A stretch of 64,000 bases of DNA from assembly GCA_001767525.1 (NCBI GenBank), contig MELF01000049.1, forward strand, positions 1 through 64,000. The letters are read 5' to 3'. Origin of the DNA: Acidobacteria bacterium RIFCSPLOWO2_12_FULL_68_19 (GTDB taxonomy: Bacteria > Acidobacteriota > Vicinamibacteria > Vicinamibacterales > UBA2999). Numbering within the stretch: the first letter of the stretch is position 1; the number at the start of each line of letters is the position of its first letter. The notes beneath the pieces were generated by a model. The model saw only the letters and a program-made list of their open reading frames with translations, ran no database searches and had not been told where the DNA came from. Of the stretch, positions 1 through 64,000 are shown one piece after another. Both the position numbers and the translations under genes were made by a program.

Positions 1-92
1 ATGATGCTACCGGACTTCTCAAAACGGACCTGCTCTCCAATGGCGCGGATTTGGCATTCAAGCCCGACCGAGCCGGAGCCGAAGCCCTCTGA
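1..92 (+). CDS. C-terminal end of an unidentified protein (partial)
   Basis: From base 3 there is one frame open to a TGA at 90-92, giving about 29 residues ending in DRAGAEAL. The composition (K, D, F mixed with A and L) is protein-like, but nothing in it identifies a family, and the gene begins before the window. Bases 93-238 that follow show no convincing ORF on either strand. The call rests only on an open frame at a window edge and is weak. Confidence 0.3.
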   Translation, partial: DATGLLKTDLLSNGADLAFKPDRAGAEAL

Positions 93-238
93 GAACGAGC
101 TACCAACTCACAGACAAGACGGCATGCCACGTTCCGCCGCGTTGGGGTGAACCCCGCGATTGCATGCCTCTTCCGACAGACCCGACCGCGTCTCGTTCGC
201 TCCCACCGGGCCGGGAACGCCGCCGGGGGTTCCTCCGC

Positions 239-267
239 TTGACTCATCATGATGAGTCAGATATGCT
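239..267 (+). promoter_or_regulatory. vapBC promoter with palindromic operator
   Basis: TTGACT (239-244) and TATGCT (262-267) form a near-consensus -35/-10 pair with a 17-base spacer. A perfect 20-base palindrome, TGACTCATCATGATGAGTCA, occupies 240-259, overlapping the -35 and filling most of the spacer. The predicted transcription start, seven bases past the -10, falls on the GTG at 274, so the mRNA would be leaderless. Ribbon-helix-helix antitoxins normally repress their own operon by binding such palindromes, so this is the expected operator. Confidence 0.8.
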
Positions 268-273
268 CGCGAT

Positions 274-531
274 GTGGCTAAGCGACTCCAGGTGCTCCTC
301 GAAGAGGCGGAGTGGCGGGAGCTGCGGCGCACCGCCCGCGCCGAGCGCACGACGGTCGCCGAGTGGGTCCGCCGCGCCCTGCGTTCGGCCCAGCGGCAGG
401 CCTCGCCGAAGGACGCCGACCGGAAGCTGTCGGCTATCCGACGAGCCGCGCGCCACCGGTTTCCGACTGCCGACCTCGCGCAGATGCACGCCGAGATCGA
501 GCGTGGTTACCTGGGGTCGGCCACGCCGTGA
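274..531 (+). CDS. VapB-like ribbon-helix-helix antitoxin
   Basis: An 85-residue protein with an N-terminal ribbon-helix-helix pattern: a short strand (KRLQVLL), then two helices containing [16 protein letters not shown]. The more polar C-terminal half would wrap the toxin. It is expected to neutralise the PIN ribonuclease encoded next and to bind DNA as a dimer to autoregulate. The GTG start at 274 is fixed by the -10 hexamer six bases upstream; there is no Shine-Dalgarno. Its TGA overlaps the toxin start as GTGA (528-531), so the two genes are translationally coupled. The family call rests on fold pattern and context. Confidence 0.8.
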
Positions 532-926
532 TTCTCATCGACACGAACGTGCCGATGTATCTCGTCGGTGCGACTCACCCACACAAGACTGATGCACAGC
601 GACTCCTCGAACGCGTCGCGCTCGGGCGCGATCGACTCGTTACCGACGCCGAGGTGTTCCAGGAGATTCTTCATCGCTACGTAGCCATCGACCGCCGCGA
701 CGCAATTCAGCCGACCTTCGACCTGCTGACCGACCTGGTCGACGAGGTGTTTCCCATCGATACCGTGGTGGTCGACCGCGCGAAGTCGCTCGTGTTGGCG
801 TATCCGCGTCTCTCGGCCCGCGATGCCATTCACGTCGCCAGCATGCAGGAGCACGGCGTCTCGCGCGTCATGAGCTTCGACGCCGCGTTCGACGCTGTTC
901 CGGGCCTCACGCGCCTCGGCGCGTGA
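528..926 (+). CDS. vapC: VapC-like PIN-domain ribonuclease toxin
   Basis: A 132-residue PIN-domain protein. The acidic metal-binding residues are visible: Asp in LIDTN near the N-terminus, Glu in DAEVFQEIL, Asp in ARDAIHVA and Asp in MSFDAAFD near the C-terminus. VapC toxins are Mg2+-dependent endoribonucleases that cut tRNA or rRNA and stop growth unless bound by VapB. The GTG start overlaps the antitoxin stop, which fits a two-gene toxin-antitoxin operon. Length is normal for the family and all catalytic acids are present, so it looks intact. The RNA target cannot be read from sequence. Confidence 0.88.
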
Positions 927-1003
927 CCCGCGTCGAGCCTGTCGTCGACGAGCTGCTCGGGCGGTCCTTCATCGCCAAGTACACGCGCCTGCTGGATTAC
1001 TGA
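923..1003 (+). CDS. possible 26-residue ORF coupled to vapC
   Basis: A GTG at 923 overlaps the vapC stop as GTGA and opens a frame ending [16 protein letters not shown] at a TGA (1001-1003). It converges on the DUF2231 gene, whose stop it overlaps. The ending looks like a natural protein C-terminus, so it could be a remnant of a larger gene brought next to vapC, or chance. No family is recognised. Confidence 0.22.
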
Positions 1004-1470
1004 CCCCGGCGAGGTTCGGAAGCGCCGATGACGCCAACACCCTGCTCGTAGACGAGCCGTGCGCCACGCTCCGCCGTCTGGTAGACGAGGAGCGCCGCCA
1101 GTAGTCCCGCGACGGCCAGCGCCAGGCGGAGGGGCCGGTTCCACGGCGCGCCAGACATGAACCCCGCCGTCTGCACCATGGCCACGACTCCGGTCATCAG
1201 CGTGGTGGCCAGCGCCCAGGCACGATGGGCATCCACGATCGGATGCGCCATCCCCGGCAGAAAGACCGTATCGGCGGCCTGGGTGCCCGACAGGAACGCC
1301 GCAAACGCCATGATCGCGCCCGTCACATACAGGCTGACGGCCATCGGCACGAGCCATGCCGGTCGCCGGATCGCGGCACTCAACAGGTCGGCGGTCGCCG
1401 CGGTCAGCAGCAGCACGATCGGGAAGTGCGCGACGAGTGGATGAAGGTTCGGCGCCCAGCTCGGAAGCAT
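997..1470 (-). CDS. DUF2231 integral membrane protein
   Basis: A 157-residue protein with four hydrophobic segments. It opens with the DUF2231 signature HPLVAHFPIVLLL near residue 10, whose membrane histidines recall haem- or metal-binding membrane proteins. DUF2231 proteins have no assigned biochemical function, but they recur beside c-type cytochromes and copper proteins. It lies three bases downstream of the octaheme cytochrome on the same strand, so the two are almost certainly co-transcribed. A role as a membrane anchor or quinol-facing partner for that cytochrome is an inference from context. Confidence 0.75.
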   Translation of the reverse strand: MLPSWAPNLHPLVAHFPIVLLLTAATADLLSAAIRRPAWLVPMAVSLYVTGAIMAFAAFLSGTQAADTVFLPGMAHPIVDAHRAWALATTLMTGVVAMVQTAGFMSGAPWNRPLRLALAVAGLLAALLVYQTAERGARLVYEQGVGVIGASEPRRGQ

Positions 1471-1473
1471 CGA

Positions 1474-3648
1474 CTACTTGAATGGTAACTCGCTCACCAC
1501 GTGGCACGTGCCGCAGGCGGCCGTGTACGGAACAGGCATCGCCCGGCCCGGAGGCACCCCGTCGACGGCCACGTTGGTCTTTCGCGGCACGTCGAACACA
1601 TGGGACTTCAACGGACCTTGCCAATACGCGTTGTCCTCCTCCTCCTGCGCAACGGCATACGGCGGCGTCTTGATCATCCTGCCGAAATCGCCGGCAATGC
1701 CCCCCGTATTGGCGGTGCCCGGCATATGACAGTCGATGCAACGGGTCTGCCGGCCCTTCATCTTCGCGTTCAGCTTCGTTTCCATGTGAGACAGCACGTC
1801 CACCGTGTGACACCGCTGACAGAGCGGGGAGGCGGAGTCGTCAGGGTCGTGAATGAGCCAGCGCGGGTACGGTGTGCCGCCGTGCATGTCGTGACAATCC
1901 GAGCAGGCGACCAGCACGCGATCGTTCCGGTACAACTTCGACTTCAGGAAGTCCGCGTACTGTTGATGCGGCTTGTTCGAGTGGACATCGTCGGGCCAGA
2001 TGTTGTCCTCCCGCCCCGGACCTCGCATGGTGGGCCCCTTCTTGACCGGGTCGGTGTACTTCGTAATCAGCTCGTGGCGGCCGATTCCGGGCCTCGCGAG
2101 ATCCCCTGCCTGGCTGATCGCCTGCGTATAGCCAATGGTCGGCCCCCCATAACCCTGCCTCCGGTCGTGGCATCGGCCGCAAACCACGCTGGACCGCTCC
2201 GCCGACAGGTACCTGGGGTTGACGATGAATCGCGAGCGGCCGGCGTTGGCCACATGCTCGGACCCCGGGCCGTGACAACTTTCGCAGCCGATGTTGATCT
2301 CGTCCGGCTCCGGATCGTCGTCGATGTTCATCTCGCCGCCCGGGTCGTTGACGGCCCGCACGAGAAACTGACCGGTCGTCTTGTCCTGATATCGCTCCCA
2401 GCCCGTCAAGTGACAGCTCGCGCACATGGTCTGTACGGCATTGTCGTTGACCGGCGGCGCCGTCAGCCTATCGTCGGCCGTTCCGTATCGGGTGTCCGCG
2501 CCGGCCGACCACCACATGTAGAACTTGTAGTCCTGCCAGACGCGCCGCTCTCGGTTCAGCCTGTTGTCGCGCCCGGTCATGTTGTACCGCAGCACGGTGT
2601 ACCACCCCTGACGATCGCCCAGTCCCGGCGGCACCGAGACGATGTACCGCTGGTCGTGGACCGCCCCGCCGTAGAGCAGCTTGACCTCCAGGTGGGCCGG
2701 GCTGTTGGGGTCCTGCGGGTTCAGCCGATTCACCATCGTGATGGAGTACTTGCCGTTGGCCGTATTCCTCCACAGATAGACATCCGCATAGACCGCCCCG
2801 ATCGGCAGCCGGAGGTCGCCGAAGGCTCGCAGCGTGAACTTGTCGTCACCCCTGCCTGGGTCGTAGTCGCCGAGTTCGAGGCGCGTTCCGCGCACGTAGT
2901 TCTCTACCGCTGGGAAGGACTCGAGCGCGGCAAAATATTTCGGATGTCGGGAATAGTCCTGCATCCGCCCTGGAGCGTCGGGCACCGTCCATCCGAGCTT
3001 GTGGGCTGTCTGCTTCCAGTGTTCCTTGTCCGTGTGGCAGGACAGACAAGTCGAGCTGCCGGCGTACCGGGCGGCTGCAGAGGGACTGCTCGAGACCTTG
3101 ATCGTCATCGACCGGCCGCGCAACTCCTCGGCTGGACGGCTTCGTCGGCTCTGGTCCCCACCGGGCAGGTGCTCGGTGTCGGTGGCGCCAGGCGTCACAT
3201 GGACGAAGAACCGGCCGTCGGGCACGTGTGACATGACGAAGCTGCCCCGAGCGTCCGTCGTGGCGTGCGGGAATCCCGCTCCCCGCAGTCGAATCGCGTC
3301 CTCGAGCGGTTCATCGTAGGCTTCCGCCGGGTACGGCGGCGCGTAGATCGCACTGGCGGTCATTCGCGTCGTGACGTCGATCGCCGTGACGGGGACGAGA
3401 TGGACCATGGCGCCGGCAACCGGATGGCCCGGATTGGCAGGCGCGCCGCCCACGACCGGCGCAGAAGACGCGCTCAGCACCCGGCCCGTGAATTGACCGG
3501 CCCGACCGGGTGCTTGAGCGGCCGCAGTGGTTGCCGCCGTGGCTCGCAGCATCACCTCCGCCAGCAGCAGCACGGTCAGGAGTGATGCTGCGAGCCAGAA
3601 ACGTCTCGTCACGCGCTCCTGCTGCATCTCAGCCTCGGTCGACTCCAC
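1474..3648 (-). CDS. octaheme c-type cytochrome with N-terminal Ig-like domain
   Basis: A 724-residue secreted protein with a signal anchor (residues about 16-45), a carboxypeptidase-regulatory-like beta domain (about 52-155), and eight CxxCH haem-binding motifs at residues 201, 409, 455, 490, 582, 610, 637 and 712. A haem-free stretch of about 200 residues separates motif 1 from motif 2. It should carry electrons in the periplasm or at the outer membrane. Motif number matches octaheme reductases, but I see none of the variant CxxCK active-site motifs of nitrite reductases, so the substrate is unknown. The GTG start at 3648 lies four bases after the upstream gene; an internal GTG at 3612 with AGGAG before it is an alternative. 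Confidence 0.85.
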   Translation of the reverse strand: MESTEAEMQQERVTRRFWLAASLLTVLLLAEVMLRATAATTAAAQAPGRAGQFTGRVLSASSAPVVGGAPANPGHPVAGAMVHLVPVTAIDVTTRMTASAIYAPPYPAEAYDEPLEDAIRLRGAGFPHATTDARGSFVMSHVPDGRFFVHVTPGATDTEHLPGGDQSRRSRPAEELRGRSMTIKVSSSPSAAARYAGSSTCLSCHTDKEHWKQTAHKLGWTVPDAPGRMQDYSRHPKYFAALESFPAVENYVRGTRLELGDYDPGRGDDKFTLRAFGDLRLPIGAVYADVYLWRNTANGKYSITMVNRLNPQDPNSPAHLEVKLLYGGAVHDQRYIVSVPPGLGDRQGWYTVLRYNMTGRDNRLNRERRVWQDYKFYMWWSAGADTRYGTADDRLTAPPVNDNAVQTMCASCHLTGWERYQDKTTGQFLVRAVNDPGGEMNIDDDPEPDEINIGCESCHGPGSEHVANAGRSRFIVNPRYLSAERSSVVCGRCHDRRQGYGGPTIGYTQAISQAGDLARPGIGRHELITKYTDPVKKGPTMRGPGREDNIWPDDVHSNKPHQQYADFLKSKLYRNDRVLVACSDCHDMHGGTPYPRWLIHDPDDSASPLCQRCHTVDVLSHMETKLNAKMKGRQTRCIDCHMPGTANTGGIAGDFGRMIKTPPYAVAQEEEDNAYWQGPLKSHVFDVPRKTNVAVDGVPPGRAMPVPYTAACGTCHVVSELPFK

Positions 3649-3652
3649 CGCG

Positions 3653-4414
3653 TCAAGGACCCAGCGGCGCGAGCGGAAAGACGAAAACGAACGACAGCGA
3701 CCACGGGCTCGCCTTGTCGAGGTACTGTTCGCCGCCGATGACGTCGCCGGCCTTCGGCAGGCCGGTGGCGAGATAGTCGAGCGACAGCTCCACTTCCACG
3801 CGGCGCAGCCACGGCGCGTGCTGCAGCCGGTGGAAGACGCGGAATGCGGTGTCCCACTCGAAATTCAGCTTGTGCGTGTACACGCTGCCCGCCCGGGGCG
3901 TTTCCCCGGGACTCAGCTTGTCGACCAGATCCACATGCGACGACACCCAGCCGGCGGTCTGGTCCGTGTCGATCAGCTCGACATTGAGCTCCGACTCGAT
4001 CTCAATCCCGTTGTCGCGGATCGACGACCGCCGCAGCTCGCTGGCGGCGACTCCCGTGAACGGGTGCACCGGCCTCTCGCCGAACGGAACCAGGATGGCC
4101 TCGAACGTCAGTCCGATGCGGGGAATCTCGGTCGGGACGTCGAGCGCAAGGATCAGCTCGAACGTCGTCTCGCGCGGCACGCGCTCGACCGCGCCATCCA
4201 CGTTCAGGCGCGGCCGTCCTGCGAGATGCTCGATCGTGAACGTCGGCTCGAGCTTCAGCTCGGGCGCGCAGAGGATCGTGCACGGCCGGTCCTGCTCCGT
4301 CTGCGCGCCCGCCGGCGGCGCAACGAGCAGGCCGGCGAGCGACGCCACTGCCATCGTGCAGGATGCCGTCGCGTTCCGCGGCCACCGACGAGGCGAACGT
4401 GTGGCTGCGAACAC
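3653..4414 (-). CDS. secreted protein of unknown function, possible outer-membrane component
   Basis: About 253 residues: an Arg-rich N-terminus, a hydrophobic core and an AGAQ signal-cleavage site, then alternating polar/hydrophobic strands and a C-terminus rich in aromatic and hydrophobic residues (WSLSFVFVFPLAPLGP), as in beta-barrel or beta-sandwich envelope proteins. It is first in the operon with the octaheme cytochrome and DUF2231 protein. The open frame extends upstream to a TTG at 4441, but the promoter at 4430-4457 predicts an RNA start near 4423, so the GTG at 4414 (or ATG 4354) is the first usable start. No family is recognised; an outer-membrane partner for the cytochrome is a guess from context. 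Confidence 0.6.
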   Translation of the reverse strand: MFAATRSPRRWPRNATASCTMAVASLAGLLVAPPAGAQTEQDRPCTILCAPELKLEPTFTIEHLAGRPRLNVDGAVERVPRETTFELILALDVPTEIPRIGLTFEAILVPFGERPVHPFTGVAASELRRSSIRDNGIEIESELNVELIDTDQTAGWVSSHVDLVDKLSPGETPRAGSVYTHKLNFEWDTAFRVFHRLQHAPWLRRVEVELSLDYLATGLPKAGDVIGGEQYLDKASPWSLSFVFVFPLAPLGP

Positions 4415-4429
4415 TGATGGTGGTTGCCA

Positions 4430-4457
4430 AGTATATGGCAATCGTTCCGACAGTCAA
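4430..4457 (-). promoter_or_regulatory. promoter of the octaheme cytochrome operon
   Basis: On the minus strand, TTGACT (4457-4452) and TATACT (4435-4430) are separated by 16 bases. It faces away from the CoA-transferase promoter at 4488-4493, so this 58-base gap holds two divergent promoters. The match to sigma-70 consensus is the best in the window apart from those of vapB and the metallothionein gene. Confidence 0.65.
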
Positions 4458-4499
4458 TCGAGGCGCCGGCGCCCCACGTGCCTGGCATAAGATGGCGCG

Positions 4500-5690
4500 G
4501 TGAGCACCCGCGTCCTTGCAGGCGTCACCGTCGTCGATCTGACGCGGGTGATGTCGGGGCCCTACTGCACGCTCATGCTCGCCGACATGGGCGCGCGCGT
4601 CGTCAAGATCGAACATCCGCAGCGCGGCGACGACACGCGCGCCTGGGGACCGCCGTTCGTCAACGGCGAGAGCGTCTACTTCCTGAGCGTGAACCGCAAC
4701 AAGGAGAGCCTGACGCTCGATTTCAAGCGGCCCGAGGGACGCCGCATCCTCGACCGCCTGCTCGAAGGCGCCGACGTCCTCGTCGAGAACTTCCGGCCCG
4801 GGACGCTCGCGCGGCTCGGCCTCGACTATCGGTCGATCGCCCCGCGCCACCCGCGCCTCGTCTATGCCTCGATTTCCGGCTACGGGCAGACCGGCCCGTT
4901 GCGGGAACTCGCCGGCTACGACGCGGTGGCCCAGGCTGAAGGCGGCCTCATGAGCATCACCGGCGACCCGGACGGGCCGCCGTTCCGGCTCGGTCTGCCT
5001 ATCGTCGACCTCGTGTCTGGTCTCTTCGCCGGGCAGGGGATCCTGGTCGCGCTGCTGGCGCGCGGCGTCAGCGGACAGGGGCAGTACGTCGACATTGCGA
5101 TGCAGGATGCGGTGGCGGCGCTGCTCACCTACCAGGCCGCGGGCTCGCTGGCCACCGGCGACAATCCACCGCGCATGGGCAACGCGCACGAGAGCATCGT
5201 TCCGTACGGCACCTTCGACGCCAGCGACGGGTTGCTCATGCTGGCCGTCGGCAACGACGATCAGTTCCGCCGCTTCTCGGACGCCGTGGGGGCTCCCGAG
5301 CTCGCCTCCGACGCGCGCTTCGCGACCAACCCGCAGCGGGTGGCGCACCGCGGCGTGCTGCTGCCGCTGCTCGCGCCGCTGCTCAGGAGACGCGCCCGTG
5401 GCGAGTGGACGCGCGTGCTTCGCGCCGCGGGCGTCCCGTGCGGCGCCGTCCGGACGATCGGCGAGATGCTCGCCGACCCGCAACTGGCCGCGCGCGACAT
5501 GATTGCCACCGTCGTCCACCCGACGGCCGGCGCGCTGCGCCTGGTGGGCAGCCCGGTCAGGCTCTCCGGCGCCGCGCGGCGGGCCGACCACGCCGCGCCG
5601 GCGCTCGGCGAACACACCGACGCGATTCTCGGGGAACTGGGGTTGAGCGCCGACGACATCGGCGCGCTTCGGCACCGAGGCGTCGTCTGA
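4500..5690 (+). CDS. CaiB/BaiF family CoA-transferase
   Basis: A 396-residue family III CoA-transferase, which moves CoA between carboxylic acids. Typical landmarks are VVDLTRVMSGPYCTLMLADMG at the N-terminus, KIEHPQRGDDTR, LVENFRPG and the GQGQYVDIAMQDAV segment whose second Asp corresponds to the catalytic aspartate of formyl-CoA transferase. The full family length is present. The acid and CoA donor cannot be deduced. The GTG start lies exactly six bases after a TAAGAT -10 hexamer (4488-4493), so the message is probably leaderless. It stands alone between two minus-strand operons. Confidence 0.88.
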   Translation: MSTRVLAGVTVVDLTRVMSGPYCTLMLADMGARVVKIEHPQRGDDTRAWGPPFVNGESVYFLSVNRNKESLTLDFKRPEGRRILDRLLEGADVLVENFRPGTLARLGLDYRSIAPRHPRLVYASISGYGQTGPLRELAGYDAVAQAEGGLMSITGDPDGPPFRLGLPIVDLVSGLFAGQGILVALLARGVSGQGQYVDIAMQDAVAALLTYQAAGSLATGDNPPRMGNAHESIVPYGTFDASDGLLMLAVGNDDQFRRFSDAVGAPELASDARFATNPQRVAHRGVLLPLLAPLLRRRARGEWTRVLRAAGVPCGAVRTIGEMLADPQLAARDMIATVVHPTAGALRLVGSPVRLSGAARRADHAAPALGEHTDAILGELGLSADDIGALRHRGVV

Positions 5691-5702
5691 CCCGGGTCCG
5701 TC

Positions 5703-5840
5703 CTACTTCCTGCGCAGCGGCGCCAGCGCCTCGACGATCGGGACCATCTTCAGCGTCGTCAACGTCCGGTCGCGGCATGAAGCCGCGTATAGACGGCCGT
5801 GATTGGACGACGCCTGGAGGTCAGCGCGCACCCGGACGGC
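5703..5840 (-). pseudogene. possible C-terminal remnant downstream of the diheme cytochrome
   Basis: In a minus-strand frame different from that of the cytochrome stop, bases 5840-5703 encode about 40 residues (HGRLYAASC, then TLTTLKMVPIVEALAPL) ending in TAG. The residue pattern is more protein-like than the other frames and resembles the tail of a secreted or propeller protein. No start codon or preceding domain is present, so it may be the remnant of a lost gene. Not assigned to a family. Confidence 0.25.
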
Positions 5841-6366
5841 GGACCCCGTAGCGTTCGGCCAGCCGATTGACGATGTTCTCCTTCTCTTCCGGCGTGACAA
5901 GAGCGCCCCAGCCGATCATCTTGTCCACTTCCCGCCGCCAGCCGTCGAGGTCGAGCCGCTGCTGTTCGATCAGCCGGAGATCGTGGCACACGAGGCACCG
6001 CGCCCGAACGAGCGAGGCGCCCGCGTCGGCGCCGGCATCGCCCGGCGGCGACTCGAGGCCGAAGCTCGACGTGAGGTACTCGAGGAGCGCCGGCCGGTCC
6101 GCGGCCTCGATGGACGCGCCCCATCCCGCCATCTTGTCCAGCTCGCGCGACCAGCCGTCCTGCGCCAGCCGCTGCTGGGCGATGAGTTCGGGCCCATGGC
6201 ACGTAAGACAGCTGGCCCGAAGGAGGTCGGATGAGGCTTGCCGGGTCCGCTCCGCGGCACCCGGCCTACGTACGGAGAACGGGTCCGGTGACGGCGAGGC
6301 TCCGAGGAGCGTCGTCGCAACGAGCGCGGCGGCGCTACGCCCCCACATTGACCCGCACCGCGTCAA
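5821..6366 (-). CDS. diheme cytochrome c, probable sulfite dehydrogenase electron acceptor
   Basis: A 181-residue protein with a signal peptide and two similar halves, each with a CxxCH motif (SCLTCHG near residue 53, RCLVCHD near residue 123) followed by the same W..E.DKM.GWG segment, indicating internal duplication. It overlaps the 3' end of the molybdenum oxidoreductase gene by up to 32 bases. In SorAB-type sulfite dehydrogenases the Mo subunit passes electrons to a c-type cytochrome, so this is the likely partner in the periplasm. The SorB of known enzymes is monoheme; the duplication here is a variant. The start may be the internal ATG at 6348. Confidence 0.8.
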   Translation of the reverse strand: MTRCGSMWGRSAAALVATTLLGASPSPDPFSVRRPGAAERTRQASSDLLRASCLTCHGPELIAQQRLAQDGWSRELDKMAGWGASIEAADRPALLEYLTSSFGLESPPGDAGADAGASLVRARCLVCHDLRLIEQQRLDLDGWRREVDKMIGWGALVTPEEKENIVNRLAERYGVRRPGAR

Positions 6367-7486
6367 TCGCGTTCCAGACGTAGCCGGCGGGATTCCACTC
6401 GGACACGATTGGCTGCGTGCGTCCGCGGCCGTCGGTTGCGCGCGACATCACAACATACGAGCCCGCGTCGGGCGGCCGCCACACGTACTCGAACCGCCGC
6501 CACGCGTAGCGCGCGCGGTCGCGTCCGAGCGCGGCCTCGGCCCAGGTCCTTCCGCCGTCGGTGGACACGTCGACACGGCGAATCTCGCCGTCGCCCGCCC
6601 AGGCAAAGCCGGTCACCGGGATTCCCTCCCGCATCACCGCCGCGTTGTCGGCCGGCGCGGTGATGAGCGATTTCACCGGCATCGCCCGCAGCGGAACGGT
6701 GTCCGACGCCGGCACGAGGGTGCCCGGCGGCACCGGCCGCCGCGGATAACGGTAGCCGGCCTGGACGAACGGACCGTCATGGTCCCGGGCGCTCGCCTGG
6801 ATGTGCGTCAGCCACTTGATCGAATGGGCGCCTTCCCACCCGGGAACGATCGCCCGCAGCGGGAACCCGTGGGACAGCGGAAGCGGCTCGCCGTTCATCT
6901 CGTAGGCGAGCAGCGTGTCGGAATCCATCGCCTTGTCGATTGGCAGCGACCTGATGAAATCGGGCGCGCGGCCGGGGCCGCGGTCCGCGCCGTCGAGCCA
7001 CAGGTACCGCGCCGACGCTCTCACGCCCGCCCGCCGGAGCACGTCGGCCAGGCGCACGCCGGTCCACGCGGCCGTCCCGACCGCGCCTCGTTCCCACTGC
7101 ACGCCGGCCACCGGGGGATCGAAGAACGCCCGGCCGTTGCCGGCGCACTCCAGCGTGACGACCTGCGTAACCGAGGGCAAGCCGCGGAGATCGGCGAGCG
7201 TCAACTGGAGCGCGCCCTCGACCTCGCCATCGACCCGCAGCGTCCATGAGCGCTCCTCGACCGACGGCGTATCGAAATGCGAGCGGACGTAGAACAGGTC
7301 GTTCGGCGTGATCCAGCTCGTCAGCAGATGCACCGGCGTCTCGAGATCTTCCGGCCGCGGCGAGCGGACGATCAGCCGCGCCTTCGAGACCGCCTGCTGC
7401 GCGGCGGCCGCCGGCGGAAGCAGCGCGGCCGCCGTGGCGCCCGGAATCACGCGACCGATGGTGTCGAGGAACGCGCGCCTGTACAT
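6335..7486 (-). CDS. periplasmic sulfite oxidase/dehydrogenase-like molybdoenzyme
   Basis: A 383-residue molybdopterin protein of the sulfite oxidase family. The N-terminus MYRRAFLDTIGR, followed by a hydrophobic stretch and AAAAQ, resembles a Tat signal, as expected for export of a folded cofactor enzyme. The Mo-binding cysteine is in ECAGNGR at residue 114, and the typical PGWEGAHSIKWLT segment and C-terminal Ig-like dimerisation domain are present. It probably oxidises sulfite (or a related sulfur or sulfoxide substrate) and passes electrons to the diheme cytochrome downstream. The open frame runs far upstream of 7486, but the Tat signal fixes this ATG. Confidence 0.87.
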   Translation of the reverse strand: MYRRAFLDTIGRVIPGATAAALLPPAAAAQQAVSKARLIVRSPRPEDLETPVHLLTSWITPNDLFYVRSHFDTPSVEERSWTLRVDGEVEGALQLTLADLRGLPSVTQVVTLECAGNGRAFFDPPVAGVQWERGAVGTAAWTGVRLADVLRRAGVRASARYLWLDGADRGPGRAPDFIRSLPIDKAMDSDTLLAYEMNGEPLPLSHGFPLRAIVPGWEGAHSIKWLTHIQASARDHDGPFVQAGYRYPRRPVPPGTLVPASDTVPLRAMPVKSLITAPADNAAVMREGIPVTGFAWAGDGEIRRVDVSTDGGRTWAEAALGRDRARYAWRRFEYVWRPPDAGSYVVMSRATDGRGRTQPIVSEWNPAGYVWNAIDAVRVNVGA

Positions 7487-7552
7487 GCCGGCCAGTTTCT
7501 CACAGCCACGACCCGTTCGAGGAGTACGAACGCCAACTGCTACACTTCCCGC

Positions 7553-8554
7553 ATGGCTGCTCGATGGCGGCGCCTCGTCCTTCCGCTCGCGCTCGCGGCC
7601 GCGCTGCCGCTCGCGCGGCTCGGCCCGGTTGCGGCCGCGCAGGCGCCCACGCCACCAGCGGCGCCCGCGCGCCACGTGGACCGCGACCTGCTGATGAGCG
7701 ACGTCGGAACGCTGGGCGCGGCGGCGTTCGAGGGGCGCAGCACCGGCACGCCGGGCGGGCTGCGCGCGCGCCAATGGATCGTCGAGCAGTTCCGGAACGT
7801 GGGCCTCCAGCCGGCACAGACGGGCGGCTACCTCCAGCCCTTCACCGCCACAGCGCGCGACCTGCGGGCCATTCTCCCCGGCGGCCGGCCGTTCAGGAGC
7901 ACCCATGCGGGTGCCAACGTGGTCGGGCGGCTGCCCGGACGCGACCCGGACGGCGGAATCATCGCGGTCACCGCGCACTACGACCACCTGGGCGTTCGCG
8001 ACGGCGTCGTGTATCCAGGCGCCGACGACAATGCGTCGGGCATCGCCGTCCTGCTGGCCGCCGCGCGATACTTCGGGCGCAATTCGGCGCGGCACGGGCT
8101 CGTCTTTGCCGCGCTCGATGCGGAAGAACTGGGCCTGCGCGGCGCGAGAGCGCTCCTCGGCTCCGCCTGGTTCCCACGCGACCGCGTTGTGCTGAACGTC
8201 AATCTCGACATGGTGTCGCGCAACGATCGAAACGAACTGTACGCGGCCGGCCCGTACCATTCACCCTGGCAGACACCGATCCTGCTCGACGTCCAGGGCC
8301 GCGCCGCGGTCCGACTCCTGTTCGGGCACGACCGCCCCGAGTCGCGGAGCCGGGGGCTGGACGACTGGACGCACTCGTCGGACCACGCCGCGTTCCACGA
8401 GGCGCGGATTCCATTCGTCTACTTCGGCGTCGAGGACCACCCGGACTATCACAAGCCGACCGATACCGCCGATCGCATCGATCCGCGGTTCTTCGGCGAC
8501 GCGGCCGACACGATCGTCGAGGCGCTCCGCACCTTCGACGCGCGCCTGCCGTAG
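7553..8554 (+). CDS. secreted M28 family zinc aminopeptidase
   Basis: A 333-residue protein with a signal peptide ending PVAAAQA and an M28 peptidase domain. The metal ligands and catalytic acid are visible in HYDHLG, GADDNASG, DAEELGLRGA, NLDMVSRN and SSDHAAFHEA, in the usual order. It should remove N-terminal residues from peptides outside the cytoplasm using two zinc ions. The ATG at 7553 lies exactly six bases after TACACT (7541-7546), which is preceded by TGC, an extended -10; no Shine-Dalgarno is present, so the mRNA is probably leaderless. It is divergent from the sulfite dehydrogenase operon. Confidence 0.88.
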   Translation: MAARWRRLVLPLALAAALPLARLGPVAAAQAPTPPAAPARHVDRDLLMSDVGTLGAAAFEGRSTGTPGGLRARQWIVEQFRNVGLQPAQTGGYLQPFTATARDLRAILPGGRPFRSTHAGANVVGRLPGRDPDGGIIAVTAHYDHLGVRDGVVYPGADDNASGIAVLLAAARYFGRNSARHGLVFAALDAEELGLRGARALLGSAWFPRDRVVLNVNLDMVSRNDRNELYAAGPYHSPWQTPILLDVQGRAAVRLLFGHDRPESRSRGLDDWTHSSDHAAFHEARIPFVYFGVEDHPDYHKPTDTADRIDPRFFGDAADTIVEALRTFDARLP

Positions 8555-8633
8555 CGCGGCACGATCGAGCATCCTTCCCAATCCGCCCGAATCCGACGTC
8601 GAGATGAAACGGCGACTGCTCCGATAGCGCAGG

Positions 8634-9593
8634 TCAGTCCAGCAGGCGCGCGCCGGTGAGAAACCGGCGGTACTCCGAGAAGCGCTGGCTGATACGGTAG
8701 CGCTGCACGCCGCTGCCGCGCAGCACGGTGAAGGTGTCGATGGCATGCGGCAGCATCAGGAACTCCTGGGGGTCGTCGAATTGCACGCGCCGGTACTGGA
8801 TGGACGATTCGGCGCGCTCGATCGCCATCCGAGGCGCCGCGCCCCGCCGCACGTACTCGCGCGGCACGTCGAACTCGAAGCTGCCGACGAGGCGGTCGTC
8901 CATGCGCAGCACGTCGTAGCTCTCCGCGTCGACCCAGATCCGGCCTCGCGACCGTCCCGGCAGCGAGACCGTGACACACTCGCCGGCCCAGACGATGTCG
9001 GGCGGCTGCGCGGTCCGGCCGCGGTAGTCGACGAGCAGGACTCGCCGGCCGTCCGCGCGCCCGACGCCCGCAAACGAGAACTCCGACTCGCCCAGCCGGG
9101 CGGGCAACAGGACGGCGAGCGGCTCGGGAGACACCGGCTTTGGATCGACGCAGCCGGGATCGTCCGCGCCGCGCGCCGGTCGGCCGTTGATGCTGAGCAC
9201 TTCCCGCAGCACACTCGGGCGCGCTAAACCCGCCAAGCCCGGCTGTTCGGGATCCCACGCCACGCGGAGCTCATAGGCAAGCCGCCGCGGGAAATCGAAC
9301 GGCGCCAGGTCGGCGCCAAGCGGCTGGATCCAGACGGTTTCCCTCGACACCACCGTCTGTGCGCGGGAGTACCACTGCTCGAGGCGATGGCCCACCCGCT
9401 GCAGCGTCTGGGCAAGGTCTACGGCCGGCCGCGGCGCCTGTGCGGCCCCCGGAGCCGCGGCGCCGAGGGCCAGAACGGCCGCCCAGATGAGGTTGCGCGC
9501 CCCCCTGGGGCGGACTTGAGAACGCTGGATCTCAGGCGTAGAGTGCTCACACGGGGGTGCGTGATGGCCAAAGAGCCAGTCAGATGCGCGCAT
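8634..9593 (-). CDS. secreted protein of unknown function
   Basis: Up to 319 residues, with a hydrophobic export segment (LIWAAVLALGAAAPGAAQ around residues 35-52), then a soluble region beginning LAQTLQRVGHRLEQWYSRAQTV. The mature part is rich in strands and has the flavour of the secreted lipoprotein-carrier-like proteins common in Acidobacteria. No catalytic motif is seen. The only standard start upstream of the signal segment is the ATG at 9593, which makes the 5' end overlap the divergent metallothionein-like gene by 30 bases. Either the overlap is real or a non-canonical start is used. The gene converges on the M28 peptidase gene. Confidence 0.6.
   Translation of the reverse strand: MRASDWLFGHHAPPCEHSTPEIQRSQVRPRGARNLIWAAVLALGAAAPGAAQAPRPAVDLAQTLQRVGHRLEQWYSRAQTVVSRETVWIQPLGADLAPFDFPRRLAYELRVAWDPEQPGLAGLARPSVLREVLSINGRPARGADDPGCVDPKPVSPEPLAVLLPARLGESEFSFAGVGRADGRRVLLVDYRGRTAQPPDIVWAGECVTVSLPGRSRGRIWVDAESYDVLRMDDRLVGSFEFDVPREYVRRGAAPRMAIERAESSIQYRRVQFDDPQEFLMLPHAIDTFTVLRGSGVQRYRISQRFSEYRRFLTGARLLD
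9516..9544 (+). promoter_or_regulatory. promoter of the metallothionein-like gene
   Basis: TTGAGA (9516-9521) and TAGAGT (9539-9544) are separated by 17 bases. The predicted RNA start near 9551 leaves a 13-base leader with a G-rich stretch before the ATG at 9564. The promoter lies inside the 5' part of the oppositely oriented secreted-protein gene. Confidence 0.55.
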
Positions 9594-9716
9594 GAAGGAT
9601 GCGCATGCATGGTGTCACCAAACGGGCCCCATGGAAAGTACTGCAGCGATCACTGCAAGCAGGTGGGGACCAGAATCGAGCTGCGCTGCGACTGCGGGCA
9701 CCAAGGGTGCCGGTAG
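9564..9716 (+). CDS. small metallothionein-like metal-binding protein
   Basis: Fifty residues with eight cysteines (8, 13, 15, 27, 31, 40, 42, 48) and four histidines, spaced like bacterial metallothioneins (BmtA/SmtA): C.H.GCAC near the N-terminus, HGKYCSDHC in the middle and CDCGHQGC at the C-terminus. Such proteins bind Zn, Cd or Cu in a metal-thiolate cluster and buffer the cytoplasmic metal pool. It has its own promoter and a strong hairpin downstream, which makes it a monocistronic unit. Its start overlaps the divergent secreted-protein gene. Metal specificity cannot be read. Confidence 0.72.
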   Translation: MAKEPVRCAHEGCACMVSPNGPHGKYCSDHCKQVGTRIELRCDCGHQGCR

Positions 9717-9794
9717 GAACGACCTGGACGTTCTCCGCGGCATCTGCGTGCTCCTGCACGCGACCGAAGACGCGGACACTCCACGCACCGGGGG

Positions 9795-9827
9795 GCTGGG
9801 CGCGCGGCACGTTGCCGCGCGCCCAGC
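9795..9827. terminator. strong hairpin between convergent genes
   Basis: A perfect 15-base-pair stem (9795-9809 pairing with 9813-9827) with a three-base loop, nearly all G-C. It lies 79 bases after the metallothionein-like gene and 46 bases before the end of the convergent TonB receptor gene. There is no T-run on either side, so it is either a bidirectional transcript-end stabiliser or a Rho-independent-like terminator without a U tract. Confidence 0.5.
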
Positions 9828-9872
9828 GCGACTCGCACATCACCGTCTTCGCCTCGCTGTCCCGTCGTAGGC

Positions 9873-12245
9873 TCACCGCCCGCCAATCGTGAATCGGGCG
9901 CCGGCTTCGATCGCCCGCGGCAGCCCAGGAAATCCGAGGGCCCCTGCGTACGCCTCGTCCAGCACGTTGTCAACCCGCACGAACAGCGTGAGCCCGCCGC
10001 CGAGGCGATAGTCGCCGCCAATCCCGACCACGGCGTACCCCGGGTTGACGGTGATGTCCACGGACCGTCCTCCCTCCACCGCCGATCCTGGCAGCGACAC
10101 CGTCGAGAGACCGAGAAACGCCGCATCATGGCGCTCGCCGACGACTCGTGCATCGAGGTGCACCGCCGCGCGTCCGGCGACATAGGTGGCCTGCACCGAG
10201 CCGGTGTGGCGCGGACGCCGCAGCAGCGGCTGTCCAGGCTGGAACTGCTCGCTCGTGCTGAGGAACGCGACCACCTCGGTGTCGGCGAACGTGTACGTCG
10301 CGCCGAGGGTGAGGCCGCGGATCGGGCGCTGCAGCGCCGCCTCGAGCTCCCAGCCGTGCGCTGTGGACCCGTCGATGTTCAGGAAGTCCGGCCGGCCGTC
10401 GAGACCGAACCCGGTGGCGCGAAAGGCCACCTGGTCGGTGTAACGATTGTCGAAGAACGTCCCGCGCGCCATCCAGCGCTGGCTGTCGAAGGTGAGCTCG
10501 GCGCCGGCGTCGAAGGTCCGGGCGCGCTCCGGGTGCAGGTCCGGGTTGCCGTCGGTGAACGCCGACCCGAACAGCTCGCCGAAGAGCGGGTTCTTGATGC
10601 CGCGTCCGATGTTCGCGAACACCTTCACCGACGAGAGCGCCGCGCTCCGGAACGGCCGAAGGAAGGCGCCGGCCGACGCCTTGGGACTCACTTCGGTCCC
10701 GTAGCGGGAGTTGTCGTCCACGCGGCCGCCGACGGTCAGGAACCAGCGGTCGCGCCAGGTGAAGCGTTGCTGCAGGAAGTAGGCGTGACTTGCCACGCGG
10801 AACCCTTCCGCCAGCGGATTGCGCTCGCGCTCGTACTCGTACCCCCCGCTCAAGATGTGCGCGCCGCGCCACCGCGCGTCGAGCTGGTACCTGAATGCGG
10901 GCCGCCGCAGCGCCACCTCGCTCGCAAACGGAAAATCGGCGACGCCGAACGGCGTCCAGGCGAGGAATTGCCCGGCCGGCAGCGCCTGCCCCCCCGTCCG
11001 CAGCGCGTCGAACGTCGCGCCATCCACGAGCCGGACCAGTCTCGGACTGTCGGGGAAGATCGCTCCCGGGCGTCCGGTGAGCACGGCAAACACAGTGAAC
11101 GGCGGATCGCCGACCCGATCCGCCGACAGCCGGCTCGCCCGAACGTAGCTGACCGTCGCCGTGTGCGAGACCGAGTCGCCGAGGCGCTCGGTCGCATCGA
11201 GGTGCCAGGAGAGGTCCTCCGTGTCGGCCGCCGTTCCCGTATCGCGCGAGCCGAGAGCAATCGGCCCGACGCCGCGGCCCCGCGCTTCGCCGTAGCGCAC
11301 GCCGCTGCGCACCGACACACGATCGCCCACGACCGCGCCAATCCCGCCGGTCACCGTCGTCTGATCGAACCGGTCGTCCTCCGGCAGCAGATCGCTGAAT
11401 GCCCCGTCCGTCCCCCGATAGGCGACGCCGAGCTGGTAGTCGACGCGGGTGCGGGCGCCTCCGAGCAGATGAAGGTCGGCCCGGCGCGTCGTGAAGCTCC
11501 CGGCCCCCACCGAACCGGTCAACTGGGGCGGGTCGCCCGCCGCCGCGCGCCGAGTGAAGATCTGGACGACCGAGCCAATCGCGTCGGACCCGTACAGCGC
11601 CGATTGCGCCCCGCGCACCACCTCGATCCGTTCGATCTCGGCGGCGGAGATCCGGCTGAAGTCGAACTGGCCGCCGTTGGCATTGACGCGTACGCCGTCG
11701 ACGAGCACGTGGTTGTAGTCGGACTCGCCGCCCCGCGCGAAGAGCGACGCCACGGCGCCCTCGCGTCCCGTCGATTCCACGCTCGCCCCGGGCACGCGGC
11801 GCAGGAGGTCGGCGAGCTGGGAGACGCCGGCCGCGGCAATCGCCTCCCGCGTGATCACCGTGGTCGACTCGGGGGCCGCCGCGCGGCTCCCCGCCACGCG
11901 CGAGGCGGTCACGACGAGCGAGTCGCCGAACGCGGGGATCTGCAGCGCGAAGTCGTGCACGACATCGGCGGTCGGCGCCAGGTCGGCGGTCGCGTCGGCG
12001 AACCCGGCCAGCCGCGCCCGGACGACGTAGCGTCCGCCCGACGGCAGCACGAGGCGGTATCGGCCATCGGCTCCGCTGGTCGCCGTCGCGACCGGCCGGC
12101 CGGCCGTTGCCGCCTCGATGACGACATCGGCCGCCACGGCTCCGGATGGATCCGTGACCTGGCCGCTCATCGTGATCGACTGCTGGGCCGCCGCCGACAC
12201 TGCCGTCAGCGCGACCGCGATCGACACGAGGACATGTACGAACAT
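9873..12245 (-). CDS. TonB-dependent outer-membrane receptor, BtuB-like
   Basis: A 790-residue protein: signal peptide (MFVHVLVSIAVALTAVSAAAQ), a carboxypeptidase-regulatory-like domain (about 25-115), a plug domain (about 120-240; LADLLRRVPGASV, NHVLVDGVRVN, IERIEVVRGAQSALYGSDAIG) and a 22-strand barrel ending in ARFTIGGR. It should import a chelate across the outer membrane with TonB energy; the plug is most like cobalamin receptors, but the substrate is not proven and I find no cobalamin riboswitch upstream. AGGAGGG eight bases before the ATG at 12245 fixes the start; the open frame extends a further 61 codons without support. Confidence 0.85.
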   Translation of the reverse strand: MFVHVLVSIAVALTAVSAAAQQSITMSGQVTDPSGAVAADVVIEAATAGRPVATATSGADGRYRLVLPSGGRYVVRARLAGFADATADLAPTADVVHDFALQIPAFGDSLVVTASRVAGSRAAAPESTTVITREAIAAAGVSQLADLLRRVPGASVESTGREGAVASLFARGGESDYNHVLVDGVRVNANGGQFDFSRISAAEIERIEVVRGAQSALYGSDAIGSVVQIFTRRAAAGDPPQLTGSVGAGSFTTRRADLHLLGGARTRVDYQLGVAYRGTDGAFSDLLPEDDRFDQTTVTGGIGAVVGDRVSVRSGVRYGEARGRGVGPIALGSRDTGTAADTEDLSWHLDATERLGDSVSHTATVSYVRASRLSADRVGDPPFTVFAVLTGRPGAIFPDSPRLVRLVDGATFDALRTGGQALPAGQFLAWTPFGVADFPFASEVALRRPAFRYQLDARWRGAHILSGGYEYERERNPLAEGFRVASHAYFLQQRFTWRDRWFLTVGGRVDDNSRYGTEVSPKASAGAFLRPFRSAALSSVKVFANIGRGIKNPLFGELFGSAFTDGNPDLHPERARTFDAGAELTFDSQRWMARGTFFDNRYTDQVAFRATGFGLDGRPDFLNIDGSTAHGWELEAALQRPIRGLTLGATYTFADTEVVAFLSTSEQFQPGQPLLRRPRHTGSVQATYVAGRAAVHLDARVVGERHDAAFLGLSTVSLPGSAVEGGRSVDITVNPGYAVVGIGGDYRLGGGLTLFVRVDNVLDEAYAGALGFPGLPRAIEAGARFTIGGR

Positions 12246-12446
12246 GCGCAATCCCTCCTGCAACGCCGTGACCGTCCCATTGTAGGAAGCACGACGGCCG
12301 GCCGCACCTGAAGAAATCCCCAGAACCCGCGGCGTCGCGGTTTCTGACAAATAATTCAGCAACTGTTCAGAATGGACGGCCCCGCCCCGACTGAGTAGAC
12401 TGGCGTGCGGGACGAGACCTCGCCCCATCTCATGAAGGGGACCGCG

Positions 12447-13016
12447 ATGCGAAGTTTCCGCTGGCTCGTGTTGGTGAGTGTGATTGCCCTCGCGGCCGGT
12501 TGTCGCTCACAGCAACAGCAGCAGACAGCCGCACCCGAAGGGCCGGTGCTGTTCGGGCCGATCAGGGATGTCATGCACATGATCATCGAACCGTCGGCTC
12601 AAGTGATTTTCGACTCCGTGGCCGTGTCGGTGACCGCAGCCGGCACGCTGGAACGAGAGCCGAGGACCGAGGAAGAATGGGATACCGTCCTGCACGCCGC
12701 GATGACGCTGGCCGAGGCCACCAATCTGGTGGCCATGCCGGGCCGAAGGGTCTCGCGGCCGGAAGATGAAAGTACCTCGGCCGTCGAGAGCGAGCTGCCG
12801 CCCATCCAGATCCAGGCCAAGATCGACGCGAACCGCGCGCTGTGGCTCAAGCACGTCAAGCAGCTCCAGGAGGTCGCCATGAAGGCGTATGAGGCGGCCA
12901 GCCAGAAGAGCGTGCAGGGGCTGTGGGACGTCGGCGAGCCGATCGATCAGGCATGCGAGTCGTGCCACCTGGAGTTCTGGTACCCGAATGAGAAGCGGCC
13001 GGGGCCGCCCCAGTAG
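12447..13016 (+). CDS. cytochrome c'-type monoheme lipoprotein
   Basis: A 189-residue protein with a lipoprotein signal (LALAAGCRS type: ALAAGC) and a mainly helical body with a single CxxCH motif (QACESCHLEFWYP) near the C-terminus, the arrangement of class II cytochromes c. It would sit on the periplasmic face of a membrane and carry electrons or bind a gas at a pentacoordinate haem. AAGGGG eight bases before the ATG at 12447 favours this start over an upstream ATG at 12432. It is followed after ten bases by a cupredoxin gene, so the two probably work together. Confidence 0.78.
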   Translation: MRSFRWLVLVSVIALAAGCRSQQQQQTAAPEGPVLFGPIRDVMHMIIEPSAQVIFDSVAVSVTAAGTLEREPRTEEEWDTVLHAAMTLAEATNLVAMPGRRVSRPEDESTSAVESELPPIQIQAKIDANRALWLKHVKQLQEVAMKAYEAASQKSVQGLWDVGEPIDQACESCHLEFWYPNEKRPGPPQ

Positions 13017-13026
13017 GGCGGCAGCG

Positions 13027-13830
13027 GTGCGCCGCGCCGCCGCCCCGGCGACCCTGTGCCTCGGGCTCCTCCTGTGGGTCGCCGGTCCGTCGATGGCGCC
13101 ACTCTCGGCACAGGGCTCGGCGACCGGGACGATTGCGGGCCACGTCCGGCTGCAGGGCCCTGCCCCTCCAAGTACGGTGATCCGGATGGGCGCGGATCCG
13201 CGGTGCAGCCGCGCCACCCGTGGACAGCGTATCACCCAGGACGTCGTGCTCAGGAGCGCCGACGGTGGCCTGGCGAACGCCTTCGTGCACCTGCAAGGAC
13301 CGTTTCCGGCAACGCCCCCGCCTGCCGAGCCGGTGACGATCGATCAGCGCAACTGCATCTTCGTCCCGCGCGTCGTCGGCGCCAGGACCGGCCAGACGAT
13401 GCAGGTCACCAACAGCGACGCGACCGCCCACAACGTGCACAGCGTGTCCCAGACAAACGCCTTCAACGCCAGCCAGCCGAAACAGGGGATGGTCTACAGG
13501 TTCCAGCTGAAGGCCGACGAGGTCATGATGCGCATCCGCTGCGACATCCATTCGTGGATGGTGACGTATGTCGCCGTGATGCGGCATCCCTACTTCGCGG
13601 TGAGCGGCGTGGACGGGACGTTCACCATCGCCCGCGTACCCGCCGGCCGGCACACCGTCCAGGTCTGGCACGAACGGTACGGAACGCTGACCCGGACGGT
13701 CGACGTCAAGGCCGGCGCGACCGCAACGGTGGAGTTCTCGTACACGGGCACGGAGAAGCCGTCTTCGGCCGAGCTTCGGGATCTCGTGGTTCCCGCCGGC
13801 CCGGACGCGCTCCTCGTAGCCGCGGGTTGA
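13027..13830 (+). CDS. secreted type-1 copper (cupredoxin-like) protein
   Basis: About 267 residues: a signal peptide ending PLSAQG, a plastocyanin-like domain with candidate copper ligands in TAHNVHS (His) and RCDIHSWM (Cys, His, Met), and a short carboxypeptidase-regulatory-like segment (GTFTIARVPAGRHTVQVWH). The Cys-x2-His-x2-Met order matches a type-1 site. It probably shuttles electrons in the periplasm with the cytochrome c' lipoprotein just upstream. GTG 13027 follows an AGGGCGGC stretch. The gene converges on the PepSY gene, leaving eight bases between stops. Confidence 0.72.
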   Translation: MRRAAAPATLCLGLLLWVAGPSMAPLSAQGSATGTIAGHVRLQGPAPPSTVIRMGADPRCSRATRGQRITQDVVLRSADGGLANAFVHLQGPFPATPPPAEPVTIDQRNCIFVPRVVGARTGQTMQVTNSDATAHNVHSVSQTNAFNASQPKQGMVYRFQLKADEVMMRIRCDIHSWMVTYVAVMRHPYFAVSGVDGTFTIARVPAGRHTVQVWHERYGTLTRTVDVKAGATATVEFSYTGTEKPSSAELRDLVVPAGPDALLVAAG

Positions 13831-13838
13831 GCCCACGT

Positions 13839-15416
13839 TCAGGCGATCCGGGTCAGACGCGCCTGTTCGGCCGCCGGGCGCGCCTTCCCGCGCAGGAACC
13901 GCCAGGCGACACCGATCGAGGTCAGGCTGAGCGCCACGCCGCCGGCGCTCAGTCCGATGATGACGATGTACCACGCCGACGGCCTGGCGTACAGCCACGG
14001 GAAGTCGAGGCTGTGCAGCCCCTGATACAGCCAGCGCTCCGTCCGGCTGCCGCGCACCTCCGCCAGCGCGATTGATCCGTCGGTGGCGTCGAAATACAGC
14101 CACGTCTCCCGGGCGTCGTTGAACTTGGTCCGAAGCACCGGAAGCCGTCGGCCTCCGGTCCGGTTGTAGTAGTAGGCGTCGTAGTCGCCGAGCCACGCGG
14201 CGTCGAACGGTTCCAGCCCCCCCATCGCCGCGCGCGCGGCCGCCACGAGCTGGTCGCGTGCGAACGCCTCCCGGATGGCCGGCTCCGTGCCGTCAGCGGA
14301 GACGAGCACCCGTCTCGGCTGCGCGTCGGCCGGGGCAAAGCGCGCCGCCTCCTGGTGGGCCCGCCCCGACGCGCCCGCTCGTTGGTAGGCGGCATAGAAC
14401 GGCGCGCCCATGAACTGCAGGAGCTCGATCTCTTTGGGAGCGAATCGCCGCTGCAGCTCGACAATCGCCGCGGCTGGCGAGACGGTGAACCGATCGACCG
14501 CCACGCCGTCGCCCCGCACCGCGCGCAGCTGCTCGAGGGACGGTCCCGCCGGGGGAAACAGATTCCAGGGGGTCATCGTCAGCAGGCCGCTGAAGGTCCA
14601 GGTGAACGCAGCGGCGCCGAAGAGCAGGCCGGCGTAATGGTGCCACCGCATCCATCCCACGTAGGGGCTCACCGACGTGCCGTGCATGAAACGGCGCGTG
14701 AGGGAAACCCGATAGAGACCGAGGACGAGGCCGAGGACGCACAGCACGCAGCCCACGACCGACCCGTAGACGATCAGGTCGTTCCAGAGCGGCGCCCGGT
14801 CCCACCGGAGCGGCGTGAAGTAGAACCAGTGGGCGACCGGGCCGAGATACCCCCAGAAACGGCCGGCGCGATCGGTCTTCATCACGACCTCGCCGGTTGC
14901 CTCGGCCACGTACACGTCGGTGCCGGCCGCGTCGCCGAGCGCGACGCGGTGCAGCGCGCCGGTGATGTCGAACCGGTTGGTGATGGTCCACTGGTCGGGC
15001 TCGCCGATGGAACCGACGTACCGTGCGGTCGCGCGATGCTCCGGAAACAGGAGACCCGCAACCTCCACCGCGTCCTCCGGCGTCGCGATCTCCAGGGACG
15101 CGCCGTCGGCGGCGGACACGGTGATTGATCCGACCTCGAGGCCGAATCGGTAGACCGGCCGGCCGCGGTAGGTGGTCAGGAGCGCCCGCTCGGGAGGGCT
15201 CCCGAGCCCGGCGGCCTCGAGCGCCTGCGCCGGCGTCAGCCGGATCGCCTGCGCGTCGAGCAGCGGGAGGCGCGCGAGCCGCTCTTGCTGCGAGAACTCC
15301 GGCATCCGCTTGAAGATCATCACGATGCCGGAGGCAAACCAGATCAGGAAGACGAGACAGAACGCCACGCCGAGGTACCGGTGCACGACGATGAGTCCGG
15401 CAATCAGTCGTTTCAT
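13839..15416 (-). CDS. PepSY-associated transmembrane protein
   Basis: A 525-residue membrane protein with a helix at 8-36, two or three central helices (about 212-290; HHYAGLLFGAAAFTWTFSGLLTM) and a C-terminal helix (about 485-508), with large extracytoplasmic PepSY-type domains between. This layout is that of PepSY_TM proteins linked to iron uptake or ferric reduction, in which membrane histidines can bind haem. It is last in an operon with an aldo-keto reductase and a small gene, coupled by an ATGA overlap at 15413-15416. The physiological electron acceptor is unknown. Confidence 0.75.
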   Translation of the reverse strand: MKRLIAGLIVVHRYLGVAFCLVFLIWFASGIVMIFKRMPEFSQQERLARLPLLDAQAIRLTPAQALEAAGLGSPPERALLTTYRGRPVYRFGLEVGSITVSAADGASLEIATPEDAVEVAGLLFPEHRATARYVGSIGEPDQWTITNRFDITGALHRVALGDAAGTDVYVAEATGEVVMKTDRAGRFWGYLGPVAHWFYFTPLRWDRAPLWNDLIVYGSVVGCVLCVLGLVLGLYRVSLTRRFMHGTSVSPYVGWMRWHHYAGLLFGAAAFTWTFSGLLTMTPWNLFPPAGPSLEQLRAVRGDGVAVDRFTVSPAAAIVELQRRFAPKEIELLQFMGAPFYAAYQRAGASGRAHQEAARFAPADAQPRRVLVSADGTEPAIREAFARDQLVAAARAAMGGLEPFDAAWLGDYDAYYYNRTGGRRLPVLRTKFNDARETWLYFDATDGSIALAEVRGSRTERWLYQGLHSLDFPWLYARPSAWYIVIIGLSAGGVALSLTSIGVAWRFLRGKARPAAEQARLTRIA

Positions 15417-15600
15417 GGTCTCTCCCGGTTGGCGTGGGCGAAGCTCGTCAGCGCCGCGCCGTCTCCCGCTCCCGAGTGCGCCGGGACGATCGCCTTCACC
15501 GCCAGGCCGTCGGCGACGAGTCGGCCCTCGAGCCGCACGAGCGACGCCCGGCGGCAGCGAGCAGGACGACGACCGCGGCGATCTTCAGGGCGCGTTTCAT
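15413..15600 (-). pseudogene. small exported protein gene with apparent single-base frameshift
   Basis: The ATG at 15600 overlaps the stop of the aldo-keto reductase as ATGA and begins a hydrophobic signal (MKRALKIAAVVVLLAAAG). In that frame it stops at 15496. A second frame continues with ASLVRLEGRLVADGLAVKAI and ends in a TGA that overlaps the PepSY start as ATGA (15413-15416). The total span is 188 bases, one short of 63 codons, so one missing base near the CCGGGCG run (about 15546-15552) would restore a 62-residue protein coupled at both ends. Either a sequencing error or a recent mutation; function unknown. Confidence 0.6.
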
Positions 15601-16406
15601 GTCTGTGCGAGCCTGGCGACGTACGCCCGTTCCTCCGGGCCGAACCAGGGGGCCCGGCCGGCCGCCGCGTTCATACGCATGTGCGCCGGGCTGGTGGTCG
15701 CCGGAATCACCACGTGACAGCGCGCGTCGCTCAGGATCCACTTGAGGAGCGCCTGGGGCCACGAGGCGACGCCGAACGGCGCCAGCGGTACGAGCGCCTC
15801 GGGCGGGACCCGCCGGCGCGCGAGCCTCCCCTGGCCGAAGGGCCGCATCACGATCACCCCCAGGCCGCGGTCGGCCGCGGCTGGAAGGATAACGCTTTCC
15901 ACGTCCCGTTCAAGCGGGTTGTACGGAATCTGGATCGCGCCGACGCGGCGATCCGCCATGGCGCGCCGAAGTTCCGCGAAGGCGTCCCGGCTGTAGTGCG
16001 TCAGGCCGATGACGCCGACCGTCCCTGCCACGCGCAGCCGTTCGAGCTCGGCGAGCCGCCGCGGCCACGCGACCAGGTTGTGAACCTGATAGACGTCCAC
16101 ACGCCCGAGGAAGCAGCGAAACGCCGCCGCGACCTGCCGCTCGGCCTCACGGTCGTCAGCCGTCCAGAGCTTCGTCGCCACGAACGCACGTTCCCGGCGT
16201 CCCTGGAGCGTCGCGCCGAGGACGTGCTCGGCCTCACCGTACATCGGCGAGGAGTCGAAGAAGGTCGCTCCGGCCTCGAACGCCGCGTCGGTGACCACGC
16301 GGCGCTCCTCCGCTTCCGTCCCGCGGACATCGTAGGTCTGCCACGTGCCCATGCCGACGACCGGCACGCGCATGCCCGAGCTGCCGAACACGCGTTGTTC
16401 CGTCAC
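15597..16406 (-). CDS. aldo/keto reductase
   Basis: About 269 residues of the AKR superfamily (NADPH-dependent carbonyl reduction in a TIM barrel). The catalytic tetrad is visible: Asp and Tyr in FFDSSPMYGEAE, Lys in VATKLWT and His in VYQVHNLV; the C-terminal cofactor-binding segment is VIPATTSPAHMRMN. The GTG at 16406 gives an N-terminus (TEQRVFGSSGMRVPVVGMGTW) aligning with the family; the open frame starts at a GTG at 16442. It is the first gene of a three-gene coupled operon ending with PepSY. Substrate unknown. Confidence 0.85.
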   Translation of the reverse strand: MTEQRVFGSSGMRVPVVGMGTWQTYDVRGTEAEERRVVTDAAFEAGATFFDSSPMYGEAEHVLGATLQGRRERAFVATKLWTADDREAERQVAAAFRCFLGRVDVYQVHNLVAWPRRLAELERLRVAGTVGVIGLTHYSRDAFAELRRAMADRRVGAIQIPYNPLERDVESVILPAAADRGLGVIVMRPFGQGRLARRRVPPEALVPLAPFGVASWPQALLKWILSDARCHVVIPATTSPAHMRMNAAAGRAPWFGPEERAYVARLAQT

Positions 16407-16651
16407 GGCGGCGACAGATCGAACTCGTTGCCTCGGAAACACGCCAGGAGGGACACCGGCCGGCGTCGGCCGCCGGCACCGCCGTCACCACGATACACGA
16501 GCGGACCTTCGCCCCGTCATCGCCCAGCGCGAACAGGTCGTCGAACCCGATGTACGGATCCCGGAGAGGAACGCGCTGCCGGCGAGACCCGACGGCGGAT
16601 GTCATGAGCTGTCGTCAACTCGGAAGCCGACTGCGTCGTATTGAGGTACCG

Positions 16652-17740
16652 ATGCGAGTTGTACTTGCGGCGGCCGTCGCCCTTGTCGGGCTCTCCCTCT
16701 CGGCGGCCGACGCCCAGAATCGCCCCTCGACCCCGCGGGTGGAGCTGCGCTCGGCGCCGCTGCTCCGTCTTTCCGGCGAGGTTGACAGCAACAGTCCTGC
16801 CGTCTGGGAGCGCGTCGCCGGACGCAATCTTCTCTTCGTGATTACGTCCCATTCGGGCACGCCGCGGCGGGCGTGGGGCCGCGATCTGGCGACCTTGAAC
16901 GCCGCGCGCCAGGTGGCGCTGACACCGTGGCCGGGCGGCGGGGTCTGGATGGAGGCGGTCGTCCGCGACATCGACGGCACCTGGTACGGCTACTACCACA
17001 ACGAGATCCCCGCGGAGGTGTGCGGGCGCACGGACAAGGTGATTCCACGAATCGGCGCCGCCAGGTCGCGCGACCGCGGCAACAACTGGGAGGACCTCGG
17101 TATCGTCGTCGAGGCGCCGCCGCGCTCGTACGTCTGCAACACGAGCAACCAGTACTTCGTCGGCGGCGTCGGCGACTTCAGCGTGCACCTCGATGCGGAG
17201 TCGCGCGATCTGTACTTCTTCTATTCGCTGTACCTCCGCACCCCGATGTCCCAGGGCGTCGGCATCGCCCGTCTGGCCTGGGCCGATCGCGACGCGCCGG
17301 TCGGCAAGATCACGGTCTGGCGCAACGATGCGTGGATGCCCGCCACGGCCGTGCGCGCCCCCGAGGGAGAGCCGCGCTGGTTCTATCCCGCGGCGATGCC
17401 GATCTTCCCCGCCGCCGAGTCGTGGCACGATGCGGATCGGATCGTCGACGCGTTCTGGGGGCCGTCGGTGCACTGGAACACGCAAGTCGGCCGGTACGTC
17501 ATGCTGCTCAACCGCGCCAAGGACGTCGGGTACGAACAGGAGGGCGTCTACGTCTCGTTCGCCCCGTCGCTGACGGATCCGCGTCAGTGGACCCCACCCG
17601 TGCGGATACTCAAGGGCGGCAACTGGTACCCGCAGGTGCTCGGCCTCGACGAAGGATCGGGCACCGACAAGACCGCCGGGGAGTGGGCGCGGTTCTTCAT
17701 GCTCGGCGAGTCGCGGCACCTGATTCGTTTCCTACGGTAG
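16652..17740 (+). CDS. secreted beta-propeller-like protein of unknown function
   Basis: A 362-residue protein with a signal peptide (MRVVLAAAVALVGLSLSAADAQ). The mature part has repeated strands with W/Y-rich blade edges (WYGYYHNE, GIARLAWADRDAPVGKITVWRND, YVMLLNRAKD, PSLTDPRQWTPPVRIL), the style of five-bladed propellers seen in glycoside hydrolase clans (GH43/GH32-like). I cannot place the acidic catalytic residues, so enzyme activity is not claimed. GAGG five bases upstream of the ATG at 16652 supports the start; the frame is open further upstream without support. Confidence 0.62.
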   Translation: MRVVLAAAVALVGLSLSAADAQNRPSTPRVELRSAPLLRLSGEVDSNSPAVWERVAGRNLLFVITSHSGTPRRAWGRDLATLNAARQVALTPWPGGGVWMEAVVRDIDGTWYGYYHNEIPAEVCGRTDKVIPRIGAARSRDRGNNWEDLGIVVEAPPRSYVCNTSNQYFVGGVGDFSVHLDAESRDLYFFYSLYLRTPMSQGVGIARLAWADRDAPVGKITVWRNDAWMPATAVRAPEGEPRWFYPAAMPIFPAAESWHDADRIVDAFWGPSVHWNTQVGRYVMLLNRAKDVGYEQEGVYVSFAPSLTDPRQWTPPVRILKGGNWYPQVLGLDEGSGTDKTAGEWARFFMLGESRHLIRFLR

Positions 17741-17832
17741 CGGCCACCTCCGCATCGGCGAGTCGCGCCGAAGTCCACCTGCGGAGACAGCCCATTTTCA
17801 AACCGCCCCGTTTTTGTGTAAGCTGTCGCTCC

Positions 17833-18204
17833 ATGGCCTTCGTTATCACTGATCCGTGCATTGGAACCAAGGACGCTGCGTGCGTCGACGTCTGTCCGGT
17901 CGACTGCATCCACCCGCGGAAGGATGAGCCGGAGTTCGCAACCTCCACGATGCTGTACATCCATCCCGACGAGTGTATCGATTGCGGGGCGTGCGTGCCC
18001 GCCTGTCCCGTGGCCGCCATCTACGACAGTCCGGACTCGACGCCCGCCAGCCAGAAGGCTCTGATCCAGGCGAACGCGGTCTACCGCGCGAACGACGCCG
18101 ACGCGATGGCGCGCGCCGAGGCGCTCGTCAAGGCGCATGTCGCCGGGCATGCCGATCTGATGGGCATCGCGCCGGCCGAGCGGGCCGCGGCACACGCCAA
18201 GTAA
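17833..18204 (+). CDS. 7Fe ferredoxin, [3Fe-4S][4Fe-4S]
   Basis: A 123-residue cytoplasmic ferredoxin. Cluster ligands are C9, C17, C21 and C25 in the first motif (C-x7-C-x3-CP) and C49, C52, C55 and C59 in the second (CIDCGACVPACP); the wide first spacing is typical of seven-iron ferredoxins (FdxA type). It carries single electrons at low potential between oxidoreductases. There is no Shine-Dalgarno before the ATG; TAAGCT at 17819-17824 lies eight bases upstream, suggesting a leaderless or near-leaderless message. A heptamer repeat array follows the stop within eight bases. Confidence 0.9.
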   Translation: MAFVITDPCIGTKDAACVDVCPVDCIHPRKDEPEFATSTMLYIHPDECIDCGACVPACPVAAIYDSPDSTPASQKALIQANAVYRANDADAMARAEALVKAHVAGHADLMGIAPAERAAAHAK

Positions 18205-18211
18205 CTCAGTC

Positions 18212-18260
18212 GGTAGCCGGTAGGTGGTAGCCGGTAGGCGGTAGCCGGTAGGCGGTTGGT
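18212..18260 (+). repeat. GGTAGNN heptamer array after the ferredoxin gene
   Basis: Seven consecutive 7-base units: GGTAGCC, GGTAGGT, GGTAGCC, GGTAGGC, GGTAGCC, GGTAGGC and GGTTGGT. Related arrays lie after ahcY (37344-37390) and glnA (60330-60473). Confidence 0.9.
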
Positions 18261-18340
18261 TTTCGTCTAGCGGTCGGTGCACGCACGGCGTGATTGTCGG
18301 CGCATGCGTCCTGTCCGCGTCGCCGAGCGCGCGACTCTGC

Positions 18341-21300
18341 CTAGATGCGCAGCAGCACCGCCCGCGCACGCCGCCCGAGCGCCGCTCCCACGGCTCCCGC
18401 ATAGAGTCGCACCTGCCGCTCGTATCGCTCCAGGGCGCCGTCGAGCTCGCGGTCGGTCTTGAAGTCGACGACGACTACTTCGTCGCCCATGACGTAGGCC
18501 AGATCGACATTTCCTTCCACCAGCCGGCCGTCGTCGAGCCGCCAGGTCACCGGCGTCTCCCGGTAGCACACGCCGGCCGAGGCGGCGCGCGCCGCCTCGC
18601 GGCCGATCGGATGCCGCAGCACGAGGCGTGCGGCCCCGGCCGCCGCCGATACCTCCTCGGGTGTCGCGCCGAGCAGACGTCCGTGCACCTCGGCGAGCCG
18701 CCAGACCGTATCGTGATCGGCGTCGAGCGGCGCGTCGGCGAGCAGGGCGTGTACCAGCGTTCCGAAGCGGGCGCCGCCGGGATGGACCTCGCCCGGCGAC
18801 ACCGCCTCGACCGTGACGTGGACATGCTCGAACCCGGAATCCGGATCCCCGATCCCGGCGTACTCGGTGGCGGTGACCACGTCGATCGACGGTCGCGCCG
18901 CCGAGGCGAGCGCCGCCTCGCGTGTCTTCTGCCACGAGGTGTACTCGTCGAGGCGCGCGCGCAGCACCGCCGGCGCCACGTCGCGGACGATCAGGTCGTC
19001 GCGACGCAGGCCGAAGGACGTCTGCGCGCCGAGCTCGAGCGCGTCGGGCGCCCACCAGACGACGGTGACGTCCTCGACTCCCTCACCGGCCCGGCTCGAG
19101 TCGGACGGCAGGTCCGCGTGGATGCGATGTTCCCCGGGGCACACGGTACGAGGCGACGCCGGATCGCCATCCGGCCGGTTCAGTACCGAGTCTCGGCTCG
19201 TAAAGTGCGGGCAGCCGGGCGCGGCCGCGTGCCGACGCCGCGCGTCCTCGGGCGGATAGATGGTCCTGTTGAGGGGCGCGATCCACCCTTCGCCGTAGGG
19301 TTCGTCACCGACCGCCGGCACGACGAGGAGGTCCCGGGCGCGCGTCGCGGCGACGTACGCGATGCGCTCGCCTTCAGCCCGCTCGCGATCGAGCTCGAGG
19401 TCTCTGTGGTCGTTGAGATCCTTCGGCGACCATCCACCGATGCGCAGCGCGCATACCTTCCGCGGCGGATCCAGGTGCCGCGATGCCTCGTACGGCATGA
19501 GCCTCGCGGTCAGGTCGGCGAGAATCACCACGGGGAATTCCAGGCCTTTCGCCTTGTGCACCGTCATCAACCGGACGCCCTCGCTCCCTTCTTCGAGGAT
19601 CGGCGCCTCCGCCGGCTGGCGCACCGATGCCTCGGCCTGGAGCGACTCGACGAAGCCGCGGAACGACATGCCGCCGTTCATCTCGTACTGGCGGGCCAGC
19701 TCGGCGACGTGCAGCACGTTGGCCAGCGCCTGCTCGCCGCCGGGGCGCAGCACGAACCCGACGTGCGCGCGTGTCCGTTCCAGGAGCGCCGCGATCGTGT
19801 CCGCGACGGGCCGGCGATTCCGCGCCTGGTGCAGCGCGGCGAGGCACGCCAGGCCGTCGCGAATCGGCTGGAGGTGCGGCGGGAGAGGTTCGGGCACGCG
19901 GAACGGGTGGAAACACCGCGCCGTCTGGAAGTATTCGAGCAGTTCCTCGTCGCCGACGGAAAACAGCCCTCCCCGCAGCGTGGCGAACACCGAAAGCTGA
20001 TCGTCCGGCCACTCGACCGCCGTCAGCGCGGCGCGCAGCGTCTCGACCTCGTCACGGCCGTGAAAGCTCCTGCCTCCAACGAGCAGATGGCGAATACCGC
20101 GCGCTTCGAGCGCCTCCACGTACGGGCGCGTGACGTCCTCGCCGTAGCTGAGAAACCGTCGAAACAGGATGCAGATGTGGCGCGCCTCGATCGGCACGCG
20201 CGCCCCTGGAACGCGGCGCTCGGTCACCGTCCAGCCGCTCCTTCTGACGAGCCAGTCCACGTACGCGCCGACGGCGTCGGGAAGCGACCGCTCGATCTCC
20301 CTGGCGGCGATGAACCGCTGGCCGTACGGCTTCGGAACCGGGAGCGCCACCACCGACGGTTGACCCGCGTGGTCCGCTCGCGCCGGCTCGAGCGGGACGT
20401 GGCGCGCCTGCAGCGCCTCCGAGTCGCCGTCCATGACCGGCCGGAACGCCGTGTTCACGGCGCGCTGGATGTTCGGGACGCTGCGGAAGCTCTTGCGCAA
20501 CTCCACCTGCCGTGCGCCCGCCTTTGTCAACTGCTCCGAGACGCGCCGGTAGGTGTCGACATCGGCGCGCCGGAAGCGGTAGATCGACTGCTTCGGATCG
20601 CCGACGATGAACAGCTTGCCCGGGAGCGGCCGGACGCGTTCCCAGTCGGTTTCGTCCGGGTCAGCCGAGGAGAGCAGCAGCAGGAGCTCCGCCTGCAGCG
20701 GATCGGTGTCCTGGAACTCGTCGACGAAGATCCGGGTGAATCGCGCCTGGAAGTGCGCCCGCACGTCGGCGCGGTCGCGCACCAGATCGCGCGCGCCTAG
20801 CAGCAGATCGAGGAAATCCATCGCCCCTTCGCGGGCTTTGAGCCGCTCGTATTCCCCGACACACGCGAGCAGATCCTCGTGCAGGAGGGACGCGAGATCC
20901 GCGTCGGCGCGCCCCTGGAATTCCGCCAGCGCCTCCATCAGCGCGTCGCGCGCCTCGAGCACCTGCGCACGAGTGGTGCCCTTGCCGTAGGTCGCCCCGC
21001 TCCCCTTCCGGGCGCGCCGGAAGTCGCGGTTGCGGCGCAGGTCGACCAACTGCGCCTCCAGGCCGTCCAGATCGGGATCCGGGAGCCGGGATCCCGGGCC
21101 CGGTCGCCGCCGCAGCTCTCGACTGAGCCGCCTCACCGGCTCGGTGTCGGCGAACAGGGTGTCGCCCGCATACGCAGGACCGGCGGAACAATCGGCGCAC
21201 GCGTGCACGAGGTCGGCCAGCCGCGCCACCGCGCCGGCGCGGTCGAACGGCTCCCGCGTCCACGGACCTCCGAAATCGCGCCACGCGGTGAGCTCGTGGG

Positions 21301-21865
21301 CGGCGCGGCGCAGACGTTCGATCGGCCCGTCCTCGTCCGGCTCGCCGGGACGAACCGCACGGCCCGTCCGGCGGAGGGATCGGCGAATCCCCTCCGGCGG
21401 CTCCTCCAACTGGCGTTGGAGCCAGAGGTCGAACGCCTGATCGAAGAGCCGCTGCGCCTGGGCCTCGCTGAGCACGCGAAACAAGGGGTCGATCCTTGCT
21501 TCGACGGGGCGCTCCCGCAGCAGATCCGCGCAGAAGCCGTGAATCGTGCTGACGTGCGCTTCTTCCAGGTTCTGCACCGCCGCCGTGAGCCGCGCCGCGA
21601 CCTCCGGACTGGTCGTCTCGTGGCGTTCCGCCTCGAGCCGCTGCCGGAGGCGCAGCTTCAGCTCGCCGGCCGCCTTCTCCGTGAACGTCACCGCTACGAT
21701 CCCGTGCACGTCGGCGCGTCCTTCGGCGATCACGCGCACCATGCGCTGCACCAGTTCGGTCGTCTTCCCGGTGCCTGCGGCGGCCTCGACGAGGAGCGTT
21801 TCGTCGAGAGCGGACCTGATGCGCGCGCGGGCGGCGCCGTCGGATCGATCGGCGGTGGCGGTCAC
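18341..21865 (-). CDS. addA: AddA-type UvrD-like helicase/nuclease
   Basis: A 1174-residue SF1 helicase. Walker A is EAAAGTGKTTELVQR near residue 28; VAVTFTEKAAGELKLRLR is motif Ia; DEFQDTDPLQ is motif II; and GDPKQSIYRFRRAD is motif III. The C-terminus has a RecB-like nuclease motif (GNVDLAYVMGDEVVVVDFKTD). With AddB it would process double-strand breaks for RecA loading. The start overlaps the addB stop as ATGA (21862-21865). Two heptamer-repeat stretches (21074-21103 and 18831-18860) lie in frame inside the gene, encoding Gly/Pro/Asp-rich segments. Confidence 0.88.
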   Translation of the reverse strand: MTATADRSDGAARARIRSALDETLLVEAAAGTGKTTELVQRMVRVIAEGRADVHGIVAVTFTEKAAGELKLRLRQRLEAERHETTSPEVAARLTAAVQNLEEAHVSTIHGFCADLLRERPVEARIDPLFRVLSEAQAQRLFDQAFDLWLQRQLEEPPEGIRRSLRRTGRAVRPGEPDEDGPIERLRRAAHELTAWRDFGGPWTREPFDRAGAVARLADLVHACADCSAGPAYAGDTLFADTEPVRRLSRELRRRPGPGSRLPDPDLDGLEAQLVDLRRNRDFRRARKGSGATYGKGTTRAQVLEARDALMEALAEFQGRADADLASLLHEDLLACVGEYERLKAREGAMDFLDLLLGARDLVRDRADVRAHFQARFTRIFVDEFQDTDPLQAELLLLLSSADPDETDWERVRPLPGKLFIVGDPKQSIYRFRRADVDTYRRVSEQLTKAGARQVELRKSFRSVPNIQRAVNTAFRPVMDGDSEALQARHVPLEPARADHAGQPSVVALPVPKPYGQRFIAAREIERSLPDAVGAYVDWLVRRSGWTVTERRVPGARVPIEARHICILFRRFLSYGEDVTRPYVEALEARGIRHLLVGGRSFHGRDEVETLRAALTAVEWPDDQLSVFATLRGGLFSVGDEELLEYFQTARCFHPFRVPEPLPPHLQPIRDGLACLAALHQARNRRPVADTIAALLERTRAHVGFVLRPGGEQALANVLHVAELARQYEMNGGMSFRGFVESLQAEASVRQPAEAPILEEGSEGVRLMTVHKAKGLEFPVVILADLTARLMPYEASRHLDPPRKVCALRIGGWSPKDLNDHRDLELDRERAEGERIAYVAATRARDLLVVPAVGDEPYGEGWIAPLNRTIYPPEDARRRHAAAPGCPHFTSRDSVLNRPDGDPASPRTVCPGEHRIHADLPSDSSRAGEGVEDVTVVWWAPDALELGAQTSFGLRRDDLIVRDVAPAVLRARLDEYTSWQKTREAALASAARPSIDVVTATEYAGIGDPDSGFEHVHVTVEAVSPGEVHPGGARFGTLVHALLADAPLDADHDTVWRLAEVHGRLLGATPEEVSAAAGAARLVLRHPIGREAARAASAGVCYRETPVTWRLDDGRLVEGNVDLAYVMGDEVVVVDFKTDRELDGALERYERQVRLYAGAVGAALGRRARAVLLRI
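18831..18860. repeat. GGATCC-type heptamer repeat inside addA (3' part)
   Basis: Read on the plus strand, units ACCCGGA, ATCCGGA, TCCCCGA and TCCCGGC follow one another in frame within addA and encode a GDPDSGF segment. The same repeat type occurs at 21074-21103 and, in addB, at 23883-23921. Confidence 0.5.
21074..21103. repeat. GGGATCC heptamer repeat inside addA (5' part)
   Basis: Units GGGATCC, GGGAGCC, GGGATCC and CGGGCCC run in tandem; the second half is partly the reverse complement of the first, so it can fold. On the coding strand it encodes a Pro/Gly-rich linker (PGPGSRLPDPD) between helicase segments. Confidence 0.6.
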
Positions 21866-24800
21866 GGCCGGCTCCTGAGCGCCAGCACGTCGGCCAGCCG
21901 GTCCTGCGGCTTCCCGCTGACACGCCTGAAGACGTCGGGACCACAGACCGGCCTGAAGTCACACCGCCCGCACGCGTCCTCGGCCGGCGCGGCGGCGAGG
22001 AATCCGCTCTCGATCGCCCGGTCGATCACCTGCAGCGCTTCGAGCCCGGCCGCGCGTGTACGCTCGTTCAGCGGGATGGGATGCTCCGAGTAGCTGCCGG
22101 CGGCCGTGCAGTAGAACAGGCGTCCGACGGAGACGGCTCGACCGAGCGCCGCTTCAACCGCCATCCCGTACAGCACCGGCTGCAGCACGGCGCCGCCGCC
22201 GATGACGACCTTCTCGATGCGGTCGGGCCTGCGCCCTGTCTTGTGATCGGTGACGCGCAGCATGCCGGTCGTCCGGTGTTCCTCGACGAGGTCCACGGCG
22301 CCGCGCAGGAGAAACCCGCCGTCCAGCGTGACTTCGCGGCGGACGCTTTCCGCGTCACGCTCCCCAGGCACCGATCCGAACGCGAACTCGAAGTACCGCG
22401 GATGCCACTCTTCCCCGTCGCGGGCGAGGTGCTGGAGCCAGCCGTGCAGGTCGCGGCGGATCGACCCGACCTCGTCGGTCCAGACCCGGTCCACGGCCGG
22501 CACGAGCGCATCGTACGCGCGCGCCGCGACCAGGTCGATCACCTCGTCGAGCACGCCGTGTGCCCGCTCGACCGAGGCCGCGGTCACCGGCAGTTGCCCG
22601 TCGTCGCGGAGCCGGCGCAGGACGCGCGCCTGGATCTCGTGAAACAGGCTGCCCCGTGTGAGCGGGTCCATCCGCTGGAGCGGCTCCGGCTGCTCGAGAG
22701 GCTGCAGCCGGTAGATGGAGGCGAGCAGGAATTGATACGGGCAGGCACTGAACCGCTGCAGCGCCGAAAGCGAGTACGGCCGCGCCGTGAGGCGCTGGGA
22801 GGCGAGCATCTCGCGGGTGTCGTCCACGACGCGGACCAGGCCGTCGTTCACCGACCAGCGGCTCTCGCCGCGCGCCCACCGGTCGATCACCGAACGCCGG
22901 AGACACTCGTTCAGCGTCAACAGATAGTGCGCGTGCCCCTTCACCGCGTCGCGATCCGGGTCATCGAGCAGCCGCCGGAGCACCGCCAGGTCGTGCTCGA
23001 GATCGTCGATCGCCTCGTCCGGCCGGGTCGGCGCCGGCCAGGCCAGCGTGGCGTCGCCCGCCCCGCGGGCGCGCTCCTCGAGCCACTCGTAATCGGGCAC
23101 GCGACCGGTGGCGGCGCGCATCACGTCGAGCGCGTAGAACGACGGGACCCGGGCACGGGCTTCCGACAGTTCGATGCGCGGGTACGACACGTAGAAGCGC
23201 TCGGCGGCCGCGCCGGCGGCCAGGTGCAGCAGGAGCCGTTCGCCGGCGAGGCGATGCGGCTGCGTCCGCAGCGAGCGACTGGCCGCGGTCCGCTGTTCGT
23301 CGAGCAGCAGCGGATCCCCGAGGGGCTTCTGCGGGAACAGCCGCTCGGCCAGGCCGGGCACGAACACCACTCGGAAGCTGCGGCCCCGCGCCTGCTGCGG
23401 GGTGCCCACGAATACCCGCCCGAAGCGGCGCATCGGCGGCTCGGTTTCGAGCGTCAGGAGGCGTGGGCTCAGCACCCGGCGGGCCTCGTCCAGATCGATT
23501 GGACCGATGTCCGCCATGGGTCGCAGGTCGGCCAGCACGCGGAGCACATGCGCGGGGCTGCGCAGGGCGCGCGGGGCGAGCCGGGCAAAGGCGTCGAGCC
23601 ACACGCCCCAGGTGGCCCTACGCGGCCAGGCAGCCAGCTCCTCGACGATGGGCAGCGCGAAGCGGCGCAGGTGTTCGAGCTGCTGGCGCGTGAGGCGCAG
23701 CGTCTGTACCAGGCCGCTGTCGGAGCCGTGCTCGTGCTCGGCCTCCGCGATCTGGCGGTCGAGCTCCGCCGCCTTGCCGGCCAGCCGGCGCTGCCAGCGC
23801 GTGGCGTCCAGGCCGATGACGGCCGCGTCGATGAGCAGCTTCTCCCATCGCCACGGCGCCCGCAGGGTGCCGCCGATCGCGCCGGGATCCGAGACCGGGG
23901 ATCCGGGACCCGGAGATTCGAGGGTCTCGTCCTCGAGTGCCTCGCCCGGCGACCGCGTTTCATCGGGGAGCCCGAATGCCTCGTCCGGCGCGGGGACCCA
24001 GTCACCCGCTCCGTAGAGGCCGGAGGGGCTCCGCCGGGCGGCGCCGTCCTGGGACGCGGGCTCGCCGCCACCCATCCGAGGGACCTGGCCGAGCGACAGA
24101 TATTCGGCGAATCGCGACGCCGAGAGATGTTCTCCCGCGCACGCGACGAGCGCGAGAAAGGCCCGTCCAGCCGGGTGCGGCCGCCGAGTGCCGCGATCGA
24201 ACCATGCCGGAACGCCCGCGCGTCCGAGCGCGTGCTCGAGCAGGCCGAAGTAGTGCTGCGGCGATCGCACGAGCACCGCCATCTCGTCGAACCGTACGCC
24301 CCTGCGCGCTTCAGCCAGGATCCGGCGCGCAATCTCGACCGCCTCACGACCTTCGCCGGGAGCGGAAAACAGGCAGACGGACCCGTCGAACTCCTCGTGC
24401 CGCGGTGGCTCTTCGTCGGTGACGAACAGGAACCGGCCGAGGCGCGCCAGGTCGGTCGATCCCGCGGACACGTGCTCTTCGAAGGTCGCCCCAATCGAGT
24501 TGAGATGATCGAGCGTGTCGCGGTCGCCCCGTGGAACGGTGGCGAGCGCCGTCCCGGCCTGACCGACGAGTGCCTGGACGAACTGCCGCTCGACGTCGTG
24601 ATCGATCGGCACGTCGAGCAGGAGCACCAACTCGTACTTGGGGCGGACTCCACCGGCCAGGCGCGCCTCGCGCAGGACCGCCGCGGCCGTACCGAAGAGC
24701 CCCGCGCGATCGACGGAAGCGGCCTCGGCAAACAACGTCTCGAAGCGGTCGAGGAGCCACGCGAGGTCCGGCCCGGCGCGAGAGAGCGGCACGAGCGCGT

Positions 24801-25236
24801 CCGAGCCGAGGCCCTCGAGGCGCAGTTCCTGCAGCGTGCGGGCGAGTGCCCGGGGGAATCCGGGCGTGTCGGCCACCGGTGCGAAGTAGCGGAGCGCCGA
24901 CGCGCGAACGGCATCGAAGACGGCGCGCGCGGCCACCGCCTCGGCGCCGAGCCGAGTGCTCGGGGCGGTCTGCCCCGCAGCCAGCGCGAGGAGCGCGGTT
25001 CGCGCCGCCGCCTGCGTGAGGCTCAGGCGCTCCATCCCGAACGTGGCGGGGACTGTCGTCGCCACGTCGCGTGCGAGGTCGTCGGCCGCGCCGCGCGAGG
25101 CGCCGACGACGAGCACCGGGCTGCCGGGTGCGCACGCCCGGAGCGCATCGCCCGCGACGGCCAGGCGGTCGGCTGCGGAGGACGAGACAACAACGCGAAG
25201 GGAGCGTGGGCTGGAGGTCGAACGGAGCAGGGTCAT
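21862..25236 (-). CDS. addB: AddB-type nuclease subunit with PD-(D/E)XK and Fe-S motifs
   Basis: A 1124-residue partner of AddA. The C-terminal third has the nuclease motif (GAVDLVEEHRTTG ... RVTDHKTGR) and the cysteine set CGRCDFRPVC that, with an upstream Cys, would hold the [4Fe-4S] cluster typical of AddB. The N-terminal helicase-like region is degenerate, with no clear Walker A, as in AddB. A Pro/Gly/Glu-rich insert (about residues 435-460) coincides with a GGATCC heptamer repeat. No Shine-Dalgarno or -10 is obvious before the ATG at 25236. The complex makes recombinogenic 3' ends. Confidence 0.83.
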   Translation of the reverse strand: MTLLRSTSSPRSLRVVVSSSAADRLAVAGDALRACAPGSPVLVVGASRGAADDLARDVATTVPATFGMERLSLTQAAARTALLALAAGQTAPSTRLGAEAVAARAVFDAVRASALRYFAPVADTPGFPRALARTLQELRLEGLGSDALVPLSRAGPDLAWLLDRFETLFAEAASVDRAGLFGTAAAVLREARLAGGVRPKYELVLLLDVPIDHDVERQFVQALVGQAGTALATVPRGDRDTLDHLNSIGATFEEHVSAGSTDLARLGRFLFVTDEEPPRHEEFDGSVCLFSAPGEGREAVEIARRILAEARRGVRFDEMAVLVRSPQHYFGLLEHALGRAGVPAWFDRGTRRPHPAGRAFLALVACAGEHLSASRFAEYLSLGQVPRMGGGEPASQDGAARRSPSGLYGAGDWVPAPDEAFGLPDETRSPGEALEDETLESPGPGSPVSDPGAIGGTLRAPWRWEKLLIDAAVIGLDATRWQRRLAGKAAELDRQIAEAEHEHGSDSGLVQTLRLTRQQLEHLRRFALPIVEELAAWPRRATWGVWLDAFARLAPRALRSPAHVLRVLADLRPMADIGPIDLDEARRVLSPRLLTLETEPPMRRFGRVFVGTPQQARGRSFRVVFVPGLAERLFPQKPLGDPLLLDEQRTAASRSLRTQPHRLAGERLLLHLAAGAAAERFYVSYPRIELSEARARVPSFYALDVMRAATGRVPDYEWLEERARGAGDATLAWPAPTRPDEAIDDLEHDLAVLRRLLDDPDRDAVKGHAHYLLTLNECLRRSVIDRWARGESRWSVNDGLVRVVDDTREMLASQRLTARPYSLSALQRFSACPYQFLLASIYRLQPLEQPEPLQRMDPLTRGSLFHEIQARVLRRLRDDGQLPVTAASVERAHGVLDEVIDLVAARAYDALVPAVDRVWTDEVGSIRRDLHGWLQHLARDGEEWHPRYFEFAFGSVPGERDAESVRREVTLDGGFLLRGAVDLVEEHRTTGMLRVTDHKTGRRPDRIEKVVIGGGAVLQPVLYGMAVEAALGRAVSVGRLFYCTAAGSYSEHPIPLNERTRAAGLEALQVIDRAIESGFLAAAPAEDACGRCDFRPVCGPDVFRRVSGKPQDRLADVLALRSRP
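23883..23921. repeat. GGATCCG heptamer repeat inside addB
   Basis: Units GGATCCG, AGACCGG, GGATCCG, GGACCCG and GAGATTC follow one another. They encode a low-complexity ESPGPGSPVSDPG segment between two well-formed parts of AddB, so the array behaves as an in-frame insertion. Confidence 0.55.
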
Positions 25237-25328
25237 CGCACTCTGCTGTCCCGGCCATCGTGCCGGGTCTCCGGTACGGCAGCACCCCGCTGCCGTGTCA
25301 TCGGGCGAACGATACCACGAAGGAGCCG

Positions 25329-25757
25329 CTACCGCGCCGGGCAGGGATCGGACAGGAGCTGAAATCCTTCGACGTCGATGACCACCTGGTTGTACATCGG
25401 GTCGCGGATCGGGTCGCGCGGCATGGCGCCGCCGATGCGCACGCGGCCGCCGAAGATCTTCAGACCTCCGGGACCGGACAGATCCGACTTCCGCACCAGA
25501 CCGGTGATTTCCACCATCGAGCCTTCACGCTTTCGGATGTCGGCGAGCAGCTGTCGCGGCCCGGAGAGCCTGAACCGGCGTCCGGGCCGGATGCCGGACG
25601 CGCTGATTTCACGTCCGTCCGCCTCCGTCACGACAAAGGCGCGGTCGTGCGCACAGCCGGACAGCGTGACGCGGGCGGAGTCGCTCGGAACAGGGCGTTC
25701 CTGGGCGCCGGCGGGCGTGGACGCCATCAGGAGCAGGAGCGCTACGAGCGCCGGCAT
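25329..25757 (-). CDS. small secreted protein of unknown function
   Basis: About 142 residues: a signal peptide MPALVALLLLMASTPAGAQ, then a compact, strand-rich domain with ITGLVRKSDLSGPGG and VVIDVEGFQLLSDPC. The two mature cysteines (TLSGCAHD and SDPC) could form a disulfide. The pattern suggests a small OB-fold-like domain, but no family is recognised. TACACT exactly six bases before the ATG at 25757 sets the start and agrees with the signal peptide; the frame is open to a GTG at 25784. It is followed by addB in the other direction of travel, with a separate upstream MITE-like element. Confidence 0.6.
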   Translation of the reverse strand: MPALVALLLLMASTPAGAQERPVPSDSARVTLSGCAHDRAFVVTEADGREISASGIRPGRRFRLSGPRQLLADIRKREGSMVEITGLVRKSDLSGPGGLKIFGGRVRIGGAMPRDPIRDPMYNQVVIDVEGFQLLSDPCPAR

Positions 25758-25812
25758 CGCATGAGTGTAGATCACGAACCGCACATCCGGGCGCGCCGAT
25801 CGCCGGACTTAA

Positions 25813-26045
25813 CCCGCACTATTCATGAATCAGTCGTTCACGCTTCTCGGTGCTCGGTGCTCGGTTCGTGTTCACATTCCCTTCGCGGGTTCGCGGTTCA
25901 AGGTTCGGAGATCTCTGGCTCGTCCTCGCCGGAACACCTCGAACCGGCTCGAAGGTGACCGACAAACGGCAGAACCGAACCGGAACACGAACGGAGAAGA
26001 GAGAACCCAGCAGTGTGAACGACGCGTTCGTGAATAATCCAGGTT
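25813..26045 (+). mobile_element. MITE-like element, copy 1
   Basis: A 233-base non-coding element, about 88 percent identical by eye to 35289-35513 read in reverse complement. Its ends are imperfect inverted repeats of about 33 bases (left ATTCATGAATCAGTCGTTCA; right, reversed, ATTCACGAACGCGTCGTTCA). The interior is rich in GAACCG/GTTCGG. It encodes nothing. The 352-base gap between the secreted-protein gene and pdxH is mostly this element. The transposase that would move it is not in the window. Confidence 0.72.
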
Positions 26046-26109
26046 CATGCGCCGGCACGGAGGCTTCTGTCGCGCGGGGGCCGGGGAAGGAGTCCGGGAT
26101 CTGCGGTAC

Positions 26110-26742
26110 TCAGGGCGCCAGCCGCTCGCGGACCCAGAGCCCGTGGGAGTCCTTTCGGTACTGCACTCGATCGTGGAGCCGGCTCTCGCGCCCCTGCCAG
26201 AACTCGAACTCATCGGCGACAACGCGGTAGCCGCCCCACCAGGACGGGCGCGGGACGCGGTCGCCATACGTGCGGCGCGCAGCCTCGAAGGCGGCTTCGA
26301 GCGCCGCGCGGTTGTCGACCCGCTCGCTCTGCCGCGACGCGTAGGCGCTCCAGCGGCTCTCGACCGGACGGGTGGCGAAATAGGCGTCCGATTCCTCACC
26401 GCTCACCTTCTCCACCGTCCCCTCGATGCGCACCTGCCTGTCGACCGAGCGCCACACGAAGAGCAGGCTGGCGCGGCTCGTCTCGGCCATTTCGCGCGCC
26501 TTGCGGCTCTCATAGTTGGTGAAGAAGACGAACCCGCGCGCATCGAACGCCTTCAGCAACACGGTGCGCACCGACGGCCGGCCGGCGCCGGTGGCGGTGG
26601 CGAGCGCCATCGCTGTCGGATCCTCTTCGAGCGATCGGACCTGATCGAACCAGGAGGTGAACTGGCGAAAGGGATCGGGATCGGCGCGCGTCTCGTCGAA
26701 CGGTGCGCCCGCGTATTCGCGCCGGATGTCAGCAAGGGTCAT
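26110..26742 (-). CDS. pdxH: pyridoxamine 5'-phosphate oxidase
   Basis: A 210-residue FMN enzyme that oxidises pyridoxamine or pyridoxine 5'-phosphate to PLP. Conserved segments include MALATATGAGRPSVRTVLLK, FFTNYESRKAREM, VRIEGTVEKVS, and the C-terminal family signature WGGYRVVADEFEFWQGRESRLHDR. Length is normal and no residue of the signature is missing. It is the last gene of aat-clpS-clpA-pdxH, nine bases after clpA, so it shares that operon; the link between PLP synthesis and N-degron degradation is probably incidental. Confidence 0.95.
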   Translation of the reverse strand: MTLADIRREYAGAPFDETRADPDPFRQFTSWFDQVRSLEEDPTAMALATATGAGRPSVRTVLLKAFDARGFVFFTNYESRKAREMAETSRASLLFVWRSVDRQVRIEGTVEKVSGEESDAYFATRPVESRWSAYASRQSERVDNRAALEAAFEAARRTYGDRVPRPSWWGGYRVVADEFEFWQGRESRLHDRVQYRKDSHGLWVRERLAP

Positions 26743-26751
26743 CGCACTCGG

Positions 26752-29001
26752 CTACCGCCCGCCGACGACGAGCTGGATGTCGTCGTTCTCCACGACGACC
26801 CGCGCCGTGCCGCCGTCGGCGAGCGAACCGAACAGCAGCGCGTCGGCGAGCGGCTTCTTGACGACGCGCTCGATGAGCCTGGCCAGCGGACGGGCGCCGA
26901 ACGCACGGTCGAAGCCTTTCGCGGCCAGCCACGCGCGCGCCGCGGGATCGAGCTCGATGGTGACGCCCTTGGGCGCCACCATCGTCCGCAGCTCGTCGAT
27001 CTGCTTGTCGACCACCCGTTCGATTTCCGGCGCGCCGAGCGCGTTGAAGAGCACGACCGCGTCGAGCCGGTTGCGGAACTCCGGCGTGAACGCCCGCTCG
27101 AGCGCGCCCCGCGACGACGCGCCCACGCCGGTTTCCCCGAACCCGAGCCGCCGATCGGAGAGGTCGCGCGCGCCGACATTGGTCGTCATGATCAGGATCA
27201 CGTGCCGGAAATCGGCCTGCCGGCCGTGCGAGTCGGTCAGCGTGGCATGGTCCATCACCTGGAGCAGGATGCTGTACATGTCCGGGTGCGCCTTCTCGAT
27301 CTCGTCGAGCAGCAGCACGGCGTGCGGAGACTTGCGGACGGCGTCGATGAGCAGGCCGCCCTCCTCGTAGCCGACGTACCCTGGCGGCGCGCCAATCAGC
27401 CGCGAGACGGCGTGCTTCTCCATGTACTCGGACATGTCGTAGCGGATGAACTCGACGCCGAGGATGCGCGCGAGCTGCCGCGCCAGCTCGGTCTTGCCGA
27501 CGCCGGTCGGTCCGGTGAACAGGAAGTTGCCGATCGGCTTGTCCGGCGAACGCAGCCCCGACCGCGAGAGCTTGATGGCGGAGGCGACCGCGTCGATGGC
27601 GGAGTCCTGTCCGTAGATCACCTTCTTCAGATCGACGTGGAGGCCGGCGAGCGCCTTCCGGTCGTCGGTCGACACCGCCTGCACGGGCACCCGGGCCATC
27701 TTTGCGACGATCTGCTCCACCTGCCCAGGACCGATCTGGTCGGCGCGGGCGTCGCGCGGCAGCAGTTTCTGGGCCGCGCCTGCCTCGTCCAGGACGTCGA
27801 TCGCCTTGTCGGGCAGGTGCAGATCCTTCAGGTGCTTCGCCGAGAGCGTCACCGCGCTCTCGAGCGCCGCGTCGGTGTACTTCACCCCGTGATGCGCCTC
27901 GTAGTGCGGCCTGAGGCCCTTCAGGATGTCGAGCGTCTCGCCTTCCGACGGCTCCAGCACGTCGATCTTCTGGAAGCGTCGCGCCAGGGCGCGGTCCCGA
28001 TCGAACGACTGCTTCACGTCGTTGAAGGTCGTCGATCCGATGCAGCGGAGCGAGCCGCTCGCCAGCGCCGGCTTGAGGAGGTTGCCCGCATCCATCGCGC
28101 CTCCCGACGCCGCGCCGGCGCCGACGAGCGAATGGATCTCGTCGATGAACAGGATGGCGTTCTCCTCGCGGCCGAGCCGTTCCAGCACCTGCTTCACGCG
28201 TTCTTCGAAGTCGCCGCGGTAGCGCGTGCCCGCCAGCAAGGCCCCGAGATCGAGCGAGTACACCTTCGCATCCCTGAGCACCTCCGGCACGTCGCCCTGG
28301 TGGATCCGGAGCGCCAGCCCCTCGGCGAGCGCCGTCTTGCCGACGCCCGGCTCGCCAACGAGCAGCGGATTGTTCTTCCGTCGCCGGCAGAGCACTTGAA
28401 TCATCCGCTCGAGTTCGAGCCGACGTCCGATGAGCGGATCGATCTGGCCGGCGGCCGCCCTCGCCACCAGGTCCGCGGCGTACGCCTGCAGCGGGTCGGC
28501 CGGTGCGGGCGCCGCGCCGTCGCCTCCCGCTCCCGCCTCCGCAGGCGAGGGCTGAGGCTTGCTCCCGTGCGAGATGATGCGCAGCAGCGTGAGGCGATCG
28601 AGTCCCTGCCGGCGCAGGAAGTAGGCCGCGTGGCTCTCCTCCTCCTGGAGCAGGAACACCAGGAGACTGCCCGTGTCGACGTGCTTCGCGCTCGACACGG
28701 CCGCGTGGACGATCGCCTGCTGAATCACCCGGTCGAGCGCCATGGTGGGCTCGGGTTCGGAACTCCCGGGCGGCGGTACCGGCGTGAACGCCTTCGCCAG
28801 CACCTCCTCGAGCTGTTTTCGGAGCGCGTCGAGGTCGACGCCGCACGCGGCGAGCACCTGGCGCATCTGCGGCTCGTCGATCGCCGATCGCAGCAGGTGT
28901 TCGAGGCCGACCGCGTCGTGGCGCCGTTCGGTGGCCAGACGAAAGGCGCGCTGGATCGTCTCGAGCGTCTCTGGCGCAAACGGAACAGGAGGAGTAGACA
29001 T
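26752..29001 (-). CDS. clpA: ClpA, AAA+ unfoldase of the ClpAP protease
   Basis: A 749-residue Hsp100 protein: N-domain (1-145), AAA+ 1 (Walker [14 protein letters not shown], Walker [15 protein letters not shown]) and AAA+ 2 (Walker [14 protein letters not shown], Walker [12 protein letters not shown]). The LGF tripeptide in [11 protein letters not shown] occupies the position of the ClpP-docking IGL/IGF loop. No ClpB-type middle coiled coil is present, which separates it from ClpB. It unfolds substrates into ClpP, which is not in the window. It starts directly after the clpS stop, and with clpS and aat forms a full N-degron recognition and delivery operon. Confidence 0.95.
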
Positions 29002-29337
29002 CTACGATCGATTCACGTGTTCCGATTCTGGCTCCGGCTCCATGGTGACGAGCAGCGGGAACTCGTGCTGCTCGGCCAGATGGAGCGCCGCTTTCACCTT
29101 CGTCTCGGCGACTTCGTGCGTAAACACCCCCGCGACGCCGATGCCGGACTGATGGACGCTCATCATGATCGCGAACGCCTCGGGCCGCGGCTTGTGGAAG
29201 ACGGCCTCCAGCACCAGGACGACGAAATCCTGCGTCGTGTAGTCGTCGTTGTGCAGCAGGACGCGCCACATCCGCGGCCGCTCGAGCGCCTGGTCGGTGC
29301 GCGCGTCGGTCAGCGTCGATTCGCGCGGCGCGGGCAT
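29002..29337 (-). CDS. clpS: ClpS N-degron adaptor
   Basis: A 111-residue adaptor with a flexible N-terminal tail and the conserved core VLLHNDDYTTQDFVVLVLEAVF, whose Asn-Asp-Asp grips the alpha-amino group of substrates, followed by MSVHQSGIG with the conserved His. It brings proteins with N-terminal Leu, Phe, Trp or Tyr to ClpA. It begins three bases after the aat stop, and its own stop abuts the clpA start, so stoichiometric expression is likely. Confidence 0.95.
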   Translation of the reverse strand: MPAPRESTLTDARTDQALERPRMWRVLLHNDDYTTQDFVVLVLEAVFHKPRPEAFAIMMSVHQSGIGVAGVFTHEVAETKVKAALHLAEQHEFPLLVTMEPEPESEHVNRS

Positions 29338-29340
29338 CCT

Positions 29341-30054
29341 CTACATTGTACCCGCAGGCTCCCGCAGGTCGGCGTCGAGGACCCACGGCGCCGGCGGTGC
29401 CGGCTGGCGGACGAGGCGCTCGACGTGCCGCAGGAACTCGGCCCGCGGAATCTCCCGCGCGCCGAGCGAGGACAGGTGTGCGGTGGCCAGCTGGCAGTCG
29501 ACGAGCTCGAAGCCCCAGCGTTCCAGTTGGCGTACGAGGAACACGAGCGCCAGCTTCGAGCCGTCGCGCCAGCGGCTGAACATCGACTCGCCGAAGAACA
29601 TCTGGCCGAGCGCCACACCGTACAGACCGCCGGCGAGCGCGCCGTGCACCCATACCTCAATGGAATGCGCATGGCCCAGGACGGCCAGACGGGTGTAGGC
29701 CTCGATCATCGCCGGCGTGATCCAGGTGCCGTGGCGGCCCGCCCGTGGCGCGGCGCAGGCGCGCACGACGTCGCCGAACGCCGTGTCGAGCGTCACCGTG
29801 TACGGGCCGGCGCGGATGCGTCGAGCGAGCGAGCGCGAGACGTGCAGCTCCCGCAGCCAGAGCACCATGCGCGGATCGGGACTCCACCAGAGGAGCGGCT
29901 CGCCTTCGCCCGACCACGGGAAGATGCCCCGGGCGTACGCGTCGAGCAGGCGCGGAACCGAGAGGTCGCCTCCGGCGGCGAGCAGGCCGTTCGGATCGCG
30001 CAGCGCCGCCGCCACCGGCGGGAACGCGTCACGAGGGCCGAGCCAGGAGATCAT
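29341..30054 (-). CDS. aat: leucyl/phenylalanyl-tRNA-protein transferase
   Basis: A 237-residue enzyme that adds Leu or Phe from aminoacyl-tRNA to N-terminal Arg or Lys of proteins, creating ClpS ligands. The family pattern is clear: PNGLLAAGGDLSVPRLLDAYARGIFPW, then LLWWSPDPRMVL, WVHGALAGGLYGVALGQMFFGESMFS and ELVDCQLATAHLSSLGAREIPRAEF. It is first in the aat-clpS-clpA-pdxH operon. No Shine-Dalgarno is evident before the ATG, and a long inverted repeat array begins 15 bases upstream. Confidence 0.95.
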   Translation of the reverse strand: MISWLGPRDAFPPVAAALRDPNGLLAAGGDLSVPRLLDAYARGIFPWSGEGEPLLWWSPDPRMVLWLRELHVSRSLARRIRAGPYTVTLDTAFGDVVRACAAPRAGRHGTWITPAMIEAYTRLAVLGHAHSIEVWVHGALAGGLYGVALGQMFFGESMFSRWRDGSKLALVFLVRQLERWGFELVDCQLATAHLSSLGAREIPRAEFLRHVERLVRQPAPPAPWVLDADLREPAGTM

Positions 30055-30069
30055 GGACGATCACGAATG

Positions 30070-30391
30070 GTGCGACGGTGCGGGGTGCGACGGTGCGACG
30101 GTGCGTCCGACGGTGCGACGGTGCGACGGTGCAGGGTGCCGTGGCGCGACGGTGCAGGGTGCCGTGGCGCGACGGTGCAGGGATGCCGTGGGTCGCGAAG
30201 ATGCCAAGAACGGTCCGGCGTGCGCCCTGCGCCAACGATCACAGCCTCGCACTATCGCACCCTCGCACCCTCGCACCCTCGCACCCTCGCACCCTCGCAC
30301 CCTCGCACCCTCCGACGCACCCTCCGACGCACCCTCGCACCCTCGCACCATCGGACGCACCGTCGCACCGTCGCACCCCGCACCATCGCAC
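30070..30391. repeat. inverted octamer arrays in the aat / peptidase divergent region
   Basis: The 453-base gap between aat and the plus-strand peptidase gene is mostly repeats. Left: GTGCGACG octamers (30070-30190). Right: CGCACCCT octamers (about 30256-30391). The outer arms 30070-30130 and 30331-30391 are inverted copies matching at 57 of 61 positions, so the DNA or RNA can form a very long hairpin. The left arm starts 15 bases before the aat start codon. Apart from the peptidase -10 at 30495-30500 I see no other feature in the gap. Confidence 0.9.
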
Positions 30392-30507
30392 TGTCTCCCA
30401 CAGAGTACCTGCACCTCGGCCACCTGGCGAACGCGATCTTCGCCTGGGGCGTCGCTCGCGTGCGGCGGACGTTCGCGCTTCCGAGCTGATCGGGTACCAT
30501 TGGCCCC

Positions 30508-31620
30508 GTGACTCGGCTCGGCGCCGCGCTCGTTGCGGCTCTCGTGTGGACCGCACCCGCCTCCGCGCAGGGCATTCCCGGTCCGCCGGCGTCTCGGGCG
30601 GCGCAGGGGGGATGGCAGGCGCTGCGCGACGGCCGTCACCAGGTGGCGGCCGCCGCCTTCGCCGTGGCGATCGACGCCGAGCCGCGCGATCCGTCGTCGC
30701 ACCTGGGCGCCGGCCTCGCCGCGTTCCTGCTGGGCCAGCCGACCGCCGCGCGCCATGCACTCGAGCGCGCCCTCACGCTGGCGCCGGGACTCACGCCGGC
30801 CTCGCTGCTGCTCGGCGACATCTTGTTCCGCGGCAGCGACATCGACGGCGCGCTGCGCGTGTGGGAGGAGGCGCTGCAGCACGCGCCGGACGACCGGACG
30901 CTTCAGGCGCGGATCGAACGGCTCCGGCGCGAGGCGGAGCTGCACGGCAGCTACTACACCTCGCACGGCGCGCGGTTCACGGTGCTCTTCGAGGGCCCGG
31001 CCGACGAAGCGCTGGCCGCCCGGGCGCTCGAGATTCTCGAAGCCGCGTATTGGCGCGCGAGCACGGCCCTTGCCGCGTACCCGGAGCAGATCATCACTGT
31101 GATCCTCTACACGGCAGACCAGTTCCGCGACATCACGCGCTCGCCGCAGTGGACGGCCGGCGCCTACGACGGCCGCATCCGCGTGCCGGTGCGGGGCGCC
31201 TCCCCGGAGTCGCAGGAGCTCGAGCGGGTGCTCGTCCACGAGTTCACCCACGCCCTCGTCCAGGCGGTGGCGCCGCGCGGCGTTCCCGTCTGGCTGCACG
31301 AAGGGCTGGCGGTCACCTTCGAGCCCGGCGGGAGCGCGTGGGCGGAGGGCCAGCTCGCCGGCTCGACCTCACGGCTGCCGCTCGCGCGGCTGACCGGCAG
31401 CTTTGCCTCGCTCTCGGCGGCCGACGCCCGCCTGGCCTACGCGCAGAGCGCCGCGATCGTGACGGCGCTCGTCGACCGTGGCGGCGCCGCCGCCGTCGGC
31501 GCGGTGCTCCAGGACATTGCACGCGGGGACGCTCTTGCCGTAGCCTTTGAACGCCACTTCTTCATGCCCTACGCCGACTTTCTCGCCGCCCTCGAAACCT
31601 CTGTTGACCTTGTGAGATAG
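30508..31620 (+). CDS. secreted peptidase-MA-like gluzincin with TPR segment
   Basis: A 370-residue protein with a signal peptide (to ASAQG), TPR-like helices (about 35-145; two A..AFAVAIDAEPRDPSSHLG-type repeats) and a C-terminal metalloprotease-like domain with HEFTHAL (HExxH) near residue 248, followed by VPVWLHEGLAV that supplies the next acidic ligand. This is the peptidase-MA-like arrangement common in Acidobacteria. TACCAT (30495-30500) lies seven bases before the GTG start and there is no Shine-Dalgarno, so the mRNA is probably leaderless. Substrate unknown. Confidence 0.78.
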   Translation: MTRLGAALVAALVWTAPASAQGIPGPPASRAAQGGWQALRDGRHQVAAAAFAVAIDAEPRDPSSHLGAGLAAFLLGQPTAARHALERALTLAPGLTPASLLLGDILFRGSDIDGALRVWEEALQHAPDDRTLQARIERLRREAELHGSYYTSHGARFTVLFEGPADEALAARALEILEAAYWRASTALAAYPEQIITVILYTADQFRDITRSPQWTAGAYDGRIRVPVRGASPESQELERVLVHEFTHALVQAVAPRGVPVWLHEGLAVTFEPGGSAWAEGQLAGSTSRLPLARLTGSFASLSAADARLAYAQSAAIVTALVDRGGAAAVGAVLQDIARGDALAVAFERHFFMPYADFLAALETSVDLVR

Positions 31621-31645
31621 AATCGTAGGCCTTCACGAGGGAACC

Positions 31646-32257
31646 TTGGGAGTCCGTCTGTTCATCGGCAACCTGCCTTACAGCGCAACGGAGGCGGATC
31701 TCCGGGCCCACTTCGCGGCCGTCGCAGAACCGTCCCACGTGGTGATGCCCGTCGATCGGGACACCGGGCGGCCTCGCGGCTTCGCCTTCGTGGAGTTCGC
31801 CGACCGCGCGGTGGCCGAACAGGTCATCCGCAAGTTCGACGCGCAGCCGTTCCAGGGGCGCACGCTCGCCGTGAGCGAAGCGCGCGCCCGAGAGGATCGG
31901 CCGCCGCGCCCGTTCGGGGCGCCGCCGGGCATGGGTGGGCCACGTCCACCAGGCGGCGGCTTTGGCGGCGGCTTCACGCCCCGGCCGGCCGGCCCGCCGG
32001 GCGCCCGCGACCGGTCGGCGAACTTCGGGCCGCCCGCGCCGCCGCGGCGGCTCCGCGGCGGCAAGAAGACCCATCAGCAGGAATACAAGCCCCGCGGCCC
32101 AATCAAGGAGCGGACCGGCGGCCGGATCTACGCCGTCGACGACCTCGAGGACGATTCGGCGACGATCGACGCCGACAACTTCGCCACGAGCGCGCCCGCC
32201 GATTTCGACGATGTCGCGACGCGCTCCGAGGACGACGACAACGACGATCAGCAATAA
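31646..32257 (+). CDS. RRM-domain RNA-binding protein
   Basis: A 203-residue protein with one RNA-recognition motif (residues 3-80; RNP2 LFIGNL, RNP1 RGFAFVEF), a Gly/Pro-rich linker (about 95-145) and an acidic tail with runs of Asp. Single-RRM proteins of this kind occur in cyanobacteria and several other phyla and bind single-stranded RNA, sometimes in the cold response. The start is TTG at 31646 with GAGG five bases upstream. It is 25 bases after the peptidase gene and 10 before the next, so it is likely in one operon. The acidic tail is unusual for the group. Confidence 0.85.
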   Translation: MGVRLFIGNLPYSATEADLRAHFAAVAEPSHVVMPVDRDTGRPRGFAFVEFADRAVAEQVIRKFDAQPFQGRTLAVSEARAREDRPPRPFGAPPGMGGPRPPGGGFGGGFTPRPAGPPGARDRSANFGPPAPPRRLRGGKKTHQQEYKPRGPIKERTGGRIYAVDDLEDDSATIDADNFATSAPADFDDVATRSEDDDNDDQQ

Positions 32258-32267
32258 TCAACCGTAA

Positions 32268-33248
32268 GTGCGCCGATCGTTCCCGCAGCTGGTGTCGGTG
32301 GCGGCCGTCGCCATCGGCATCGCGCTGTTCATCGTCACGCTCTTCTATATCGATCTCGAGGACACGGTCGCCAGCGCGATCGATCTCGGCCTGGCGCTGC
32401 CCGTCATTCTCCTGCCCGGCGCCGTGTGGCACCTCCTGCGCACGTGGGGGTGGGCGATCGCATTCCCCGACCAGACGCGGCCGCCGTTCACGCGGCTCTT
32501 CCGCGTGCGGCTGGCGGCCGACGCGGTCGGCTTCTTCACGGTGCGCGGCGTGGCGAACGAGCCGCTGAAGGTGCTGCTCCTCTACGACCGCGTGAAGCCG
32601 GAGGTCACGGCCGCCGCGGTGGCGCTGGAGCGGCTGGCGTTCGCGGTGATCGGCACCGTGACCGCGGCCTGCATCTCCTTCTTCGCAGTGACGCGGCTGT
32701 CGATGCCCGGCGCCTGGGATACGGTGTTCACGCTGCTCATCGTCGGCGCGCTCATGCTCCTCGGCGTCGTCGCCGTCATGGCGCGGCGCCGGTCAGGCGA
32801 CTACCTCGGACGCCTCGTCGTGCTGATCGACCGCGCGACGGGCCGTCACCTGGAGGCGTCGCGGGTTGTCAGGTTCGTCCTCGAGGTCGAGGACGTGCTG
32901 CTCGCGCTGCTGCGCGGCGATCGCCGCCGGATGGTGGCGTTGACGGCGCTCGCCGCGATCTGTTACCTGCTGAACGCGATCGAAATCTGGCTGGTGTTCT
33001 GGGCGATCGGCGAACCGATCGGCGTGATGCAGGGGCTGGCGATCGAGACATTCGCGCGGCTGGCGAGCGTCGCCTCCGCGGCGATTCCCGGCAACATCGG
33101 CGCCCTCGAGGCGTCCAACGCTGCCGTCGTCGGGGCGCTCGGGCTGGGCGGCGGCGGGTCGCTGGCGCTCATGCGCCGCATCCGCGCACTCCTATGGGCC
33201 GCGGCCGGCCTCGCCGTGTACCCGCGCGTCCAGGAACGGCGCCAGTGA
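32268..33248 (+). CDS. flippase-like integral membrane protein (LPG_synthase_TM type)
   Basis: A 326-residue membrane protein with about seven to eight helices of the lysylphosphatidylglycerol-synthase transmembrane (UPF0104) family; ANEPLKVLLLYDRVKP, AALERLAF and ASVASAAIPGNIGALEASN are typical conserved segments. Family members move or modify lipids or lipid-linked sugars; the substrate here is unknown. The GTG start follows the RRM gene by ten bases. Its last 57 bases overlap the 3' end of the minus-strand gene at 33192. Confidence 0.75.
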   Translation: MRRSFPQLVSVAAVAIGIALFIVTLFYIDLEDTVASAIDLGLALPVILLPGAVWHLLRTWGWAIAFPDQTRPPFTRLFRVRLAADAVGFFTVRGVANEPLKVLLLYDRVKPEVTAAAVALERLAFAVIGTVTAACISFFAVTRLSMPGAWDTVFTLLIVGALMLLGVVAVMARRRSGDYLGRLVVLIDRATGRHLEASRVVRFVLEVEDVLLALLRGDRRRMVALTALAAICYLLNAIEIWLVFWAIGEPIGVMQGLAIETFARLASVASAAIPGNIGALEASNAAVVGALGLGGGGSLALMRRIRALLWAAAGLAVYPRVQERRQ

Positions 33249-34100
33249 GTCGTCCGGCAGACGGCGGTAGTCGAACCACTCGATCGCATGATCGACGACG
33301 AGCCGGCGGAACAGCACGGCCCGACCGCGGCCGCTGAGCGTCAGCTTCGTCGGCATCCACAGGCCGTCGCCAACGGGCTTGCGCGTCACGGTGGCGGTGG
33401 TGCCTTCGCCGAGCCGTGCGACGATTCCCAGTCCGTACGAGATGTCCTCGATCGAAGTCGCCTCGATCTGCATCACCTCTGCGGCTCTCTCGTCGACCCA
33501 GACGGTCCCGGCGAACTTCTGTGCCACGCGCCCAGGCCTGGTCGTCGGCTTTGCGCCGGTTCTGGGCCTGAACGCGATCACAATCGCCGGCACGCCCTTG
33601 TACAACGTGCGGCCCTCGACGTCGAACTCGAGTGCGTCGACGACGTCGTCGATGGCCCGCTGACGCCGCTGACGGGCACGGGCGGACTCGTCTTCGATGA
33701 AGCGCTCCTCGTCCGAGCCGCCGGCCCCGCGCTCGAGGAGGACTTCGGCCGCGTGCGCCCGGTACTCGCGGTCCTGGCGGGCGATCTCGCGTGCAGGAAC
33801 CGGCGCGCCGTTCCGTTCGACGACGCGGCGGTAGACGAGCTCGCGAACGGGCGAGGGATACACCTCGTACAGGCTGACGCCGCCGGTGCCGAGGCGCCCG
33901 AATGGGTTCGTGTGGACGTCGGTGCGACGCTCGCGGTAGGTATAGAGATGGTTGGCCCGCTCGGCACGCGCGAGATTCTCCCGCACCTGGCGGTAGAACG
34001 TGTCGCGATCCGGCAGCGGATCGCCGTTCTGGGCGCGCCCGCCGCTCCAGCCGACGGCCAGCGCGGCGACGGTGGCGAGCGCCCGCGCTGGCAGCCTCAT
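33192..34100 (-). CDS. secreted protein of unknown function, lipoprotein-carrier-like
   Basis: A 302-residue protein with a signal peptide ending GGRAQN. The mature domain has long strands and positions such as EFDVEGRTLYKGVPAIVIAFRPR, FAGTVWVDERAAEVMQIEA and GDGLWMPTKLTLSGRG, reminiscent of the LolA/LppX unclosed barrel, but the similarity is pattern-level only. The start overlaps the aminotransferase stop (ATGA, 34097-34100), so it is the second gene of a coupled pair. Its 3' end overlaps the convergent flippase-like gene by 57 bases. Confidence 0.6.
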   Translation of the reverse strand: MRLPARALATVAALAVGWSGGRAQNGDPLPDRDTFYRQVRENLARAERANHLYTYRERRTDVHTNPFGRLGTGGVSLYEVYPSPVRELVYRRVVERNGAPVPAREIARQDREYRAHAAEVLLERGAGGSDEERFIEDESARARQRRQRAIDDVVDALEFDVEGRTLYKGVPAIVIAFRPRTGAKPTTRPGRVAQKFAGTVWVDERAAEVMQIEATSIEDISYGLGIVARLGEGTTATVTRKPVGDGLWMPTKLTLSGRGRAVLFRRLVVDHAIEWFDYRRLPDDSLAPFLDARVHGEAGRGP

Positions 34101-35251
34101 ACGCGACGGAGCTTGTCCGCCGCGCGTTCGAGCGTCTCGTCGCGCTTGGCGAAACAGAATCGCAGCACCGGGCCCGGATCCGCGCCGGAGAGGAACGGGG
34201 ACACCGGAATCGACGCGACACCATGCTCCTTCAGCAGCCGCAGGGCGAACGCCGCGTCCCCTTCGTCGGTGATCGCGGAATAGTCCACCATCTGGAAGAA
34301 CGTGCCGCGGCAGGCCAGCGGGCGGAAGCGGGAGCCGTCGAGGAGCCTCAGGAAGAGGTCGCGCTTGGCCTGATAGAACGCCGTCACCGCTTCACAGCGC
34401 GGATCCCGACTCACCACCTCGGCGTACGCGCGCTGAATCGGCGTGTTGACGGCGTAGGTCACCCACTGGTGGACCGAGGCGACGGCGGCGGCCAGCGGTC
34501 GCGGCGCCGCGCAGTACCCGATCTTCCAGCCCGTGGTGTGGTACGTCTTTCCAAATGAGCTGATGACGACCGCTCGATCCGCGATCTCCGGGTACCTGGC
34601 CATGCTCTCGTGCCGCGTCCCATCGAAGACAATGTGCTCGTACACTTCGTCGGAGACGACACACGCTTCCGTGCCTTGCAGGAGGCGCGCCAGCTCGCGC
34701 ATGTCGTCGCGGTCGAGCACCATCCCCGTCGGATTGTGGGGCGAGTTCACGAGAATCACTCGTGTGCGCGGCGTGACGGCGCGCCGGACTTCGTCCCAGT
34801 CGATGCGGTAGTCGGGCCGCCGCAGCGTCACGTACACCGGCGTGCCGCCGCTCAACTGAACCGCAGGCGTATACGAGTCGTACGCGGGCTGGAACAGCAG
34901 GACCTCGTCGCCCGGCCGGACGAGCGCGGTGAGCGTACTGAAGATCCCTTCGGTGGCGCCGGCGGTGACGCAGATTTCGGCGGCCGGATCGTAACGGCGC
35001 CCATAGAGCAGCTCGATCTTCCGAGCGAGCGCCTCGCGCAGCGGGTACGCGCCGAGCATCGGCGCGTACTGGTTGTGCCCGTCCCGCATGCAGCGCGCAA
35101 CCGCCTCCACCAGCTCGGGCGCACAGTTGAAATCGGGGAATCCCTGTCCGAGGTTGATGGCGCCGTGCTCTTCGGCCAGGCGCGACATCACCGAAAAGAT
35201 GGTGACGCCGGCGGCTGGCAGCTTCGACAGAACGGTCCGAGTGGACGACAC
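34097..35251 (-). CDS. class I/II PLP aminotransferase
   Basis: A 384-residue fold-type I aminotransferase of the kynurenine/methionine aminotransferase (YbdL-like) group. Visible are INLGQGFPDF, the NSPHNPTG motif, VVSDEVYEHIVFDG and the PLP lysine in ISSFGKTYHTTGWKIGY. It should move the amino group of an aromatic or sulfur amino acid to a 2-oxo acid. The GTG start lies exactly six bases after TAAGAT (35263-35258), without a Shine-Dalgarno: a leaderless message is likely. The gene begins 38 bases from MITE-like copy 2. Confidence 0.88.
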   Translation of the reverse strand: MSSTRTVLSKLPAAGVTIFSVMSRLAEEHGAINLGQGFPDFNCAPELVEAVARCMRDGHNQYAPMLGAYPLREALARKIELLYGRRYDPAAEICVTAGATEGIFSTLTALVRPGDEVLLFQPAYDSYTPAVQLSGGTPVYVTLRRPDYRIDWDEVRRAVTPRTRVILVNSPHNPTGMVLDRDDMRELARLLQGTEACVVSDEVYEHIVFDGTRHESMARYPEIADRAVVISSFGKTYHTTGWKIGYCAAPRPLAAAVASVHQWVTYAVNTPIQRAYAEVVSRDPRCEAVTAFYQAKRDLFLRLLDGSRFRPLACRGTFFQMVDYSAITDEGDAAFALRLLKEHGVASIPVSPFLSGADPGPVLRFCFAKRDETLERAADKLRRV

Positions 35252-35288
35252 GAGGGTATCTTACCTATTCAGTCCATTCCCGGGTTCC

Positions 35289-35513
35289 AACCTGGATTAC
35301 TCACGAACGCGTCGTTCACCCTGCTGGGTTCTCCCTTCTCCGTTCGGGTTCCGGTTCGGTTCTGCCGTTGGTCGGTCCCCTTCGAGCCGGTTCGAGGGGT
35401 TCCGGCGAGAACGAGCCATAGACCTCCGAACAGTGAACCGCGAACCGAACGTGGACACGAACCGAGCACCACGCACCGAGAAGCGTGAACGACTGATTCA
35501 TGAATAGTGCGGG
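35289..35513 (-). mobile_element. MITE-like element, copy 2 (inverted relative to copy 1)
   Basis: A 225-base near-copy of 25813-26045 in the opposite orientation, about eight bases shorter. The same inverted ends are present. It occupies much of the 487-base gap between the aminotransferase gene and the pseudokinase gene, and separates a protein-like fragment at 35514-35687 from anything that could have followed it. GCACTAT is duplicated at its upstream edge (35504-35520), possibly a footprint of insertion. Confidence 0.72.
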
Positions 35514-35687
35514 ATAGTGCGAGAGCAATGGGTACCGGCGGCGCACCTCCATGACGCGGCCGGAGCAGTCGGTCTTGCGGATGTCGCGCCGCAGCAGCCG
35601 ATTGCGCAGGCGCCGCAGCTCGCAGCGATAGGGACCGTCGAGGAACTCGTGGATCTTCTCCGGCGGCGTCGACGCGGTCGGCCTGAT
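35514..35687 (-). pseudogene. protein remnant cut by MITE-like copy 2
   Basis: On the minus strand, 35687-35514 is open and encodes a basic, helical stretch (PPEKIHEFLDGPYRCELRRL, then RNRLLRRDIRKTDCSGRVME and VRRRYPLLSHYPALF) that runs straight into the element. A TAG lies upstream in frame and no start codon precedes it. The residue pattern is far more protein-like than the other frames. It looks like the truncated end of a gene inactivated by the element, family unknown. Confidence 0.4.
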
Positions 35688-35738
35688 GCCGTGTGCCGCC
35701 AGCCTGGTCGAGTACCGCCCGCTCGTAGCCGTATACCA

Positions 35739-37280
35739 CTACCGCGCGCATCCACCGACATAGGCACGCGCTTCCGCGATCTCGACCGGCAAGCCGGGAC
35801 GTTCGCCCCACGCATCGAGCAGCCGGCGATAGCTGCCGCACGCACCGGCCGCGTCGTTGAGCCGGCGCGCGGTCCGCGCGAGGCCCGACAAGATGCGCAG
35901 TGTCGCCCCCACCCGCTCCCCCGCCTCCGTGTAGGCGCGGCGGGCGTCGTCGTAGTGGTGCACCTGCAGCCACAGGTCGCCCGCCACCTCGGCGGCGGTC
36001 ACGAGCGGCGCCCCCGGGAGACCCGCCATCCGCTGGAGCGACTCCATCTCGAGCGCGGTCTCCAGGTACAGGCTCATCTCGCCGCGCTCGCTCTGGGCCG
36101 CGGCCGCAGCCGCGTGCAGCACGAGCCGCGCAATCTCGGCCGAATCGGATCGGCCCTTCGCGGCCGCTTCGAGCGCCGCAATCGCCTGCCTCACCGACAC
36201 GAGCGCGTCCGGAGGGCCCCCGTCGCGAAACGCCGCACGGGCGTCGAGCAGGCCGCCGATGTAGCTCGCAGCGACGCCCGCGCTCGCGTCCCCACGGCTC
36301 GCCGCCGCCCTCAGGAGATCCGCGGCGCCGGCGAGGTCGAACTCCGTGGCCCTCACCGAGGCCTCGGTTATGAGACTTGCCGCATCACGGGTGTCGGCGA
36401 CGACCGGGGCGAGCGGCCGCGCGCGGGCCTCGACCAGGGCCGGAAACGGTGAGGGGCTCGTCGCGACCGGAGCGGCAGACTCGATCGGAGCGTCCACCGC
36501 TCGATCGCCGAGCGAGGTCGGCGGGGCGGCAGGCTCGACAGCCCCTGCCGGCGCGTTGCCGCCGGCGGCCTGGAGAGGGGTCGCCACACTGCTGGCGTCG
36601 AGAGTCGCGGCCGTCGCCGCCTCTTCCGGCAGGTCCCCGTCGCGCATCACGGTCAACATCGCCACGACCGCCGCCGCGCCAAGGAGCATGGCCGCGGTCA
36701 ACGCGGTCCGTCGGCGCACGCGCGGGCCGGGGGCCGACCAACGCGCGCACAACAAGGTTCCAACGAGCGCCATGAACGCCCCGCAGTCGGACATGACGCG
36801 CTCCGGCGGCGTCACCGACATGAGACCGAATCCGACCACGACCGCCCGGCCGTCCGGCTCGAGCACCACATGGTCCGCCCCGAGATGGCCGTGGCGGATG
36901 CGGCGGCGCCGGGCGGCGAGGAGCGCGCGCGCGATCTGCACGGCGCATCGCGCCCGGATCGCCAGCGGCACGCCGCCGGTCTCGAGTCGCGCGCGAAGCG
37001 TGTCGCCCGTGAGCGGCTCCGCGACGATATAGGCGGCGTGGTCGTCGGTGCAGACGTCGTAGATATCGAGGATGTTCGGGTGCTCGAGCATCGTGGCGGG
37101 ACGGATGTCGCGCTCGAACCGCCGGATGCGATCCGGCTCCCCGGCAAAATCGGCGCGAAAGACTTGGAGGAGCACGGCGCGCCCTCGATCGCAGTTGTAT
37201 GCCTGGTAGGCCTCACCCGTCCCGAGGCGCATGGGCGCCGTGACTTCGTACGGGCCGAGACGGAAGCCGACGGGCAGCAT
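35739..37280 (-). CDS. membrane pseudokinase with TPR-like extracytoplasmic region
   Basis: A 513-residue protein. Residues 8-175 follow the bacterial Ser/Thr kinase fold (LGPYEV, LGTGEAYQAYN, LEHPNILDIYDV, YIVAEPL), but the catalytic residues are gone: no Lys in the VAxK position (AVLLQV), HGHLGADH in place of HRDLKPEN, and GFG in place of DFG. A membrane helix (about 191-212) is followed by a Pro/Ala linker and helical repeats (about 300-513). It is probably a non-catalytic signalling scaffold. TATCAT (37306-37301) gives a 14-base leader. It is separated from ahcY by a heptamer array. Confidence 0.7.
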   Translation of the reverse strand: MLPVGFRLGPYEVTAPMRLGTGEAYQAYNCDRGRAVLLQVFRADFAGEPDRIRRFERDIRPATMLEHPNILDIYDVCTDDHAAYIVAEPLTGDTLRARLETGGVPLAIRARCAVQIARALLAARRRRIRHGHLGADHVVLEPDGRAVVVGFGLMSVTPPERVMSDCGAFMALVGTLLCARWSAPGPRVRRRTALTAAMLLGAAAVVAMLTVMRDGDLPEEAATAATLDASSVATPLQAAGGNAPAGAVEPAAPPTSLGDRAVDAPIESAAPVATSPSPFPALVEARARPLAPVVADTRDAASLITEASVRATEFDLAGAADLLRAAASRGDASAGVAASYIGGLLDARAAFRDGGPPDALVSVRQAIAALEAAAKGRSDSAEIARLVLHAAAAAAQSERGEMSLYLETALEMESLQRMAGLPGAPLVTAAEVAGDLWLQVHHYDDARRAYTEAGERVGATLRILSGLARTARRLNDAAGACGSYRRLLDAWGERPGLPVEIAEARAYVGGCAR

Positions 37281-37343
37281 GGTTCTGCGGCTGAGTCCAC
37301 ATGATAACTGCGTCCTGCAGCCCGGCCGGGAGGCGGAATCCGC

Positions 37344-37386
37344 GCTACCAGCTACCGGCTACCGGCTACCAGCTACCGGCTACCGG

Positions 37387-37390
<4 letters not shown>
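37344..37390 (-). repeat. GCTACCR heptamer array at the end of ahcY
   Basis: Six full units GCTACCA or GCTACCG (37344-37385) plus GCTAG. The ahcY stop codon TAG (37389-37387 on the minus strand) is made by the last, partial unit. Read on the minus strand the unit is YGGTAGC, the same family as the arrays after the ferredoxin and glnA genes. Confidence 0.9.
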
Positions 37391-38889
<1,499 letters not shown>

Positions 38890-38904
38890 TGATCTCTCCT
38901 CTAC

Positions 38905-39840
38905 TTACCGGCCCCGTGTCGCGATTGCTGCAAAAAGCGCCGGACCTTTCGCATCGGAATCGACCGGCAGCGTGCGGACGCGCACAGTGCCGAACCCGGC
39001 CCCCGTCAGGAACCGTGAGATGTGCTTCTCCGAGAACCCGAGCCACACGTGGCCCATCTGCTGCTGGTACTCCTCCCGGTCGTGCGGCAGCATGTCGACG
39101 ACGAGCGCGCGCCCGCCCGGCCGGAGGACGCGCGCCACTTCGGCCAGCGCCCGCGCGGGATCGGGCGAGTAATGCAGGACCAGCGACAGCAGCGCCGCAT
39201 CGAGCTCTCCCGTCTGGAGCGGCAACGCCTCGAGCTCGCCCTGTCGGACATCCACGTTCGGGAACTCGGCCAGTCGCGCCCGGGCCGCCGTCAGCATCTC
39301 GGTCGAAGCGTCCACGGCGACCACGCGGTGGACGTGCGGCGCGAGCGTCTCCGAGAGCTGCCCCGTGCCACACCCCAGGTCGCCCGCCGTGAGCGCGGGA
39401 TCGATGAGGCCCAGCAGCGCCCACAGATAGAACGTGTCGCCAAACAGGTCGCCCCGCAGCCGATCCCACCCTGCCGCAGCGTTCGCGAAGAACTCCTGCG
39501 AGCGCGCCCGCCGCCGAGCCAGCACGCCGCGGAGGCGCTGTTCGTCCTGACCGGCGGTGGCCGTGCCGGCCACCTGCTCCCGGATGAGCGGCCACAGCCG
39601 GCTCGCCCCGGAGTCCAGGTCGTCGAGCGGCATCGTGTAGAAGCGGCTCGTGCCATCGCGGCGTGAGATCACCCAGTCATCGTCAGCCAGCGTCTTCAAG
39701 TGACGGCTGACACTCGACTGCGGCAACTGCAGCACGGCGCACAGCTCGGACACCGTCAGCTCATGTTCTTCGAGCAGCAGCAGGATGCGGCAGCGCGTCG
39801 GGTCGGCCAGAGCCGACATGTGGTCGAGAATGGCGACCAT
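38905..39840 (-). CDS. ArsR-family regulator fused to SAM-dependent methyltransferase (paralogue A)
   Basis: A 311-residue fusion: winged-helix ArsR domain (1-90; LADPTRCRILLLL, LPQSSVSRHLKTLADDDWV) and a class I methyltransferase domain (about 140-311; motif I AGDLGCGTGQLSE, then VVAVDASTEML and VLRPGGRALVVDMLP). It lacks the ArsR metal-site cysteines, so metal sensing is unlikely. It is co-transcribed with ahcY. A likely role is to sense SAM or SAH in the methyltransferase pocket and control the operon, like the ArsR-family regulator SahR of Proteobacteria; this is inference. A second copy precedes metH at 54004. Confidence 0.85.
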   Translation of the reverse strand: MVAILDHMSALADPTRCRILLLLEEHELTVSELCAVLQLPQSSVSRHLKTLADDDWVISRRDGTSRFYTMPLDDLDSGASRLWPLIREQVAGTATAGQDEQRLRGVLARRRARSQEFFANAAAGWDRLRGDLFGDTFYLWALLGLIDPALTAGDLGCGTGQLSETLAPHVHRVVAVDASTEMLTAARARLAEFPNVDVRQGELEALPLQTGELDAALLSLVLHYSPDPARALAEVARVLRPGGRALVVDMLPHDREEYQQQMGHVWLGFSEKHISRFLTGAGFGTVRVRTLPVDSDAKGPALFAAIATRGR

Positions 39841-39842
39841 GT

Positions 39843-39890
39843 ATCCGTATATCCGGATGAAATGCTACACCCGTCCGTTCGCTCGGTCAA
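39843..39890 (-). promoter_or_regulatory. promoter and operator of the arsR-MT/ahcY operon
   Basis: On the minus strand, TTGACC (39890-39885) and TAGCAT (39867-39862) are 17 bases apart. Between the -10 and the ATG at 39840 lies the inverted repeat ATCCG-GATATA-CGGAT (39858-39843), which would sit at the RNA start. A dimeric winged-helix repressor could bind there and block transcription; autoregulation is inferred. Confidence 0.6.
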
Positions 39891-39914
39891 CCGGGAGTCA
39901 TCCCCTCACTGTCA

Positions 39915-39942
39915 CCGGGGTCTGACCCGGGGTCTGACCCCC
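39915..39942. repeat. tandem GGGGTCTGACC palindromic motif
   Basis: CGGGGTCTGACC is present twice in tandem (39916-39927 and 39928-39939), with GGGGTC-T-GACCCC an almost perfect palindrome at 39929-39941. It lies just beyond the stop of the DUF5916 gene. The motif resembles the short REP-like palindromes found between genes in many soil bacteria; it may also act as a transcript end. Confidence 0.5.
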
Positions 39943-39948
39943 AGCAAC

Positions 39949-42165
39949 TCAGAACCGGAGCGTGTAGACGAGCTTGGTGGCCAGCCGGTGATCGAGCGTA
40001 CTCAGGCGACGCGGTCCGGAGTCCGTCTCCTCGCGCCAGTTGTGGGTGTAGACCAGATAGAGGTCATTGCCGGGACGCCGGATCCACCGGAAGCGCATCT
40101 GCCACCCGATCAGGCGGCTGACCGAATCGTACTGGACGTTGTTTGCGAGCGACAGCCACGGGCTGAATTGCGTGTCGGCGCGCAGGCGGAACACATCGGT
40201 ATCGAAGCTCCCCTCGGCCAGCCCCAGCACGTTGTGTTCCGCCTCCAGCATCAGCGCGACGCCGCTCCGCGGCCGCACGCCCATTTCGACCTGGTACTCG
40301 CGCCGACGCCCCGAGAAGAATCGGCCGGTCGAAATATTCGTCTGCACGTTGATCATCCGGTGGTCGGCGGTGGACGCCTGCAGCTGGTAGCTCGTGAACT
40401 GGTACACGGCGCCCACGGGCAGCACGATGTCGTCGTGGATCTCGAAATCCTCTTCGAGCCGCTCGTACTGCGGCTGGATCTCGACGGCAACGCGACTGCC
40501 GTCGTGGAAGTCGACCTCGAGCGGCGACAGCGAGAACGCGCGCGTGAGCGGCCGGTTCTGTGGGTCGTTGAGAAACTCGATCTCGACCTCCCACCCGAGC
40601 GCCCGCAGCCACGGGTGATCGCGCGTGCGCCAGGAATACTCGGCCGTCGGCGCCAGACGCGTGTACCCGCGCCGCTCGACGAACCCGACCGCGGGGTCGT
40701 AGTTCGGCTGCAGCTCACGCAGGGAGATCTCGGCCGTCAGCGGGTCGTTCGGATACGCGAGACGAACGCCGTAGGCCGCCGTGTCGTCGGCGCGCTCGGG
40801 GCTGCTCGTCCGGAGATAGAAGCCGCTGAACTCGAGATTCTGATTCCCGCGGAAACGGGAAGTGGCGAGCTCGAAGTCGAGCCCCGTCGTGTGCCGGTCG
40901 ATGTCACCCCGGAACCGCGACGACCGCCGGGTGTACATGCCGCCGAAGTACGACTGCGTGAAGGCCCGCCGCCGCACCCGGACGACGGAGAAATCCTCGC
41001 CGAGCCGCCGGCCGCTCTCTGCCGTCCGGACCTGCAGCACGCCGAGGTCGAACGCGCCGGCCTGCCCTGTCAGCTTCGCGCCAACGTCGACCGGCTGCGG
41101 CGTGCCTCGTTCGTCCAGGCCGATGCGGCGTGAGAAGAACGGCACGACCGCTTCCTCGTCTTCCCGCGAGAAGTCGAAGAAGCTCGAGCCCTCGAGGAAG
41201 AAGTCGCGCTTCTCCTCGAAGAACAGCGGAAACCGCGTGAGGTTGACCCGGCGCTGGTCGACCTCGGTTTCCGCGAAGTCGGTGTTGACGCTGATATTGG
41301 CGCGTAGCGCCGGCGTCAGGTTGTAGAAGGCATCGACGCCGACGTCGCCCGTCGACAACGCGTCAGGGCGGCCGCGCCCCGGGGCCGCCGACACGTTCCC
41401 GACGGCGTACGGCTTGAGATCGAGCCCCAGGCCCTGCGAGATGCTGTCGAGCCCCTCGACCCGGCCGGCGTTGGTCATACGCGCGAGCCCCTGGTTGCGC
41501 GCGTGGCCGGTCCACAGCACGTCCTCGTTCTTGCGCCGGATCGTGCGCTGGAAGTTGATCCCCCACGCGTCGGCGTTCGGATCGAAGTTGAGCGTCCGAA
41601 ACGGGATCTCCACCTCGGCGGTCCACCCGACGCCGCTCCGGCGGACGCGCGCGACCCAGATGCCGTCCCACGATCGGTTGATGCCGGAGCCGAAATCGTT
41701 GTTCCAGCCGGTGTCGGCCGCCGGGTCGACGAGGCCGTCGCCCATGGCGCCGGCCGGATTGATCTCGAAGTAATAGCCGGTCCGCCCGTCGAGGAAGGTG
41801 TCGATCGTCCACATGAAACGGTCGTCGGCTCCGAACGGGCGATCGCGCTGCATCTGGTTGCCAAGCACGCGATCCGGCTCGCCGTCGAAGCAGATGATGC
41901 CGAGGATGAGCCGGTCCGCCTCGTACACGAGCCGCACTTCCGTGCGCTCGGTGGCGGGATCGCCGTTGTTCGGATCGCGCTGCAGGAAACCGGTGGCCGG
42001 CTGCGCGCGCTCCCATACCGCCTCATCCGGCACGCCGTCCAGTCGGATGACGTCGCTCTCGCCGAGGCGCACAGCGATGACCACAGGCGCGTTCCGCAAC
42101 GGGTCGTCCTGGGCGGCGGCCAGCGGAGGCACAGCGAACAGAGCGGCCGTCATGAGGGCGCGCAT
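39949..42165 (-). CDS. CBM9-like / DUF5916 outer-membrane protein
   Basis: A 738-residue protein: signal peptide (MRALMTAALFAVPPLAAAQ), a carbohydrate-binding CBM9-like domain (about 25-215; IRLDGVPDEAVWERA, RTEVRLVYEADRLILGI) and a DUF5916 beta-barrel region with the typical NISVNTDFAETEVDQRRVNLTRFPLFFEEKRDFFLEG segment (about 300-350), ending in an aromatic C-terminus (LVYTLRF). It is expected in the outer membrane; ligand unknown. AGAGAGG upstream of the ATG at 42165 sets the start. It follows pepF by 35 bases in the same direction. Confidence 0.82.
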   Translation of the reverse strand: MRALMTAALFAVPPLAAAQDDPLRNAPVVIAVRLGESDVIRLDGVPDEAVWERAQPATGFLQRDPNNGDPATERTEVRLVYEADRLILGIICFDGEPDRVLGNQMQRDRPFGADDRFMWTIDTFLDGRTGYYFEINPAGAMGDGLVDPAADTGWNNDFGSGINRSWDGIWVARVRRSGVGWTAEVEIPFRTLNFDPNADAWGINFQRTIRRKNEDVLWTGHARNQGLARMTNAGRVEGLDSISQGLGLDLKPYAVGNVSAAPGRGRPDALSTGDVGVDAFYNLTPALRANISVNTDFAETEVDQRRVNLTRFPLFFEEKRDFFLEGSSFFDFSREDEEAVVPFFSRRIGLDERGTPQPVDVGAKLTGQAGAFDLGVLQVRTAESGRRLGEDFSVVRVRRRAFTQSYFGGMYTRRSSRFRGDIDRHTTGLDFELATSRFRGNQNLEFSGFYLRTSSPERADDTAAYGVRLAYPNDPLTAEISLRELQPNYDPAVGFVERRGYTRLAPTAEYSWRTRDHPWLRALGWEVEIEFLNDPQNRPLTRAFSLSPLEVDFHDGSRVAVEIQPQYERLEEDFEIHDDIVLPVGAVYQFTSYQLQASTADHRMINVQTNISTGRFFSGRRREYQVEMGVRPRSGVALMLEAEHNVLGLAEGSFDTDVFRLRADTQFSPWLSLANNVQYDSVSRLIGWQMRFRWIRRPGNDLYLVYTHNWREETDSGPRRLSTLDHRLATKLVYTLRF

Positions 42166-42199
42166 ACGACCTCTCTTACGCCGCGGCGGCCCGTTTGGC

Positions 42200-44047
42200 T
42201 TACCCCAGGTCGGCTTCGAGACGCGTGACCAGGCCGTCGAGCCCGGCGGCCACCGCGCGCACGGTGTCCGGCTCACTCAGGTCGACGCCGGCCCGGGCGA
42301 GCAGGCGCATCGGATAGTCGCTTCCGCCCGCACGCAGCAACGCAAGATAGCGCTCGATCCCCTGATCGCGCCGCCCCGGGTCGGCCGCGCGCAGCTCCTG
42401 CATCAGCTTGGCCGTCGACGCAAAGCAGGTCGCGTACTGGTAGACGTAGTAGGGCGTACTGAAGAAGTGCGGAATCCGCGCCCACGTCATGCGGGAGACC
42501 TCCTCCTCGTCCAACGCGTCGCCGTAGTACTGGCCGAGCAGCGTCCGGAACAGTCCGTTGAGCGCGTCGGCCGTGATCGGCTGGTCCTGCTCGACGAGGC
42601 GATGCGCCTGCAGCTCGAAGTCGGCAAAGAGCACCTGCGTATAGAAGGTGCCGGCAACGGCGTCGATGGCGTGCTGCAGCAGCACGATTCGCTCCTCTCG
42701 CGACCGCGCGCGCTCGAGCATCAGATCCAGGAACAGCGCCTCGCTGAGCGTGGACGGCACCTCGGCCACGAAGATCGTGTAGCCGGCGTACACGAACGGC
42801 TGCGTCTGGTGCGACAGCAGCGTGTGCATGGAGTGGCCCATTTCGTGCGCCAGGGTGAACACGGCGTCGAGCGTTTCGTTGTAGTTGAGCAGCATGTACG
42901 GGTGCGCGCCGTACACGGGCGCCGAGTAGGCGCCGTGCCGCTTGCCGACGTTCTCGAACACGTCGATCCATCCCTGGTCGAACGCTCGCCGCACCTGCTG
43001 CTGGTACTCGCGGCCGAGCGGCGCGACCGAGTCCACGATCCATCCGCCCACCTGGTCGTAGGGGTAGCGAACGTCGTAGTCGACGAGCGGCACGAAGACG
43101 TCGAAGAGGCGGTAGGTCTCGAGGCCGAGCGCGCGCCGACGCAGGCGGTGGTAGCGCCGCAGCGGCTCCACTCCCTCGCGCGTGACCGCGATCAGGTTCT
43201 CCACGACCGCCGGCGGAATGTTGTTGCCGTGCAGTGCCGCATCCAGGGTCGTCCGGTAGCTGCGCGCCCGGGCGTGAAACCAGTCGCGCTGCAGCACGCC
43301 GTTGTACAGCGCGGCGTAGGTGTTCTGGTTCTCCGCGTAGGCGCGGTGGAACGCCCGATAGGCGGAGGCTCGATCGTCCTGCACGCGGTTGGTCTCGAGC
43401 ACGGCCCGGTACTGTCCGTAGCTCAAGGTCACCCGCTCGCCCGTGCTCAGCGTGATCGACGGGAACTTCATGTCGGCCGTCGTCAGCGCGGCATAGCTGT
43501 CGTGCGGGATGCTGTTGAAGCGCCCGGCGTACGACATCAGGCGCTCTCCTCGTTCGTCGAGCACGTGCTCCTGCTCGTGAAACAGGCTCTCGACGGCGAA
43601 CCGGTAGACCGCGAGGCCCGCGTGGGCGTCGAGCCAGCCGCGGATCGTCTCAATCGGGATGGCCAGCAGCTCCGGATTGAACCAGGAGCTCGCCTGCTGC
43701 TGCCGCGCGAACAGAATCTGCACCTGCTGCCGCCGCGCGTTGACCGTATTGTCGCGCTGATCCTGGTCGTACTGGAGCGCCGCGTAATACCAGACGCGAT
43801 AGGCCAGCGCGCCCATCTCGTCCATGGCGCGGTAGGCGGCGAGCAGCCGGTCGGACCCTTCGCCGAGGGTCCCCTGGAACGCCTTGAACACCTCGATCGC
43901 CTCGCCGAGCTGCCGATAGCTGCGCTCCCAGTCGTCCCAGTCCCGGCAGATCGCCGTCACGTCCCACTTGTAGCGCGGCGGGATCTCATCGCGCGGGCGG
44001 AGCACGCCCGGTTCGGGGCGGAACGTGTCGGCCGGCGGTGGCGTCAT
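42200..44047 (-). CDS. pepF: oligoendopeptidase F, M3 family
   Basis: A 615-residue zinc metallopeptidase. The zinc and catalytic site is HEMGHSMH (HExxH) with the third ligand Glu in FVAEVPSTLSEALF; the N-terminal helical half (PPRYKWDVTAICRDWDDWE) matches oligoendopeptidase F. It has no signal peptide and should clear short peptides in the cytoplasm. The ATG at 44047 overlaps the thrC stop (ATGA, 44044-44047); the frame is open upstream only as a shadow of thrC. Metabolic linkage to thrC is unclear. Confidence 0.92.
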   Translation of the reverse strand: MTPPPADTFRPEPGVLRPRDEIPPRYKWDVTAICRDWDDWERSYRQLGEAIEVFKAFQGTLGEGSDRLLAAYRAMDEMGALAYRVWYYAALQYDQDQRDNTVNARRQQVQILFARQQQASSWFNPELLAIPIETIRGWLDAHAGLAVYRFAVESLFHEQEHVLDERGERLMSYAGRFNSIPHDSYAALTTADMKFPSITLSTGERVTLSYGQYRAVLETNRVQDDRASAYRAFHRAYAENQNTYAALYNGVLQRDWFHARARSYRTTLDAALHGNNIPPAVVENLIAVTREGVEPLRRYHRLRRRALGLETYRLFDVFVPLVDYDVRYPYDQVGGWIVDSVAPLGREYQQQVRRAFDQGWIDVFENVGKRHGAYSAPVYGAHPYMLLNYNETLDAVFTLAHEMGHSMHTLLSHQTQPFVYAGYTIFVAEVPSTLSEALFLDLMLERARSREERIVLLQHAIDAVAGTFYTQVLFADFELQAHRLVEQDQPITADALNGLFRTLLGQYYGDALDEEEVSRMTWARIPHFFSTPYYVYQYATCFASTAKLMQELRAADPGRRDQGIERYLALLRAGGSDYPMRLLARAGVDLSEPDTVRAVAAGLDGLVTRLEADLG

Positions 44048-45321
44048 CTGAGGATGAGGTCCACCAGCGCCGCAGGGCTCACCGCGAGCCGCTCGCTGTG
44101 GCGCGGGCGCGCCAGCGCGTCGGCCAGCGTCGAGGGCAGCGGGACGGCCTCGCCGATCGCCGGCTCCACCACCTCGCGGAACTTGGCGGGATGCGCCGTG
44201 GCCAGGAACACGCCAAGCGCCTTCGGATCGGTCGCCAGGACCTGCTGCAGGCCGAGCCAGGCGATCGCCCCGTGGGGGTCGAGCAGATATCCGAACTCCT
44301 TGTACACGCGCCCGATCTCGGCCACCACACGCGTGTCCTCGAACGCCGCACCGGCGACGTCGCCGCGCATGCGTTCGAGATCGTCGTCGTACATCGCCCG
44401 CATGCGTTCGAAGTTGCTCGGCGCGCCGACGTCCATCGCATTGGCGACCGTCCGGACCGACGGTCGCGGCTCGTAGATGCCGGTCCGGAGGTACTCCGGG
44501 ACCACATCGTTGACGTTGGTGGCCGCCACCAGGCGCCGCACCCGCAGGCCGAGGCGCGTGGCGATGAGGCCGGCCGTCAGATTGCCGAAGTTGCCGCTCG
44601 GGACCGCCACCACCGGAGGTTGCCGGAGCCGCGCCACCAGGAAGTAATAGAACGCCTGTGGCAACAACCTCCCGAGATTGATGGAGTTGGCCGGTGTCAG
44701 CCACACCTTCTTTCGCACCTCGCCGTCGGCGAATGCCTGCTTGACGAGCCGCTGGCAGTCATCGAACGTGCCGGCAACGGCGACCGCCGTGACGTTGCCA
44801 CCGAGCGACGCCATCTGGGCTTCCTGGACGTCGCTGACCTGCCCTTCGGGATAGAGCACGAACACACGCGAGTCGGGTACCTGGTAGAACGCCTGCGCGA
44901 CGGCGCTTCCGGTATCGCCGGACGTGGCCACGAGAATCGTGAGCGGCGTGCCGTCGGTGAAGTGGTGCAGCAGGCGCGCCTGGGTGCGGGCACCCACGTC
45001 CTTGAACGCAAGCGTCGGACCGTGGAACAACTCGAGCGCCCACACCCGCTCGGTCACCTGGACGAGCGGGATGGGAAAGTCGAGCGCATCGCGGACGAGC
45101 GCCCCCATCTGCAGCTCCGAGATATCGCCAGCCAGCAGGTGCGTGCCGACGACGGTGCCAATCGTCACCAGATCGGCCGATCGCAGGCGCTCGAGGGTCG
45201 GCGCAGGGAGCGGCTCGAAGCGTTCGGGAAGGTACAGGCCGCCGTCGGGCGCGGTGCCGGCAAACAGCGCGTCGATGAACGGAACGGGGGGCGACGCGCG
45301 CCTGGTCGAAACCCATTTCAT
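44044..45321 (-). CDS. thrC: threonine synthase
   Basis: A 425-residue PLP enzyme (fold type II) that converts O-phosphohomoserine to threonine. Signature parts are ELFHGPTLAFKDVGART with the PLP lysine, LVATSGDTGSAVA and PANSINLGRLLPQ, which mark the long form of threonine synthase found in bacteria such as E. coli. It follows the thioesterase gene by 21 bases and overlaps pepF at its 3' end. A threonine dehydrogenase lies elsewhere in the window at 63354. Confidence 0.93.
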   Translation of the reverse strand: MKWVSTRRASPPVPFIDALFAGTAPDGGLYLPERFEPLPAPTLERLRSADLVTIGTVVGTHLLAGDISELQMGALVRDALDFPIPLVQVTERVWALELFHGPTLAFKDVGARTQARLLHHFTDGTPLTILVATSGDTGSAVAQAFYQVPDSRVFVLYPEGQVSDVQEAQMASLGGNVTAVAVAGTFDDCQRLVKQAFADGEVRKKVWLTPANSINLGRLLPQAFYYFLVARLRQPPVVAVPSGNFGNLTAGLIATRLGLRVRRLVAATNVNDVVPEYLRTGIYEPRPSVRTVANAMDVGAPSNFERMRAMYDDDLERMRGDVAGAAFEDTRVVAEIGRVYKEFGYLLDPHGAIAWLGLQQVLATDPKALGVFLATAHPAKFREVVEPAIGEAVPLPSTLADALARPRHSERLAVSPAALVDLILR

Positions 45322-45342
45322 CGCCCCTATTTTCCTTGTTTT

Positions 45343-45756
45343 TCAGGCCTGAATGGGTTCCGGCCGGATCGGCACCGGCCGCCAGGCGTCGTCGACCGCG
45401 ACCAGCACCACTTCCGCCTCCGTCACCTTCACTCGCTCGCCGCGCCCGGGCCCGCGGGCGCCGCCCGGCGGGACGCCCCACCGCTCGGCCTCGACCGAGA
45501 CGCGCACGGTAATCGAGGTCCGGCCCACCCGCACCGTCTCGGTATAGAAGCTGACGATGTCGCCCAGGAAGACCGGTTCGTGGAACTCCACCTCGCGCAT
45601 CGCGCGGGTGACGTACCGGTGCGGCGCCGCCTTCCGCGCCTCCACCGCCGACGCCAGGTCGAGGTGCGACAGGATGACGCCGCCGAAGATGGTGCCGTAG
45701 GCGTTGGTGTCCTTCGGCAGCAGGACCAGTCTGATGGCCGGCACACGTTCAGGCAT
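45343..45756 (-). CDS. hotdog-fold acyl-CoA thioesterase (YciA-like)
   Basis: A 137-residue thioesterase with the family motif NAYGTIFGGVILSHLDLASAV (the Asn-x-x-Gly-x-x-Phe-Gly-Gly segment and the catalytic Asp) and VFLGDIVSFYTETVRVGRTSI. It hydrolyses acyl-CoA to free acid and CoA; acyl preference is unknown. It is first in the operon thioesterase-thrC-pepF-DUF5916. A five-codon ORF with a better Shine-Dalgarno (45766-45749) overlaps its start, as described separately. It is divergent from speA with 94 bases between. Confidence 0.85.
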   Translation of the reverse strand: MPERVPAIRLVLLPKDTNAYGTIFGGVILSHLDLASAVEARKAAPHRYVTRAMREVEFHEPVFLGDIVSFYTETVRVGRTSITVRVSVEAERWGVPPGGARGPGRGERVKVTEAEVVLVAVDDAWRPVPIRPEPIQA

Positions 45757-45797
45757 GGCGATTCATTTTTCCTCTTTTCGATTCGAACAAGAAGCCT

Positions 45798-45854
45798 TAC
45801 TCTGTAACGGTGAACGATCGCCCAGCCCGGATGCGCTGTCCGACCGGCGGATGA
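45798..45854 (+). promoter_or_regulatory. speA promoter and 14-codon leader ORF
   Basis: TACTCT (45798-45803) lies exactly six bases before a GTG at 45810. This GTG opens a 14-residue ORF, VNDRPARMRCPTGG, whose TGA (45852-45854) overlaps the speA ATG as ATGA. No Shine-Dalgarno precedes speA itself. The simplest reading is a leaderless leader peptide that couples ribosomes onto speA; three of its 14 residues are arginine, the substrate of the enzyme. Confidence 0.55.
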
Positions 45855-47797
45855 GCACGATGACCAACGGGCGCTCGTCACCGGCGGTGGCGAGCACCTC
45901 GTCGACCGGTGCCTGGAGCGTGCATGACGCCAGCGAGCTCTACGAAGTGGCGCGCTGGGGGCACGGGTACTTCTCGGTCAACGGCGACGGTCACGTCGCC
46001 GTCCATCCCACCAAGGATCCGGCCCGGGTCATCGACCTCAAGGAGCTCGTCGATCGGCTGCAGCTCCGCGGGATCAGCCTCCCCGTCCTCATCCGCTTCA
46101 CCGACATCCTGCGCCATCGCCTGGGCGAAATCCATGCGGCCTTCCAGGGGGCGATTGCGCAGAACCAGTACCACGGGGGCTATAGCTGCGTCTATCCCGT
46201 CAAGGTCAACCAGCAGCGGCAGGTCGTCGAAGAGGTGCTCGACTTCGGCCGCCCGTACGGCTTCGGCCTGGAAGCCGGCTCGAAGCCGGAGCTGCTGGCG
46301 GTGGTGGCGCTGGCCGACAACGAGACGCCCATCATCTGCAACGGCTTCAAGGACGCCGAGTTCATCGAGACGGCGATGCTCGGACTCAAGATCGGGCGGA
46401 ACATCATCCCGGTTGTGGAGAAATACACCGAACTCGCCCTCATCCTCGAGGCGGCTGAGAAGATCGGCGTCCGGCCCCAGATTGGCGTCCGCGTCAAGCT
46501 GGCGGCCCGAGGCAGCGGGCGCTGGCAGTCCTCCGGCGGGTTCCGGTCGAAGTTCGGCCTGACGGTCACTGAAATCATCCGGGCGCTGGAGGAGCTGCGG
46601 GCCTGCGGGATGCAGGATTGCCTCACGCTGCTCCACTTCCATCTGGGCAGCCAGATCACGAACATCCGCATCGTCAAGGGGGCGCTGAACGAGGCGGCGC
46701 GCCTCTATGCGGAGCTCTCCCGGCTGGGCGCCGGGCTGCAGTACCTCGACGTGGGCGGCGGGCTGGGCGTCGACTACGACGGCTCCCAGACGAACTTCGA
46801 GTCGAGCATGAACTACACCCTCGAGGAATACGCCAACGACGTCGTCTATCACATTCAGACGGTGTGCGACGAAACGGGCGTGCCGCACCCGACCATCATC
46901 TCCGAGAGCGGCCGTGCGGTGGTGGCGTACCACAGCGTGCTCGTGTTCAACGTGCTCGGCGTGTCGGGCTTCGGCGCCGAACAGGTGCCGGCCACCGCCA
47001 ACCCGGACTGGGAGCAGCCGCTGGTCGACTTGGTGGAAGCCTACAACAACGTGACGGCGCGCAACGCGCTCGAGGCGTTCCATGACGCCCAGCAGTCGCT
47101 CGACATGGCGATCAGCCTGTTCAACGGCGGCTACCTTCCCCTCGAGCAGCGCAGCATGGCCGAGAACCTCTTCTGGGCGATCTGCACCCGGCTCCAGAAG
47201 ATCGTCCAGACGATGGCGGAGGTGCCGGAGGACCTGCAGAACTTGGACGAGCAGCTGTCGGACACGTATTTCTGCAATTTCTCGCTGTTCCAGTCGATTC
47301 CCGACAGCTGGGCGATCAAGCAGCTCTTTCCGGTCATGCCGATTCACCGGCTGGGCGAAAAACCGGCGAACCACGCAGTGCTCGGCGACATCACGTGCGA
47401 TTCCGACGGCAAGCTCGACCGGTTCGTCGATCGGCGCGACGTCAAGAAGACGCTGCCGCTCCATACCGTCAATGGCGGACCGTACTACCTGGGCGTCTTC
47501 CTCGTCGGCGCCTACCAGGAGATCCTGGGCGACCTCCACAACCTGTTCGGCGACACGCACGCCGTGCACGTCAGCCTCGACCCGAACGGCGAGGTGCGCC
47601 TCGACACGCTCATCAAGGGGGACACGGTTCGAGAGGTGCTCGACTACGTCGAGTTCGACGCGGAGATCCTGCTCGGGAAGCTGCGCACCGACGTTGAAAC
47701 GGCCGTACGCGCCGGACGGATCGACTACGAAGGGGCGGGCCGGCTGCTCCGCTTCTACGAGGACGGGCTGCACGGGTATACCTATCTCGAAGGGTGA
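45851..47797 (+). CDS. speA: biosynthetic arginine decarboxylase
   Basis: A 648-residue PLP enzyme making agmatine from arginine, the first step of one putrescine route. The PLP lysine is in YPVKVNQQRQVVEEV, followed by GLEAGSKPELL, the substrate-pocket segment LLHFHLGSQITNIR and GGGLGVDYDGS, and the C-terminal region LHNLFGDTHAVHVSL. Length matches SpeA. The frame is open upstream to 45704 across the thioesterase gene, but the ATG at 45851 is favoured by the leader ORF that overlaps it. No agmatinase gene is in the window. Confidence 0.95.
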   Translation: MSTMTNGRSSPAVASTSSTGAWSVHDASELYEVARWGHGYFSVNGDGHVAVHPTKDPARVIDLKELVDRLQLRGISLPVLIRFTDILRHRLGEIHAAFQGAIAQNQYHGGYSCVYPVKVNQQRQVVEEVLDFGRPYGFGLEAGSKPELLAVVALADNETPIICNGFKDAEFIETAMLGLKIGRNIIPVVEKYTELALILEAAEKIGVRPQIGVRVKLAARGSGRWQSSGGFRSKFGLTVTEIIRALEELRACGMQDCLTLLHFHLGSQITNIRIVKGALNEAARLYAELSRLGAGLQYLDVGGGLGVDYDGSQTNFESSMNYTLEEYANDVVYHIQTVCDETGVPHPTIISESGRAVVAYHSVLVFNVLGVSGFGAEQVPATANPDWEQPLVDLVEAYNNVTARNALEAFHDAQQSLDMAISLFNGGYLPLEQRSMAENLFWAICTRLQKIVQTMAEVPEDLQNLDEQLSDTYFCNFSLFQSIPDSWAIKQLFPVMPIHRLGEKPANHAVLGDITCDSDGKLDRFVDRRDVKKTLPLHTVNGGPYYLGVFLVGAYQEILGDLHNLFGDTHAVHVSLDPNGEVRLDTLIKGDTVREVLDYVEFDAEILLGKLRTDVETAVRAGRIDYEGAGRLLRFYEDGLHGYTYLEG

Positions 47798-47800
47798 GCG

Positions 47801-47836
47801 TTCGGATCGTTCGGACCCTGCGGATCGTTCGGCCCC
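47801..47836 (+). repeat. nine-base tandem repeat after speA
   Basis: Four units, TTCGGATCG, TTCGGACCC, TGCGGATCG and TTCGGCCCC, begin three bases after the speA stop. Another example of a short degenerate array at a gene end. Confidence 0.65.
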
Positions 47837-47845
47837 TGCTGCGGC

Positions 47846-48055
47846 ATGACCCCACGACGTTCCGATATCACCGTTCGGCGATACACATCACACGCCGAGG
47901 CCGACCACGACGACCTCGTCTACTGGCAGCGACTGTCGCCGGCTGAGCGCGTTCTTCACGTATGGCGTCTGAGTCAGGAGCACTTCCAGTTGCGCGGCGA
48001 TCCGCCGTATGAACCCGGACTTCACCGATCTGTTACGCGCCTTCATCGCCGCTGA
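47846..48055 (+). CDS. small protein, probable partner of a nucleotidyltransferase toxin-like gene
   Basis: Sixty-nine residues with a charged helical body (SHAEADHDDLVYWQRLSPAERVLHVWRLS) and the ending PYEPGLHRSVTRLHRR. Genes of this type commonly sit directly upstream of, and overlap, a nucleotidyltransferase gene in mobile two-gene modules. Here the downstream gene survives only as a deleted remnant starting at 48009 inside this gene. The role as antitoxin-like partner is inferred from that context. Confidence 0.6.
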   Translation: MTPRRSDITVRRYTSHAEADHDDLVYWQRLSPAERVLHVWRLSQEHFQLRGDPPYEPGLHRSVTRLHRR

Positions 48056-48183
48056 CGTCCGATCGGGTCAGAGGCCTGTTCGGCGAGATTGAAGTCGATT
48101 TCATCGGCCGCAGGGACTTCATCGCCAACAAGCGGGCCACCGGTCGGGTGAAGGATCTCGCGGATATCGAAGGCTTCGAGTAG
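48009..48183 (+). pseudogene. nucleotidyltransferase gene with large internal deletion
   Basis: An ATG at 48009 starts MNPDFTDLLRAFIAADV, the usual N-terminus of this nucleotidyltransferase family, but the frame then stops at 48089-48091. From about 48068 a different frame gives LFGEIEVDFIGRRDFIANKR and then ATGRVKDLADIEGFE with a TAG (48181-48183), the usual C-terminus. The catalytic middle (the GS-type motif and aspartates) is absent. Thus an internal deletion of several hundred bases joined the two ends out of frame. The product cannot be active. Confidence 0.65.
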
Positions 48184-48344
48184 GCTCGCCCGTCGGGATT
48201 CCCGCCGCCACGGCACCGGCGCGAGGCCGCACAGCCGGTCGAAGAAGCTGCGGACGAAGACCGGCCGCGAGCGTCATCGGTGGTGATGAACGGGGGATTC
48301 GATGGCCGGCGCGGTCAGGCCGTCGGACAAGGCGTACGCCACAA

Positions 48345-48363
48345 GAGCCGGCTGCGCCGGCTC
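48345..48363 (-). terminator. hairpin downstream of the DUF349 gene
   Basis: GAGCCGGC (48345-48352), a three-base loop and GCCGGCTC (48356-48363). In the direction of the minus-strand DUF349 gene it is 27 bases after the stop and is followed by CTTGT, a short T-rich stretch, so it is a plausible intrinsic terminator. The rest of 48184-48389 shows no gene. Confidence 0.5.
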
Positions 48364-48389
48364 CTGAATGACTCAATCGACTCGAACGG

Positions 48390-51254
48390 TTAGGACGCGC
48401 GCCTGCGCTGCTCGTAGAACCGGCGGCACGCGCGCTGGAAGCGCTCGTGGAGCGGGCCGGCGACCTCGGGCGAAACGGGCCCGAGGCGCATCCACTGCGC
48501 CTGGGCCTCACGAACTGCCTGTTCGGCGCTACGCCCGCGCGACTCCTCGGTGTCGGCGCCGCGGCCACCGCCGATCGTATTGGCCGCCAGTCGCTCGCGC
48601 CACTGGCGCGCCAGGAGCTCGGCCGGGGTCAGCTTCGCCGCGGGCTGGCCGGAAGCGGGCGCCACCTCTTCGACTCTGGCGACCAGCTTCTCCATGCGCT
48701 GTCGGGTGGCTTCGGGATCGAGGTCGGTGCCGCTGAACGCAGCGGGCCATATCGCGACGAGCCGCCCAAGCGCCTGGTGGTAGCGCATCGCCAGATCCTG
48801 CTGCATGTGGCGCGGCAGCTCCGGCGCCTGATGCCAGCGCTGACGTGCCTGCTGCACGAGCGCATACAGACCGTCCGGGGCCGGCGCCTCCGCGCCCGCC
48901 GCCGGCAGCAGATGCTCCAGCTCGTGCACGATCGACTCGCGCGGAGCGGCCTTGGCGGCCAGCTCGACCTGGTCGCGATGCTTGTAGCGCTCGAAGAACC
49001 GGTCGCACGCATCCCGGAATCGCTTCCAGATCGCCTCGGACTTCGATCGCCGGACCGGACCGACCGTCTTCCACTCCGCCTGCAACTGCCGGAGCTCGGC
49101 GGCGCAGGCCTCCCAGTCGGTCGAATCGGCGAGCGCCTCCGCGCGCACGCAGAACCCCTCCTTGCGGGCGAGGTTGGCGGCCCACGTCTCCTTGCGCTGC
49201 CTCAGGTCCTGCTGCCGGCGCGTGAAGAAGTGGTCGCAGGCGGCCCGGAACCGCTCCCACGTCGCCTTCTCCTGGCCGCGCGTCACCGGGCCGATCCTCT
49301 TCCATTCGGCCTGCAGCGCCTGGATTTCAACGGCCGTCCTCACCCAGTCGGTCGAAGCGGCGAGCGCTTCCGCGCGCTCGCAGATCGCCTGTTTCCTGGC
49401 GAGGTTCGCCGCGCGCTCTTCGATCTGCGCAGCGAAGTACGGCGCCACGCGCTCGAACACCTCGTCTTGAGCCGCCTTGAAGCGCCGCCACATCGCCTCG
49501 CCCTGGGCGCGCGGCGCCAGCGCCACCGGCTTCCAGCGCGCCTGCAGCTCGCGCATCCGCCGGCTGGCGGCCTCGAAGTCCGCCTCGGCCTTGAGCGTCT
49601 CCATCTCGCGGCAGAGCTCCTCCTGCACCTGCAGGTTCGCCCACCGCTGCCATTCGTCGGCCTCGCGCAGTTCCGTGACGCGCGGTGCGAGCGCGGCGTG
49701 CGCGGCCTCGAGACGGGTCTGCACCTCCTGCCAGTCCTTCTTCGTCGGCAGCGGGGGCCGCGTCTCGAGCGCCGTCCGGATCTCCCGGAGGGCGCGACTG
49801 CCAGCCTTGAGGGTGATCTGCTCCGCGGCGGCCAGCGTCTCGACGTGCCGGCCGAGCTGCTGGAGCCGTCGGAGGTTCTCCTGCTCGCGGCGGGACCGCA
49901 CCTCCGCCTGCTGCTGCTCCCTGGCCTCCAGCTGCGCGACCGCCTGCTCGACGCGTGCCGCGGCCGCCGGGTTGGCGGCGGCGTGCTCGCGCAGCACGTC
50001 GGCGTCCCGGCGCAGCCCCCTCCACCGCGCGATGACGTCGTCGGCCGACTGCCCTGACGAGGCGAGCTGCTCCAGTTCGGTTGCGAGCGTGTCCAGACGA
50101 GCCGCAGCGGCTTCGGCCAGCAGCCGGCGGCGTTCGCGATCCGCGAATGCGCGGCAGGCATTCTGGAAGCGGCGCGTCAGCGACGCGGCATACTCCGAGG
50201 GCATCGGCGGCAGACCGTCCCACCGGACCTTCAGTTCCGCGATGCGATCGGCGGCGCCGGCCTCCGACAGGGCCTCGATCTCCTCGCAGATGGCGATGCG
50301 GTCGGCCTGCTCGCGCGCCAGCGCGCGGGCCCGCTCCTGTTCGGCCAGACGCTCCTCGCGCCGCTGCGCGATCGCCTCGCGCACCGCCTCGATGGCGGTC
50401 TCGAACTGCTGCACCAGCGCCGGATCGCATTCGACGTCGGCCTGCAGCTCCGCCCAGGACAGGCGTACCGCGGCCAACGCCGTCCCTGCCTCATCGGGAT
50501 CCGCCACGGCCACCAGTCCTTCGGCGTGGCGCAGCAGGTCCAGTGCCCGCTGGCGCTCCTCGGCGCTCATACGAATGCCGGTGTCGGCACCGGGCGGCGC
50601 CTCCTCCGTCTGCAAGCGCAGGCGCGCCCGGGCGCGCCGCGCCGCCACCTTGTTGCGCGCCCGCTGCGCAACCTCCGTCAGCGCCTCGAGGGCGGTAATT
50701 CGCTCGAGCGCCGCCACGGCCGCGTCCGTATGCTCCGCCTTGAGTGCAACCGTGAGAATCTCGCCGGCGTCGGCGAGCCGCGCCAACGCCAGCAGTCGCG
50801 TGGCGCCGTCGCGCGCATGACGGCTGATCGCAGCGAGCGTCTTCTGGTGGTCGACAAGGTCGACCACCCCGGTCCGAACCTCCACGCTCGACGTGTCGCG
50901 CGCGACCAGCACGACCTCCTTCGTGCGCCCGAGCGTCAGCAGTTGCCGCACCGCCTCGAGCGCCTGGGCCGGGGCGTCCGCCTCCGCACCGATGCCGGCC
51001 AGGCCGCGCACCGCCTCGGCTCGAACCTCCTCGTCCGGATCGGTTCGCGCCACCTCGGCAAGCAGCGGCACCTCGTCGATTCGGCTGACGGCAGCGCGCC
51101 GGACGCGCGGCTCCGGGTCTTCGCGCGCGAGCGCGTGCAGCGCGTCGGTATCCTCGGCGCCCAGGTCGTAGACGGAGGCCACGCGAACCGACGGATCGGC
51201 GTGCTTCCATCGCGGTTGCGGGCGCAGCTTCTCGAGAATTCCCATTGCGTTCAC
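48390..51254 (-). CDS. large helical protein with HEAT-like N-terminus and DUF349 repeats
   Basis: A 954-residue, strongly charged helical protein. The first 210 residues are HEAT-like repeats (VRVASVYDLG, PRVRRAAVSRI, EEVRAEAVRGLAGI). The remainder is long helices with at least three DUF349 repeats, seen as W-x(n)-W patterns: ELQARWKPVALAPRAQGEAMW, QAEWKRIGPVTRGQEKATWE and QAEWKTVGPVRRSKSEAIWK. DUF349 proteins have no settled biochemistry; some are linked to nucleic acid or ribosome-associated roles. The start is GTG 51254 or ATG 51245. It stands as a single gene. Confidence 0.8.
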   Translation of the reverse strand: MNAMGILEKLRPQPRWKHADPSVRVASVYDLGAEDTDALHALAREDPEPRVRRAAVSRIDEVPLLAEVARTDPDEEVRAEAVRGLAGIGAEADAPAQALEAVRQLLTLGRTKEVVLVARDTSSVEVRTGVVDLVDHQKTLAAISRHARDGATRLLALARLADAGEILTVALKAEHTDAAVAALERITALEALTEVAQRARNKVAARRARARLRLQTEEAPPGADTGIRMSAEERQRALDLLRHAEGLVAVADPDEAGTALAAVRLSWAELQADVECDPALVQQFETAIEAVREAIAQRREERLAEQERARALAREQADRIAICEEIEALSEAGAADRIAELKVRWDGLPPMPSEYAASLTRRFQNACRAFADRERRRLLAEAAAARLDTLATELEQLASSGQSADDVIARWRGLRRDADVLREHAAANPAAAARVEQAVAQLEAREQQQAEVRSRREQENLRRLQQLGRHVETLAAAEQITLKAGSRALREIRTALETRPPLPTKKDWQEVQTRLEAAHAALAPRVTELREADEWQRWANLQVQEELCREMETLKAEADFEAASRRMRELQARWKPVALAPRAQGEAMWRRFKAAQDEVFERVAPYFAAQIEERAANLARKQAICERAEALAASTDWVRTAVEIQALQAEWKRIGPVTRGQEKATWERFRAACDHFFTRRQQDLRQRKETWAANLARKEGFCVRAEALADSTDWEACAAELRQLQAEWKTVGPVRRSKSEAIWKRFRDACDRFFERYKHRDQVELAAKAAPRESIVHELEHLLPAAGAEAPAPDGLYALVQQARQRWHQAPELPRHMQQDLAMRYHQALGRLVAIWPAAFSGTDLDPEATRQRMEKLVARVEEVAPASGQPAAKLTPAELLARQWRERLAANTIGGGRGADTEESRGRSAEQAVREAQAQWMRLGPVSPEVAGPLHERFQRACRRFYEQRRRAS

Positions 51255-51634
51255 TGCAGTACTTTCTCGCTCTCGGCTCCCGGCGCCTGGTTCGAAACCC
51301 GTAACTCGTTACCGCTCCCGTCGGGCACCGTCAGCTCCGCGCTGGGACCCTGCATGCGACGGAGCGGCGGACCGGAACATGATCCCGAGGCTGGTCTCCG
51401 CCGGCGAAGAATTGCCGCTGCATCAACAATAAGACCGCACGAAAAATTGGATCCGTACAAACGAACGGCCGTAGTTTGAAGGCCAGTACCCCACGCCAGT
51501 CGAATGGGAGTCCAGGCCGGGCGGATCGGCTTGCAGGATGGGTACCACTACGCGGACGTTGGGAAGCAACGGGGCTAGCCCCGCCTGGCCCACGCCCAGC
51601 CCCATCCCTCGCCCCGTCGGCTCCAGCCGGATAC
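51255..51634. other. intergenic region with short palindrome and AT-rich patch
   Basis: Three hundred and eighty bases between two minus-strand genes. I see no coding frame worth calling. CGGGGCTAGCCCCG (51570-51583) is a perfect palindrome, 52 bases beyond the type III glutamine synthetase stop, and could be a weak transcript end. Bases 51425-51475 are clearly richer in A and T than the surroundings and may hold the promoter of the DUF349 gene. Confidence 0.4.
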
Positions 51635-53812
51635 CTACTTCACGAAGAGCATCTCTCTGTACGTGGGCAGCGGCCACAGCTCGTGCGGTGTCAGTACCTC
51701 GATCCGATCGCCCAGCTCGCGCAGCCGGCTCATCGCCGGGATGACCTTGTCACGCATGTATTTCGCGTGCTTCTCCGCCGAGGCGGAGTTGTGGTCCAGC
51801 CGGCGCTCGAGCGCGTCGGTCTGCGCCTTGAAGCCGTCAACGAGCCTGGTGTAGCCCCCGAGGAGCCGCTTCCCCTGTACCGTCGATCCGCCCGCCGACC
51901 GGACGGCCGCCACGCTCTGCGCGACGTCCTTCTGATAGGCGAGCGCCGCCGGCAGGATGTACCGATTCGCCATCAGTACCATGAGGTTCGCCTCGACGTT
52001 GACCGTCTTGTTGTAGTTCTCGAGGAACACCTCGTACCGGGCGTGCAGTTCCCGCTCGTTGAGGATCCGATACTTGTCGAACAACTGCAGCGTCTCCCTC
52101 GTGACGAGCTGCGGCAGCGCATCAACCGTGTTCTTCAGGTTCAGCAGCTTGCGACGCGCCGCCTCCTTCTCCCACGCGGGCGCGTAGTTGTTGCCGTTGA
52201 AGATGATGCGCTTGTGGGCCTTGATGATCTTCGTCAGGAGCCTGCCGACCGCGGTCGCCAGGTCCTCGCCCTTCGCGATCGCCCCCTCGAGCTCGCTGGC
52301 GATCGAATCGAGCGACTCGGCCATGGCGGCGTTGAGCGCCGTGTTCGGAAACGAGATGTTCTGGCCCGACGAAACGGCGCGGAACTCGAACTTGTTCCCC
52401 GTAAAGGCAAACGGGCTCGTGCGGTTCCGGTCGCCCGCGTCGCGCGGCAGCTTGGGCAGCACGCTGACGCCGATATCGAGCGTCCCGCCGTGCTTGGTCG
52501 ACTTGGCCGCGCCCTTCTCGATCTGCTCGAAGATGTCGGTGAGCATGTCGCCGAGGAAGATCGAGAGGATGGCCGGTGGCGCCTCGTTCGCGCCGAGACG
52601 GTGATCGTTGCCCGCGCTGGCGACGCTCGCGCGCAGCAGCCCCTGCCACTTGTCGACGGCGCGGATGACGGCGGCGCAGAACACGAGGAACTGCATGTTG
52701 TCGTGCGGCGTGTCCCCGGGGCCGAGCAGGTTGTTGCCGAATTCGTCGGAGATCGACCAGTTGTTGTGCTTGCCCGACCCGTTCACGCCCGCGAACGGCT
52801 TTTCGTGCAGGAGGCACGCGAGCCCGTACTTCGGCGCGATACCCCTGAGCGTCTCCATCGTCATCATCTGGTGGTCGACGGCGAGGTTCGCGTTCTCGAA
52901 CACCGGCGCAATCTCGTACTGGCTGGGCGCCACTTCGTTGTGACGGGTCTTCACCGGGACGCCCACCTTGAAGAGCTCGAGCTCCACCTCCGCCATGCAG
53001 GCCAGCACCCGCTCGGGAATGGAGCCGAAGTACTGGTCCTCCATTTCCTGCCCCTTCGGCGGCCTGGCGCCGAAGAGCGTCCGGCCTGCGTTGATGAGAT
53101 CGGGGCGCGCGAAATAGAAGTTCCGATCGATCAGGAAATACTCCTGCTCGGGACCGCACGTGGCGAACACGCGCTCGGCGGTGGAGCCGAACAGCTTGAG
53201 GACGCGGACCGCCTGCTTCGAGACGGCCTCCATCGATCGCAGGAGCGGCGTCTTCTTGTCGAGCGCTTCGCCGGTCCAGCTCACGAACGCGGTCGGGATG
53301 ACGAGCGTCGCGCTCGAACCGCTGACATGGAGCCACGGCGGGCTCGTGGGGTCCCACGCCGTGTAGCCGCGCGCCTCGAAGGTGGAGCGCATGCCGCCGG
53401 ACGGAAAACTCGACGCGTCGGGCTCGCCCTTGATCAGCTCCTTGCCGCGGAATTCGGTGATGGCCGTGCCATCCGGCATCGGCACCAGGAAGGAGTCGTG
53501 CTTCTCGGCGGTGATGCCGGTCATCGGCTGGAACCAGTGCGTGTAGTGCGTGGCGCCGTGCTCGACGGCCCATTCCTTGAGCGCCGCGGCCACGGCGTCG
53601 GCGCTCGCGGCATCGAGCGGCTCTCCGCGGGTGATCGTCCCGCGCAGCGCCGTGTACACCGGCTTTGGCAGACGCTCCTGCTGAACCTTATCGTTGAATA
53701 CCAGGGAGGCGAACGCCTCGACCGCTCTTCCCGGGGTCGTGGCGGTGCGCCCCTCGTTGATCGACCAGTCACGAATACTCTTGGCGGCTTCAAACAGCGC
53801 TACTGATCCCAT
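51635..53812 (-). CDS. glnN: glutamine synthetase type III
   Basis: A 725-residue GSIII, the large form found in Bacteroidetes, cyanobacteria and others, making glutamine from glutamate, ammonia and ATP. Features include [18 protein letters not shown] near the N-terminus, the ATP/metal segments [14 protein letters not shown] and [34 protein letters not shown] and the C-terminal helical extension. It has no adenylylation site of the type I kind. AAAGGA lies about 14 bases before the ATG. A second, unrelated type I enzyme is encoded at 58892. Confidence 0.93.
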
Positions 53813-53964
53813 CGTCGACGACTGTCCTTTCGTTGGGAAATGGAGCCCGGAGGGCGACCCGTTGTAGGCCTCCGATTATGGCGCATCGAGGTGCGGCTGA
53901 CAACGCACGAAAACGGCGGAACTCGTCAGCGCCCGACATTTGTGGCGGACTGCCGGAGCCGAGA

Positions 53965-53993
53965 TTGACCTTATGTATCAACATATGTAGATT
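53965..53993 (+). promoter_or_regulatory. promoter of the arsR-MT/metH operon
   Basis: TTGACC (53965-53970) and TAGATT (53988-53993) are 17 bases apart. The spacer is AT-rich, with TATGTA repeated at a 12-base interval and the palindrome ACATATGT within. The predicted RNA start near 54000 leaves almost no leader before the ATG at 54004, and no Shine-Dalgarno is present. The spacer repeats are candidate sites for autoregulation. Confidence 0.55.
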
Positions 53994-54003
53994 TATAGAT
54001 TCA

Positions 54004-54962
54004 ATGCATCCCGCTTCCGCCCTCTTCCGGCTGCTCGCCGACGGCACGCGCCTGCGCCTGCTGCGGGTGCTCGCGCGCGATCGCTTCAACGTCAGCGAAC
54101 TCACGGGCATTCTGGCGGTCGCCCAATCCGGAGTCTCGCGCCACCTGGGGCTGCTGAAGGACGCGGCGCTCGTCACCGAGGAGCGCGAAGGGGGCTACGT
54201 CTACTACCGCCTCGCCGCCGACCGGAAGCGCGACGGCCAGACGCCGTTATGGGCGCTGCTCGAGGCGCAGTTCGCGGCCGGCGACGACGACCCGACGGTG
54301 CGGGAGGACGAAGCGCGCCTGCAGGAGGTCCTCCGCCACCGGAAGGAGAACTTCGACGCCCACGGCGAACTCCGCCAGCTCGTGCCGGGCCGGAGCTGGG
54401 CCGCCTGGGCGCGGGCGCTCGGCCACCTCCTGCCGCCGCTCGACGTGGTCGACATCGGTTGTGGGGAAGGGTACCTGACGCTCGAGGCGGCCCGCTGGGC
54501 GCGCACCGTCTACGCCGTCGACCGGTCCGAGGAGGTGCTGCGGCGCGCCAGGGCGCTGGCGGCGCGGCGCCGCGTGAGCAACGTCCAATGGAAGAAGGGC
54601 GACCTGGCGCGCCTGCCGCTGCGGGACGGCACCGTGGACGTGGCGCTCCTCTCGCAGGCGCTGCACCACGCCGCGGATCCGGAAGAGGCGCTCGCCGAGG
54701 CGGTTCGGGTGCTGAAGCCGGGAGGCCGCCTCGTCGTGCTCGATCTCCGCGAGCACGACCAGCAGTGGGTACGAACCCGGTTCGGCGACAAGTGGCTCGG
54801 CTTCAGCGATGCCGCGCTCGAGCGGCTGCTCATGGCCGCCGGCGTCCGCGACGTCCGCGTACAGGTGGGCGCCCGCCAGAGCCACGACCCGTTCGTCGTG
54901 CTCATCGCCTCCGGCGTCAAGCCACAACCGCCCACAGCCCAAAGCCGAAAGCCCAGAGCCAG

Positions 54963-54966
<4 letters not shown>
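54004..54966 (+). CDS. ArsR-family regulator fused to SAM-dependent methyltransferase (paralogue B)
   Basis: A 320-residue fusion with the same layout as the gene before ahcY: winged helix (1-80; [33 protein letters not shown]) and class I methyltransferase (about 140-305; [42 protein letters not shown]). No ArsR metal-site cysteines. It overlaps metH by four bases (ATGA), so regulator and enzyme are made together. The parallel placement before metH and ahcY argues for control of methionine and SAM metabolism by SAM or SAH; the ligand is not proven. The frame is open upstream to 53833, but the promoter excludes it. Confidence 0.85.
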
Positions 54967-58736
<3,770 letters not shown>

Positions 58737-58891
58737 GGTATGCTTCGCCATTCGGCGAGGCGCGTCACGCGGTCCGCCGCCGGCGGACCGGCCCGCCCTC
58801 CCTGGCTCACTCTCATTCTGGTCATCGACACACGCGCGCGGGCCCGCCCGGGTACGCCGGATGGGGCCCGAAGGACTAGCGAGGAGCACCT

Positions 58892-60331
58892 ATGACGCCG
58901 GACGATTTTCCGAAGAACGCCAAAGACTTCTTTGCATACGCCAAGAAACACCAGGCGGAGATGGTGGACCTGAAGTTCGTCGACATGCTCGGGAGCTGGC
59001 AGCACTGTTCGTTCCCCGTCGACACGCTGGACGAGGGCACGTTCGAGGAAGGCCTCGGCTTCGACGGTTCGTCGATTCGCGGCTGGATGGGCATCCACGA
59101 GTCGGACATGATGGCCGTTCCCGATCCGACGACCGCACGACTGGATCCGTTCTTCGCCAGGCCGACCGTCAGCGTGCTCGCCAACGTCGTCGACCCCGTC
59201 ACGCGCAAGGACTTCTCCCGCGACCCGCGGCACGTCGCACGCAAGGCGGAGGAACACCTCCGGCAGTCGGGTCTCGCCGACACGTGCTTCATCGGGCCCG
59301 AGCCGGAGTTCTTCATCTTCGACGAGGTGCGGTACGAACAGAACCAGCACCGCGGCTACTACGAGATCGACTCGGTCGAGGGTGCGTGGAACACCGCGCG
59401 GATCGAGGAACCGAACCTCGGCTACAAACCGAGCTTCAAGGGGGGCTATTTCCCCGTGAGTCCGACCGACACCTTCCACGACCTGCGCGGCGAGATGGTC
59501 TACGAGATGCGCAAGATCGGCATCATCGTCGAGGCGCACCACCACGAGGTCGCGACGGCCGGTCAGTCCGAGATCGACATGAAGTTCCAGCCGCTCGTGA
59601 AGATGGCCGACCAGTTCATGTGGTACAAGTACATCTGCAAGAACGTCGCGAAGCGCCACGGCAAGACGGTCACCTTCATGCCGAAGCCGATCTTCGAGGA
59701 CAACGGCAGCGGCATGCACTCGCACACCTCGCTCTGGAAGGACGGCAAGCCGCTGTTCGCCGGTGACGGCTACGCCGGTCTGAGCCAGCTCGGACTCTGG
59801 GCGGCCGGCGGCCTGCTCACGCACGCGCCGGCCATCCTGGCATTCGCCGCCCCGACGACCAACTCGTACCGCCGTCTGGTACCCGGCTTCGAGGCGCCGG
59901 TCAACCTGGCGCTGTCGGCCCGGAATCGGTCGGCGGCGATCCGCATCCCGATGTATTCGAAGAGCCCGAAGGCGAAGCGGCTCGAGTTCCGCTGCCCGGA
60001 TCCGAGCTGCAACGGCTATCTCGCGTGGTCGGCCATGCTGATGGCGATGATCGATGGAATCCAGAACAAGATCGATCCCGGCAAGCCGCTCGACCGCGAC
60101 ATCTACGAGATGACCCGGCACGAGATGAAGGAGATGGGGATCCGCACGACCCCGGGCTCGCTCGAGGAAGCCGTCACCGCGCTCGAGGCGGATCACGAGT
60201 TCCTCAAGCGTGGAGGCGTCTTCACGGAGGATCTCATCCAGACGTGGATCGACTGGAAGCGATCGAAGGAACTCGATCCGATTCGGCTCCGGCCGCATCC
60301 GCACGAGTTCTCGCTCTATTACGACAACTAG
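58892..60331 (+). CDS. glnA: glutamine synthetase type I
   Basis: A 479-residue GSI. Landmarks: [65 protein letters not shown], and [32 protein letters not shown]-like arginine binding segment. The Tyr in DRDIYEMT sits where the adenylylated tyrosine lies in GSI-beta enzymes, so regulation by covalent modification is possible. GAGGAG is placed six bases before the ATG. Its TAG stop is the first triplet of the heptamer array that follows. It lies 155 bases after metH. Confidence 0.95.
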
Positions 60332-60473
60332 GTGGTAGGTGGTAGCCGGTAGGTGGTAGCTGGTAGCCGGTAGGTGGTAGGTGGTGGCAGTTCCGGGTTC
60401 CCGGTTCGTGCCGCCGGCCACCGGCCACCGGCCTACCGGCTACCACCTACCGGCTACCGGCTACCGGCTACCG
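60330..60473. repeat. inverted GGTGGTA/GCCGGTA heptamer arrays after glnA
   Basis: From the glnA stop to 60390 run heptamers GGTGGTA, GCCGGTA and GCTGGTA; from about 60412 to 60473 run the complementary units TACCGGC and TACCACC. The two halves can pair as a large hairpin with the 20-base middle as loop. Same family as the arrays after the ferredoxin and ahcY genes. Confidence 0.9.
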
Positions 60474-60524
60474 CCAAGCCGTGCCTCTGCCGCTCCTGCT
60501 AGCATTGTGAGGAACGAAGTCCCC

Positions 60525-61118
60525 TTGGAGTATCTGATCAAGCAGTACCCGCTGGATCGCGGCGCGCTCGAGATCCAGTACATCGAGGAATTCTTCGGCG
60601 AGTTTCCCCGCAAGAAGACAGCGCAGGAGATCGTCGCGCGTCTGCACGATCGCGAGTTCCTCATCCTGATGGCGGAGGCACCGCTCCCCGACGATGCGGG
60701 GACCGTCGTGCCGGTCTCGTTCAAAGTGGTCCACGAGCTCTGCGCGGTCGAGTCGGAGCCGAAGCTCCGCGACCTGGTGGAGCGGCTGCGCGGCCCGGTC
60801 AGGTTCGACGGGCGCAAGATCCTGTACAGCTGGATCGGCGGCACCCGGCGCGACTGGCGGGGCCAGGGGCATTTCCGCGCGCTGACGGAAGAGTCGGAGG
60901 CATGGGCCCACGCCGCCGGTTTTCACGAAGTGCTCGTGAAGACGAAGAATCGCTTCTACGACATGCGCGGCACGCTCGACCAGCTCGAGTTCGATGTCGT
61001 CAAGTACGAGCCGCATCCGATCGACAACCGGGAATCAAAGGTGTACCTGAGCAAGCAGCTCACCTCCGACGTGGTCCGCGCGCACAGGAGCATGCGAACG
61101 GTCGTCTCCGCCGAATAG
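60525..61118 (+). CDS. GNAT-family N-acetyltransferase
   Basis: About 197 residues with the GNAT fold: strand region FLILMAEAPLPDDAGTVVPVSFKV, then the acetyl-CoA motif A in GGTRRDWRGQGHFRALTEE (R-x-x-G-x-G type) and KTKNRFYDMRGTLDQLEFDVVKYE. The substrate is unknown. TAGCAT at 60500-60505 predicts an RNA start near 60512, which makes the TTG at 60525 (with GGAACGAAG upstream) the likely start; a GTG at 60507 is upstream of the predicted RNA start. It follows the glnA repeat region. Confidence 0.72.
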   Translation: MEYLIKQYPLDRGALEIQYIEEFFGEFPRKKTAQEIVARLHDREFLILMAEAPLPDDAGTVVPVSFKVVHELCAVESEPKLRDLVERLRGPVRFDGRKILYSWIGGTRRDWRGQGHFRALTEESEAWAHAAGFHEVLVKTKNRFYDMRGTLDQLEFDVVKYEPHPIDNRESKVYLSKQLTSDVVRAHRSMRTVVSAE

Positions 61119-61127
61119 CACGCCCCG

Positions 61128-62333
61128 ATGGGCAGCGTCACGCCTCCGCACGTCGTCACGATCGGCGATCTCAGGCGCATCGCCGAACGCCGCCTGCCGA
61201 GAGTCGTCTTCGATTACATCGACGGCGGCGCCGAGCGCGAGGTCACGCTGCGCGAGAACTGCCGCATCTTCGACGATGTGACATTTCGGCCGCGGCAGGC
61301 GGTGGCGGCGCCGCCGGGCGACCTCGCGACGACGGTGCTCGGCACGCCGGTGAGGCTGCCGGTCCTGCTGGCTCCCCTCGGCAGCAGCCGGATGTTCTAT
61401 CCGCGCGGCGAGGAAGTCGCCGCCAGCGAAGCGGGCGCTGCAGGAACCATCTACGTCCTCTCGACGCTGTCGGGCTGTCCCCTCGAGGACGTCAGGCGCG
61501 CGACGGCGGGGCCGGTCTGGTACCAGCTGTATCTGGTCGGCGGCCGCGATGCCGCGCGGGCGGGTATTGCGCGCGCCCGCGCGGCCGGCTACGGAGCGCT
61601 CGTCGTGACGCTCGACACGCCCGTGGCCGGCCTGCGGGTGCGCGACGTGCGCAACGGCGTCAAGGAGCTGCTGTCGGGCGGTGCGGCCATGCTGCCGTTC
61701 CTGCCCCAGTTGTTCCTCCGCCCGCGTTGGCTCCTCGATTTCCTGCGCGACGGCGGGCTGATGGACTTTCCCAACGTCGTGCCGCCCGGTCAGGGACCGC
61801 TTCCGTATCTGGATGTCACTGGCGCACTCGAGCAGACGACCGTCACGTGGAAGGATCTCGGCTGGATCCGCGACGCCTGGAACGGACCGCTCCTGGTGAA
61901 GGGGGTCTTGACGGCCGAAGATGCCCGGCGTGCGGTCAGCGAGGGCATCGACGCCATTGTCGTGTCGAACCACGGGGCGAGACAGCTCGACGGCGTCTCA
62001 CCCACGCTGCGCGCGCTGCCCGAGGTGGTGGCGGCGGTCGGCGGCCGCGTGGAGGTCCTGATGGACGGCGGCATCCGCAGCGGCGCCGACGTGGTCAAGG
62101 CGCTGTGTCTCGGCGCGCGGGCCGTGCTGGTGGGCCGGGCGTACGCATATGGCCTGGGCGCCGCTGGCGCGCCCGGCGTCGCCCGCGCGCTGGAGATCCT
62201 GCGTGAGGATCTCGTGCGCACGCTCACCCTGCTGGGGTGCCCGTCTATCCCCGAGCTCGGGCCGTCCTATGTCGACGTGCCCGCCGACTGGCGACTACGT
62301 CGTCAGGACAATCTTGCCGATGTGCTCGCTTGA
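61128..62333 (+). CDS. FMN-dependent alpha-hydroxyacid oxidase/dehydrogenase
   Basis: A 401-residue TIM-barrel flavoprotein of the lactate/glycolate oxidase family, oxidising an L-2-hydroxyacid to the oxoacid. Motifs: FDYIDGGAEREVTLREN, LLAPLGSSRMFYPRGEEVAA, YQLYLVGGRDAA and the active-site signature SNHGARQLDG with the catalytic His, then VLMDGGIRSGADVVKAL. No membrane segment, so it may be soluble rather than the membrane LldD. Substrate could be lactate or another hydroxyacid. It starts nine bases after the acetyltransferase gene. Its 3' end overlaps the convergent quinone reductase gene by 39 bases. Confidence 0.87.
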   Translation: MGSVTPPHVVTIGDLRRIAERRLPRVVFDYIDGGAEREVTLRENCRIFDDVTFRPRQAVAAPPGDLATTVLGTPVRLPVLLAPLGSSRMFYPRGEEVAASEAGAAGTIYVLSTLSGCPLEDVRRATAGPVWYQLYLVGGRDAARAGIARARAAGYGALVVTLDTPVAGLRVRDVRNGVKELLSGGAAMLPFLPQLFLRPRWLLDFLRDGGLMDFPNVVPPGQGPLPYLDVTGALEQTTVTWKDLGWIRDAWNGPLLVKGVLTAEDARRAVSEGIDAIVVSNHGARQLDGVSPTLRALPEVVAAVGGRVEVLMDGGIRSGADVVKALCLGARAVLVGRAYAYGLGAAGAPGVARALEILREDLVRTLTLLGCPSIPELGPSYVDVPADWRLRRQDNLADVLA

Positions 62334-63275
62334 TTCCATCAGCCGGTGCGCCGCCGCCGCCTCGCGCAGCGGAAAGGTGCGGTAGACGATCGGCCGGACA
62401 CGGCCCGTCTCCAACAGGGGCCAGACCTCGCGGCGAAGCGCCGCCGCAATCGCGCCTTTGTCCTCGACCGACCGCGGACGCAGCGTGGAGCCGGTGATCG
62501 TCAGGCGCCGGCGCAGCACCGTACCGAGATCGATCGGCGCCTGCGCCGCGCCGCCCATCAGCCCGATCTGCACGAGCCGTCCGTCGACCGCCAGCGCCGC
62601 GAGGTTGCGCGCGAGGTACTCGCCGCCGATGTGGTCGAGCACCAGGTCGACGCCGCGCCCGGCGGTGCGCTCCTTGACCACGGCGAGGAACTCCTCGGTG
62701 CGGTAGTTGATGCCGCGCTCGGCGCCGAGCGCTTCCACGGCGCGGCACTTCTCGTCGGTGCCCGCGGTCGCGAAGACCCGCGCTCCGCGGGCGACGGCGA
62801 GCTGGACCGCGGTCGTGCCGATCCCGCTCGTGCCGCCGTGGACGAGCGCCGACTCTCCCGCCACGAGCCGGCCGCGCTCGAACACGTTGGTCCAGACGGT
62901 GAAGAAGGTCTCCGGGATGGCGGCTGCGGCCACCAGGTCGAGCGGGCCCGGCACGGGCAGACATTGCGGCGCCGGCGCGACGCACCGTGTGGCGTAGCCG
63001 CCGCCGGCGACGAGCGCGCACACGCGATCGCCCACGCGCCACCCGTCGACGCCGGCGCCGAGCGCGACGACCGTACCGGCCACCTCGAGCCCAGGAATGT
63101 CGCTCGCCCCCGGCGGCGGCGGATATCCCCCGCGCCGCTGGAGCACGTCCGGGCGATTCACCCCGGCGGCAGCCACCGCAATCAGCACCTCGCCGGCGCC
63201 CGGCGCCGGGTCCGGCCGCTCTGCCGGCGTCAGCACCTCCGGCCCGCCCGGAGACGTCATTTCCACGCAGATCAT
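62295..63275 (-). CDS. NAD(P)H:quinone oxidoreductase, PIG3 type
   Basis: A 326-residue medium-chain dehydrogenase/reductase without zinc ligands. It resembles TP53I3/PIG3 throughout: GEVLIAVAAAGVNRPDVLQRRGGYPPPPGAS, VHGGTSGIGTTAVQLA (NADPH-binding glycine motif), LDHIGGEYLARNLAALAVDGRLVQIGLMGG and a C-terminal SSEHIGKIVL. It reduces quinones, probably with one electron. ATG 63275 aligns with the family N-terminus; the frame begins at a GTG at 63287. It lies 66 bases after the threonine dehydrogenase gene, in the same direction. Confidence 0.87.
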   Translation of the reverse strand: MICVEMTSPGGPEVLTPAERPDPAPGAGEVLIAVAAAGVNRPDVLQRRGGYPPPPGASDIPGLEVAGTVVALGAGVDGWRVGDRVCALVAGGGYATRCVAPAPQCLPVPGPLDLVAAAAIPETFFTVWTNVFERGRLVAGESALVHGGTSGIGTTAVQLAVARGARVFATAGTDEKCRAVEALGAERGINYRTEEFLAVVKERTAGRGVDLVLDHIGGEYLARNLAALAVDGRLVQIGLMGGAAQAPIDLGTVLRRRLTITGSTLRPRSVEDKGAIAAALRREVWPLLETGRVRPIVYRTFPLREAAAAHRLMESSEHIGKIVLTT

Positions 63276-63353
63276 GTCCACTCCCACGCACCAACTCCCA
63301 ACGCCACGCCTGGGAGCGCGGCGTCGAGGGTTGGGACAGACGGCTGGCGACGC

Positions 63354-64000
63354 TTACACCTGGTACCGGTCCTTGATGGTTGGAATCAGGTACTCGTCGA
63401 AGGCGTGCGCGAAGTCATAGCGCGGTTGAAAGCCCCAGTCGCGCCGCGCCGCCGAATCGTCCACGTCCGTCGGCCAGGAGTCGATGATCCGCTGTCGCTT
63501 CTCGTCCACGTGCCACGTGATCGCCGCGCGCGGGAACGCCCGAGACACGACGTCGCAGATCTGTCCGGCCGTGGGGCTGAACGCCGTCAGGTTGTACGCC
63601 GTCCTCGTCAGCCGCTCGCGCGGCACCGAGGCGAGATCGATGAGCGCGTCGATCGCGTCTGGCATCGCCATGAACGGAATGCGCGTGTCGGGTCGAACGA
63701 AGCAGGCGTACGGCTTCCCTTTCGCGGCGGCATGAATCATCTCTGGCGCGTAGTCGGAGGTGCCGCCGGACGGCTGCGTCACGGCCGAAATCAGTCCGGG
63801 AAAGCGGACCGACCGGAAATCGACGCGGCCCGCCGGCGGATCGGCCGCCAGCTGCTTGTAGTGGCGGGCGTAGTAGCGCCCGAGCTGCTCGCAGTACAGC
63901 TTGTTGCACCCGTACATGGTCGTCGGCGTGTTCCACTCGTCCTCGCGCACGAGCCCGGCCCGCATCTTCGTCGCCAGATCGGGCAGTCCGTATGCGGCGA
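63354..64000 (-). CDS. SDR-type L-threonine 3-dehydrogenase (partial)
   Basis: The last 215 or so residues of an extended short-chain dehydrogenase; the gene continues past base 64000. The active-site Tyr and Lys are in TMYGCNKLYCEQ. Close resemblance to the SDR-type threonine dehydrogenase is clear: DFRSVRFPGLISA, GGTSDYAPEMIHAA, PYACFVRPDTRIPFMAMPDA and SARRDWGFQPRYDF. It would oxidise threonine to 2-amino-3-oxobutyrate with NAD+. The Rossmann N-terminus is outside the window. Confidence 0.88.
   Translation of the reverse strand, partial: AAYGLPDLATKMRAGLVREDEWNTPTTMYGCNKLYCEQLGRYYARHYKQLAADPPAGRVDFRSVRFPGLISAVTQPSGGTSDYAPEMIHAAAKGKPYACFVRPDTRIPFMAMPDAIDALIDLASVPRERLTRTAYNLTAFSPTAGQICDVVSRAFPRAAITWHVDEKRQRIIDSWPTDVDDSAARRDWGFQPRYDFAHAFDEYLIPTIKDRYQV

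Follow-up and report, generated by a model that had tools for sequence, protein, structure and literature searches.

Inverted octamer arrays between aat and tpr

The window, i.e., the whole 64,000-nt stretch of DNA analyzed here from an acidobacterial source genome (G000), carries the divergent genes aat and tpr, which are 453 bp apart and enclose two inverted arrays of octamers (Table 1). The arms at 30070-30130 and 30331-30391 are identical at 57 of 61 positions, they are built of GGTGCGAN and NTCGCACC octamers according to TRF, and the left one lies close to the aat start (the first GGTGCG is 14 nt from the aat ATG), all of which agrees with an earlier note on this DNA. A repeat search extended the arms to 63 nt (30070-30132 and 30329-30391; 94% complementary, 196 nt apart), and TRF delimited a period-8 array GGTGCGAC at 30069-30178, a period-8 array CCTCGCAC at 30245-30391 and a 23-nt tandem at 30123-30191. 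This inner part of the left arm consists of three 23-nt repeats with 97% matches, which suggests a recent secondary amplification.

Table 1. Genes, array features and gene remnant in the window.
Feature	Position	Strand	Basis
Single arm, heptamer family GGTAGCC	18211..18256	+	TRF
aat, leucyl/phenylalanyl-tRNA-protein transferase	29341..30054	-	PF03588
Left arm, GGTGCGAN octamers followed by three 23-nt repeats	30069..30191	+	repeat search, TRF
Conserved 12-mer GGTGCGTCCGAC in the left arm, behind four GGTGCG units	30100..30111	+	
Inter-arm spacer, without IVP gene	30192..30244	.	
Right arm, TCGCACCN octamers (left-arm unit in reverse complement)	30245..30391	+	
Right-arm copy of the conserved 12-mer, reading GGTGCGTCCGAT on the - strand	30350..30361	-	
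gluQRS remnant, directly after the right arm, from ~codon 9	30394..30489	+	17/22 residues as in the G015 GluQRS-like protein
tpr, TPR / Peptidase_MA_2 protein gene, divergent to aat	30508..31620	+	
Single arm, heptamer family (GCTACCG on the + strand)	37344..37389	-	TRF
Inverted heptamer pair: G-rich arm 60329-60385, C-rich arm 60414-60473	60329..60473	.	

The RNA fold of 30055-30400 reached -241 kcal/mol on the + strand (z -15.5) and -271.3 kcal/mol on the - strand (z -13.9), and on either strand 0 of 100 shuffles folded as well. A very stable hairpin or cruciform, as proposed earlier, is thus predicted by folding, but its proposed role as a local regulator of the aat (N-degron) operon is not supported, since octamer arrays occur at no fewer than 33 other places and the aat-tpr junction is free of arrays in two relatives. 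In these two relatives, aat is separated from its divergent neighbor tpr by ~40 bp (G023) and ~110 bp (G018), and neither stretch contains an array; moreover, no array was found in the 900 bp before aat of the congener. Rfam gave no matches in 29900-30600, and a promoter and terminator scan of 29900-30700 found none, with none expected by chance either.

The remnant behind the right arm corresponds to the N-terminal part of gluQRS (the HMM signal of the remnant alone is weak, E 0.0024), and the window element occupies the expected start of that gene. A GluQRS-like ORF is located between aat and tpr in G015. One array copy would have landed at the gluQRS start, with only a stretch of gluQRS being left. 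Before gluQRS, in the position that the arrays take in the window, G015 has a different, ATCGATGATC-like repetitive stretch (L095:2205-2360).

Two dispersed array families in the source genome

The pattern GCACCNTCGCACCNTCGCACC, which comprises three octamer units, matched 161 times in the 4.21-Mb source genome and its reversed control not once. Regions were fetched round the 100 of these 161 matches that were listed and round the matches of another octamer search, so that few of the octamer sites on later contigs are covered, and in these regions octamer arrays stand at 33 or more places outside the window. Among the matches listed, 50 arms were collected (window included), of which 28 have no partner within 700 bp, and all 11 arm pairs within 700 bp have GGTGCG first and CGCACC second, the opposite order never being met. 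Likewise among the matches listed, 44 of the 50 arms contain the 12-mer GGTGCGTCCGA itself or a close variant, and exactly four octamers lie outside the 12-mer in 24 of these 44, which is its most frequent distance from the outer end; the 12-mer at this distance was found in other genera too. With this arm order, this 12-mer and this outer-end distance, the family looks like the product of copying from one template whose ends are defined, and not of independent slippage. Moreover, arms are no more similar within a pair than between pairs (11 pairs), which fits copying of arms from a family template. Homogenization of arms within pairs was considered and rejected: the own right arm ranks between 0 and 10 of 11 (0 being best) and is the best match in one pair only.

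Across the genomes searched, the octamer pattern was present in 14 of 79, the source genome included (13 of 78 relatives), with three matches in the congener. Within the printed flanks of array copies, no target-site duplication was recognized by eye. The search for an autonomous element between arms yielded two candidates that were dismissed: the ORFs between distant arms on contig C179 of G023 read as ordinary enzymes, and the copy on contig C4 of G000 (L014:2530-3040) holds only a fragment, which by its motif reads as integrase-core transposase-like. On contig C13, ACCACAGAGACACCGAGG-like stretches were observed close to octamer arms and to the IVP gene of the octamer type (L117; L019:6250-7150, 11600-12400), and one array plus ~200 nt beside it is tandemly repeated; both suggest nested or successive repeat elements on this contig.

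Arrays are also found within a coding frame. In a gene on contig C8 that we named by reading as a sugar-nucleotidyltransferase, the frame runs through an octamer arm, and the gap between two conserved blocks measures 96 nt in G000 versus 15-18 nt in eight relatives. Compared with these eight, the extra length amounts to ~81 nt in G000 and to ~27 nt in G003, whose gap of 45 nt holds a shorter octamer array; the gap is 54 nt in G007, with no evident array, and 93 nt in G044 (L215), where a CCCGACT heptamer array lies nearby, in frame. The octamers of G000 and the CCCGACT units of G044 at this site indicate that different array families entered one gene. Upstream of a gene that reads as murG-like, G000 has eight GGTGCG and eight CGCACC units, the congener eight and none. 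The earlier idea that array length could vary is borne out insofar as it differs between species at these two shared sites. The associated reading of the aat arrays in terms of phase variation is not supported, the arrays being a genome-wide family whose length was compared between species only.

A sister family of heptamers has three sites in the window (Table 1), and its pattern GGCTACC matched 220 times in G000 at up to two mismatches, with no match of the control. At 60329-60331, a heptamer array opens on the TAG stop codon of an ORF (58892-60331) that reads as glutamine synthetase-like. The unit GGTAGCC occurs 101 times in G000 and 48 times in G001, where it flanks their IVP genes (L115 and L122, respectively), and at most 11 times in each of 40 other genomes; the reversed control gave 0 in G000 and G001 and at most 2 elsewhere.

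Most IVP genes examined lie between inverted arrays

On contig C13 of the source genome, a 23S_rRNA_IVP gene (PF05635, E 6.7e-24; TIGR02436) is located between octamer arms. PF05635 is a four-helix bundle family, and all four such genes of G000, on contigs C3, C10 and C13, lie between inverted short tandem arrays of four different units: GGTAGCC (C3), GTTGTCA (C10), GGTGCGAN (C13) and GGTTCGG (C13). GGTAGCC and GGTGCGAN are the units of the two dispersed families that are represented in the window. In ~300 kb of G000, GTTGTCA and GGTTCGG had 4 and 3 matches versus 186 and 170 for the units of these families (reversed control 0-1), a contrast that is biased because these ~300 kb had been selected for their proximity to octamer and heptamer arrays.

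PF05635 had 145 matches in 28 of 42 genomes, and 93 of these loci, chosen mainly by score, were examined as a set of 73 (of which one was omitted because its flank was short) and a further 20. Each locus was scored by the best inverted match between 400 nt on either side of the gene, a measure that captures inverted repeats and not period as such. A score of at least 33 was reached by 59 of 72 IVP loci, versus 44 of 1440 between-genome swaps of left and right flanks and 5 of 202 swaps among IVP genes of one genome. The further loci were mostly weaker, and 14 of the 20 were positive; 13 of the 72 and 6 of the 20 remained below the threshold. As a control, one of 28 aat loci was above 31 (28 of 30 loci, two being left out for short flanks; own-pair scores only, the swaps of this control being distorted, probably because homologous flanks run in opposite directions, and hence unused).

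A clear period was seen in 45 of the 61 positive IVP loci (7 in 38, 9 in 4, 8 in 2 and 10 in 1), and at a few IVP loci the units are longer or the inverted repeats are plain. The left arm is richer in G than in C in 50 of the 61 array-positive loci and richer in C in 10. Protein identity and array similarity were correlated (Mantel r 0.29, 0 of 2000 permutations; 0.285 without L122). L115 and L122, which encode 86% identical IVPs and have the same heptamer, share a common flank and are thus syntenic. Gene and arms might have descended together, which would link unit to protein without recognition. In an alignment of 69 IVPs (L117 numbering), E48 is invariant, and Q34, S41, N45, G49, S68 and E71 are conserved in 64-68 sequences, which argues for a functional site and not for the fold alone. 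The octamer-type IVP had a sole match in the PDB, 2gsc (XCC0516). The Xanthomonas S23p is described, in the part of the source available, as a homopentamer of four-helix bundles (PMC4990558), and the IVP is referred to as functionally uncharacterized in the accessible text of PMC11270868.

Distribution of the octamer-type IVP and of other units

Relatives of the octamer-type IVP of G000 (68-77% identical) were found in four other genera, i.e., in G010, G015, G004 (partial) and G013 (partial), all with GGTGCGA/TCGCACC-like units on at least one side, which are degenerate in G013 and in G015 were seen on the right only. The octamer-type IVP genes of G010 and G004 have, by reading, the same left neighbor; between the G000 locus and the flanks of G010, no match was found outside gene and arrays. 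Octamer counts of 161 in G000, 14 in G015, 11 in G004 and 6 in G010 track the presence of a close octamer-type IVP, a relation that is suggestive only, as G013 has a close IVP and no exact match, and G027 (10), G003 (7) and G018 (6) have octamer arrays without a close IVP. AGTAGGC, the unit flanking the IVP gene L127 of G005, occurs 215 times in G005 and at most 14 times in each of 41 other genomes. All three units tested are commonest in genomes whose IVP gene they flank.

IVP relatives were also detected in 36 plasmid records, of which 34 bear cyanobacterial names, and in none of 50,697 phage records. Among the plasmid loci fetched, 12 of 16 scored above the 95% point of the swaps, including loci of Gemmatirosa and Azospirillum, and their array units include TAGGGAG, GGGAAAA and CAGGTGA. 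On three cyanobacterial plasmids (L238, L239 and L240) the IVP genes lie amid CRISPR genes, namely cas6 and cas4 in two cases and cas10/Cmr2 with a Cmr3-family gene in one.

Proposed explanation and alternatives

On balance, we regard it as somewhat more probable than not that the arrays in the window represent a mobile element linked to the IVP, which is dispersed and armed with repeats and of which they are a non-autonomous copy without the gene. The gene-bearing form is likely a 23S_rRNA_IVP gene with an array on either side, both arrays being built of one short unit (mostly 7-9 nt) and inverted relative to each other. Against this reading stand the 28 unpaired arms, the target-site duplication that was not recognized by eye, the IVP loci below the threshold, the 10 loci with more C than G in the left arm, the octamer arrays in genomes without a close IVP, the two reverse-transcriptase matches of G000, the lack of IVP matches in phages and the fact that no activity of the IVP is known. 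We infer that the IVP drives the mobility of the arrays: an IVP oligomer would recognize its own arrays when these form a hairpin or cruciform, and would help to copy them to new sites, in cis as well as in trans, a role modeled by analogy on that of RAYT acting on REP sequences. In a broader and more tentative form, for which we see a somewhat less than even chance, IVP/S23 proteins might be mobility factors of widespread selfish elements that end in inverted arrays of a protein-specific unit, and rRNA intervening sequences, cyanobacterial STRRs, the GGGAATC arrays of Xanthomonas and the window arrays might represent gene-bearing and gene-less forms of one class. The link between IVP genes and arrays provides a testable partner both for the short heptamer and octamer arrays of bacterial genomes, which had no known source, and for the uncharacterized IVP. 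If correct, it defines selfish DNA of a class that molds intergenic regions, inserts into genes and fragments assemblies.

The placement and orientation of the arrays might instead point to regulation, with the IVP being an RNA-binding regulator and the arrays its binding sites on mRNAs of a post-transcriptional regulon, where RNase III would cut the hairpins and stability or translation would be adjusted, the spread of the arrays being selected or incidental. Arrays indeed adjoin start and stop codons, as at aat and at 60329-60331, and the mostly fixed G-rich-first order of the octamer pairs and of the 50 of 61 IVP loci fits a strand-specific function. Moreover, RNase III cuts the Coxiella intervening sequence (IVS) (PMC4990558), and a translational role has been suggested for TAACTGA arrays (PMC4679880), as far as the available parts of these papers go. 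However, one arm lies inside a coding frame and the arrays are patchily distributed among the relatives (13 of 78), and we consider a regulon unlikely. It is still less probable that the strong hairpin predicted 14 nt from aat is a cis-acting control of the aat operon with phase-like length variation, the idea of the earlier note: the arrays recur in at least 33 other places and are absent from the junction of two relatives and from the 900 bp before aat of the congener, which leaves this reading with very little probability.

Differences in array length between species at one site, together with the strain-to-strain differences in heptameric repeat number of Coxiella reported in the accessible portion of PMC4990558, would be expected if arrays were born in place, through slippage during replication and template switching at hairpins, and their link to the IVP were incidental. 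We consider such an origin quite improbable, since a common 12-mer stands mostly at one distance from the outer end, other genera included, pair-mate arms resemble each other no more than they resemble arms of other pairs, and the IVP link far exceeds that in the swaps. Equally doubtful in our view is a MITE nature of the elements, with a classical transposase behind them and the IVP as a passenger. The octamer arms do show the terminal inverted repeats with a conserved end by which MITEs are defined, and the transposase-like fragment lies between the arms of the L014 copy; against this, IVP genes are tied to arrays of many different units, among loci that were chosen by their IVP genes.

Comparison with known systems

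The element resembles the IVS of 23S rRNA genes in that a PF05635 protein is encoded between complementary ends, in the gene-bearing relatives, the window copy being without such a gene. In contrast to the IVS, which lies inside rRNA genes, the window copy lies between aat and the TPR gene, the gene-bearing copies were found in chromosomes and plasmids outside rRNA genes as far as seen, and the gene-less copies are dispersed. The IVS is excised from its transcript by RNase III; for the window copy, a hairpin is predicted. The IVS of Coxiella burnetii contains tandem heptameric GACAGAT repeats, in two or three sets depending on the strain, before the S23p ORF, and its origin from a mobile element has been discussed with reference to Ralph and McClelland (1993) in the part of the article available (PMC4990558). 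Except for these heptamers, the accessible portions of the open-licence literature state no link between IVP genes and arrays.

STRR heptanucleotide arrays are known from heterocystous cyanobacteria. STRR-like arrays are short, dispersed, mostly intergenic tandem arrays with a 7-nt unit; the arrays of G000 are dispersed, with a unit of 8 nt in the octamer family and of 7 nt in the sister family. Arrays of GGGAATC or GGGGA(C/T)T in Xanthomonas and Nostoc are described, in the available text, as G-rich, mostly intergenic and located near ORF ends, with 186 GGGAATC arrays in Xcc, two arrays converging in 70 cases; the authors see in general no association with mobile elements, and the terms S23, intervening and four-helix do not occur in the text (PMC4692102). 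The same terms do not occur in a study on the TAACTGA arrays of Beggiatoaceae, which reports that these heptamers stand mostly just before start codons and are patchy across phyla, and which considers a possible mobile protein that binds the repeats but identifies none (PMC4679880). Unlike the inverted arrays described here, the TAACTGA arrays are, according to that study, direct repeats, with one being indirect.

Homology to PF05635 has been suggested for Avd of diversity-generating retroelements, in the consulted part of PMC10053308. The IVP of L115 scored 45.1 bits on the NCBIfam Avd model, below the cut-off of 80. Reverse-transcriptase (RT) matches were found in 17 of 42 genomes, versus 28 of 42 for the IVP, and IVP-rich genomes such as G002, G025 and G044 have no RT match, so that a diversity-generating retroelement is not favored as the general mechanism. 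G000 itself has two RT matches, on contigs C25 and C5, its IVP genes being located on C3, C10 and C13, and because of these two matches another engine is possible in this genome.

In the REP/BIME and RAYT system, a gene is flanked by repeats, and the same repeats are dispersed as inverted pairs without the gene. Both features occur here, namely dispersed gene-less inverted pairs and a gene flanked by the same repeat. However, the flanked gene encodes a four-helix bundle of PF05635 / TIGR02436 and not a Y1 (IS200-like) transposase, and the ends of the element are tandem arrays.

Follow-up and report, generated by a model that had tools for sequence, protein, structure and literature searches.

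The speA gene in the window (the 64,000-nucleotide stretch of DNA analysed here) is preceded by a 14-codon mini-ORF which, on balance, is probably a leaderless, RTGA-coupled ORF delivering ribosomes to a speA start codon that has no Shine-Dalgarno (SD) sequence of its own; the RNA start, the translation of the mini-ORF and its coupling to speA are predicted from sequence comparison. According to the proposed mechanism, a leaderless transcript would begin at GTG 45810, and ribosomes would initiate on this 5'-terminal GTG, translate the 14 codons, terminate at the TGA at 45852-45854 and re-initiate on the overlapping, SD-less speA ATG at 45851. The peptide would be incidental, and the ORF would keep speA supplied with ribosomes after the ancestral leaderless start had left the promoter. 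speA has probably lost its usual position at the RNA end, and the mini-gene located there now probably only brings ribosomes.

The mini-ORF and its junction with speA

The speA gene encompasses 45851..47797 on the plus strand and encodes a full-length biosynthetic arginine decarboxylase of 648 residues, identified by an NCBIfam equivalog match (TIGR01273, 787 bits; NF003763). The mini-ORF occupies 45810..45854 of the same strand and encodes VNDRPARMRCPTGG from GTG to TGA (codons GTG AAC GAT CGC CCA GCC CGG ATG CGC TGT CCG ACC GGC GGA TGA), with its stop overlapping the speA start in the tetramer ATGA (45851..45854). Direct reading thereby confirmed the 14-codon ORF opened by a GTG at the predicted RNA start and its ATGA overlap with speA, both of which had been described in an earlier sequence-only reading of this DNA. 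The same tetramer is found in the relatives L083, L085, L087 and L093. This overlap comes free, because speA of most relatives opens with ATGAGC and any ORF arriving there in the right frame terminates.

The predicted RNA start (+1), the first base of the GTG at 45810 on the plus strand, lies 41 nt before the speA ATG and 6 nt after a -10-like hexamer, TACTCT (45798..45803, plus strand), from which it is separated by the spacer GTAACG (45804-45809). The full stretch from the hexamer through the mini-ORF to the speA start reads TTACTCTGTAACGGTGAACGATCGCCCAGCCCGGATGCGCTGTCCGACCGGCGGATGAGCACG. TACTCT matches the -10 consensus at three of six positions, has no clear -35 element and does not form part of any scoring consensus sigma-70 promoter at the window's speA leader. 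Its assignment as a putative -10 box is based on comparison with relatives, in which TACTCT (L083 and L087), TACCCT (L085) or TATTCT, one change away, is found.

SD-like matches were scored against the common anti-SD sequence, which was assumed because no 16S was found in the window's genome. ATG 45851 is preceded by a negligible match (-1.1 kcal/mol compared with a median of -3.0 kcal/mol inside genes), bearing out the earlier claim that speA lacks an SD of its own. A moderate match (-5.5 kcal/mol) was found upstream of an alternative in-frame speA ATG at 45860..45862 on the plus strand, 9 nt inside the gene, although approximately 23% of positions inside genes match the anti-SD as well as this. 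The possibility that speA itself begins at the RNA end, with a longer in-frame N-terminus, was rejected, as no in-frame ATG, GTG or TTG is present between 45810 and 45851; in L085 and L093 such a longer speA is excluded by closure of its reading frame within the leader.

The same intergenic region also lies upstream of a divergent gene for a hotdog-fold acyl-CoA thioesterase (PRK10694-like; 45343..45756, minus strand). This gene is preceded on the minus strand, at 45749-45766, by AGAGGA and a 5-codon ORF (MNRHA) with its stop just inside the thioesterase gene in a different frame; the ORF is not evident in the congener.

Leaderless and displaced speA starts in relatives

speA loci were gathered from a genome collection as well as from the genome, family and order to which the window belongs, yielding 92 distinct acidobacterial loci. 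In 81 of these a TATNNT-like -10 box preceded the in-frame RTG of speA itself by 4-15 nt, compared with 3.2% of shuffled upstream sequences and one of 19 planctomycete loci, indicating that speA is normally leaderless or nearly so. The boxes (TATCAT, TATTCT, TATGAT, TATTAT and TAGAAT) mostly lie 6-9 nt before the start, typical examples being TATCAT gaacgc GTGAGT and TATCAT gatgccggc ATGAGC. TATTCT is the box in 21 of the 81 directly leaderless loci, and the 6-nt gap between hexamer and GTG in the window matches the closest-spaced relatives (a gap of 6-7 nt in 36 of the 81).

A leaderless signal was also found across the window's genome, sampled as 442 kb in 19 stretches containing 341 genes. 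TANNNT was enriched 6-12 nt before first-gene starts (33 at 7 offsets) and fell to well under one per offset beyond 17 nt, and an SD at or below -6 kcal/mol was present at 5% of TA-led starts compared with 32% of other starts. In total, approximately 40 of the 341 genes (about 12%) look leaderless, which, together with the boxes of the relatives, backs the leaderless start that the earlier reading had predicted. TA-led leaderless bacterial genes were previously reported to carry TANNNT approximately 10 nt before the start codon and to make up on average 13.3% of genes in Acidobacteria, close to the proportion in this sample (Zheng et al., 2011; PMC3160421). However, the TA signal in the window precedes the mini-ORF and not a gene: the signature, expected approximately 6-14 nt before a start, is absent from speA itself, the ATG of which lies 47 nt after the box. 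Taken together, the relatives' boxes and the TA signal in the window's genome suggest that leaderless speA is the usual and probably also the ancestral state in the order.

The window's clade displays a minority arrangement in which the speA start is shifted 27-118 nt from the box. In the speA tree the displaced loci require several state changes, the window and its congener (L083, same genus) being sisters, and most displaced lineages have a 5'-terminal RTG opening one to three mini-ORFs that reach speA. TACTCT is followed in L083 by 7 nt, ATG, 14 codons and ATGA, and in L087 by 13 nt, ATG, 5 codons and ATGA. A chain of two ORFs spans 118 nt before speA in L085, where TACCCT and 7 nt precede an ATG with 15 codons, TGActtgATG, a further 20-codon ORF and ATGA at speA; the second mini-ORF sits in a low-complexity CCCTAGCCCC stretch. 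The chain in L093 consists of three ORFs covering 116 nt in the roughly 120 nt before speA (TATCAT, 8 nt, GTG with 24 codons, TGATG, a 6-codon ORF, GTGA, a further 6-codon ORF and ATGA at speA). In L091, TATCAT and 9 nt are followed by GTG, 5 codons and a stop, with the speA ATG 5 nt further on and the usual ATGAGC mutated to CTGAGC. No mini-ORF link was found in L095 and L035, in which speA is likewise displaced. A general rule, by which the order would keep between one and three mini-ORFs, overlapping as TGATG, GTGA or ATGA, as a ribosome relay from the RNA end once the leaderless start has been displaced, is a tentative extrapolation that we consider doubtful; under such a rule the window's 14-codon ORF would be the one-step case and the two ORFs of L085 and the three of L093 longer chains.

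The congener keeps the 14-codon ORF, free of indels, and the ATGA, at a leader nucleotide identity of 70%, while the encoded peptides are unrelated (MSDRRRPMSGTPAG compared with VNDRPARMRCPTGG in the window). Differences between the two genomes at codon positions 1/2/3 number 6/6/3 in the leader ORF and 19/14/181 in speA, so that the linkage rather than the peptide has been kept, in this one congener only; the selected feature, if anything, would be the link. Loss of the leader frame among relatives, which the sequence-only reading had named as a refuting condition, gave a mixed outcome: frame and overlap are kept in the genus, but beyond it the leader is missing from most of the order, because speA there starts at the RNA end. 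The further proposal that speA depends on the leader through the ATGA is plausible and moderately supported by the missing SD, by the congener's retention of frame, length and overlap and by the similar links in other displaced lineages, from which we infer the coupling itself.

Alternative explanations and related systems

Alternatively, the leader could be a plain 5' UTR with speA starting SD-less at ATG 45851, or at ATG 45860 by means of the weak GGCGGATGAG match, the +1 GTG and the ATGA being a coincidence made likely by the high G+C content and by speA's ATGAGC start. This was considered unlikely, although several results speak for it. In dinucleotide-preserving shuffles of the leaders, a 5'-terminal RTG connected to speA by its ORF chain arose with a probability of 0.05-0.11 per locus (0.089 for the window, and 0 for L095, the leader of which cannot yield one). 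Ten out-of-frame 5'-terminal RTGs were found in the 442-kb sample, of which the window's is the only coupled one, approximately the chance rate, and no genome-wide excess of coupled leaderless ORFs was seen in this sample; the unconstrained peptide and the SD-like match at ATG 45860 point in the same direction. However, that match is weaker in L083 (-3.3 kcal/mol) and L087 (-1.9 kcal/mol), the congener keeps frame and length, and most displaced lineages likewise have a 5'-terminal RTG from which a chain leads to speA. Under relay rules allowing a gap of 5-9 nt and a stop-to-start distance of -1 to +8 nt, the strict form of the link was present in four of seven displaced lineages, the window and its congener being counted once, with a combined probability of ~6e-4; this post hoc figure is suggestive only, because the rules were fixed after the cases had been seen and L035 entered with an assumed value. 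Chance still accounts for part of the mini-ORF pattern.

It is less probable still that TACTCT is not a -10 box and that speA is read from another RNA start with a longer 5' UTR. The poor consensus match of TACTCT and the lack of a scoring sigma-70 promoter would fit such a start, as would the sharing of the intergenic region with the divergent gene, which could account for the conserved CTTACYCTGT. On the other hand, TACYCT is followed 6-7 nt later by RTG in L001, L083 and L085, and 21 relatives have the almost identical TATTCT as their evident box.

An arginine- or polyamine-responsive leader, in which stalling on Arg codons or a bound ligand would alter the translation or transcription of speA, appears very improbable: three Arg codons do precede the arginine decarboxylase, as they do in the congener (codons 4, 5 and 6), but three are ordinary for random stop-free 13-codon stretches (mean 2.3, P>=3 = 0.40), the peptide and any run of sensed codons are not conserved, no third-position excess of differences is seen in the ORF, and most relatives have no leader at all. 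The three codons noted earlier as lying near the end of the peptide are present, but are located mid-peptide (positions 4, 7 and 9 of 14). Neither a terminator-like site near the leader on the speA strand nor an Rfam match in the leader was found, leaving no sign of a terminator-based or RNA-switch alternative. Arginine attenuation was rejected as an explanation on the non-conserved peptide, the neutral codon-position pattern and the chance Arg count, and the earlier proposal of tuning by stalling is unsupported. Codon content alone is no basis for inferring amino-acid sensing in a short leader ORF.

SpeFL is an ornithine-dependent arrest peptide encoded before speF in enterobacteria. The window's ORF resembles it in lying ahead of a polyamine-pathway decarboxylase gene, but is set apart by description, having no conserved arrest motif or attenuator and belonging to another gene family and organism. 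Cysteine-rich leaderless uORFs of mycobacteria, proposed as attenuators, are likewise short leaderless ORFs before metabolic genes with codons for a related amino acid; however, unlike the window's peptide, theirs are conserved and enriched in that amino acid (PMC4633059).

A closer likeness is to the leaderless 'coupled' small ORFs of mycobacteria, which begin with an RTG at the 5' end of the RNA, run for 5-50 codons and end in a TGA that overlaps the start codon (RTG) of the following gene, with the linkage conserved and the peptide not, and which were suggested to deliver ribosomes independently of peptide sequence (Shell et al., 2015; PMC4633059). With its RTG at the predicted RNA end, 14 codons, RTGA overlap and linkage kept without the peptide, the window's mini-ORF is a probable member of this kind in a new phylum, recognised from sequence alone. 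Leaderless RTGA-coupled small ORFs may thus also occur in Acidobacteriota. The case looks like a derived replacement, because the downstream gene is itself leaderless in relatives, and what is distinctive is the series of relatives whose mini-ORF chains appear to reconnect a displaced start to a leaderless promoter. The nested series before speA (direct leaderless, one, two and three ORFs) amounts to a set of natural constructs, which would probe whether 5'-terminal initiation and re-initiation can replace an SD site.

Further observations on speA distribution and leaderless starts

A full match to speA is missing from nearly all genomes in two families of the order (f13 and f14), and the gene is therefore patchy. 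Two divergent speA genes from another family of the order (L252 and L253; 54-57% identity over the N-terminal part) start with TTG, preceded by an SD-like GGGAGGAGAAAG, and lack the leaderless signature. Three records labelled Bifidobacterium breve or Acidimicrobiia (L025, L007 and L015) carry an acidobacterial speA grouping with Acidobacteriota, which suggests that they are probably mislabelled genomes. Sets of aminotransferase and CoA-transferase loci yielded no clean displaced cases with which to test the relay independently. The class I/II aminotransferase gene of the window (34097-35251, minus strand) itself displays a leaderless signature (TAAGAT, 6 nt, GTG), and similar boxes are present in many of its relatives (L144-L173).
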